A DNA stretch of 39,039 bases from Oscillospiraceae bacterium. Its GTDB lineage: Bacteria; Bacillota; Clostridia; Oscillospirales; JAAYXM01. Shown here one piece after another: positions 1 through 39,039 of this stretch. Both the position numbers and the translations under genes were made by a program. The notes below the pieces were generated by a model. That model worked only from the letters and a program-made list of their open reading frames with translations, was not told the DNA's origin and made no database searches. The DNA lies in assembly GCA_017559985.1 (NCBI GenBank), contig JAFYPW010000063.1, forward strand, positions 1-39,039, given 5' to 3'. Numbering within the stretch: the stretch's first letter is position 1; every line of letters begins with the position of its first letter.

Positions 1-230
1 CGGGAGTAGCGTCTTTGGCCTCTGACAAGTTCCCTATTGACGAAGTGGTCAAAAACATTGCTTCTTCTGCGGTTCTTGGAGACAGGTCAGGTTATGCAGA
101 ACAACTCGATTTGCTTGAAAAGCAAGGTGTCATAGGAAACAAGGCCGACATTATAGCTTTTCTTAACACCTATGGAAACGAGTTTTCTGAAGAAATTATA
201 GAAAACTTTTTACTTAATTTATTAGAATAA
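1..230 (+). CDS. Unknown protein, C-terminal fragment (5' end outside window)
   Basis: The reading frame is open to the left edge and ends with TAA at 228-230. A TTG at 15 could serve as a start, but the codons before it (Gly-Val-Ala-Ser) are also open and there is no Shine-Dalgarno sequence, so this is most likely the last 75 or so residues of a longer protein. The visible part is acidic, soluble-looking and mostly helical, with no membrane segment and no motif I recognise. The gene is AT-rich like the next gene and unlike the core genes from dnaA onward, which suggests acquired or fast-evolving DNA. It converges on the membrane-protein gene at 318-809, with a hairpin-rich repeat between them. 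I cannot assign a function. Confidence 0.5.
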   Translation, partial: GVASLASDKFPIDEVVKNIASSAVLGDRSGYAEQLDLLEKQGVIGNKADIIAFLNTYGNEFSEEIIENFLLNLLE

Positions 231-240
231 TCTTTTTTCG

Positions 241-324
241 GCTCCTTTCATTTTAAGCCGTTTTTAAACAACGGCGCGGGTTTTTTAAAACGAGGGTTTT
301 CCCGAAAAACAAAACCCTCATTTT
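241..324. repeat. 84-bp direct repeat, copy 1, with two terminator-like hairpins
   Basis: This stretch matches 819-902 at 83 of 84 positions in the same orientation; the one difference is A at 290 versus G at 868. It contains two hairpins: GCCGTT/AACGGC (257-262/270-275) followed by a T-run, and GAGGGTTTT/AAAACCCTC (292-300/311-319). They could end transcription from both sides. This copy lies between two convergent genes and overlaps the TGA stop (318-320) of the leftward membrane-protein gene. Confidence 0.9.
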
Positions 325-809
325 CTCTCTGCTTCTTCTTTCTCTCTTGCGATTTTTTTCATAAGTCTCTTTGCTTCTGTTTTTTCGGTAACACTTTTTA
401 TACTTTTTCTAATTATAAAAAACAAGAACAGTAAAATAACGAAAGACATTGCGGGAGAGTGTTTTCCAAATAAAGGGAAAAGGAGAATAGAACAGACTAA
501 TCCTATAAAACTTATTATTCCACTTACAAACCTAAAAGGGATATTTTTTTCTCTATATCTGAGTTCATCACTGAGCAGAGAAAAGAGAACAAATGCCCAA
601 TTAAAAATTATCAATGCAGAAAAAAACATTTGTCCGCGAGAGAGAAATGCTATCACAATAATGGGAATTAGCGCATACCAGAAGCATATCTTAAATGCTT
701 TCTCTCGTTCTATTCTTTTCTTCTTTATACGGTAGCGATATATTAACATGGGTAAAGGGTATAGAACAAAAACCAATGCCATTTCGAGAAAAATATTTAT
801 TTTCGACAT
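318..809 (-). CDS. Small multi-pass membrane protein of unknown function
   Basis: The 163-residue product has about five predicted membrane segments (roughly residues 8-25, 42-58, 63-80, 92-113 and 119-136), a basic Arg/Lys-rich loop after the first one and a charged Lys/Glu-rich C-terminal tail. The ATG at 809 is preceded by AAAGGAG on the coding strand about 10 nt away, and that site lies inside the edge of repeat copy 2. I recognise no family. The gene is AT-rich and exactly bracketed by two nearly identical 84-bp direct repeats, so it looks like a small cassette inserted or duplicated next to the origin. It could be an accessory or immunity-type membrane protein, but nothing in the sequence proves that. 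Confidence 0.65.
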   Translation of the reverse strand: MSKINIFLEMALVFVLYPLPMLIYRYRIKKKRIEREKAFKICFWYALIPIIVIAFLSRGQMFFSALIIFNWAFVLFSLLSDELRYREKNIPFRFVSGIISFIGLVCSILLFPLFGKHSPAMSFVILLFLFFIIRKSIKSVTEKTEAKRLMKKIAREKEEAERK

Positions 810-818
810 ACTCTTGTT

Positions 819-902
819 GCTCCTTTCATTTTAAGCCGTTTTTAAACAACGGCGCGGGTTTTTTAAAGCGAGGGTTTTCCCGAAAAACAAAACCCTCATT
901 TT
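819..902. repeat. 84-bp direct repeat, copy 2
   Basis: Same sequence as 241-324 with one mismatch, and the same two hairpins (835-853 and 870-897). Read leftward, its edge supplies the AAAGGAG ribosome-binding site of the membrane-protein gene. Read rightward, it lies about 85 bp upstream of the dnaA promoter and could shield dnaA from read-through. Confidence 0.9.
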
Positions 903-987
903 TCCTTTTAATTTTATCATTTTAAAACCCGGATTTCAACGGAAAGAAAAATCGTTTGATTTGCTTAAATTATATATGTAAATAATA

Positions 988-1016
988 TTTACTTTTTTTA
1001 ATATTTTTGGTATAAT
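988..1016 (+). promoter_or_regulatory. dnaA promoter
   Basis: TTTACT (988-993), a 17-bp spacer and a consensus TATAAT (1011-1016) lie in a very AT-rich stretch 35 bp before the dnaA ATG. A GTGGGGG ribosome-binding site follows near 1035-1041. I saw no DnaA box between 903 and 1051, so autoregulation by DnaA binding here is not supported. Confidence 0.7.
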
Positions 1017-1051
1017 CTAATGTAGAAAAATATAGTGGGGGAATTTTACTT

Positions 1052-2359
1052 ATGAACAACGCCGCCGATATCTGGAAGAGCGTTTACAGGGTTATGAAGG
1101 AGGAGCTGCAAATCAGCTCAACCACGCTTGAAACCTGGTTTGACGATATGCGCGGAGCAAAGTTTGAAAACAACATCCTCACACTCGTTACGGGTGCTGA
1201 ATTTAAAAAAGATGTTGTTTTAAGGATACATACCGACACCGTCAAAAAAGCTCTTTTTATTCTCTTCTCAAAAGAGATAGGCTTTGAAATTTTAACTGAG
1301 CCCGAGTTTGAGGGCTACATAGCGCCGGAAACACCTAATTTTTCAAACTATGACGAATATTCCTTTGAAAAATTCGTTGTCGGTGCTTCAAACAAGTTTG
1401 CTCACGCCGCGGCAAAGGCTGTTGCAAGCGCGCCGGGAACATCTTATAACCCACTGCTTATCCACGGCGGCTCGGGCCTTGGCAAAACTCATCTTCTCTA
1501 CGCCATTGCGGGAACAATCAAAAAGAACAACCCGAAGGCAAAAATCACATACATAAAAAGCGAGGACTTTACAAACGAGCTTATCGCCGCTATCCAGTCG
1601 GGAACGCGCAACGAGTTTCGCGAGAAATACAGAAACTCGGACATTCTCCTCGTTGACGATATCCAGTTTATCGCGGGAAAGGACAGCACACAGGAGGAGT
1701 TTTTCCACACCTTCAACGCGCTTCACGAGGCTCACCGCCAGATTGTTCTCACATCTGACCGACCGCCGAAGGAAATGGCAAAGCTTGAGGAAAGGCTTAA
1801 AACCCGCTTTGAGTGGGGCCTTCTTGCAGACATTGAGCCGCCCGACTTTGAAACAAGAATGGCTATTATAAGCTTAAAGGCAGACCTTATAAATTTAAAG
1901 CTCACTACCGAGCAGAAGGAGCTTATAGCAAACAATGTTACGGCAAATGTCCGCCAGCTTGAAGGCGCGGTGCACAAGCTTTTGGCTTATCGCGACCTTC
2001 TGGCAGATGTTGACGGTATGCAGGCGGCAGAGCGCGCAATACGCGACATTTTCGCGGAGAATCCGTGGATTAACCCGACGCCCGAGTTTATCATAAAAGC
2101 TGTCGCAAAATACTTCGAGCTTGAATATGAGGACATCATCGGCAAGGACCGCTCGGCAAAGATGGTTGAGCCGAGAAAGATTGCTATGTATATGGTTCGC
2201 AATATGACGAACGAGTCATACCCGAAGATGGGAAAAATTTTCAACCGCGACCATACGACGATAAAATATTCCGTAGACACGCTTGAAGAGCTTTTAAAGA
2301 CAGACAACGAGCTCAAAGAGCAGATTAAGGATGTTAAAAACTCTGTTCTTACACCGTGA
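1052..2359 (+). CDS. dnaA: Chromosomal replication initiator DnaA
   Basis: DnaA binds DnaA boxes at oriC, melts the duplex and helps load the helicase. The 435-residue protein has an N-terminal interaction domain (about 1-75), a short linker, an AAA+ ATPase domain with Walker A GGSGLGKT (139-146) and Walker B LLVDDIQF (near 195), and a C-terminal helix-turn-helix domain carrying the RDHTT signature (near 405). It is slightly shorter than the usual 445-470 residues, mainly because the linker is short. The ATG at 1052 follows a G-rich ribosome-binding site and a sigma-A promoter. The dnaA-dnaN-recF order downstream confirms the assignment. Confidence 0.98.
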   Translation: MNNAADIWKSVYRVMKEELQISSTTLETWFDDMRGAKFENNILTLVTGAEFKKDVVLRIHTDTVKKALFILFSKEIGFEILTEPEFEGYIAPETPNFSNYDEYSFEKFVVGASNKFAHAAAKAVASAPGTSYNPLLIHGGSGLGKTHLLYAIAGTIKKNNPKAKITYIKSEDFTNELIAAIQSGTRNEFREKYRNSDILLVDDIQFIAGKDSTQEEFFHTFNALHEAHRQIVLTSDRPPKEMAKLEERLKTRFEWGLLADIEPPDFETRMAIISLKADLINLKLTTEQKELIANNVTANVRQLEGAVHKLLAYRDLLADVDGMQAAERAIRDIFAENPWINPTPEFIIKAVAKYFELEYEDIIGKDRSAKMVEPRKIAMYMVRNMTNESYPKMGKIFNRDHTTIKYSVDTLEELLKTDNELKEQIKDVKNSVLTP

Positions 2360-2595
2360 TGTTTTCCCAAGTTTCCCTGTTAATTAAAAAGGGATAGCTT
2401 TGGGATAGGATTTATCCCAAGTTTTTTCGCGATTTATCAAAAGCTCATCCAAAGACGGCTGTGGGGCGGAAATACCGCACCGTATAACACAAAAAAAGAC
2501 TTTTCCACAAAATCCACAGCCTATAATACTAATACTGAAATATATATTGTATTCTTTTTTATTAAAAAATATTCTTCACGAAAGGAAGATTTATT
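2360..2595. other. Probable oriC region between dnaA and dnaN
   Basis: The 236-bp dnaA-dnaN spacer holds two tandem DnaA-box-like 9-mers, TTTTCCACA (2501-2509) and AAATCCACA (2510-2518), which differ from the consensus TTATCCACA at one and two positions. Five nucleotides downstream come TAN triplets TAA-TAC-TAA-TAC (2524-2535), resembling the DnaA-trio element, and then an AT-rich stretch (2539-2580) suited to unwinding. This is the usual place for a Firmicute dnaA-dnaN origin. TATCCCAA at 2413 is a weaker box-like match. There are fewer good boxes than in well-studied origins, so further boxes may lie outside the window. Confidence 0.6.
2400..2426 (+). terminator. Candidate dnaA terminator
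   Basis: The arms TTGGGATA (2400-2407) and TATCCCAA (2413-2420) form an 8-bp stem with a 5-nt loop, followed by GTTTTTT. The stem is AT-rich, so it is a weak to moderate terminator; it may instead be a structural part of the origin. Confidence 0.45.
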
Positions 2596-3708
2596 ATGAA
2601 ATTTGTTTGTGAAAAATCAGTCCTGCTTACGGCGATTACGAGAACCTCCTGGGCTGTCGCTTCAAAAAGCTCTGTTCCGGTTATGGAGGGCCTTCTTCTC
2701 GACTGCTCATTCGGCGAGCTTAAAATCACGGGCTATGACCTTTCAACGGGAATAAAGATTACCGTTCCGGCAGACATAAAAGAAGACGGACAGGTTGTTA
2801 TCAACGCGAAAATTCTTACGGACATCGTCCGCCTCTTCCCCGATGAGCCGATAACTTTCCAGACGGATGAGAATATGTTTGCAACAATCACCTGCAAAAA
2901 CGTCCGCCATGAGATTGTTTGCCTTTCCGCAAAGGACTTCCCCGCTCTTCCCGACATTGAGAAAAAGTTTTTCCTCTCTCTTGCCCAGAGCGATTTGAAG
3001 CAGATGATTTCACAGACAATTTTTGCAATAAGCGGAGATATTTCAAAACCGGTTCTCACAGGCTCTCTCTTTGATGTTGAGGGAGAAAAGCTCACGGTTG
3101 TTTCCGTTGACGGGGTTCGTCTTTCCTTCCGTACTGCAAAGATTGAAAACGAAAGCGAAGAAGAAAACTTCTCCTTTGTTGTTCCGGGAACGACTCTTAA
3201 AGAGGTTGAAAAGTTCTGTGCGGATTCAGACGAAGAGGTTTCGATCTGCGTCGGCAAAAAGCACATTATTTTCACTCTCGGCGGCTCGATGATTATTTCG
3301 AGAATTTTAGAGGGCGATTTCTTGAATTACAAGAACGCCGTGCCGAAGGTCAACGCTTTCAAGGTGCGCGTAAACCGCCGTGACCTAATAACAGCAATCG
3401 AGCGCGTTTCAATCCTCATAAGCGAGAGAATAAACGATCCGATTCACCTAAACTTTGAAGAAAAGAAGCTTTATATCAGCTGCCGCACAACGCTTGGCTC
3501 ATCTCAGGACGAATGTCAGCTTCTTGACGCGGCAGAAACACTTCGTATAGGCTTTAACCACAGATATATTCTTGAAGCTCTTCGCGCATGCCCCAACGAC
3601 GAGGTTGAGCTTGAGCTTAACACACATGTTTCTCCGATTATAATCACACCTCCGGGAAGCAATGAATATCTCCACCTTGTTCTCCCGGTAAGGCTCAAAG
3701 AAAGATAA
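2596..3708 (+). CDS. dnaN: DNA polymerase III beta subunit (sliding clamp)
   Basis: The beta clamp forms a dimeric ring around DNA and tethers polymerase III and repair proteins. At 370 residues the length is normal for three clamp folds of about 120 residues each. The start MKFVCEKSVLLTAI and the end LVLPVRLKER are typical, and the C-terminal PVRL motif borders the peptide-binding pocket. The ATG is preceded by AAAGGAAG. recF starts 4 nt after the stop codon, so the two genes are almost certainly co-transcribed. The S4-domain gene (yaaA/rlbA) that sits between dnaN and recF in Bacillus is absent. Confidence 0.97.
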   Translation: MKFVCEKSVLLTAITRTSWAVASKSSVPVMEGLLLDCSFGELKITGYDLSTGIKITVPADIKEDGQVVINAKILTDIVRLFPDEPITFQTDENMFATITCKNVRHEIVCLSAKDFPALPDIEKKFFLSLAQSDLKQMISQTIFAISGDISKPVLTGSLFDVEGEKLTVVSVDGVRLSFRTAKIENESEEENFSFVVPGTTLKEVEKFCADSDEEVSICVGKKHIIFTLGGSMIISRILEGDFLNYKNAVPKVNAFKVRVNRRDLITAIERVSILISERINDPIHLNFEEKKLYISCRTTLGSSQDECQLLDAAETLRIGFNHRYILEALRACPNDEVELELNTHVSPIIITPPGSNEYLHLVLPVRLKER

Positions 3709-3711
3709 AAA

Positions 3712-4821
3712 ATGAAAATTACCGATTTGTCGCTTAAAAATTTCAGAAACTACGAATTTGCCGATGTTTTTTTTTCCGATACGCAAAACTTGATCTTCGG
3801 AAAAAACGCGCAGGGAAAAACAAACCTTCTTGAAGCTGTGTTTTATCTTTCCTGTCTTAAAACCTTCCGCGCGCAGAAGGATTTTGAAGCGGTCCGTGAA
3901 GGCGAGCCTTTCGCCGAGCTTTCGGGAAACTTTGAAGCTTACGGAAGACAGCTTTCCGTTTCCTGCAAGATAAAGAAAAATGCGCGCGAGCTCTCGGTTA
4001 ACGGAGTTTCTGGAATCCGTCCGTCAGAGCATATAGGAACGATAAAGACGGTTGTTTTCTCGCCCGACGATTTAAGCCTTATAAAGGACGGCCCGGCACG
4101 GAGGCGCAGGTTTTTAAACCTTGCAATCTCGCAGATGCGCCCGGCATATATAAGAGCACTTGCCGAGCACAACAAGATTATTGAGACAAAGCGGCGCATA
4201 CTTAAAATGGAAGACGGAAGAGAGGCTTATTTTGACTATCTCGACGTTTTAAACGAAAAGCTCGCATCCGTTTATGCTTATATCCTTTCCGAGCGCGGAG
4301 CATTCCTTAAAAAAGCGGCGGAGATTGTAAAAAGAACGGGTTTTCAGATATCCGGCGGGAGCGAGGAGATTTCACTTTCCTATTCTCACGCAAGCTCGGT
4401 TGAGAGGACGGACGATGAAGAAAACGCAAAAAGGCTTCTTTTACATCTTACCGCGAGAAAGGAAGCAGAGCTTTCATCACGCTCGTGCCTCATCGGCGCA
4501 CACCGCGACGATTTTGAGGTGTTCATAAACGGGAAAAGCGCGCGCGACTTTGCCTCGCAGGGGCAGATCCGCTCTTGTGTTCTCGCCCTGAAGGTTGCAG
4601 AGCACGAAATTTTGGAAAACGACTCGGGAGAAAAGCCGATTTTGCTGCTCGACGATGTTTTAAGCGAGCTTGACCCGCACCGCCGCTCGTTTTTGATAAA
4701 CGATATTGACCGCGGGCAAACGATTATAACGGGTTGTGACCCGTCTATGTTCTCCGAGCTTATCCACGGAAAGATTTTTACCGTGGCAGGAGGCGCAATT
4801 AACGGAGAAAACGAAAAATAG
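3712..4821 (+). CDS. recF: DNA replication and repair protein RecF
   Basis: RecF is an SMC-like ATPase that works with RecO and RecR to load RecA at single-stranded gaps. The 369-residue protein has Walker A GKNAQGKT (30-37), an ABC-type signature region FASQGQIRS (near 280) and Walker B ILLLDD (310-315) followed by the D-loop SELDPHRR. Length and order are normal for the family. The start lies 3 nt after the dnaN stop with no separate strong ribosome-binding site, which fits translational coupling. The gene ends in TAG, showing that UAG is used as an ordinary stop in this genome. Confidence 0.96.
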   Translation: MKITDLSLKNFRNYEFADVFFSDTQNLIFGKNAQGKTNLLEAVFYLSCLKTFRAQKDFEAVREGEPFAELSGNFEAYGRQLSVSCKIKKNARELSVNGVSGIRPSEHIGTIKTVVFSPDDLSLIKDGPARRRRFLNLAISQMRPAYIRALAEHNKIIETKRRILKMEDGREAYFDYLDVLNEKLASVYAYILSERGAFLKKAAEIVKRTGFQISGGSEEISLSYSHASSVERTDDEENAKRLLLHLTARKEAELSSRSCLIGAHRDDFEVFINGKSARDFASQGQIRSCVLALKVAEHEILENDSGEKPILLLDDVLSELDPHRRSFLINDIDRGQTIITGCDPSMFSELIHGKIFTVAGGAINGENEK

Positions 4822-4833
4822 CGAGGTTTTCTT

Positions 4834-5094
4834 ATGTTTTTACATATCGGACGCGGCAGGCTTCTCAGGAAAAAAGATATTGTCGGCGTGTTTGACCTTG
4901 AAATTACTTCACAGTCAAAGCGCACAAAGGCGTATCTTGCAAAAAAGGAAAAGCAGAACCGCGTAATAAATGTGTGCGACGATATACCGCGCTCGTTTGT
5001 TGTTGCAAGCGAGGAAGGGCGCGAGAGGGTTTACATCTCGCAGATATCTCCGCAGACTTTAAAAGGAAGAAGCAACGAAATTATACAGGACTGA
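4834..5094 (+). CDS. remB: RemB-like DUF370 regulator (YaaB family)
   Basis: This 86-residue protein starts MFLHIGRGRLLRKKDIVGVFDLE and has the conserved core of the DUF370/RemB family, encoded between recF and gyrB as yaaB is in Bacillus subtilis. The related RemA protein is a DNA-binding activator of matrix genes; the role of RemB outside Bacillus is not settled. Here the region between the core strands carries extra Arg/Lys residues. The ATG lies 12 nt after recF with a GAGG site, so it belongs to the dnaN-recF transcript. Family assignment rests on the N-terminal motif, size and position. Confidence 0.85.
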   Translation: MFLHIGRGRLLRKKDIVGVFDLEITSQSKRTKAYLAKKEKQNRVINVCDDIPRSFVVASEEGRERVYISQISPQTLKGRSNEIIQD

Positions 5095-5104
5095 ATTTGT
5101 TTAG

Positions 5105-7057
<1,953 letters not shown>

Positions 7058-7073
7058 TGAGGTATAATCACCT

Positions 7074-9560
7074 ATGAGTAAAATAAAACGAGACGAAAAA
7101 CCGCTCAATCATCTTGAAATAGAAAAGATTATTGATGTTGAGCTTAACGAGGAGATGAAGCGCGCCTATATCGACTATTCAATGTCGGTTATCGTCGGGC
7201 GTGCGCTTCCCGACGTGCGCGACGGCTTGAAGCCTGTCCACCGCCGAATTCTCTATACAATGTATGAAGATGGGCTTACGCCGACAAACGCTTACAGAAA
7301 AAGCGCAACAACTGTCGGTGACGTGCTCGGTCGCTACCATCCGCACGGCGACAGCTCCGTTTACGATGCTATGGTCCGCCTCGCCCAGCCGTTCTCCATG
7401 CGCTATACTATGGTCGACGGTCAGGGTAACTTCGGTTCAGTCGACGGAGACCCCGCCGCTGCATACCGCTATACCGAGGCGCGCCTTTCAAAGATTGCAA
7501 TGGAGATGCTTGCCGACATCGACAAGGAAACGGTAGACTTCCAGCAGAACTTTGACGGCTACCATCAGGAGCCGACAGTTCTTCCGTCACGTATTCCGTC
7601 GCTTCTCGTCAACGGCAGTAACGGTATCGCCGTCGGTATGACGACGAACATCCCCCCGCACAACCTCTCCGAGGTAATTGACGCGATAATCGAGGTTATA
7701 GACAACCCCGAGGCAGAGCTTTCCGACCTTATGGAGCACATAAAGGGCCCAGACTTCCCGACAGCAGGCGTTATTATGGGTCTTTCGGGAATCCGCTCGG
7801 CATATGCAACGGGCAAGGGACACATAAAGGTGCGTGCGAAGGCGGAGATTGAAGAATACGACAACGGAAAATACCGCATCGTTGCGACGGAAATTCCGTA
7901 TATGGTAAATAAGGCTCGTCTTATTGAGAGCATTGATGACCTTCGGAAAAACAAGACAATCGAGGGCATAACACATGTTCAGGACGAAAGTAGCCGCGAG
8001 GGTATGCGAATCGTCATCGAGCTTTCCTCTTCCGCAAACCCGCAGGTTGTCTTAAACCAGCTTTATAAGCATACGCAGATGCAGACGACGTTCGGCGTTA
8101 TTTTGCTCGCACTTGTTGACAACAAACCGAAAACGCTTTCGCTTCGCGATATATTGGACCAGTATATAGACTTCCAGAAACAGGTTATCCGCCGCAGAAC
8201 GGCATTTGACCTTAAAAAAGCGGAGGCGAGAGCGCACATTCTCGAAGGACTCAGAATTGCACTTGACCACATCGACGAGATTATTAAAATTATCCGCACG
8301 AGCTATGACGATGCAAAGGCCCGCCTTATGGAAACGTTTGATATGAGCGATATTCAGGCGCAGGCGGTGCTTGATATGCGTCTTGCGCGCCTCCAGGGCC
8401 TTGAACGCGAGAAGATTGACGCGGAATATGACGAGCTTATGAAGAAGATTGCATACTGCAAGGAGGTTCTCGAGTCCGACGCTCTCGTTGCGGGTGTCTT
8501 AAAGGATGAGCTTACGGTAATCCGCGAAAAGTACGGCGATGCGCGCCGCACGGAAATCGTTCCCGTGGACGACGAGATTGACGATGAGGACTTAATCCCG
8601 GTTGAAGACTGCGCTTATACGCTCACACACTTCGGCTATATCAAGCGCGTGCCCGTTTCAACCTACCGTTCGCAGCACCGCGGCGGCCGCGGCGTGTCTG
8701 CGATGACCACGCGTGAAGAAGACTTTGCGGAGACTATGTTTACCGCGTCAAGCCACGACTGGATCCTCTTCTTCACAACGCGCGGAAGAATGTACCGTAT
8801 GAAGGGTTATCAGATACCTGAGAGTAGCCGCACGGCAAAGGGTATGAACATTGTAAACCTTATTGCGTTTGAGCCTGATGAGAAGGTCACGGCGATGCTC
8901 TCTATAAAAGAGTTTGACGACGAGCACTTCCTCGTTATGGCAACACGAGCAGGTATTGTTAAGAGAATTGCGCTCTCCCGCGTTGACTCATCACGAAAGG
9001 CCGGCGTTCGCGCAATCGGTCTTGATGAGGATGACGAGCTTATCTCCGTTATGCTCACGGGCGAGAACGACGAGGTTATGCTTGCAACGCGCGAGGGTAT
9101 GGCGATCAAGTTCCGCGCAACCGACATCCGCGCGACCGGCAGAGAGGCAGGCGGCGTTTACGGCATTGATCTTCGCGAGGGCGACTATATCATCGGCGCG
9201 GGCGCAGTCCGCGAGGGTAAGGATATCCTCACAGTTACTGAAAAAGGCTTCGGTAAGCGCACCGCAACGGACGACTACCGTTTGCAGAGCCGCTACGGCA
9301 AGGGCATAATGAACTATAACATAACGGAAAAGACAGGCAAAATCGCAAGCGTTATTATGATTGACGACACAGAAGACGCTATGATTATCTCAAACGACGG
9401 AATTATAATCCGCCTGCCTGCACGCGACATAAACTGCATCGGCCGCGTAACAAAGGGTGTAATCCTTATGCGCATCGGCGAGGGCGTCAGCGTAATTTCT
9501 GTTGCTGCTGCACCGCACGAGGAAGAGGAAGAAGCAGAAACGATTAAAATTGAAGAATAA
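7074..9560 (+). CDS. gyrA: DNA gyrase subunit A
   Basis: GyrA makes the transient double-strand break and wraps DNA. The 828-residue protein has the catalytic Tyr133 in YRYTE, the quinolone-determining segment [10 protein letters not shown] with Ser94 and Asp98 both in the sensitive-type state, and a GyrA box QHRGGRG (534-540) that separates the cleavage domain from the six-bladed DNA-wrapping domain. The GyrA box and the lack of a parC neighbour identify it as gyrase rather than topoisomerase IV. The C-terminus ends in a strongly acidic tail (about 815-828). It is translated directly after gyrB. Confidence 0.98.
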
Positions 9561-9578
9561 TTTATTTTAAGGGAATAC

Positions 9579-9664
9579 CTTCTTTGCGATTCGGCAAAGA
9601 AGCAAAACGAATTCAAGGGGGGATTTCGATTTCCCCCTTTGAAACGACCTGGGCGCTTCCGCCC
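9579..9664. terminator. Tandem hairpins after gyrA; possible interspersed repeat
   Basis: Three consecutive hairpins follow gyrA: CTTCTTTGC/GCAAAGAAG (9579-9587/9594-9602), a G5-C5 stem AAGGGGG...CCCCCTT (9615-9639), and GGGCG/CGCCC (9651-9655/9660-9664). The second is strong and ends in TTT, so it can act as the gyrBA terminator. The GC-rich continuation (9641-9680) is unlike the rest of the spacer and looks like part of an interspersed intergenic repeat. A genome-wide copy search would be needed to show that. Confidence 0.6.
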
Positions 9665-9731
9665 CCGGACCCCAAAAGAACTACAAAAAGAAAGTTTTTT
9701 GCTTGAAATACCCCGTCAGAGGACATATGAT

Positions 9732-10172
9732 ATGAAACAAGTCACAATTTATACCGACGGCGCCTGCTCCGGAAACCCGGGGCCGGGCGGTTGGGGCGCG
9801 ATTTTAGAATACAACGGCGTCGAAAAAGAGCTTTCGGGCGGTGCGGATGAGACAACCAACAACCGAATGGAGCTTACCGCAGTTATCGAGGCGCTTTCTG
9901 CGCTTCGCGAGCCGTGCCGCGTCTCTCTTTATACCGACAGCAAATATATCGTTGACGGAATAAACGAGGGCTGGGCGGTAAAATGGCGCGAAAACAGCTG
10001 GATGAGAAACAAAAAGGAAAAGGCGCTAAACCCCGAGCTATGGGAGAGGCTTCTTGACCTCATCGCCACGCACGAGGTAACCTTCATCTGGGTAAAGGGA
10101 CACGCCTCAAACGAAAAAAATAACCGTTGCGACCAGCTCGCTGTTTTAAAATCGAAAGAATACACACAATAA
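9732..10172 (+). CDS. rnhA: Ribonuclease HI
   Basis: RNase HI removes the RNA strand of RNA-DNA hybrids such as R-loops and primers. From the ATG at 9732 the 146-residue product carries all four catalytic acids: Asp9 (YTDGACSGNPGPGG), Glu47 (NNRMEL), Asp69 (YTDSKY) and Asp134 (RCDQLA). It also has the basic-protrusion region WKWRENSW-like segment and the GHASNEKNNRCD loop. The frame extends upstream to 9639, but that extension runs through the hairpin region and has no family similarity; AGAGGA ending at 9723 sits 8 nt before the chosen ATG. It probably shares a transcript with the cysteine desulfurase gene 20 nt downstream. Confidence 0.95.
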   Translation: MKQVTIYTDGACSGNPGPGGWGAILEYNGVEKELSGGADETTNNRMELTAVIEALSALREPCRVSLYTDSKYIVDGINEGWAVKWRENSWMRNKKEKALNPELWERLLDLIATHEVTFIWVKGHASNEKNNRCDQLAVLKSKEYTQ

Positions 10173-10193
10173 CACCGGGAGATGAAACAAAAG

Positions 10194-11357
10194 ATGATAT
10201 ATGCAGACAACTCGGCAACGACAAAGGTCAAGCCCGAGGTAATAGATGCTATGCTTCCGTTTTTCGGGGAGCACTACGGAAACCCGTCAAGCCTTTATGC
10301 TTTTGCATATGACGCAAAGCGCGCGGTCGAAGAGGCAAGGGAGAAGGTTGCCGAAGTAATCGGCGCAAAGAGCCGCGAGATTTTCTTCACAAGCTGCGGA
10401 AGCGAGTCGGACAACTGGGCGCTTCGCGGCGTTGCATCAAAGTTTGACGGCGGACATATAATAACCTCGGCAATTGAGCACCCCGCAATTATGCAGACGT
10501 GCAAATACCTCGAAAAGAAGGGCTATCGCGTCACATACCTGCCTGTTTCAGAGCTCGGCGAGGTAAACCCCGACGATGTCCGCGCGGCAATATGCGACGA
10601 CACAATCCTCATTTCCGTTATGACGGCAAACAACGAAATCGGCACAATCCAGCCGATTGCGGAGATAGGAAAGATTGCACGCGAGAAAAAAATCCTCTTC
10701 CACACAGACGCCGTTCAGGCATACGGCCATATTCCGATAAATGTGGACGAGATGAATATAGACCTGCTCTCGCTCTCGGGACATAAAATAGGCGCGCCAA
10801 AGGGCATCGGCGCGCTGTATATAAGAACGGGAATAAAGCTTAACAACCTCATCTGCGGCGGTGGCCAGGAGAGAGGACGACGCGCAGGCACGGAGAATGT
10901 TCCGTATATCGTGGGCCTTGGCTGTGCGGCTTCTCTTGCGGCGCGCGATATGGAAGAAAACATAAAAAAGCTCTCGGCTATGCGCGAAAGGCTTATTGAA
11001 AGAGTTACAAAAATTCCGTACTGCCGCCTCACGGGCCATCCGACAAACCGACTTCCCGGTCTTGTAAGCATTGTTATTGAGGGAATTGAGGGCGAAGCGC
11101 TTCTTCTTAATATGTTCAACGAGGGCATCTGCGCAAGCTCGGGCTCTGCCTGCTCGTCAGGCTCGCTTGACCCGTCGCACGTGCTTCTTGCAATCGGGCT
11201 TCCCCACCATATCGCCCACGGCTCACTGCGAATTTCGCTCGGTGAGGAAAACGAGGTCGGCGACGAGATAAAGATTGCCGAGGCGATAGAGAAGGTTTCT
11301 GCGCGCCTTCGCGCAATGTCGCCTGTCTGGGAAAACGGAAAGCCCATGTGGGCGTAG
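10194..11357 (+). CDS. nifS: Cysteine desulfurase (NifS/IscS-like)
   Basis: This PLP enzyme takes sulfur from cysteine for Fe-S cluster assembly. Starting at 10194 it has 387 residues, with PLP-binding Lys198 in [12 protein letters not shown], His96 over the cofactor ring and active-site Cys320 in [10 protein letters not shown], which marks the group I NifS/IscS type. The frame also has an ATG at 10182, but CGGGAG abuts that codon, leaving no spacer; the second ATG is 12 nt from the same site and gives the usual start [10 protein letters not shown]. The scaffold gene follows after 16 nt, so the pair forms a minimal NIF/ISC-like assembly unit. Confidence 0.95.
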
Positions 11358-11373
11358 TCGAAAGGAGAAACAT

Positions 11374-11808
11374 ATGTACAGCGAAAAAGTTTTAGACCAT
11401 TTTTCAAATCCGCGCAACGTCGGCGAGATAGCTGATGCAAACGCTGTTGGCCAGGTCGGCAACTCCAAGTGCGGAGATATTATGAAGATATATATGAAGA
11501 TTGAAAACGACATCATAACAGATGTAACGTTTAAAACCTTCGGCTGCGGCGCGGCTGTCGCAACAAGCTCAATGGCAACGGAGATGGTAAAGGGAAAATC
11601 CGTCTCAGAGGCATTGAAGCTTACAAACCGCGCAGTTGCAGAAGCGCTTGATGGGCTTCCGCCCGAAAAGCTTCATTGCTCCGTTCTTGCAGAAGAGGCG
11701 ATACAGTCTGCCATTGCAGACTACTACACACGTCAGGGCCTTGATCCGAAGGACTTCGGCATAAAGGTCTGCGATGGTAACTGCGAGCATTGCAGCGCAC
11801 ATAAATAA
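11374..11808 (+). CDS. nifU: Fe-S cluster assembly scaffold (IscU/NifU N-terminal type)
   Basis: The 144-residue protein builds a nascent Fe-S cluster from sulfur supplied by the adjacent desulfurase. The three scaffold cysteines are Cys33 (SKCGD, with the neighbouring Asp35), Cys58 (FGCGAA) and Cys102 (LHCSVLAEEA). A C-terminal extension adds Cys133-x3-Cys137-x2-Cys140, a possible extra metal site not found in E. coli IscU. AAAGGAG precedes the ATG. No hscA, hscB or ferredoxin gene is nearby, in keeping with the short clostridial NifS-NifU arrangement. Confidence 0.92.
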   Translation: MYSEKVLDHFSNPRNVGEIADANAVGQVGNSKCGDIMKIYMKIENDIITDVTFKTFGCGAAVATSSMATEMVKGKSVSEALKLTNRAVAEALDGLPPEKLHCSVLAEEAIQSAIADYYTRQGLDPKDFGIKVCDGNCEHCSAHK

Positions 11809-11821
11809 GAAGAGAAATAAA

Positions 11822-11849
11822 AAACACCGCCGTAGGCGGTGTTTTTTTT
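11822..11849. terminator. Bidirectional terminator after the Fe-S pair
   Basis: A perfect 10-bp stem AAACACCGCC/GGCGGTGTTT with a 3-nt loop is followed by a run of T on the plus strand and by TTTTTTA on the minus strand. It can end both nifS-nifU and the convergent XRE regulator gene. Confidence 0.9.
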
Positions 11850-11863
11850 ATACTTATATAATG

Positions 11864-12463
11864 TTATTTTCTTTTTATTCTCGACCACATGACTATAATT
11901 GCCTGTCCCGGTATGCCGAGCAAGGGGAAAAGGCGGAAGTTTATGCGCCAGAGCGAGATAAGCGCAACATAAATTGCCAGAATGCATGACCACATAAGAC
12001 ACGAAACTATAAGGAAGTTTCGGCGCGGGTTAAACCAGACTGAGTTAAACACGAGCCACACTATAAGCGATGCGGGCACGGCAAAAACGAAAACGAGCCA
12101 GTACTGCGGACCGATATATTCGCGGAAAAGGTCACCAAAGACATAAATCATAAGCGCAACAAGCCAGACGAGAGTTATCGACATACCCATAATAAAGCCG
12201 TGGTTTTGCATCCTGACGCGAAGGCGCTCGGTAAAGTTGTTCTTTTTTGTGTGCTCGGCTTCGAGAAGATAGTCAACCGTGACTCCGAAAAGGTCTGCAA
12301 TCTCCTTTAAGACGGCAATGTCGGGAACGGACTCTCCCCTCTCCCATTTTGAGACAGCCTTGTCCGAGTAGTTAAGCCGCTCTGCAAGCTCAAATTGCGT
12401 AAGCTCACTTTCGCGGCGGAGAGAACATATGTTTTTTGCAATAATCTGTTTTAAATCTTCCAT
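11864..12463 (-). CDS. XRE-family regulator with C-terminal membrane domain
   Basis: The 199-residue protein has an N-terminal XRE helix-turn-helix (about 7-63; LTQFELAERLNYSDKAVSKW) followed after a short basic linker by four predicted membrane segments (about 90-110, 120-143, 149-172 and 178-194). Such membrane-tethered repressors are common in Firmicutes, but the signal they sense is mostly unknown. The ATG at 12463 has AAGGAG 8 nt upstream. It lies 21 nt downstream of the YeiH-type transporter on the same strand, so it is probably co-transcribed and may control the transporter or respond to membrane state. It ends at the bidirectional terminator. Confidence 0.85.
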   Translation of the reverse strand: MEDLKQIIAKNICSLRRESELTQFELAERLNYSDKAVSKWERGESVPDIAVLKEIADLFGVTVDYLLEAEHTKKNNFTERLRVRMQNHGFIMGMSITLVWLVALMIYVFGDLFREYIGPQYWLVFVFAVPASLIVWLVFNSVWFNPRRNFLIVSCLMWSCILAIYVALISLWRINFRLFPLLGIPGQAIIVMWSRIKRK

Positions 12464-12484
12464 ATAAAACTCCTTGTTCTGAGT

Positions 12485-13507
12485 TTACACAAGCCCCATT
12501 ACCCACTCAACACCGATTGCAACGATAACGACGAGGGCAGAGATTATAAACCCGTGAAGCATGGGCGCAATACCCGACTTTTTCATATCACCAAAGCTTG
12601 TGTTAAGTCCGATTGCAGAAAGCGCGCAGACCATAAGGAATTTGCTTACAGCCTTTGCAGCAGAGGAGATACCGGCGGGTGTGAGTCCTGCGCTGTTTAC
12701 TCCCGCAAGGACGAGAAAGCCGACTATAAACCACGGGAAAAGGCTCATAATATTGACCTTTTTTCCGCTCTCGCGGATTCCCGAGCGTGCTTTGAGGCGG
12801 ATGTTTACAAATGTGAAGACGAGCACCGTCGGGATTATGGAGAGCGTGCGCGTGAGCTTTACCATTGTTGCAAAGTCGCCCGCCGCCTCGCTGTAAGCAT
12901 AGCCCGCGGCGACGACGCTTGAAGTGTCGTTGACGGCAGTTCCTGCCCAGAGGCCGTATGCCATATCCGAAAGCCCGAGTGCGCGACCCATAATCGGGAA
13001 AAGGAGAATCATCGCCATATCGAAGAGGAAGGTTGCGCTCATAGCGTATGCGATGTCGGTATCCTCCGCATCTATAACGGGAGCTATTGCGGCAATGGCA
13101 GAGCCGCCGCAGATGCCCGTGCCCGCGGAGATGAGATTTGAGAGCTTCCAGTCAAGCCCGAGCGCACGGCCGATAAAGTAGCCGCCGCCAAAGCAGGTGA
13201 GAAGCGTGAACACCATAACCATAAGCGAGAGCTTTCCGACGGAGAGAATAACATTTACGGAAAGCGATGCGCCAAGGAGAATAATGGCAAACTTCAAAAC
13301 CTTTTTTGAGGTGAATTTAAGACCCGCCGCAAGCCACTTCGGGCGGAAGAATGAGTTTATAATCATACCGAGAAAGAGCGCGATAACCGACGCGCCGATG
13401 ATATGAACCGGCAGAAGACTTTCGATAAAACGCGAAACCGCGGCAATCGCCGCCGCAAAGGCAAAACCCGGTATTATTTTTACTGTATCTCCAAAAAACT
13501 TCTTCAT
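12485..13507 (-). CDS. YeiH/UPF0324-family putative sulfate or sulfonate exporter
   Basis: The 340-residue integral membrane protein has about ten hydrophobic segments and the motifs of the UPF0324/PSE family: ISAGTGICGGSAIAAIAPVI in the middle, GLWAGTAVNDTSSVVAAGYAYS, and KLTRTLSIIP. Family members are annotated as putative sulfate or sulfonate exporters, but their substrate is poorly tested. The frame opens at 13603, but the ATG at 13507 (MKKFFGDTVKIIPG) has GGGGAT 7 nt upstream and lies just below a sigma-A promoter, so it is preferred. An XRE regulator follows on the same transcript. No sulfur-assimilation gene is close by. Confidence 0.85.
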   Translation of the reverse strand: MKKFFGDTVKIIPGFAFAAAIAAVSRFIESLLPVHIIGASVIALFLGMIINSFFRPKWLAAGLKFTSKKVLKFAIILLGASLSVNVILSVGKLSLMVMVFTLLTCFGGGYFIGRALGLDWKLSNLISAGTGICGGSAIAAIAPVIDAEDTDIAYAMSATFLFDMAMILLFPIMGRALGLSDMAYGLWAGTAVNDTSSVVAAGYAYSEAAGDFATMVKLTRTLSIIPTVLVFTFVNIRLKARSGIRESGKKVNIMSLFPWFIVGFLVLAGVNSAGLTPAGISSAAKAVSKFLMVCALSAIGLNTSFGDMKKSGIAPMLHGFIISALVVIVAIGVEWVMGLV

Positions 13508-13535
13508 ATTTATCCCCAGAGCTTGTTTTTTATTA

Positions 13536-13564
13536 AGTATACCATATTTTTCTTGTAAAAACAA
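13536..13564 (-). promoter_or_regulatory. Promoter of the YeiH-type transporter
   Basis: On the minus strand, TTGTTT (13564-13559), a 17-bp spacer and TATACT (13541-13536) precede the ATG at 13507 by 28 bp. Confidence 0.6.
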
Positions 13565-13638
13565 CGGGTTTTTTGCCCACTCTACTGTCGGGAGAGTCGG
13601 CATATCTTGCTTCTACACGCCGTAATTTCGGGTGTAGG

Positions 13639-13667
13639 TTGAAAAACTGCCGCGATGTGGGTACAAT
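13639..13667 (+). promoter_or_regulatory. degV promoter
   Basis: TTGAAA (13639-13644), a 17-bp spacer and TACAAT (13662-13667) precede the DegV start by 30 bp, followed by a CGGAGG ribosome-binding site. Confidence 0.7.
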
Positions 13668-13697
13668 AAAGACATAAAAAAACGGAGGTTTTGAAAA

Positions 13698-14561
13698 ATG
13701 AATGACTTTGTAATTTTCACAGATTCGGGCTGTGACCTCGCCGCCGCCATTCTCTCAGACTGGGGCGTAAAAGAGGTCGAGCTTACATTTAAGTTTTCCG
13801 GCGAGGATAAGGAATATAAAAACAGCGAGATTTCCCCGAAGGAGATTTACGACCGCATGAGAGGCGGCGACACGGGAAAAACCGCCGCAATAAACATTGA
13901 AACGTTCAAGGATGCGTTCCGCCCCGAGCTTGCAGAGGGTCGCGACGTGCTCTACCTCGCGTTTTCATCGGGTTTGAGCAACACCTATAACGCAGGCCGT
14001 CTTGCTGCGGAGGAGCTTTCGGAAGAATTCCCCGACCGCCGCGTTATCGCGGTTGACACGCTTGCCGCTTCGGCAGGACAGGGTCTCCTCGTACACCTTG
14101 CCGTAGAAATGAAGAAAGACGGCAAAACGATTGAGGAAATTGCGCGCTTTATGCTTGAAAACCGCAATAATATGTGCCACTGGTTCACCGTTGACGACCT
14201 TAAATATTTAAAGCGCGGCGGCAGAATCAGCCCAACCTCGGCTTTTGTCGGCGGAGTTCTGAACATAAAGCCCGTGCTCCACGTTGACGATGAGGGTCAC
14301 CTCGTGAATGTCTTGAAGGTTCGCGGACGCCGCGCGGCACTCGGTGAGCTTTTGAAAAAGTATGACGAGCTTGCAATCGAAAAGGATGGCGTTGTCTACA
14401 TCTGCCAGGCAGACTGCAAAGACGAGGCCGACGAGCTTTCCGCTTCCCTTACGGAGAAGTTTGGCGCACGCGTTGAGATTATAACCGACATCGGCGCGGT
14501 AATTGGCCTTCACGCAGGCCCCGGAACAATCGCCGTGTTCTTTATGGGAAAGAATAAGTAA
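13698..14561 (+). CDS. DegV family fatty-acid-binding protein
   Basis: DegV proteins (FakB-like) bind a fatty acid and can present it to a fatty-acid kinase for entry into phospholipid synthesis; many paralogues have no proven ligand specificity. The 287-residue length is typical. The start FVIFTDSGCDL, the GKTAAIN segment (near 60), the SSGLSNTYNAG ligand loop (near 95) and the DDLKYLKRGGRIS motif (near 175) are diagnostic. The gene is alone, with its own promoter and terminator. No fakA is visible in the window, so a partner kinase would have to be encoded elsewhere. Confidence 0.93.
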   Translation: MNDFVIFTDSGCDLAAAILSDWGVKEVELTFKFSGEDKEYKNSEISPKEIYDRMRGGDTGKTAAINIETFKDAFRPELAEGRDVLYLAFSSGLSNTYNAGRLAAEELSEEFPDRRVIAVDTLAASAGQGLLVHLAVEMKKDGKTIEEIARFMLENRNNMCHWFTVDDLKYLKRGGRISPTSAFVGGVLNIKPVLHVDDEGHLVNVLKVRGRRAALGELLKKYDELAIEKDGVVYICQADCKDEADELSASLTEKFGARVEIITDIGAVIGLHAGPGTIAVFFMGKNK

Positions 14562-14568
14562 AAAAATT

Positions 14569-14597
14569 ATCCCGCAGAAGTTTTCTGCGGGATTTTT
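14569..14597. terminator. Terminator between degV and aroEK
   Basis: An 11-bp perfect stem ATCCCGCAGAA/TTCTGCGGGAT with a 3-nt loop, with T-runs on both strands, separates convergent degV and aroEK. Confidence 0.92.
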
Positions 14598-15815
14598 CTA
14601 TTCAAAAGCCTTGGCTATCGCCTGTGCCGCGTCCTCTGCGTGGCTGTTGTTTGAAATTTTTTCATCGGCAAAGCGGAGATATTTTTCACATCTTCGCTGA
14701 TACAGCGCGAAAACATCACGCGAGAGTGGGCGCGAATCCGTTGCAAGGCGCGAAAGCTCGCGCTCCAAAAGATAAATCTTTCCGTTCTGGTGGAGAAGGT
14801 TATAGTTTTCCTCGCGCTCCACAACGCCGCCGCCTGTGGATAAGACGTATGCGCTCCCCTTTCCGAATTCGCGGAGGACATCTGTTTCAAGAGCGCGGAA
14901 AAAGCTCTCTCCCTTTTCTGTTATGATGTCGCCCGGCACGCCGAAGCGCTCGCGGATAACCTCGTCGGTGTCAACGAATTTCCGACCGAGCCGCTCTGCA
15001 ACAAGCCTTCCGACTGAGCTTTTGCCCGAGCCCGGCATACCGATGAGCACGATGTTTTCCATACCGCGCGCGACTTTTTTCGCGGCACGGTCAAGCAGAG
15101 AGGAAGAAAGCTTCTCTCCGAAAAAAAGCTCCGCGGCAAAGAAGCCTTGCGCCGCGAGCATATAAAGACCGCCCGTGTTTTTTATGCCGAGAGCTTCCGC
15201 ATCAAGTAAAAGCTTCGTGCGCTTCGGGTTATATATAACGTCAACAACGCCTGAAAGCTTTTCAAAGCGCGAAATGTCAACCGGCGCGATACCCGTTTTC
15301 GGGTACATACCGACGGGCGTGGTGTTTATGATGATTTCCGCATCCGAACACCTTTCATAAACGTTTTCATAGTTTACCACACCGCTTCGTGAAACGACCG
15401 TGACATCACGCGCACCCAGCTTCTTTGCGGCATACTGTGCGGTTTTTGACGTTCCACCGCTGCCAAGAACGAGAACGCGCTTTCCCGAAACGGAAATTTC
15501 AGCGCGGTTTATCATTGCTATAAGCCCTGCCGCGTCCGTGTTATGCCCGCAAATCTTACCGTCGCGGTAAACTATCGTGTTGACCGCGCCGATTTCGCGC
15601 GCCGCGTCGGAAAGCTCGTCGCAGAGCGAATATGCAAGTTCTTTGTAGGGGATTGTTACGTTAAGCCCCGAAAACTCGCCGCTTTTTATTATTTTTTCCG
15701 CATCCTTTGAGGAAACTTCAATAAGCTCGTAGCTGTAACCTGAGAGGTGCGAATGAATTTCTTTTGAGTAGCTGTGTGAAAGCCGCTCTCCCAGAAGAGC
15801 ACATTTCATCGCCAT
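14598..15815 (-). CDS. aroE-aroK: Bifunctional shikimate dehydrogenase / shikimate kinase fusion
   Basis: The 405-residue protein joins two consecutive-step enzymes of the chorismate pathway. Residues 1-250 are shikimate dehydrogenase (AroE), with substrate-binding SHSYS near 14, the catalytic Lys58/Asp94 pair (NVTIPYK; GHNTDAAG) and nucleotide-binding GSGGTSKT (118-125). Residues 252-405 are shikimate kinase (AroK), with Walker A GMPGSGKSS (259-267), the substrate-binding DTDEVI segment, STGGGVV and the lid DSRPLS. Both active sites look intact. The ATG at 15815 has AAAGGAAG about 8 nt upstream; a GTG three codons earlier has no spacer. No other aro gene is adjacent, so this is a stand-alone unit. 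Confidence 0.93.
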   Translation of the reverse strand: MAMKCALLGERLSHSYSKEIHSHLSGYSYELIEVSSKDAEKIIKSGEFSGLNVTIPYKELAYSLCDELSDAAREIGAVNTIVYRDGKICGHNTDAAGLIAMINRAEISVSGKRVLVLGSGGTSKTAQYAAKKLGARDVTVVSRSGVVNYENVYERCSDAEIIINTTPVGMYPKTGIAPVDISRFEKLSGVVDVIYNPKRTKLLLDAEALGIKNTGGLYMLAAQGFFAAELFFGEKLSSSLLDRAAKKVARGMENIVLIGMPGSGKSSVGRLVAERLGRKFVDTDEVIRERFGVPGDIITEKGESFFRALETDVLREFGKGSAYVLSTGGGVVEREENYNLLHQNGKIYLLERELSRLATDSRPLSRDVFALYQRRCEKYLRFADEKISNNSHAEDAAQAIAKAFE

Positions 15816-15838
15816 TTCTGTCACTTCCTTTGGAAATA

Positions 15839-15867
15839 ATTATAACACTTCCGGAAAAAAACGTCAA
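15839..15867 (-). promoter_or_regulatory. aroEK promoter
   Basis: On the minus strand, TTGACG (15867-15862), a 17-bp spacer and a perfect TATAAT (15844-15839) lie 24 bp before the chosen start. The -35 box is only 4 bp from the inverted-repeat element that begins at 15872. Confidence 0.85.
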
Positions 15868-15871
15868 ATAA

Positions 15872-16031
15872 CGGCGGTGCAGCTCAGGGATAAATCGCCA
15901 TAAAAAACAATTTTTTGGCGCATAACCGCATTAAATCCGCCGTGAATCCGTCACGTATTGCAGGATTTTTTTGTGAGCTATTCGCGGTAAATTACCGACC
16001 AAAACCGTTTTCTCCCTAAGTTGCACCGCCG
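15872..16031. repeat. 160-bp MITE-like element with 19-bp terminal inverted repeats
   Basis: CGGCGGTGCAGCTCAGGGA (15872-15890) is matched at 17 of 19 positions by the reverse complement of 16013-16031. The interior has no reading frame but holds further hairpins: CGCC-AAAAAA/TTTTTT-GGCG with a 2-nt bulge (about 15897-15921) and CGGTAA/TTACCG (15985-15997). The size, terminal inverted repeats and position between a promoter and a terminator fit a non-autonomous mobile element or a structured interspersed repeat. I could not recognise a clear target-site duplication. Confidence 0.5.
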
Positions 16032-16033
16032 AA

Positions 16034-16063
16034 AAAAGGTGCGGCAAAAATTCCGCACCTTTT
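16034..16063 (-). terminator. fucI terminator
   Basis: An 11-bp stem AAAAGGTGCGG/CCGCACCTTTT with an 8-nt loop and a U-run on the minus strand lies 10 bp past the fucI stop. Confidence 0.88.
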
Positions 16064-16073
16064 CGTCTGAACT

Positions 16074-17873
16074 TTATTTTTTGTATAACGGGCCGTAGAC
16101 ACTGCAAGCTCTGTAATCCTGTCCTTCCTTATCCATGCCGAAAGCATTCCAGCAGGCAGGTCTGAAAATATCTTCCTCAGGAACGTTGTGCATACAAACG
16201 GGAATTCTGAGCATTGAGCAGAGCGTGATTACATCTGCACCGACGTGGCCATAGCTTATTGCGCCGTGGTTTGCGCCCCAGTTGTTCATAACGTCATATG
16301 CAGTCTTGAACGCGCCCTCGCCCGTGCAACGCGGGGTAAACCATGTGCACGGCCAGGTCGGGTTTGTTCTCTCCATAAGCGTGTCGGAAACCTCGTCGGG
16401 GAGATTTACCGTCCAGCCCTCGGCGATCTGAACCGTCGGGCCAAGTCCTTTGACAAGGTTTAAGCGAATCATAGTGACGGGCATCTCCGCGCGTGTTGTA
16501 TAGTGGCTTGAAAAGCCGCCGCCGCGGAAGTTGTCAAACCCTGCCTCACACCAGACGGTTGCGTCGCACATCTTTTTGATATCTTCGTCGGTTACTTCCC
16601 ACCATCTCTTCATAGTGGGATTTCCGTTCTCGTCGCGGCACTCACCGCAGCCGTCAAGACAGGCAGCACCCGAGTTTATAAGGTGAATGATGCCGCCGTT
16701 TTCGCGTGCCTTGCCCTCTAAATCGTAGCCGGTAACGCGCTTTGTTGCTTCGGGTGACCAGTATGTACGGACATCTGCAAAAATCTGTGCGCGGTGAGTA
16801 AGCAGGCGCATGAAGAGCTGACCAAGCCCGTTTAAAACATCGTTTTCGGTAGCGAGAGTGTACGGTTCGCGCGCACCCTCATAGTCAAACGTCGAGCTTA
16901 AAAATGCTTCGGGATAGTCGCAGTTGGGCCAGTGGTCTGTCCACTGTCTCTGACCCTGGAAGCCGCCGGCAATCGCGTTGTGGCCGACCATCTCTTCCTC
17001 ACAGCCCTCGGGAAGGTTCTTGTTTCCACCCATAAGGTCTTTGATTATGCAATACATTTTGACAGTAAATTCCCACTGCTTTTCCTTTTCTTCGGCGGAG
17101 AAGCGGTATTCTTCGGGGTTGTCGTCGCGTCCTTCCTTGCACATTTCGCGTGTCCAGGCAAGCGCGCGCTCATATTCTTCCTTGTTGTATATTCCCTCTT
17201 CCATACGGCGGAGAATTTCAACCTCGTCAACCGACTCAACGCGCATACCGAGGTATGACTCGATAAAGTCCTGGTCGATGATAGAGCCGCCGATACCCAT
17301 ACACTGCGAGCCTATCTGCAAGTAAGACTTGCCGCGCATTGTGGCAACTGCAAGTGCGGCGCGGCCGAAGCGGAGAAGCTTTTCTTTTACATCTTCGGGA
17401 ATCTCCTCAACCTTGTCGCGGTCGCAGACCTCGTGGCCGTAGATTCCGAAAGCGGGAAGACCCTTTTGCGCGTGGGAAGCGAGAACAGCCGCAAGATAAA
17501 CCGCGCCCGGACGCTCCGTGCCGTTAAAGCCCCAGACGCCCTTTATGGTTGTCGGGTCCATATCCATAGTCTCTGAGCCGTAGCACCAGCACGGAGTTAC
17601 GGACAAAGTGATGTCAACGCCTTCTTTTTTAAATTTATCAGCACACGCCGCCGCCTCGGGAACGCGGCCGATAGTCGTGTCAGCAACGACAACACGCACA
17701 GGGTCGCCGTTTGAGTAGTAAAGGCTTTCTTCAAAAAGCTTCTTTGCAGCCATTGCAAGAGCCATCGTCTGGTCTTCCAAGCCTTCACGAAGCTTCATCG
17801 GGCCGCGGCGACCGTCGATTATCGGACGGATGCCGATTACGGGATAGTCTCCAACATATCTTTTTTCTGCCAT
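16074..17873 (-). CDS. fucI: L-fucose isomerase
   Basis: FucI is a Mn-dependent cytoplasmic ketol-isomerase turning L-fucose into L-fuculose (it also acts on D-arabinose). The 599-residue length matches the family (591 in E. coli). Family stretches include [17 protein letters not shown] at the N-terminus, [22 protein letters not shown] and [18 protein letters not shown] near the C-terminus. Glu322 and Asp345 probably correspond to the metal ligands Glu337 and Asp361 of E. coli. The ATG at 17873 is preceded by GAGGAGGAG. No fuculokinase, aldolase or fucose transporter is nearby, and the gene ends at its own terminator, so it is a single-gene unit divergent from an XRE regulator. Confidence 0.95.
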
Positions 17874-17998
17874 TTTAAAACTCCTCCTCAGATAAAGTTT
17901 TCTTATACTATAATTATATACCCCGAAAAAGACATTAACTTGGAATATATTAGAGAAAAAATATAATAATATTCATATTACATCAAAAAAGAAAACTC

Positions 17999-18027
17999 TT
18001 TACAAACTGTATAATTTCGGATATAAT
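17999..18027 (+). promoter_or_regulatory. Promoter of the XRE regulator at 18061
   Basis: TTTACA (17999-18004), a 17-bp spacer and TATAAT (18022-18027) are followed by AGGGGG (18048-18053) 7 nt before the ATG. The divergent fucI start is 187 bp from the regulator ATG, so the spacer can hold sites for both genes. Confidence 0.75.
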
Positions 18028-18060
18028 ATACATATTGTTGCAAAAACAGGGGGATTTCTG

Positions 18061-18750
18061 ATGAATACAAACTTTCCGAGAACGCTCTCCCTGCTCCGCA
18101 AGGAGAAGGGTTTAAGCCAGCGCACCGTTGCAAAACAGCTCGGCGTTTCGCAGGCAGTTCTCTCTCATTATGAAAATGGGCTTCGCGAACCGGGGCTTGA
18201 ATTTGTTGCAAAGTGTGCAGATTTTTATAAGGTGTCGTGTGACTTTCTTCTCGGCAGAACAATGTCGCGCGAGGACTATACCATTACCGCGGAAGACCTT
18301 CCCGATATTTCAGAGGAAAAAGACAACGTGCTCCGCGGCAGTATGCTCGCCGCGCTCTCAAAAAAGCTTATCGTAAACTCCATAAGCCTCATATTTGACA
18401 TTGTGGGAAAATCAAAGAGCAAGAAGCTCATCTCGGAAACTGCGATGTTCTTTAATATCGCGGTTTATAAAATCTTCCGCACGCTTTATTCCGCAAACGG
18501 AAAAAACAGCGAGGAGTTCTTCTCCGTTCCCGATAAAGTGTGGCCCGAGCTTACGGATGCCGAGCTTTCGAGAAACCGCCTTTCCGTGAAATGCGCCGCC
18601 GAGGGAATAAAGCTCTCTGATGACGACGACACGGCAGAGCTTCCGACACTCTCGCAGGAATACATATCAAAAGAATACCCCGCGCTTGTGCAGTCGCTTC
18701 TCTCCGTTTTGCAGACGGCAGGAAAAAGACTTAACGAAAGAATAAAATAA
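18061..18750 (+). CDS. XRE-family transcriptional regulator
   Basis: The 229-residue protein has an N-terminal XRE helix-turn-helix (about 7-62; LSQRTVAKQLGVSQAVLSHYENG) and a C-terminal region of about 150 residues that is helical and soluble, with no motif I recognise. Similar architecture is common in gut clostridia, without known ligand or targets. It is divergent from fucI, so control of fucI is possible, but the two may be neighbours by chance because no shared operator is obvious. A strong terminator follows directly, so the gene is monocistronic. Confidence 0.85.
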   Translation: MNTNFPRTLSLLRKEKGLSQRTVAKQLGVSQAVLSHYENGLREPGLEFVAKCADFYKVSCDFLLGRTMSREDYTITAEDLPDISEEKDNVLRGSMLAALSKKLIVNSISLIFDIVGKSKSKKLISETAMFFNIAVYKIFRTLYSANGKNSEEFFSVPDKVWPELTDAELSRNRLSVKCAAEGIKLSDDDDTAELPTLSQEYISKEYPALVQSLLSVLQTAGKRLNERIK

Positions 18751-18752
18751 GA

Positions 18753-18785
18753 AAAAACCGCTCAAAAGTTTTTTGAGCGGTTTTT
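18753..18785 (+). terminator. Terminator of the XRE regulator
   Basis: A long perfect stem of 15 bp centred on CCGCTCAAAA/TTTTGAGCGG with a 3-nt loop runs directly into TTTTT. Confidence 0.93.
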
Positions 18786-18845
18786 GTATATACTCCGAAA
18801 ACCTTGGTTAGAATAAGATAAAAAACCAAAAAAGGTGGCGGGTAT

Positions 18846-19490
18846 ATGAAAAGCAAAAAGCTTGTTTTAACAATCTGTTTTTTCGTTATGTTTGCGGCGG
18901 TGAATGTCTACGGCGCGGGCGTTTATAAACGCGGAAGCCGCGGAGAAACCGTCACAAAAATTCAGAGTGTGCTTCAAAGCGAGGGGCTTTATACGGGAAA
19001 CATTGACGGAATCTACGGTGAGCGGACGGAAGACGCGGTTTTGAGGTATCAGGCGCGCGAGGGACTCCGCGAGGACGGAATTGCAGGGCGCGAGACGCTC
19101 TCGCATATGGGGCTTATAAGCGAGGCGGAGAGTGTCACGGAAAATGACCTTTATCTGCTTTCGCGAATAATCTCCGCCGAGGCGCGCGGTGAGCCGTATC
19201 TCGGTCAGGTTGCCGTCGGCGCGGTTATAATGAACAGAGTGCGTCACCCGTCGTTTCCGAACACGATTGCGGGAGTAATTTACCAGAACGGCGCATTCTC
19301 TGCCCTTTCCGACGGTCAGTTTGACGAGCCGATTTCAGAAGAGTCGCGCCGCGCCGCGCGGGATGTGCTTGCAGGCGTTAACCCCGTTTCCGGCGCGATA
19401 TATTACTATAATCCGCGCACGGCGACGAACCGGTGGATAAGAAGCCGCCCCGTCGTCCGCGAAATCGGCGGTCACGTGTTCTGCACATAG
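18846..19490 (+). CDS. sleB: SleB-like spore cortex-lytic / cell-wall hydrolase
   Basis: The 214-residue protein has a signal peptide (1-23, cleavage near VYGA), a peptidoglycan-binding_1 domain (about 29-88; LYTGNIDGIYGERTEDAVLR) and a C-terminal Hydrolase_2/SleB domain (about 106-214) with the likely catalytic Glu112 in SAEARGEP and the NRV motif at 130-132. SleB is a lytic transglycosylase that breaks spore cortex peptidoglycan in germination, so the gene suggests a spore-former; a vegetative wall role is also possible. No ypeB partner follows. A TGTATA/TAGAATA pair at 18785-18815 vaguely resembles a sporulation-sigma promoter, but this is weak. The stop overlaps the 3' end of the convergent lysR gene by 19 bp. 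Confidence 0.85.
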   Translation: MKSKKLVLTICFFVMFAAVNVYGAGVYKRGSRGETVTKIQSVLQSEGLYTGNIDGIYGERTEDAVLRYQAREGLREDGIAGRETLSHMGLISEAESVTENDLYLLSRIISAEARGEPYLGQVAVGAVIMNRVRHPSFPNTIAGVIYQNGAFSALSDGQFDEPISEESRRAARDVLAGVNPVSGAIYYYNPRTATNRWIRSRPVVREIGGHVFCT

Positions 19491-20422
19491 CCCTGCGCGT
19501 TATCTTCTAAAAACTTGCGGCAGGCAAGTGAAAGATAGTGGTTTCGCTTCATATAGAACGAAACCTCGCGGCGTATTTCCTCGTCTTTGAGGACATAGAA
19601 GAAGAGTGCGGGTGCAGAGTCCGTATAGCGGACGAGCGTGTCGCTTATAAAAGAAATTCCCATACCGGTCGAGGAGATGTTATATGCCGTAACCTGCTGG
19701 TCGAGCGAAAAGATTACGTTTGGCGTGATGCCGTGCTTTTTAAAAAGGCGCGCGGCGCGTTTGCCCGTGTCGTTTTCGGGGTTTAAGAGAATAAAAGGTT
19801 CATCACGGAAGGCGGAAAGGTCTGCGCGCGGTGCGTTTGCAAGATGCTTTCCGTTTTTTATGTCCGCGTCTGTGAGGGCAAGGTGTGAGAGCCGCTTGTT
19901 TATTTCAAAGCTCTTTGGCACAGCGAGAAGAAGAAGCTCGGGGGAGTGCGAGAGCGAGGAAATCTCGTCGTCGCGGTTTTTCGTGTTGTCGAGAACGAGG
20001 TCAAGCCTGCCCTGCCTGAGCCTCTCCATAAGATTTTTCGTGCTGTCCTCAAAAATTTCAAAGCGGACGAGCGGGTGAAGGCGGTTGAAGTCGGAGATCA
20101 TCCGCGGCAGCATAAACGATGCAAAGAGAGAGCTTCCGCCGATTCTGACCGAGCCTGTTCGAAGCTGTGTGAGGTCGTTTAAATAACGCTCGAAGTCGTT
20201 CTCGTGCTCGCGGATTGCGCGCGCCTGTCTCACATATTCCTCTCCTACCTCCGTGAGAGTGACGGGGCTTGTCGCGCGGTCAAAAATCGGCGCGCCGAGC
20301 CGCTCCTCGATTCTCTTTACAGACGCGGAAAGCGACGGCTGGGAAATATAGAGCCGCTCTGCCGCCTTTGAAAAGCTACCCTCGCGAAGAACGGAGAGAA
20401 TATACTCCTTGTTTTTAAACAT
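19472..20422 (-). CDS. LysR-family transcriptional regulator
   Basis: The 316-residue protein has a winged helix-turn-helix (about 1-60; GSFSKAAERLYISQPSLSASVKRIEERLGAPIFDR) and a LysR substrate-binding domain (about 88-300). The frame extends to 20458, but GGGGTGG lies 5 nt before the ATG at 20422, giving the standard LysR start. It is divergent from the aspartase-like gene, the classic LysR arrangement, and a perfect palindrome sits in the spacer. The inferred role is control of the lyase gene and of itself; the effector is unknown. It overlaps the convergent sleB tail. Confidence 0.9.
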   Translation of the reverse strand: MFKNKEYILSVLREGSFSKAAERLYISQPSLSASVKRIEERLGAPIFDRATSPVTLTEVGEEYVRQARAIREHENDFERYLNDLTQLRTGSVRIGGSSLFASFMLPRMISDFNRLHPLVRFEIFEDSTKNLMERLRQGRLDLVLDNTKNRDDEISSLSHSPELLLLAVPKSFEINKRLSHLALTDADIKNGKHLANAPRADLSAFRDEPFILLNPENDTGKRAARLFKKHGITPNVIFSLDQQVTAYNISSTGMGISFISDTLVRYTDSAPALFFYVLKDEEIRREVSFYMKRNHYLSLACRKFLEDNAQGYVQNT

Positions 20423-20433
20423 ATCGCCACCCC

Positions 20434-20449
20434 ATAACTTTGAAGTTAT
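20434..20449. promoter_or_regulatory. Candidate LysR-type operator
   Basis: ATAACTT-TG-AAGTTAT is a perfect 7-bp inverted repeat. Its centre is about 66 bp upstream of the expected aspA transcription start and just upstream of the lysR ribosome-binding site, the usual location of a LysR recognition site that also represses its own gene. Confidence 0.6.
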
Positions 20450-20472
20450 AAAAAACATATTATAATATATAT

Positions 20473-20501
20473 TTGATTATAGCTAAATTTTTGTGTATAA
20501 T
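20473..20501 (+). promoter_or_regulatory. Promoter of the aspartase-like gene
   Basis: TTGATT (20473-20478), a 17-bp spacer and TATAAT (20496-20501) precede the ATG at 20539, which has CGGGAGA 8 nt upstream. Confidence 0.8.
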
Positions 20502-20538
20502 CAAGAAAAAAAAGAAAAGTTTTCGGGAGATAACAGAT

Positions 20539-21915
20539 ATGTTCAGAATAGAAAGAGATTCAATAGGCGAAAAGCAGGTTCCGCGCGAGGCTTATTACGG
20601 CGTGCAGTCGCTTCGCGCATTTGAAAACTTTAAAATAACAGGAAGATGCGTTCATCCCGAGCTCATCCGTGCGATAGCCGAGATAAAGCGCGCTTGCGCT
20701 ATGGCAAACAGCTCAGTCGGTGCGCTTGACAAGAAGATTGCAGACGCGATTATCTCAGCGTGTGATGAAATCTGCGAGGGCAAGCTTTGTGACCAGTTTA
20801 TAGTAGATGCTGTTCAGGGCGGCGCGGGAACATCTATGAATATGAACGCAAACGAGGTTGTTTCAAACCGCGCGATAGAGCTTCTCGGCAGAGAGAAGGG
20901 CGACTATTCGGTTGTTCACCCCAACGACCATGCAAACTGCGGCCAGTCGACAAACGACGTCTTCCCCACCTCGGGAAAGATTGCGGCAATCCGCCTTTTT
21001 AAGCGCGCAAAGGAAGCGCTTTCCGGGCTTCGTTCCTCTCTTCTTGCAAAGGCAGAGGAGTTTTCAGACGTTGTAAAGATGGGAAGAACCGAGATGCAGG
21101 ACGCAGTGCCCCTGACACTAGGAGCCGAATTTGCGGCATTTGCCGCTGCAATCGCGCGCGACATAAAGCGCTTTGACACAGCGATAGCAGAGCTTTCCGT
21201 AGTTAATATGGGCGGCACGGCAGTAGGCACGGGAATCACGGCAGACCCCGCATACATAAAGAAAATCGTTCCCACACTTGCCTCCGTCACAGGTCTTTCG
21301 CTCACACAGGCAGATGACCTTATCGACGGAACGCAGAATCTTGACTGCTTCGTCATCGCTTCGGGAATAGTGAAGGCGTGCGCCGTAAACCTCTCAAAAA
21401 TGGCAAACGACCTTCGCCTTATGTCCTCCGGCCCGCGCACGGGCTTTGGTGAGATAAACCTTCCGCCGAAGCAGAACGGCTCATCCATTATGCCGGGAAA
21501 GATTAACCCCGTCATCCCCGAAGTTATGAGCCAGATATCATATAACATAATCGGCAACGACACGACAATTACACTCTCGGCAGAGGCAGGTCAGCTTGAA
21601 CTTAATGCAAACGAGCCGATAATCTTCTACTGTCTCTTCGAGTCGATAGAAACGCTTACACAGGGTGTGCTCGCAATGAAGAACGAGTGTGTCGACGGAA
21701 TTTCCGCAAACCGCGAAAAGTGTGCAGACGACGTTGCAAAGAGCATGAGCATCGTCACCGCTCTCTGTCCGTATATCGGATACACAAAGTCCGCCGAGCT
21801 TGCAAAGCGCGCTATGCGCGAGGGAAAGAGAATCCGCGAGGTTGTTCTCGAAGAAGGCATTTTTGACGAGGAGAAGCTCGACGAAATCTTAAACCCCTTT
21901 AATATGATTCAGTAA
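20539..21915 (+). CDS. aspA: Aspartate ammonia-lyase (fumarase/aspartase superfamily)
   Basis: The likely reaction is L-aspartate to fumarate plus ammonia. The 458-residue protein has the superfamily signature GSSIMPGKINP (314-324), with the catalytic-loop serine and Lys321. QSTND (136-140) has Thr where fumarases have QSSND, and the start RIERDSIGEKQVPREAYYGVQ and GGAGTSMNMNANEV resemble aspartases. Class II fumarase is the main alternative. The ATG at 20539 is chosen because the promoter lies at 20473-20501, so the longer frame from 20473 cannot be fully translated. It is divergent from lysR and ends at a hairpin. Confidence 0.82.
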   Translation: MFRIERDSIGEKQVPREAYYGVQSLRAFENFKITGRCVHPELIRAIAEIKRACAMANSSVGALDKKIADAIISACDEICEGKLCDQFIVDAVQGGAGTSMNMNANEVVSNRAIELLGREKGDYSVVHPNDHANCGQSTNDVFPTSGKIAAIRLFKRAKEALSGLRSSLLAKAEEFSDVVKMGRTEMQDAVPLTLGAEFAAFAAAIARDIKRFDTAIAELSVVNMGGTAVGTGITADPAYIKKIVPTLASVTGLSLTQADDLIDGTQNLDCFVIASGIVKACAVNLSKMANDLRLMSSGPRTGFGEINLPPKQNGSSIMPGKINPVIPEVMSQISYNIIGNDTTITLSAEAGQLELNANEPIIFYCLFESIETLTQGVLAMKNECVDGISANREKCADDVAKSMSIVTALCPYIGYTKSAELAKRAMREGKRIREVVLEEGIFDEEKLDEILNPFNMIQ

Positions 21916-21935
21916 CCCCTGCAATTTTTGCTAAA

Positions 21936-21974
21936 AGAAAGAGAGATGCTTCATTTTCAAGCATCTCTCTTTCT
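21936..21974. terminator. Hairpin between convergent aspA and DUF4340 genes
   Basis: A perfect 16-bp stem AGAAAGAGAGATGCTT/AAGCATCTCTCTTTCT with a 7-nt loop fills the 60-bp gap. The T-tract is mixed into the stem, so termination strength is uncertain. Confidence 0.75.
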
Positions 21975-21976
21975 GT

Positions 21977-23380
21977 CTAGAACAGAGAAGGAACATCTCC
22001 GCCGTTCTTTAAAATTTCAAAGCACGAGATAAGGTTTTCCATCTCGGAAACGCCGACATAGAAATCGGGGGTTTTGCCGTCAATACTTGCGGCATACTGC
22101 CGCTCGTTCATGCGGTGCAGTGAAAGCGTGGAGGTTTTTCCTCCTTTAAGACGCGCCGTAAGCGTGAGTGCGGGCGTTGTTTCGTATTTTTCTCCCATAA
22201 ACTCGCCTGCCGCGGTAAAGCGGACGGAGTGCAGGAAGAGATTTTTCGCGTTTTCGCCTGAAATCTCGCCGCCGTCGTATTTCCCCGTGAGGGTGTTGTC
22301 GCTGACGGAGAGCGAGAGCGTGTGGTGCGCGTCGGGGAGATTGTAGACAATCTCCGAGACCTCTTCTGCCGTATAGAACCATATAAGCGGGAAGATGATG
22401 TCAGAAAGGCTTATGTTTTTAAAGTCGATTGTTTTTTCCGTGAGGAGGACGCTCGGAATGCCCTCAACCATAACATATGTCCCCTCACCGCCGTCGGCGT
22501 CGTTTCCTATAAGAAGCGTAACGGACAGCTTATTTGTTTTAAATGAGAGTCGCGACGGAGAGGCAAGGCCGTATTTTGCAAGGTCACGCGGGCGGTCCTC
22601 AACGAGGCTTTTTGCGCGTATGTCCCGCACCTTGTCAAGCAGGAGTGTCTTCACCGTGTCGGGGTTGGTTTCAGCTTTGACGGGGCTTTCAATCTTATAG
22701 TCGGTTGAGATGACCTTGTTCTCCGCGATTTCCTTGTCCGTCTTTCGCACAAGGGAGACGGTTTTCTTTCCCGGTCGCGAAAGCGTTACGGAAGAAAGCG
22801 GCGTCTCCTCGGGAATTTCGGGGAAAAGCTCGATGTTGCGAAGGTTTTCCTTTACGGTAAAGAGAAAGTCGCGGCTCATTCCGCCGACGGACCAAACCGT
22901 GTCGCCGTCTGACCGTTTTACATAAACGCCTTCACCGACGGGGAGAGCGTCGCCGACGAGAAGAGTCTGCACCTCGCCGTTTTTAAGTGTGAAGCGCACC
23001 TCGCGGCTCGGATTTTCAAAGCCGAAGTTTCCGTCGTCTGTGCCGATTTCTTCGCGCGCGGCAAGAGTTGAAAGGTAGTTTATGACGGAAAACATCTTCG
23101 TCTCGTCAAACGGAAGAAGTCCGTCCTCTCCGCGCACCGACGCGGTTGTTTTGTTCGTCATATCAAGTGAGAACGGAGAAAGACTGCCGCCGAGAAAGTC
23201 AACGCTTTTAACATCCGCAAGGTCGATGTCAAGAATTTCTATCGTCTCGGACATTTCAAGACCGGGAATCTCAATGGGCGGAGTCTCTTTTTCGGGGAGA
23301 AGCTTTACCGTTATGAGCGCGGCGGCGGCAAGAATAACAAGGACAACCGCCGTTATGATAACAGGCTTAAACTGTTTCAT
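21977..23380 (-). CDS. DUF4340 family membrane-anchored protein
   Basis: The 467-residue protein has one N-terminal membrane anchor (about 4-25) and a large extracytoplasmic part containing repeated beta-rich DUF4340 units, seen as recurring EEIGTDDGNFGFENPSREV-like and LAKYGLASPSRLSF-like segments. DUF4340 proteins are regularly encoded beside GldG-type ABC transporters, as here, but no activity is established. The ATG at 23380 has AGGAGG 8 nt upstream; the longer frame from 23404 adds eight residues without family support. It is the last gene of the four-gene ABC cluster, 57 bp after the GldG-like gene with a hairpin between them. Confidence 0.85.
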   Translation of the reverse strand: MKQFKPVIITAVVLVILAAAALITVKLLPEKETPPIEIPGLEMSETIEILDIDLADVKSVDFLGGSLSPFSLDMTNKTTASVRGEDGLLPFDETKMFSVINYLSTLAAREEIGTDDGNFGFENPSREVRFTLKNGEVQTLLVGDALPVGEGVYVKRSDGDTVWSVGGMSRDFLFTVKENLRNIELFPEIPEETPLSSVTLSRPGKKTVSLVRKTDKEIAENKVISTDYKIESPVKAETNPDTVKTLLLDKVRDIRAKSLVEDRPRDLAKYGLASPSRLSFKTNKLSVTLLIGNDADGGEGTYVMVEGIPSVLLTEKTIDFKNISLSDIIFPLIWFYTAEEVSEIVYNLPDAHHTLSLSVSDNTLTGKYDGGEISGENAKNLFLHSVRFTAAGEFMGEKYETTPALTLTARLKGGKTSTLSLHRMNERQYAASIDGKTPDFYVGVSEMENLISCFEILKNGGDVPSLF

Positions 23381-23402
23381 ATAAAAAACCTCCTGTAAAC
23401 AC

Positions 23403-23429
23403 AAACCTTCCCGATGACAGGGAAGGTTT
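23403..23429 (-). terminator. Intercistronic hairpin between the GldG-like and DUF4340 genes
   Basis: A 10-bp stem AAACCTTCCC/GGGAAGGTTT with a 7-nt loop lies in the spacer. On the coding (minus) strand the following tract GTGTTT is only partly U-rich, so it may lower rather than stop transcription, or protect the upstream mRNA. Confidence 0.5.
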
Positions 23430-23437
23430 TGTTGTTT

Positions 23438-24868
23438 TTATCTGTTCTTTCTTCTTATAAACACGAAAATCCCTGCCGCAAAGAAGAGAAGCGGGATAAT
23501 AGCGATTAAAACAATTCCGAGAAGAGTTACAGCTCCCTCTGTTATATAGAGAGAGTAGACAGACTCAACCTTCGGCGCAATCTGCACGGTGAGCGTGTCG
23601 GGGTTTGCGTAGTCTACCACCTGCGTGAAGAACGAGCTGTTAAACGCGCGGGAGACAGAGGAAAACTCCTCCATTGCAGCCATCGACGAGCCGAAGGCGA
23701 AAACGCGGGAAGTACCCTTTTTGCCGACTGCTTCAAGCGCGCGCTCGGCAACTGCCGCCGTCGTGAACGGGCCGGAGACATCGCCACTCTCGCGGTTAAA
23801 CGACGAAATCTTGTTGTCCGCGGAGAGAAGCTTTCCGAAGCTCTCCTTTGAAGACTCTGAAAGCGGGAGCGTGCGGAGATAGCCGAGGCCCGCGTCGGTA
23901 AGGTTTATCGGGCGCGTTCCGGGAGAGAGAAGTGAGAGCTGACCAACGCTTGCGGGGTCGACGACCTCGTCGGAAACGACAGACACAACAACCGTTGCCG
24001 CACTCTGGTATGAGTTTGTCTCATCGCAGATGATATACGGAGAGAACTCAAAGCCCCACTCGGCAAGGTAGCGTTCAAGCACCGGAAGCGCGGGCACCTG
24101 TGAGCCCCAGAGCACATAAAGACTTGCGCCGTCACGAGAGAGGAACTCTTCAAGATTTGCAATCTCCTCTGCCGTGTAGTCAACGCTCGGAGAAGAGATT
24201 ACGAGGTTGTCAATTTCCTCTGAAACGGGAGAGGCAAGGTCAACTTCGTTTGTCCGAAAGTTGTTTCCCTCAAAAATTGTCAGAAGCGCAGAGGGAGAAA
24301 CTTCGCCGTGGCCACGGACAAAGCCTGCCGCCGCAACACCGTCTGACGAGACGTGTGCAATCGCGGCTGTTATAAGCTCCTCGCTCTGGTAATACTTTTT
24401 GTTCTGGTTTCCGCCGAGCGTGTATGCAAATTCAGAGCTCTGCACAACGGTGTAGCGGTATTTTCCCTCGATTACGAGCGCCATCGCGTCGGAGTTTATC
24501 GCCTTTGGATATTTCTTGAAAAACTGCGGGTTCTTGTTCGGGTCGATAAATTCATATTTAACCTTTCCACCCGACGCGGCATTGTAGCGCTGGATGGTTT
24601 CAAGCGCGGGCTTTGAAACATCGCCCTTTTCCATCTCGGCACGGGTTGAGAGGATGTAGATATTCACATCGTCGGAAAGCGAGGAAAGAAGCTTTTCTGT
24701 CTGTTCGGAGAGAGTATATTTTCCCTCCTCGGTAAGGTCAAACTTCAAATTGAAGCGGTCTCCGAGGTATCCCGCAAAGAGGTTGAAGATTATAACGGCG
24801 GCGACGAAGAGCGCCGTGAAAACGGCTGCTGCCGCGCCGTATTTTATTTTTCTTGAATTAAACTTCAT
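23438..24868 (-). CDS. GldG-like ABC-associated membrane protein
   Basis: The 476-residue protein has an N-terminal membrane helix (about 12-35), the segment FDLTEEGKYTLSEQTEKLLSSL that is typical of GldG/ABC_transp_aux proteins, a long extracytoplasmic domain, and a C-terminal membrane helix (about 446-470) ending in RRKNR. In Bacteroidetes GldG forms an ABC complex with GldA and GldF for gliding; in clostridia the same family has no known substrate or role. It lies 14 bp after the permease gene with a ribosome-binding site in the gap, in one operon with the ATPase and DUF4340 genes. Confidence 0.88.
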   Translation of the reverse strand: MKFNSRKIKYGAAAAVFTALFVAAVIIFNLFAGYLGDRFNLKFDLTEEGKYTLSEQTEKLLSSLSDDVNIYILSTRAEMEKGDVSKPALETIQRYNAASGGKVKYEFIDPNKNPQFFKKYPKAINSDAMALVIEGKYRYTVVQSSEFAYTLGGNQNKKYYQSEELITAAIAHVSSDGVAAAGFVRGHGEVSPSALLTIFEGNNFRTNEVDLASPVSEEIDNLVISSPSVDYTAEEIANLEEFLSRDGASLYVLWGSQVPALPVLERYLAEWGFEFSPYIICDETNSYQSAATVVVSVVSDEVVDPASVGQLSLLSPGTRPINLTDAGLGYLRTLPLSESSKESFGKLLSADNKISSFNRESGDVSGPFTTAAVAERALEAVGKKGTSRVFAFGSSMAAMEEFSSVSRAFNSSFFTQVVDYANPDTLTVQIAPKVESVYSLYITEGAVTLLGIVLIAIIPLLFFAAGIFVFIRRKNR

Positions 24869-24882
24869 TCTTCCCGCACCTC

Positions 24883-25587
24883 CTATGACCAGCGGCGCTT
24901 TTCGATAACGCGGGTTGTGAAGAAGAGGAAAAGCACCGTAAGGCTTACAAAATAAATCGCGTCAGAAAGCGAGAAAACGCCCCCTGAAAAGTCGCGGTAT
25001 CTTGTGATTATGGAGAGAAATCTCGAAATTCCTGAAAGCACCTCAGACGTTGTTGCCTGGAAGATGAGGTCGAGGAAATAAAATGCGGAGAGCGTGAGCA
25101 TTGAGAGGAGAGCCGAGATAATCTGGCTTTCCGAGAGCGAGGACATAAACTGCGAAACTGCGATATATGCCGCCGCGGCAAGGATTATTGCGATATAGTT
25201 TCCGACCGTCACGCCGACGTCAAGCGTGCCGAAGGCGTGTGTCAGAATCGGATAGATAAGCGTCACACAAAGTGCAATTAAAAAGAGCATGAGCGCGGCA
25301 AAGAACTTGCCGAGCACAATCTCGCCGACATTTATAGGAGCGGTGAGGAGAAGCTGGTCGGTTTTTTGCTTTTTCTCTTCGCTCCATATCCTCATCGTAA
25401 CGAGCGGGATGAGGAAAATCATCGCGACGAGCATATTGCTGAAAACGTGGCGGAAGTCGCTCTGATACTGCGAGATGGAGAGAGCGAAATATAAAAGTCC
25501 CGCAAGGAGAGAAAACGCGCCGCAGAAAACCCAGCCGTAGCCGCCTGTAAAATATGCGCGAAGCTCGCGCCTGAAAATTGCTTTCAT
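24883..25587 (-). CDS. ABC-2 type permease (GldF-like)
   Basis: The 234-residue protein is an ABC-2 membrane subunit with about six membrane segments and the early motif FRRELRAYFTGGYGWVF. A cytoplasmic stretch MRIWSEEKKQKTDQLLLTAPI (near 66-85) matches the family's conserved coupling segment. The start ATG overlaps the ATPase stop by one base (TGATG), indicating translational coupling. With the ATPase it would form an exporter or a mechanically acting complex whose extracytoplasmic partner is the GldG-like protein. Confidence 0.9.
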   Translation of the reverse strand: MKAIFRRELRAYFTGGYGWVFCGAFSLLAGLLYFALSISQYQSDFRHVFSNMLVAMIFLIPLVTMRIWSEEKKQKTDQLLLTAPINVGEIVLGKFFAALMLFLIALCVTLIYPILTHAFGTLDVGVTVGNYIAIILAAAAYIAVSQFMSSLSESQIISALLSMLTLSAFYFLDLIFQATTSEVLSGISRFLSIITRYRDFSGGVFSLSDAIYFVSLTVLFLFFTTRVIEKRRWS

Positions 25588-26510
25588 CAGTTTTCCCCTC
25601 CTTTGTTTGTAAGCCGTGCAAAGATTGATTCAAGAGAAGACTCTGCTTTTGCAAAGGAGAGAAGCGGAAGGTTTTGCTCCGCCGCGGCAAGGAAGACGTC
25701 TTTTCTTATGTCAAGCCCTTCTTTTGCCGTGATGATATATTTCTTTCCCGGTTTTGAAACGTCAAGCACGCCCGCAATCCCCGCAAGGCAGGCGATTGCG
25801 ACGTCTTCGTCGCCGTCAATTTCAGCTTCGTATCTGTTTTCTCCGCCGAGATCCTGCATAATCTCCTCTGTTTTTCCGTCGGCAACGATTTTCCCCTCGT
25901 TTATAACGACGATGCGCGTGCAGACGGCAACAACCTCGGGGATGATATGCGTTGAAAGGATGACCGTGTGGTCTTCGCCGAGGCTTTTTATGAGATTTCT
26001 TATCTCGACTATCTGGTTCGGGTCAAGGCCGACGGTCGGCTCGTCAAGGATGAGCACATCCGGGTCGCCGATGAGCGCCTGCGCAATGCCGACGCGCTGG
26101 CGATAGCCCTTGGATAAGTTCTTTATAAGGCGAGCTCTTACGTCCGAAAGCCCGACACGCGCGCAAATATCGCTTATGTGCTCCTCCTTTTTCTGGGTTG
26201 CGCGGCGAAGCTCGTAGACAAAGTTTAAATACTCGTTTACCGTCATATCAAAGTAGAGCGGCGGCTGTTCGGGGAGATAGCCAACGTGCCGTCTTGCTTC
26301 ATACGCGTCGTCGAGCACGTCAAACCCTGCGATTGAGGCGCTTCCGCCGGTTGCAGAGAGATAGCCCGTGAGCATATTCATAGTGGTTGACTTTCCTGCG
26401 CCGTTCGGGCCGAGAAAGCCGACAATTTCACCTTTTGATACGCAGAACGATATTCCGCGGACAGCTTCCTTTGAGCCGTAGCGCTTTGAAAGGTTTTTAA
26501 TCTGTATCAT
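25587..26510 (-). CDS. ABC transporter ATP-binding protein (GldA-like)
   Basis: The 307-residue ATPase has Walker A GPNGAGKST (34-42), the ABC signature LSKGYRQRV (near 134), Walker B LILDEP with D-loop GLDP, and the switch His in STHI. The last 80 or so residues form an extra C-terminal domain as in CcmA/DrrA/GldA-type exporters. It is the first gene of the cluster; the ATG at 26510 is preceded by AGGAGAGG, and TATACT with no good -35 box lies about 30 bp upstream. The order ATPase-permease-GldG-DUF4340 is a recurring one in Firmicutes. Confidence 0.92.
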   Translation of the reverse strand: MIQIKNLSKRYGSKEAVRGISFCVSKGEIVGFLGPNGAGKSTTMNMLTGYLSATGGSASIAGFDVLDDAYEARRHVGYLPEQPPLYFDMTVNEYLNFVYELRRATQKKEEHISDICARVGLSDVRARLIKNLSKGYRQRVGIAQALIGDPDVLILDEPTVGLDPNQIVEIRNLIKSLGEDHTVILSTHIIPEVVAVCTRIVVINEGKIVADGKTEEIMQDLGGENRYEAEIDGDEDVAIACLAGIAGVLDVSKPGKKYIITAKEGLDIRKDVFLAAAEQNLPLLSFAKAESSLESIFARLTNKGGEN

Positions 26511-26588
26511 AGCGTCCTCTCCTGGTTTTTAAAGTATAATGCTATGGTAACACTTTCGTGGTCAGGTTTTGTTAATATTTTATAAATC

Positions 26589-28379
26589 TTATTCGTCTGT
26601 CTTTGTTATCGCGATGTTAAGGTCAGAAAGCTGAACGTCTTCGACAAAGTCGGGGGACGCCATCATAATCTCCGATGCGTTCTGAACCTTCGGGAAGGCG
26701 ATAACGTCGCGGATGTTGTCAGTTCCTGCAAGGAGCATAACAAGGCGGTCAAGACCGAACGCAAGTCCGCCGTGGGGCGGTGCACCGTAGGAAAATGCTT
26801 CTATCATATGGCCGAAGCGGTCGTTTGCTGCCTCTTTTGTAAAGCCGAGCGCCTCAAACATCTTCTCCTGCAAGTCAGACGAGTGAATACGGATAGAGCC
26901 GCCGCCTGCCTCGTTGCCGTTGATGACAAGGTCATATGCCTTTGCGCGTGCATTCTTCGGGTCGGTCATCATAGTCTCGACGTCCTCGTCCATCGGAGCG
27001 GTGAACGGGTGGTGCTTTGCGACATAGCGGTTTTCTTCCTCGTCATACTCAAAGAGCGGGAATTCGACAATCCAGAAGATGTCGTAGCGGTCGGGGTCGA
27101 TAACGTCAAGGCGCTTTGCACACTCGCAGCGAAGCGCGCCGAGAGATGCGAAGACAACGTCGTCGTTTCCGTCGGCAACAACGAAGATAACGTCGCCGTT
27201 CTTTGCCTCTGCGCGGTCAATGATGGCGCGCACCTCGTCCTCTGTAAGGAACTTTGCAAAGCTAGATGACACCGTGCCGTCGTCTGCAAGTTTAAGCCAT
27301 GCAAGGCCTTTTGCGCGGTAGGTTTTAACCCACTCTGCAAGACCGTCAATTTCCTTTCGTGCAAACTTCGCGCCGCCGTCGACCTTGATCATACGGACGC
27401 TGCCGCCTGCCTCGACTGCACCGGAGAACACCTTGAACTCGCATTTTTCCGCGATGTCGGAGATGTTCTGAATTTCAAAGCCGAAGCGCGTGTCGGGCTT
27501 GTCCGAGCCGAAGCGCTCCATAGCTTCGCGGTAAGGCATTCTTTTGAGCGGAAGCTCAATCTTCTTGCCGAGGATTTTTTCAAAGAGCGTTGCGATAAAG
27601 CCCTCGTTTACACTTATAACGTCGTCAACGTCTGCAAAGCTCATTTCAAGGTCAATCTGCGTAAATTCCGGCTGACGGTCTGCGCGGAGGTCCTCGTCGC
27701 GGAAGCAGCGCGCAATCTGCATATAGCGGTCAAAGCCCGCGAGCATTAAAAGCTGCTTATACTGCTGGGGCGACTGCGGAAGCGCATAGAACTTACCGGG
27801 GTGAACGCGGCTCGGAACGAGATAGTCACGCGCGCCCTCGGGGGTGGACTTTGTGAGAATCGGCGTTTCAATCTCAAAGAAGCCGTTTTCGTCGTAATAG
27901 TCGCGCGCAATCTTCGTTATGCGGTGGCGGAGCGCCAAAAATCTCTGCATATCGGGACGGCGCAGGTCAAGATAGCGGTATTTAAGACGGAGAACGTCGT
28001 TAACGTCGCTGTCTTCAACAATCTCAAACGGAGTTGTCGCTGCCTTTGAGAGGATTCTCATCTCACTTGCAAAAACCTCAACCGCGCCTGTCGGTATGCG
28101 GTCGGTAATTGCGCCCTCGCCGCGGCTTCTTACCTTGCCGCGGATTGTGAGAACGAACTCGCTTCTGACGGTGAACGCCTTTTTAAAAAGCTCTGCGTTT
28201 TCCGCCTCGTCAAAGGTGCACTGGATTATTCCGCTTCTGTCGCGCAGGTCAACGAATATAAGACCGCCGAGGTTTCTTGCGCGCTGAACCCAGCCGCAGA
28301 CGGTAACCTCACGGCCGATATCTCCCTCACGGAGAGTTCCGCAATAGTCGGTTCTTTTCATTCCCGTAATGTTTTCCAT
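26589..28379 (-). CDS. aspS: Aspartate--tRNA ligase
   Basis: AspRS charges tRNA-Asp. The 596-residue protein has the anticodon-binding OB fold (1-110; VCGWVQRARNLGGLIFVDLRDRSG), class II motif 2 (FRDEDLRADRQPEFTQIDLEMSF near 220) and motif 3 (GGLAFGLDRLVMLL near 540), and the bacterial GAD insertion domain (about 290-420). At the position where many non-discriminating enzymes have His (xHGG) this protein has Leu (NLGG), hinting at a discriminating enzyme; that is only a hint. The ATG overlaps the hisS stop (TAATG), so the pair is translationally coupled. Confidence 0.97.
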   Translation of the reverse strand: MENITGMKRTDYCGTLREGDIGREVTVCGWVQRARNLGGLIFVDLRDRSGIIQCTFDEAENAELFKKAFTVRSEFVLTIRGKVRSRGEGAITDRIPTGAVEVFASEMRILSKAATTPFEIVEDSDVNDVLRLKYRYLDLRRPDMQRFLALRHRITKIARDYYDENGFFEIETPILTKSTPEGARDYLVPSRVHPGKFYALPQSPQQYKQLLMLAGFDRYMQIARCFRDEDLRADRQPEFTQIDLEMSFADVDDVISVNEGFIATLFEKILGKKIELPLKRMPYREAMERFGSDKPDTRFGFEIQNISDIAEKCEFKVFSGAVEAGGSVRMIKVDGGAKFARKEIDGLAEWVKTYRAKGLAWLKLADDGTVSSSFAKFLTEDEVRAIIDRAEAKNGDVIFVVADGNDDVVFASLGALRCECAKRLDVIDPDRYDIFWIVEFPLFEYDEEENRYVAKHHPFTAPMDEDVETMMTDPKNARAKAYDLVINGNEAGGGSIRIHSSDLQEKMFEALGFTKEAANDRFGHMIEAFSYGAPPHGGLAFGLDRLVMLLAGTDNIRDVIAFPKVQNASEIMMASPDFVEDVQLSDLNIAITKTDE

Positions 28380-29647
28380 TATTTCAAGCCTCCAATCAGA
28401 GCTTTTATTTCGTCAGCTGAAAGCGCACATTCGCGCATTTCGCCGCTTTCCATATCCTTTATGTTTGCCTTACCCTCCGAAAGCTCGTTTCCGCCGATAA
28501 CAACGCAGAATTTTGCGCCGAGCTTTGAGGCATATTTCATCTGCGCTTTGAGCGAGCGGCAGGTCGTGTCGCGCTCAGCGGCAACGCCGAGTGCACGAAG
28601 CTCCCAGACAAGCTTGTGTGAGAAAATCTCCGCGTCGGCTTCGGCATATGCAACGAAGATGTCCGGAGAAATTCTGCCGCCGGGAAGCTTTCCCTCCGCT
28701 TCGAGCGTCAGCATAAGGCGCTCTATTCCGCAGCCAAAGCCAAGTCCCGGAGTTTCGGGGCCGCCAAGGCTCTCTACAAGGCCGTTATACCGTCCGCCGC
28801 CGAGCACCGTTGACTGTGCTCCGAGTTTGCCCGAAACAAACTCGAACACGGTGTTCGTGTAGTAGTCAAGCCCGCGCACGAGCATCGGGTCAAGTGTGTA
28901 TTTTATGCCTATCTCATCAAGGCAGGTTTTAAGCTTTTCAAAGTGGTCGCGGCAGGAGTCGCAGAGAAAATCAACAATCTTCGGCGCATCCTTTGAAATT
29001 CTCTTGCAGATTTCGCTCTTGCAGTCGAGAATTCGCATCGGATTGCGGGAGAGGCGGTCGTTGCAGGTCTCGCAGAGCTCGCCTGTCTTTGTGCTGAAAT
29101 ATTCCGTCAGCGCCGCGTGGTAGTTTTTTCTGCACTCGCGGCAGCCGCATGAGTTTAAGTGAAGCTCGGTGTCCGTAATGCCAAGCTCGGAGAGGAGCGT
29201 TGCACCCAGTGAGATTACCTCAGCATCTGCCGTTGCGTCCGCCGCACCAAAGCACTCAACACCGAACTGGTGATGCTCGCGAAGTCTTCCCGCCTGGGGT
29301 TTTTCGTAGCGGAAGTTCGGCGCGATGTAGTAAACTTTGAGCGGGAGGCCCTTTGCGTGGAGCGAGTGCTCTATAAAGCTTCGCACAACACTTGCCGTGC
29401 CCTCGGGACGGAGCGCGATGTGGCGGTCACCCTTGTCGTAGAAGTCGTACATCTCCTTCTGCACAACGTCTGTCGTGTCGCCCACGCCGCGGTCAAAGAG
29501 CGCAACCTCTTCAAACGTCGGAAAGCGGATTTCAGAAAAGCCGAAGCGGTGAGCAAGGCTTCTCAGTTTTTCTTCAAGTATCTGCCATGAGCGCGATTCC
29601 TCGGGGAGAACGTCACGAGTTCCGCGCGGAGCTGTAATCTTTTCCAT
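28379..29647 (-). CDS. hisS: Histidine--tRNA ligase
   Basis: HisRS charges tRNA-His. The 422-residue length is normal. Visible motifs are RGTRDVLPEES at the start, class II motif 2 FRYEKPQAGRLREHHQFGVE (near 113), the histidine-A motif LVRGLDYYTNTVFEF (near 258), GGGRYNGLVESLGG and GFGCGIERL (motif 3). A cysteine-rich insert between about 167 and 235 (CGCRECR, CETC, CKSEICKR, CDSC) fits a structural metal site often seen in Firmicute HisRS. It is transcribed from its own promoter with aspS downstream. No T-box leader fits in the short 5' region. Confidence 0.97.
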   Translation of the reverse strand: MEKITAPRGTRDVLPEESRSWQILEEKLRSLAHRFGFSEIRFPTFEEVALFDRGVGDTTDVVQKEMYDFYDKGDRHIALRPEGTASVVRSFIEHSLHAKGLPLKVYYIAPNFRYEKPQAGRLREHHQFGVECFGAADATADAEVISLGATLLSELGITDTELHLNSCGCRECRKNYHAALTEYFSTKTGELCETCNDRLSRNPMRILDCKSEICKRISKDAPKIVDFLCDSCRDHFEKLKTCLDEIGIKYTLDPMLVRGLDYYTNTVFEFVSGKLGAQSTVLGGGRYNGLVESLGGPETPGLGFGCGIERLMLTLEAEGKLPGGRISPDIFVAYAEADAEIFSHKLVWELRALGVAAERDTTCRSLKAQMKYASKLGAKFCVVIGGNELSEGKANIKDMESGEMRECALSADEIKALIGGLK

Positions 29648-29684
29648 TTATATCACTGCCTTTTGAATATACTATATCTAAAAA

Positions 29685-29713
29685 ATTTTATCGTATTTTG
29701 CCCAAAAAGTCAA
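29685..29713 (-). promoter_or_regulatory. hisS-aspS promoter
   Basis: On the minus strand, TTGACT (29713-29708), a 17-bp spacer and TAAAAT (29690-29685) lie 37 bp before the hisS ATG. The leader is too short for a T-box. Confidence 0.85.
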
Positions 29714-29740
29714 GAGTTTGAGCCGTTTTGCAAATTTTTC

Positions 29741-29770
29741 TTGACAAGGGATTTTCTGTCGTGCTATACT
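29741..29770 (+). promoter_or_regulatory. Promoter of the gntR-ABC operon
   Basis: A perfect TTGACA (29741-29746), an 18-bp spacer and TATACT (29765-29770) stand back to back with the hisS promoter. Confidence 0.9.
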
Positions 29771-29771
29771 A

Positions 29772-29796
29772 ACTGTACTAATACAAGTAATACAGT
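29772..29796. promoter_or_regulatory. YtrA/GntR-type operator overlapping the transcription start
   Basis: A 25-bp imperfect palindrome with perfect 6-bp outer arms ACTGTA (29772-29777) and TACAGT (29791-29796) and inner TACTAATAC...GTAATAC symmetry starts one base after the -10 box. It should block the promoter when bound and is the natural site for autoregulation by the GntR protein encoded just downstream. Confidence 0.75.
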
Positions 29797-29818
29797 TGGA
29801 GAACGGGGAGATGAGACT

Positions 29819-30199
29819 GTGATAAATCTTGATTTCAAAAGCGGGAAAACCATACATGAGCAGATAGAAGAGGGCATAAAAAGCCTTATAATCAGCGGTG
29901 TTCTTAAAAAAGACGAAAGACTTCCGAGTGTGCGCGAGCTTTCGCTTTCGCTTACGGTAAACCCCAACACGGTACAGCGGGCATACCGCGAGCTTGAAGC
30001 GGGCGGGTTTATCAGGAGCATCAAAGGAAAAGGAAACTTTGTTCTCGGAGCAGGCGGGAAAGACCGTGCGGACAAGGCGGAAAAGGCATATGAGCGCCTG
30101 TGTCGCGCCGTGCGCGAGCTTTCATTTCTCGGTGAGGAGAAGAAAGACATACTTTCCGCGATTGAGGAAATATACACGAAAAAGGAGGGCTCTTTATGA
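29819..30199 (+). CDS. GntR-family regulator, YtrA subfamily
   Basis: From the GTG at 29819 the protein has 126 residues: a GntR winged helix (about 5-72; IHEQIEEGIKSLIISGVLKKDERLPSVRELS, then NPNTVQRAYRELEAGGFI) and a short helical C-terminal tail, the size and layout of the YtrA subfamily. GGGGAG lies 8 nt before the GTG. The ATG at 29811 runs into a stop after three codons, and the longer frame from 29663 would cross the promoter, so both are rejected. YtrA-type regulators repress ABC operons and often respond to cell-envelope stress. The stop overlaps the ATPase start (ATGA). Confidence 0.9.
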   Translation: MINLDFKSGKTIHEQIEEGIKSLIISGVLKKDERLPSVRELSLSLTVNPNTVQRAYRELEAGGFIRSIKGKGNFVLGAGGKDRADKAEKAYERLCRAVRELSFLGEEKKDILSAIEEIYTKKEGSL

Positions 30200-31095
30200 T
30201 AAAGGTTACGGGTGTAACGAAATATTTTGACGATTTTAAAGTGCTTGACGATGTATCAATGCACGTCCGCCGCGGCACGATTTACGGGCTTGTCGGCCCG
30301 AACGGCGCGGGCAAGACAACGCTTATAAATCACATAAACGGCTGTCTTATCCCGAAGTCGGGAGAAATAAGTATTGCTGGCGAGCCTGTTTTTGAAAACG
30401 AGAGCATAAAGAAAAAAGTGCAGAACATCTCCGACGACTGGTTCTATTACAGCACATTTACCGTCCGAGAGATGGCGCAGTTCTACCGCGACATCTACCC
30501 CTCTTTTTCTTCCTCGCGCTATGAGGCGATAAAGGAGATTTTCAAGATAGACGAAAAGCGGCAGATAAGAAAGCTTTCAAAGGGAATGAAGAAGCAGGTC
30601 GCGTTCTGGCTTTCTCTCTCCGCGTGCCCCGAGGTGCTCATCCTCGACGAGCCGCTCGACGGGCTTGACCCCGTTATGCGAAAGCAGGTTTTAAGCCTTG
30701 TTATTGCCGACACTCTCGACCGCGAGATGACGGTGCTTGTGTCGTCGCACAACCTGCGCGAGCTTGAAGACATCTGCGACTGGGTGGGGATTATCCACAA
30801 CGGGCGGATGATACTCGAAAAAGAGCTTTCCGACCTCAAAGGCAGTGTCCACAAATATCAGCTTGTGCTTGACGAGGCAGCACGAAAGGCACTCTCGGAG
30901 GATAATAACATTCTCCATATATCCCACACAGGCTCGGTTTACAGCATAATCGTCCGCGGGGATGCAGACGAATGCACAAAACGCTTTTCCGTTTTGTCGC
31001 CCGTGCTTTGCGAGAGAATAAGCTTAACGCTTGAAGAGGTTTTCATTTATGAGTTGGGAGGGCTTGGATATGACTTTAAAAACATCATTGTTTAA
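30196..31095 (+). CDS. ABC transporter ATP-binding protein (YtrB-like)
   Basis: The 299-residue ATPase has Walker A GPNGAGKTT (34-42), the signature LSKGMKKQVAF (near 144), Walker B LILDEP and D-loop GLDP, and the switch His in SSHNL. The C-terminal 80 residues are variable. It overlaps the gntR stop by 4 nt and its own 3' end overlaps the permease start by 26 nt, so the three genes form one coupled operon. Homologous units are envelope-stress or lantibiotic-response exporters in some Firmicutes; the substrate here is unknown. Confidence 0.92.
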   Translation: MIKVTGVTKYFDDFKVLDDVSMHVRRGTIYGLVGPNGAGKTTLINHINGCLIPKSGEISIAGEPVFENESIKKKVQNISDDWFYYSTFTVREMAQFYRDIYPSFSSSRYEAIKEIFKIDEKRQIRKLSKGMKKQVAFWLSLSACPEVLILDEPLDGLDPVMRKQVLSLVIADTLDREMTVLVSSHNLRELEDICDWVGIIHNGRMILEKELSDLKGSVHKYQLVLDEAARKALSEDNNILHISHTGSVYSIIVRGDADECTKRFSVLSPVLCERISLTLEEVFIYELGGLGYDFKNIIV

Positions 31096-33130
31096 CCGCG
31101 GAATATATAAGTCCACAACGAAAAGATACATATGGGGCTTGGTTTTCTATTTCCTTGTTCTTTTTATGACAACCGTGCTTCCCATCCTCTTTTCCGGGGA
31201 CACGGAGAGTAAGCGGTATCTTCTCGCCGAGACGCCGCGCTCGCTCATTTTAGACGATGTTTATATCTACTTCCCTATGGTTTTCGCTCTTTTCGTGCCG
31301 ACGGTGACAGCGCTTCTGGTCTATCGGTTTGTCCATTCAAAAAAGTGTGCGGTTTTCTCCCACAGCCTGCCTGTTTCAAGGCGCGCAAACTACATAACAA
31401 CCGTGCTTTCCGCGCTTACGCTTATGTGCGCTCCGATAATTTTAAACGGCGCGATACTCTCGGTTATGTCGGTTTCGGGATATGGCGCGCTGTTTGATTT
31501 TTCATCGTGCCTTGTCTGGACGGGTGTTAACCTGCTCACCGTCTTTCTTATGTTCTCGGTCGCATCAGTTTCCGCGCACCTTACCGGAAACAGTTTTGCG
31601 ATGGTTGGGATAAATGTGCTTATCCACCTTATCGCAATAATCTTTGCGGCGGGCTTTTCAACACTTGCAAACACGTTCCTCTATGGCTACCACGAGGTAA
31701 ATGCGCTTATAAACCGTGCGGTTGAATGGAATTTCGCAGGCTTTATCACAAGCCTTGTAAGCCGATTGCGATATTTTCCCGAGGGCGTCATTTTCAGCGC
31801 GGGAAGACTTGTTATAATGCTTGTTTTTGCGCTTGTTTTATACATTGCGGCATACCTTCTCTATAAAAAACGCCGCATTGAAACGGCAGAGGATGTTGCG
31901 GCATACAGAATCCTAAACCCGATTTTCAAATATCTCCTCACAACCCTCGTCGCGCTCGGAACATTTGCGATTTTTGCAAATATGCTCGTCGACGGTGCGG
32001 CATTTCCGATTATAATAACGGTAATTCTTTCCTTCGTTGCATATTTTGCGTCTGAGATGGCGCTTAAAAAGAGCTTTAAGATCTGGCGCGCCTGGCGCGG
32101 GTACGCCGTGTTCGTGTTGGTGTTTGCCGCAGTCGTCTCCGCTTTTGCGTTCACAAGCTTTTTCGGGTATGAAACGAGAGTGCCCGAAGCGGATAATGTC
32201 AAAAGCTTTGCCGTTTATGAAAACGAATCGGGCGAGATTTCTGACCCGTTTGTTGAGGACACAGTCCTCACAGAATATCTTACGGAGAAGCACCGCACAT
32301 TTGCCGAGCGCGAGGATAAGGGAGTTGTGCGGACATACACACAAGAGAAACCGCGCGCTTTGTTTATAAAGTATAAGCTTAAAAACGGCGACTCTATGAC
32401 GCGCCGCTACTATATGAGCGAGCGGGAGTTTTGCGAGATTTTAGACCGCATGTATGAAAGCGAGAGCTATAAGCTGAAAAATACAGACATATTCTCGGAT
32501 GTAATTAAAAATATCCGCGACGTGCAGTTTAACAATGTCGATATTTCTGTTTCGGGAAAAGACGCCGAAGGCATTGTCGACGCCATCCGGCGCGACCTTC
32601 TCGCACTCAAATTCACCGAGAGCCGTATGGAAGGTGCTGCGTGGGAGACACGGCTTCATATTGAGTATGAAAGGGCGTACGGTGAGAGCGAGGAATATAA
32701 CCCGTATATGATACACACGATAAGCCAGAGAGTTAACGCAAACTATAAGAACACGCTTTCATACTTACAGGAAAAGGGGCTTTATGACAAGCTCTTCAAT
32801 GCAAACAACACTTCTCTTACCGTGTTGACTTATAAGCAGTGGCAGACCTTTGCCGATAAAGAAAAAGAGCTTCTTGAATTTGCATCGGGAGAGAAGATGA
32901 CGGTTGATGTCGGCGAGATGAGGATGATAGAAAACATCCCCGGCGCGGTGAAGATTACCGACGATGCGACAAAGCAGAAAATCCGCGAGTTTGTCCTCAA
33001 AACCCCTGTGAGGTATGTTCCCGACAAGGAATTTTCATACTTTGTCTGCACGGTAAACGAGGGCGGATATGTAGTCGCGATTGCTGCGTTCTATGAAGAC
33101 GGAGAAAAGCTCCTTGAACTTATAAAATAA
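31070..33130 (+). CDS. Large ABC permease with C-terminal soluble domain
   Basis: The 686-residue protein has about ten hydrophobic segments in its first 375 residues, including KYLLTTLVALGTFAIFANML and RGYAVFVLVFAAVVSAFAFTSFFG, followed by some 310 mostly hydrophilic residues (about 380-686) with no motif I know. The ATG at 31070 has GGGAGGG 7 nt upstream and lies inside the ATPase gene; the longer frame from 31031 is not supported. It is the membrane partner of the preceding ATPase. The large C-terminal part could be an external sensing or substrate-binding domain. A terminator follows. Confidence 0.85.
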   Translation: MTLKTSLFNRGIYKSTTKRYIWGLVFYFLVLFMTTVLPILFSGDTESKRYLLAETPRSLILDDVYIYFPMVFALFVPTVTALLVYRFVHSKKCAVFSHSLPVSRRANYITTVLSALTLMCAPIILNGAILSVMSVSGYGALFDFSSCLVWTGVNLLTVFLMFSVASVSAHLTGNSFAMVGINVLIHLIAIIFAAGFSTLANTFLYGYHEVNALINRAVEWNFAGFITSLVSRLRYFPEGVIFSAGRLVIMLVFALVLYIAAYLLYKKRRIETAEDVAAYRILNPIFKYLLTTLVALGTFAIFANMLVDGAAFPIIITVILSFVAYFASEMALKKSFKIWRAWRGYAVFVLVFAAVVSAFAFTSFFGYETRVPEADNVKSFAVYENESGEISDPFVEDTVLTEYLTEKHRTFAEREDKGVVRTYTQEKPRALFIKYKLKNGDSMTRRYYMSEREFCEILDRMYESESYKLKNTDIFSDVIKNIRDVQFNNVDISVSGKDAEGIVDAIRRDLLALKFTESRMEGAAWETRLHIEYERAYGESEEYNPYMIHTISQRVNANYKNTLSYLQEKGLYDKLFNANNTSLTVLTYKQWQTFADKEKELLEFASGEKMTVDVGEMRMIENIPGAVKITDDATKQKIREFVLKTPVRYVPDKEFSYFVCTVNEGGYVVAIAAFYEDGEKLLELIK

Positions 33131-33136
33131 AACAGG

Positions 33137-33167
33137 AAAAACGGAGTAGTAAAACTACTCCGTTTTT
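33137..33167. terminator. Bidirectional terminator between the ABC operon and the SLH gene
   Basis: A 14-bp stem AAAAACGGAGTAGT/ACTACTCCGTTTTT with a 3-nt loop and T-runs on both strands serves the two convergent units. Confidence 0.92.
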
Positions 33168-34237
33168 TATGCTCTTGAAAGTGCTATTGAGAAGCGGACA
33201 ATCATTGCCGAAAGCTCGGCTCGCGTTGTTGTTCCCTGCGGGGCTAAAAGTCCGTTTTTGCCTGAAATTATGCCCTCGCCGACGGCCCAGGACAAACCGG
33301 CCTTTGCAAACGCGGAAACGCTCTCCGCATCAGAAAAAGAGGAGAGGTCCGCACCCTTTTCAGAGTTCCCCGCAAGGCGGAACATAATCGTTGCAAGAGC
33401 CTCGCGCGAAACGGGGGCGTTTGGTGCAAACTCTGTTTTTGAAATGCCCGTAACAATGCCTTCACTTGCCGCCCAGGTGACGGCATCGCGGCACCAATCC
33501 TCCGTGACATCGGGGAAAAGGCAGTTTTCTTTAACCTTCGGGCTTCCCTTTGCGCGCCAGAGCGCCGTGACTATCTGCGCGCGGCTTGATGCCTCGTCCG
33601 GCTTAAAGTATACATTTTTGCCCTCCTCCGAAACGGAGAGGAGCCCGCTTGTGAGACACGCCTTTATGTGCTCCTGCGCCCAGTGCCCCGCGATATCGGA
33701 AACGGAAACGGTCTTGCCGTCTATCACCATATCAACCGTGGCTTTTGCAGGTGCCGGCTCAACATAGCCCTCGGGATAGCGCGTTGTGTAGTAGGTGGCG
33801 CGCCTTACCTGTGCTGCCGTGATTTTTCTTCCCCAGTGAACGCGTCCCTCCCAGTTTCCCTCACCGATGATTATGTAGTCGGAATGCTTTTCGAGGACAA
33901 CCGTGCTGTGCCCCGGAAGGCGCAGAATGTCGCCCACGCGAAGGTCTGAAATCTCAATCGGGTTGCCGCTTGTCGGGTAGATGTTGCGCGCGGGCAGATG
34001 ACCGAACGCCGCGTCGGAGAGGAGCATTGCAAAGCCCATACACGCGCTTGCGCCGCCGTATGTCCCGCCGTTCCATGAGTAATAATGTCTTCCCGACCAG
34101 GGCGTGCCCTCGGGGTATTTCGTCTTCATCGCAATTATTCTGTTATATGCTTCTGCCTGTGTGGGAACGTTTGTTGCAAAAGAAACGGAACAAACACACA
34201 CAAGCACCAAAGCCAGGCAAATAAGCTTTTTTATCAT
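33167..34237 (-). CDS. Secreted protein with papain-like N-terminal domain and three SLH domains
   Basis: The 356-residue protein has a signal peptide (1-21), a domain of about 130 residues (28-155) that looks like a CHAP/NlpC-like papain fold with Cys66 in GGASACMGFA and His110 in LPGHSTVVLEK as the likely catalytic pair, and three S-layer homology repeats (about 178-227, 239-288 and 299-350). SLH repeats tie proteins to cell-wall polymers, so it probably acts at the surface, perhaps cutting peptidoglycan or peptides; the substrate is not known. GGAGGAT precedes the ATG and a strong promoter lies just upstream. The gene is monocistronic. Confidence 0.85.
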   Translation of the reverse strand: MIKKLICLALVLVCVCSVSFATNVPTQAEAYNRIIAMKTKYPEGTPWSGRHYYSWNGGTYGGASACMGFAMLLSDAAFGHLPARNIYPTSGNPIEISDLRVGDILRLPGHSTVVLEKHSDYIIIGEGNWEGRVHWGRKITAAQVRRATYYTTRYPEGYVEPAPAKATVDMVIDGKTVSVSDIAGHWAQEHIKACLTSGLLSVSEEGKNVYFKPDEASSRAQIVTALWRAKGSPKVKENCLFPDVTEDWCRDAVTWAASEGIVTGISKTEFAPNAPVSREALATIMFRLAGNSEKGADLSSFSDAESVSAFAKAGLSWAVGEGIISGKNGLLAPQGTTTRAELSAMIVRFSIALSRA

Positions 34238-34261
34238 ACGCTTTTTATCCTCCGTGAGCGT

Positions 34262-34290
34262 ATTTTACCATAAAACCGCAATAAAGTCAA
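34262..34290 (-). promoter_or_regulatory. Promoter of the SLH protein gene
   Basis: On the minus strand, TTGACT (34290-34285), a 17-bp spacer and TAAAAT (34267-34262) lie 24 bp before the start. The -35 box abuts the U-tract of the pyr operon terminator. Confidence 0.85.
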
Positions 34291-34322
34291 AAAAACCCCG
34301 CTTCCAAAATACGGAAGCGGGG
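34288..34322 (-). terminator. pyr operon terminator
   Basis: A 10-bp GC-rich stem CCCCGCTTCC/GGAAGCGGGG (34296-34305/34313-34322) with a 7-nt loop is followed on the minus strand by a run of seven to eight U. It lies 8 bp after the pyrB stop. Confidence 0.95.
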
Positions 34323-34330
34323 AAATTTTC

Positions 34331-35404
34331 TTATAACTGTCGTGCCTTTGCCTCGCAGTAAACACAGCGGTGTGCGCCGCTTCGTGATACCTTGAACATA
34401 TGCGTAACCTCCTGCTCGGTCGAGGTTATGCAGCGCGGGTTGAAGCAACGGTGCTCGCCGAGGATGAGACCCTCTTCGGAGAGCGTTTCGTTTTCTGAAA
34501 CCCTTGCCTCTTCAAGAAGCTTCAAGATGAGCGCCATTCGCATATACTTTCCGTTTGCGACCTGCTTGAAATAGCAGGCGCGCGGGTCGCGGTCCACCTT
34601 GACGCTTATCTCGTTAACGCGCGGCAGCGGGTGGAGAACACACATATCCTCCTTTGCAAGGGCCATCTTCTCTGCTGTTAAGATATAGCTGTCTTTGAGA
34701 CGGTTATACTCCTCGTCTGTCTCAAAGCGCTCTTTCTGTATTCTCGTCATATAGAGAACATCAAGGCTGCCTATCGCATCTTCAAGCGAGGTTGTCTCTT
34801 CAAAGTCGAAGTCAATCTCTTTTTTTATGTAGCTCGGAACGCGAAGCTCCTCAGGTGAGATGAGAACGACCTTTATGCCTGTGTATCTTGCAAGTGCCGC
34901 GATGAGAGAGTGTACCGTTCTTCCGAATTTAAGGTCACCGCAGAAGCCTATCGTGAAGTCTGAAAGCCTTCCCTTTTCGCGGAAGATTGTGAGAAGGTCT
35001 GCAAGGGTCTGTGTCGGGTGGCAGTGTCCGCCGTCGCCGCCGTTGATGACGGGAACGGTTGCCGCGCGCGCGGCAACGAGCGGCGCACCTTCTTTCGGGT
35101 GGCGCATAGCGATGATGTCGCAGTATTCGCTCATAACTCTTGCCGTGTCAGACACGCTCTCGCCCTTTGAGGCAGAGCTTGACGCCGCCTCCTAAAAGCC
35201 GAGCACACTGCCGCCGAGTTCCAGCATAGCCGCCTCAAAGCTGAGGCGCGTTCTTGTTGACGGCTCGAAAAAGAGCGTTGCAAGCTTCTTGCCGCGGCAC
35301 ATTTCGGAATATTTCCACGGATTTGCGATTATGTCACACGCGACGTGCAAAAGCTCATCAATCTCCTCTGTTGTGAGGTCTAAAATATCAATAACACTTC
35401 TCAT
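34331..35404 (-). pseudogene. pyrB: Aspartate carbamoyltransferase with PyrI-type zinc tail, interrupted by an in-frame UAG
   Basis: ATCase joins carbamoyl phosphate and aspartate in pyrimidine synthesis. The frame runs 357 codons from ATG 35404 to TAA 34331, but codon 71 is TAG (35194-35192), where the family has Ser in the GFSD/GFSE motif. Carbamoyl-phosphate residues STRTR (49-53), the loop SKGES (79-83) and HPLPR are intact, and no frameshift is present. Residues 313-357 match the zinc domain of the regulatory chain PyrI, with Cys320-x4-Cys325 and Cys347-x2-Cys350, but the PyrI nucleotide-binding domain is missing. The 3' part could be read separately from a GTG at 35155. A nonsense mutation, sequence error or read-through are all possible. 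It is the last gene of the pyr operon. Confidence 0.9.
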
Positions 35405-35414
35405 TTTTTCTCCT

Positions 35415-36044
35415 TTATCCTATCCAGGATTCGTCAGACGGATTGTTTCTGAACTTTATAAGGCGGGAGACGTCCTCTGCCTTTATGTAGTTTTCCTCAG
35501 CCGCAACTGCTGCTATAACGTCAAAGTTTGTAAGGGAGACGTTCTTGACGTTTGCCGCAGCGAGCCTGTCAAGGCCTTTCTGCATACCGTAGGTGAAGAT
35601 TGAAACGATACCGAGAACCTCCGCGCCTGCCTCGCGAAGCGCGTCAACAACCTCAATGCAGCTACCGCCGGTTGAGATAAGGTCTTCAACAACAACGACC
35701 TTTTGTCCCTTTTCGAGTGCACCCTCGATTCGGTTGCCGCGGCCGTGGTCCTTGTTTCCCGAGCGGACATAGCCCATCGGAAGGCCCATAATGTGGCCGC
35801 AGATAGCCGCGTGGGCGATACCTGCCGTTGAAGTGCCCATAAGCACCTCTGCTTCGGGATAATGCTCGCGGATGAGCGAAACAAGACCGTTTTCAACGTC
35901 GTTTCGTACCTTTGGTGCCGTTAAAGTGAGGCGGTTGTCGCAATAAACAGGGCTCTTTATGCCGCTTGCCCAGGTAAAAGGCTTCTCGGGGCGGAAGAAA
36001 ACCGCCTTTATTGACAACAAATCACGTGCAATAAGCTTTTCCAT
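35415..36044 (-). CDS. pyrE: Orotate phosphoribosyltransferase
   Basis: PyrE adds PRPP-derived ribose phosphate to orotate, giving OMP. The 209-residue protein has the PRPP motif [12 protein letters not shown] (116-127), the flexible loop [17 protein letters not shown] (92-108) with catalytic Lys98 and His100, and [16 protein letters not shown] (23-38) near the N-terminus, all typical. It starts 14 bp after pyrF and ends 10 bp before pyrB, whose AAAGGAG site overlaps its end. The gene ends in TAG. Confidence 0.97.
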
Positions 36045-36058
36045 ATTCTTTATCCTCC

Positions 36059-36757
36059 CTAGTCTACAAATTCAGAAACGCATCTCTCGTATGCAGCAAC
36101 GGGGTCCCCTGCCGCGGTAATCGGGCGGCCGACTACGATGTAGTCCGAGCCGATTGCCTTTGCGGCGGCAGGTGTCATAACACGCTTCTGGTCGCCGACG
36201 TCGCCGTCTGCAAAGCGGACACCCGGTGTTACGGTTAAAAATTCGCGGCCACATACGTTATGTACCTTTTCTGCTTCAAGCGGAGAGCAGACAACGCCGT
36301 CAAGACCGGCTTCCTTTGCGCTTTTTGCATAGTGCATAACAACCTCGTCAATCGGCTTTTCGATGAGAAGGTCGCGCTCCATAGTCTCCTGGTCGGTCGA
36401 GGTAAGCTGGGTTACCGCAATAAGAAGCGGGCGCGAGCCGTCCTCGCGGGTAAGACCTTCTATTGCCGCCTCCATCATCGGGCGGGTTCCCGCCGCGTGG
36501 AGGTTTGTGATGTCAACATCTAGGTTTCGGAGAACAGACATCGCCTTTTTTACGGTGTTGGGGATGTCGTGAAGCTTCAAATCAAGAAAAATCTTGTGTC
36601 CGCGGCGCTTAATCTCGCGCACGATTTCGGGACCCTCGGCATAGAAAAGCTCCATACCGATTTTAACAAACGGTTTTCTTCCCGTGAACTTGTCAAGGAA
36701 TGCGAAAGTGTCCTCTGCACTCTTGAAGTCACATGCTACAATAACATCTTTTCCCAT
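36059..36757 (-). CDS. pyrF: Orotidine 5'-phosphate decarboxylase
   Basis: PyrF makes UMP from OMP. The 232-residue protein is the short (type 1) bacterial form, with the catalytic [10 protein letters not shown] segment (Asp59, Lys61, Asp64), the phosphate-binding VTPGVR and the C-terminal DYIVVGRPI. The ATG overlaps the pyrD stop (TAATG), so translation is coupled. The gene ends in TAG, again as a real stop. Confidence 0.97.
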
Positions 36758-37668
36758 TACTTTGCCACTCCTATTATATCTTTTAAATTTTCTATTCCGT
36801 ATTTTTCCATAACGCGCGGAAGGTCGTCTATTATGTCGCGGCAGGCGGTCGGGTTTATAAGGTTTGCCGCGCCTACCTCGACGGCGCGCGCCCCTGCCAT
36901 CATCATCTCAACAACGTCCTCGGCAGTCGTGACACCGCCCATACCCACAACGGGGATTTTTACGGCGTTTGCCACCTGGCAGACCATACGCACCGCGACG
37001 GGGAAGATTGCGCTTCCCGAAAAGCCACCCATTTTGTTTGCAATGACCGGGCGTCTTGTGCGAAGGTTTATCCTCATTCCGAGGAGCGTGTTTATAAGGC
37101 TTATGCCGTCCGCGCCCGCCTCTTCGCAGGCGACGGCGATTGATGCGATGTCCGTAACGTTGGGAGAGAGCTTAATTATAACCGGCTTTGTTGTAGCCGC
37201 CTTTACCGCGCGGGTAACCTCAGCCGCAGCTTCCGGGCTTGTGCCGAAGCTCATTCCGCCGCCGTGAACGTTCGGGCAGCTGATGTTGACTTCAAGCCAG
37301 CCGACCTGCTCCTCTTTATCCAGTTTTTCGCAGGTGTAGACATAGTCTTCAACCGAAAAGCCGGAGACGTTTGCCATAACCTTCTTGTTAAAGCAGGCAG
37401 AAAGCTTCGGAAGCTCTTCGGAAATAACCTTTTCAACGCCGGGGTTCTGAAGTCCAACGGCGTTTATCATACCTGCCGTGCACTCCGCGATTCTCGGAGT
37501 GGGGTTTCCAAACCTCGGATCTTTCGTCGTTCCCTTAAAGGAGAATGTGCCGAGGCAGTTTATGTCGTAAATTTCTGCAAACTCATAGCCAAAGCCGAAG
37601 GTGCCCGAGGCGGGGATAACGGGGTTTTCAAGCTCGATTCCGCAGAGATTAACCTTTAAGCTTCCCAT
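36757..37668 (-). CDS. pyrD: Dihydroorotate dehydrogenase, class 1B catalytic subunit
   Basis: PyrD oxidises dihydroorotate to orotate with FMN; the class 1B enzyme passes electrons through PyrK to NAD. The 303-residue protein has the catalytic Cys131 in [12 protein letters not shown] (class 1 uses Cys, class 2 uses Ser), FMN-binding stretches [11 protein letters not shown] and [20 protein letters not shown], and SGTFGFG near the N-terminus. The start lies 13 nt inside the end of pyrK, with GGAGGAG upstream. The pairing with pyrK confirms the 1B type. Confidence 0.97.
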
Positions 37669-38387
37669 AAAATCTCCTCCTTTGAAAGAACCGGCCCTTC
37701 CTTGCAGATTCTTTTATATCCCGTGACAGTCTTGCACGAGCAGCCCATACACGCGCCAAAGCCACAACCCATTCTCTCCTCAAAAGAGAACTGACCGTCC
37801 GTTTTGCTCGCTTTGTATACCGCGCGGAGCATAGGCTCGGGACCGCAGGTGAAGATGTGCGAATAGTCGCCGTCCATAGCGTCGGTGACAAAGCCGCGCA
37901 CGCCGTATGTTCCGTCAACGGTAGTGACCGTAACGTCACAGCCAAGAGCGCGGAAATCCTCCTCGCAGAAGACCTCGGTTTTCGTGTTAAAACCGAGGAT
38001 AACGGAGACACGCTTTCCCTCTTCGCGAAGCTTTTTTGCAAGCAGATACATCGGCGGAACGCCGACACCGCCGCCGATAAGAAGCGGGGCGGCGCCTGCT
38101 TTTTTAAGGTCATAGCCGTTGCCGAGCCCTGTGAGAACGTCAAGTGTTGCCCCCGCCTTAATTTGCGACATCTGCTCCGTGCCCGCGCCGACAACCTTGT
38201 AGATTATCGTGAGAATATCGCCATTCACGTCGCAGACGGAAATGGGGCGGCGGAGAAACTTTTCTGAGAGCGCAATGTTCACAAACCCGCCCGGGCGGCA
38301 CTCTGCCGTATCGCCCGAAAGCTCCATTCTGTAAACGGTCGCGGTGAGTGCCGTGTTGGATTTTACGGTAAAAATTGACTGTTTCAT
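37656..38387 (-). CDS. pyrK: Dihydroorotate dehydrogenase electron-transfer subunit
   Basis: PyrK carries FAD and a [2Fe-2S] cluster and links PyrD to NAD. The 243-residue protein has the FAD motif RRPISV (46-51), the NAD-site GGGVGVPPM (105-113) with a second CGPEPML (181-187), and the cluster ligands Cys208-x4-Cys213-x2-Cys216-x11-Cys228. It starts 12 bp after carB with AAAGGA near the carB stop and overlaps pyrD by 13 nt. Confidence 0.96.
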   Translation of the reverse strand: MKQSIFTVKSNTALTATVYRMELSGDTAECRPGGFVNIALSEKFLRRPISVCDVNGDILTIIYKVVGAGTEQMSQIKAGATLDVLTGLGNGYDLKKAGAAPLLIGGGVGVPPMYLLAKKLREEGKRVSVILGFNTKTEVFCEEDFRALGCDVTVTTVDGTYGVRGFVTDAMDGDYSHIFTCGPEPMLRAVYKASKTDGQFSFEERMGCGFGACMGCSCKTVTGYKRICKEGPVLSKEEILWEA

Positions 38388-38399
38388 ACTAAAATTCCT

Positions 38400-39039
38400 T
38401 TAAGCGTCGATAGTTGAAATAGTAAGCGTTGTTTCCTCTAAAACGTCGAGCAAAACGCGGACGGTGTCAAGAGCTGTGAAGATTGTGACATTGTTGTCCG
38501 TTGCAAGGCGGCGGATTTGGTGACCGTCGCTCTCACCGCCGACCGAGCCGATGTCGCGCGTGTTGATGACATATGCGATGTGGCCCTGGCGGAGCGCGTC
38601 TGCAACCTCCTCGCTTCCGTCGGAGAGCTTCTTTAAGATGTGTGTGCGGATGCCGCGCTCTTTTAAGAAGCGGGCAGTTCCCTCTGTTGCTTCAATGTTA
38701 AAGCCGAGCTTATAGAAGCGGCGGATAAGCGGGAGAGCTTCCTCTTTGTCCTTGTCGGCAATCGTTGCAAAGACCGTGCCGTAGTTTTGCAGATGCATAC
38801 CGGAGGCTTGAAGAGCCTTATAGAGTGCGCGATTTAACTTATCGTCATAGCCGATTGCCTCACCGGTTGACTTCATCTCGGGAGAGAGGTAAGAGTCAAG
38901 GCCGCGGATTTTTGCAAACGAGAACACCGGAACCTTTACATACCAGCGCTTCTTCTCTTCGGGGTATATGTCGAAGATGCCCTGCTCTTTGAGGCTCTTG
39001 CCGAGGATTACCTCTGTTGCGATGTCGGCAAGTGAATAG
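38400..39039 (-). CDS. carB: Carbamoyl-phosphate synthase large subunit, C-terminal part (cut by window end)
   Basis: The frame is open to the right edge and covers the last 212 residues of the roughly 1070-residue CarB. It begins in the second synthetase half (SLADIATEVILGKSLKEQG, then FSFAKIRGLDSYLSPEMKSTGEA) and continues into the MGS-like allosteric domain (TVFATIADKDKEEALPLIRRF; HIAYVINT; DGHQIRRLA), where UMP or ornithine act in other bacteria. A GTG at 38927 is internal and not a start. CarB feeds carbamoyl phosphate to PyrB in the same operon; carA, if linked, lies further right. Confidence 0.97.
   Translation of the reverse strand, partial: YSLADIATEVILGKSLKEQGIFDIYPEEKKRWYVKVPVFSFAKIRGLDSYLSPEMKSTGEAIGYDDKLNRALYKALQASGMHLQNYGTVFATIADKDKEEALPLIRRFYKLGFNIEATEGTARFLKERGIRTHILKKLSDGSEEVADALRQGHIAYVINTRDIGSVGGESDGHQIRRLATDNNVTIFTALDTVRVLLDVLEETTLTISTIDA

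Follow-up and report, generated by a model that had tools for sequence, protein, structure and literature searches.

What does a Gld-type ABC transporter do in a Gram-positive setting that is apparently free of the gliding machine? The question is raised by the window analyzed here, a stretch of 39,039 nucleotides (contig JAFYPW010000063.1) from an Oscillospiraceae bacterium whose genome is 85.9% complete, in which a GldA-, GldF- and GldG-like gene set is followed by a gene of the DUF4340 family. Such a setting offers a place to test the role of this type of transporter. No functional study of GldG in clostridial, Firmicutes or Gram-positive settings was found in the open-licence literature.

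The four genes and their proteins

Pfam searches, coordinates and strand bear out the originally predicted cluster of four genes including DUF4340, which lie in the order ATPase, permease, GldG-like protein and DUF4340 protein at 21977-26510 on the minus strand (Table 1). The ATPase matches ABC_tran (PF00005) at 1.7e-32 and holds all four motifs sought (Walker A, LSKG, Walker B and H-loop), its signature being LSKGYRQR. The permease matches ABC2_membrane_5 (PF13346, 3.6e-9), and its ten hydropathy windows merge into six regions. The GldG-like protein combines DUF7088 (PF23357, 4.8e-13) and ABC_transp_aux (PF09822, 1.2e-13; 51.4 bits, above the gathering score of 34.7) with two hydropathy regions (13-31 and 452-470). 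The fourth protein matches DUF4340 (PF14238) in two stretches (3.6e-36; 125.5 bits against a gathering cut-off of 25) and has a single hydropathy region (7-25). By hydropathy, about 420 residues of the GldG-like protein and about 440 of the DUF4340 protein, together about 860, lie on one side of the membrane, in agreement with the predicted total of about 850 outside it; that side is presumably the outside of the cell.

Table 1. Features of the Gld-DUF4340 cluster in the window.
Feature	Position	Strand	Evidence
GldA-like ABC ATPase, 307 aa	25587..26510	-	PF00005, NCBIfam GldA, ABC motifs
GldF-like six-helix ABC-2 permease, 234 aa	24883..25587	-	PF13346, NCBIfam GldF, GldF alignment, hydropathy
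GldG-like protein, 476 aa: TM, thioredoxin-like DUF7088, GIFT domain (about 178-428), TM	23438..24868	-	PF23357, PF09822, AF2 model, IFT52 match
57-nt gap with stable hairpin, 5' of the DUF4340 ribosome-binding site	23381..23437	-	RNA folding
DUF4340 protein, 467 aa: single N-terminal TM and three homologous domains	21977..23380	-	PF14238, AF2 model, hhalign

The cluster had been described as one leftward operon with a TGATG overlap. The overlap is present between the ATPase and permease genes (stop/start context CTGATGA). For the DUF4340 gene the most likely start is ATG 23380, with AGGAGG ahead of it, rather than at TTG 23404 of the longest ORF, and gldG and DUF4340 are thus separated by 57 nt. 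RNA folding of this gap gave a hairpin of -18 kcal/mol (z -2.69; 1 of 200 shuffles equally stable), which was not scored as terminator-like on the operon (minus) strand, such a score being obtained on the plus strand only. Because this hairpin gap precedes DUF4340, a single transcript covering all four genes is likely rather than certain.

Conservation and genomic context of the module

Among 295 genomes of the host's order, the host genome included, DUF4340 was found in 225 and ABC_transp_aux/GldG in 215. Both families are present in 201 genomes, DUF4340 alone in 24, GldG alone in 14 and neither in 56 (odds ratio 33.5, p 6.5e-28, kinship ignored); the genomes with one family and not the other may partly reflect profile sensitivity and genome incompleteness. 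In a sample of the phylum, DUF4340 occurs in 16 of 101 genomes, again with the host genome included. None of 14 well-known control genomes gave a DUF4340 match, and PF09822 is found in two of them, Synechococcus elongatus and Haloferax volcanii.

A gene-neighbourhood survey of DUF4340, proposed together with the original prediction, was carried out on 141 loci, comprising the host locus, 60 loci around DUF4340 hits and the best 80 of at least 588 confirmed GldF-profile matches. Of the 141, 127 show the order A-F-G-DUF4340 without a break, a share that reflects adjacency given presence, the loci having been picked by DUF4340 or GldF. Two loci have A-F-G with no DUF4340 after it, and 12 have neither arrangement; several of these 14 loci stop at the end of the stretch. 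In 15 loci elsewhere in the phylum, G and DUF4340 are always adjacent, the ATPase precedes them in 14, and a simple ORF picker called GldF in 11. The median gap between gldG and DUF4340 is -4 nt in 138 adjoining pairs (hits above 80 bits), an overlap overstated by ORFs that run from the first possible start. The named GldF-profile matches, among those listed, are mostly metagenome-assembled genomes of Oscillospiraceae and Ruminococcus, and the isolates among them include Ruminococcus albus 8, R. bicirculans 80/3, R. flavefaciens YL228 and Marasmitruncus massiliensis. The cluster is thus a common module in the order and not an oddity, a point missing from the original prediction. The four genes are mostly found together in an order where over two hundred genomes carry DUF4340, yet no function for this family was found in the open-licence literature, in line with its earlier description as functionally undescribed. 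Likewise, a DUF4340-bearing operon in Gram-positives, its distribution and its variation from one to three DUF4340 domains were not found in print.

No constant substrate gene adjoins the operon among the annotated neighbours in the loci examined, and the surface export that had been suggested gains no specific support. Its immediate neighbours in the window are an aspartyl-tRNA-synthetase-like gene and an aspartase-like gene. Upstream of the operon, a 595-aa gene occupies position -1 in 24 loci and a 421-aa gene position -2 in 19 loci; recognised by eye in the window, we take them to be aspS and hisS. In other loci the upstream genes are gltX, nusA, infB, rbfA, nrnA, truB and ribF. These neighbours are housekeeping genes and give no hint of function.

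The same context bears on the view that the operon encodes a pump that exports a peptide or a small toxic compound and has the outer proteins as accessory parts. The ATPase recalls such pumps through a DrrA-like C-terminal domain (22.8 bits against a Pfam cut-off of 27.4) and a match to NCBIfam drrA (222.6 against 312.45), both under cut-off. However, the immediate neighbours suggest no such role, and efflux pumps do not usually have two outer proteins of more than 400 residues or such wide conservation through an order; we consider a pump improbable.

A spore-envelope machine active in sporulation was weighed in the same way. The host genome has SpoIVA (4.1e-117), a SleB-like enzyme is encoded at 18846-19490 of the window, and a YhcN/YlaJ sporulation lipoprotein adjoins the operon in one relative from the phylum (L184). 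However, the presence of DUF4340 is independent of SpoIVA, which occurs in 197 of 225 DUF4340-positive and 60 of 70 negative genomes (Fisher p 0.69, kinship ignored), leaving this the least probable of the readings considered.

Three other genes were compared in 98 of the 295 genomes, of which 76 have DUF4340 and 22 do not. A 93-aa protein is encoded next after DUF4340 in 45 loci (17 of the 45 small proteins were kept in alignment A4) and has no match in the host genome. As a dedicated fifth partner it was rejected: it occurs in 66 of 76 genomes with DUF4340 and in 20 of 22 without (86 of 98 in all, p 1.0). No significant link, with kinship ignored, was obtained for flagellin (11/76 against 7/22, p 0.11) or for the PF04464 teichoic-acid-type transferase (24/76 against 3/22, p 0.11), and neither has a match in the host genome at its present completeness.

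The outer proteins and a candidate mechanism

The AF2 model of the GldG-like protein (mean pLDDT 88.1) contains a thioredoxin-like domain (Foldseek 2ywm, 1.7e-4; profile 1a8l, 0.0012) followed by a GIFT domain. The top Foldseek match of the model is IFT52 (1.2e-8), with which VIA-align superimposes 210 residues at rmsd 2.2 (Z 23.3). With sequence alone, a profile of 52 GldG proteins (alignment A1; 52 of 56 hits kept above a bit-score floor) recovers IFT52 at 4.9e-10 and, at about 5e-5, OST48; the single-sequence PDB search with GldG gave nothing useful. Six OST48/WBP1 entries align over 245 to 263 residues at Z 17.8 to 21.3 and rmsd 17 to 19, which we take to mean that the domains are differently placed; on the model, the GIFT domain of GldG probably shares its fold with OST48/WBP1. 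GH42 (middle domain), ThuA-like and amidotransferase chains come next at Z 13 to 15, so the GIFT fold is widely shared. No cysteine is conserved in the GldG alignment, the highest share being 25% of 52 rows in the columns aligned to the locus GldG, and both thiol chemistry and amidotransferase activity therefore appear unlikely. Membership of the class I glutamine amidotransferases, fold relatives of GIFT, is likewise not supported, their catalytic cysteine not being conserved in the GldG columns.

The module is built of parts from known families, and its GIFT link is not new: the kinship of GldG to IFT52 and WBP1, which the original prediction had missed, is already in print. A passage of PMC7226087, citing Beatson and Ponting (2004), joins GldG, IFT52 and WBP1 through the GIFT domain, for which a sugar-binding role is proposed, whereas in PMC5898192 a passage links GldG with the trimerisation domain of beta-galactosidase and favors a role in complex formation over sugar binding.

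Anchored in the membrane, the DUF4340 protein strings together homologous domains; the protein encoded here has three, and a few other members of the phylum have a single one. Profile comparison by hhalign shows the homology of the three segments (probability 99.4% for 1-2, 96.5% for 1-3 and 88.6% for 2-3). Among 155 DUF4340 proteins in the loci (hits above 60 bits, lengths taken from the first possible start, some maybe cut by contig ends), 5 have 190 to 210 aa, 17 have 250 to 449 aa and 133 have at least 450 aa. One unit is detectable in the 5 short proteins, two in 105 and three in 45, by a rough unit model that misses the diverged third unit of the locus protein and breaks up units in other proteins. 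Of the five short proteins, four belong to loci L182, L185, L186 and L187, with one Pfam DUF4340 match each; in L186 a wider profile match spans a stop codon, and DUF4340 may be truncated there.

The AF2 model of this protein (mean pLDDT 93.5) has no Foldseek match at 0.001 or better, and PDB searches with the single sequence and with the DUF4340 profile (alignment A2; 52 of 54 hits kept above a bit-score floor) gave nothing useful. Whole-model VIA-align comparisons reached Z 6.9 for 2mct (99 residues, rmsd 3.4), Z 6.3 for 4q0y (106 residues, rmsd 4.0) and Z 4.3 for a WalK-YycH model (93 residues, rmsd 4.0); no fold kinship to these is claimed, a Z below 8 possibly reflecting a common arrangement only. 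PA4037-PA4040 of Pseudomonas aeruginosa presumably form a gldAFG-DUF4340 cluster, and no paper naming two of these locus tags was found. Passages of two papers name DUF4340 without a function, for Verrucomicrobium spinosum VSP_RS39600 (PMC12283558) and for P. aeruginosa PA4040 (PMC8088628), the former reporting a V. spinosum gene with an essential DUF4340 region.

We tentatively favor, at somewhat less than even confidence, an ABC machine that uses ATP to move a non-enzymatic outer module acting on a glycan of the envelope or a lipid-linked sugar. The products of the four genes would form one membrane complex, in which a pair of GldA-like ATPases powers a pair of GldF-like permease subunits. 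The outer part would consist of GldG, with two TM anchors, a non-catalytic thioredoxin-like domain and a GIFT domain, and of DUF4340, with one TM anchor and three repeated domains. ATP binding and hydrolysis inside the cell would be transmitted through the permease and move the outer part; a similar coupling has been proposed for NosDFY among ABC machines working outside the membrane. The outer module would then most likely hold or position the glycan or lipid-linked sugar while it is being placed at the surface of the cell, a substrate suggested because sugar binding is proposed for GIFT domains in the cited passage of PMC7226087. The four-gene module is well supported; we infer that its proteins bind each other, as well as the subunit numbers, the mechanical coupling, the sidedness and the glycan substrate.

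Several observations run against this reading. Of the 295 genomes, 24 have only DUF4340 and 14 only GldG. The operon has no substrate gene linked to it, the PF04464 association is not significant and this family had no match in the host genome. The GIFT fold lies near many others, the trimerisation-domain proposal in PMC5898192 competes with sugar binding, the ATPase is nearest to ABCA lipid movers and the permease match to NosY is weak.

The similarity of the ATPase to lipid movers leads to a second candidate, a lipid- or lipoprotein-handling machine whose work at the outer leaflet would be to extrude or sort membrane lipids or lipoproteins. The best solved relatives of the ATPase are the lipid-moving ABCA3, ABCA1 and ABCA7 (1.1e-63 to 3.6e-59), and a passage of PMC9870892 states that GldJ, a lipoprotein of F. 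johnsoniae, loses its stability when gldA, gldF or gldG is mutated. However, this ATPase similarity is common to many ABC families, and no lipid or lipoprotein gene recurs among the annotated neighbours, bar the sporulation lipoprotein of L184. We regard this candidate as rather unlikely, if less so than a pump. The GIFT sugar-binding proposal tips the preference toward an envelope glycan or lipid-linked sugar, with lipids or lipoproteins second.

For the favored glycan-handling machine, it can be speculated that DUF4340 acts as a modular spacer rod, in which one, two or three domain copies would set the distance of the GldG head from the membrane. The machine might thereby reach through envelopes of differing depth and couple ATP inside to glycan placement at the surface; we consider this extension a long shot, slightly less probable even than the pump.

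Comparison with known systems

A close comparison is with GldA, GldF and GldG of F. johnsoniae, which are the same three kinds of protein. The signature LSKGYRQR of the locus ATPase equals the one quoted for F. johnsoniae GldA in a passage of PMC9127263, and locus tags in the same passage place gldA apart in that species, whereas it lies with gldF and gldG here. Unlike the Bacteroidota gliding equivalogs, all three locus proteins fall below the NCBIfam cut-offs (337 bits against 402.6 for GldA, 131.3 against 288.5 for GldF and 46.9 against 389.85 for GldG), and unlike in the F. johnsoniae system a DUF4340 gene follows gldG. GldK had no match in the host genome, where its absence is uncertain at 85.9% completeness, with 4 of 14 controls matched and none above cut-off; GldM had no match in the host genome or in any control. 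The earlier statement that the role must differ from gliding fits the lack of any sign of the gliding machine where tested, GldK not being found in the host genome.

Outside Bacteroidota, a passage of PMC5898192 reports archaeal arCOG01314 as GldG-like, with an outer domain, a membrane anchor and a predicted role in secretion or membrane remodelling. IFT52 has the same GIFT fold as the locus GldG, with profile similarity by sequence as well. Unlike in IFT52, OST48 and WBP1, the GIFT domain here follows a thioredoxin-like domain in a protein with a TM helix at either end, encoded in an ABC operon. An OST48-like role in an oligosaccharyltransferase is unlikely because STT3 was not found in the host genome; 2 of 98 genomes of the order gave weak STT3 matches, one just above cut-off (25.3 against 24.5 bits).

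NosDFY has a comparable layout, that of an ABC-2 system with an outer partner. Among solved permeases the GldF profile (alignment A3; 25 of 44 GldF hits kept) comes nearest to NosY, in a weak match (E 0.049), and the single-sequence PDB search with GldF gave nothing useful. NosF is also among the structure matches of the ATPase (2.4e-38), further than the ABCA proteins. Nitrous-oxide genes were not noticed among the neighbours of the operon, and, unlike in NosDFY, it is GldG and DUF4340 that serve as candidate outer partners.

Arrangement of gldG and the DUF4340 gene

At most of the other loci compared, gldG and the DUF4340 gene overlap or abut, whereas in the window they are separated by a gap bearing a stable hairpin, which is terminator-like when read on the + strand. 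The gldG/DUF4340 genes are duplicated within one genome in some cases (loci L092 and L100; genomes G221, G200 and G245), the second copies at times lying near the first.

Neighboring genes

The DUF4340 gene is followed in 45 loci by a conserved 93-aa protein, which is present in 86 of the 98 genomes drawn from the order of the source bacterium and has no match in Pfam, NCBIfam or PDB. The SleB-like enzyme encoded in the window is in line with a spore-forming bacterium. The second ABC ATPase of the window also matches the GldA profile, our own profile for the ATPase of the operon.

Features of the window and of a compared locus (L104)
Feature	Position	Basis
Stable hairpin between gldG and DUF4340 gene	window 23381-23437	z -2.69
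Conserved 93-aa protein	L104:13928-14206, and 44 other loci	
GntR-like regulator, then second ABC ATPase and 699-aa membrane protein	window 29663-33130	ORFs read
SleB-like spore cortex-lytic enzyme	window 18846-19490	NCBIfam, 241.9 bits (cut-off 236.5)
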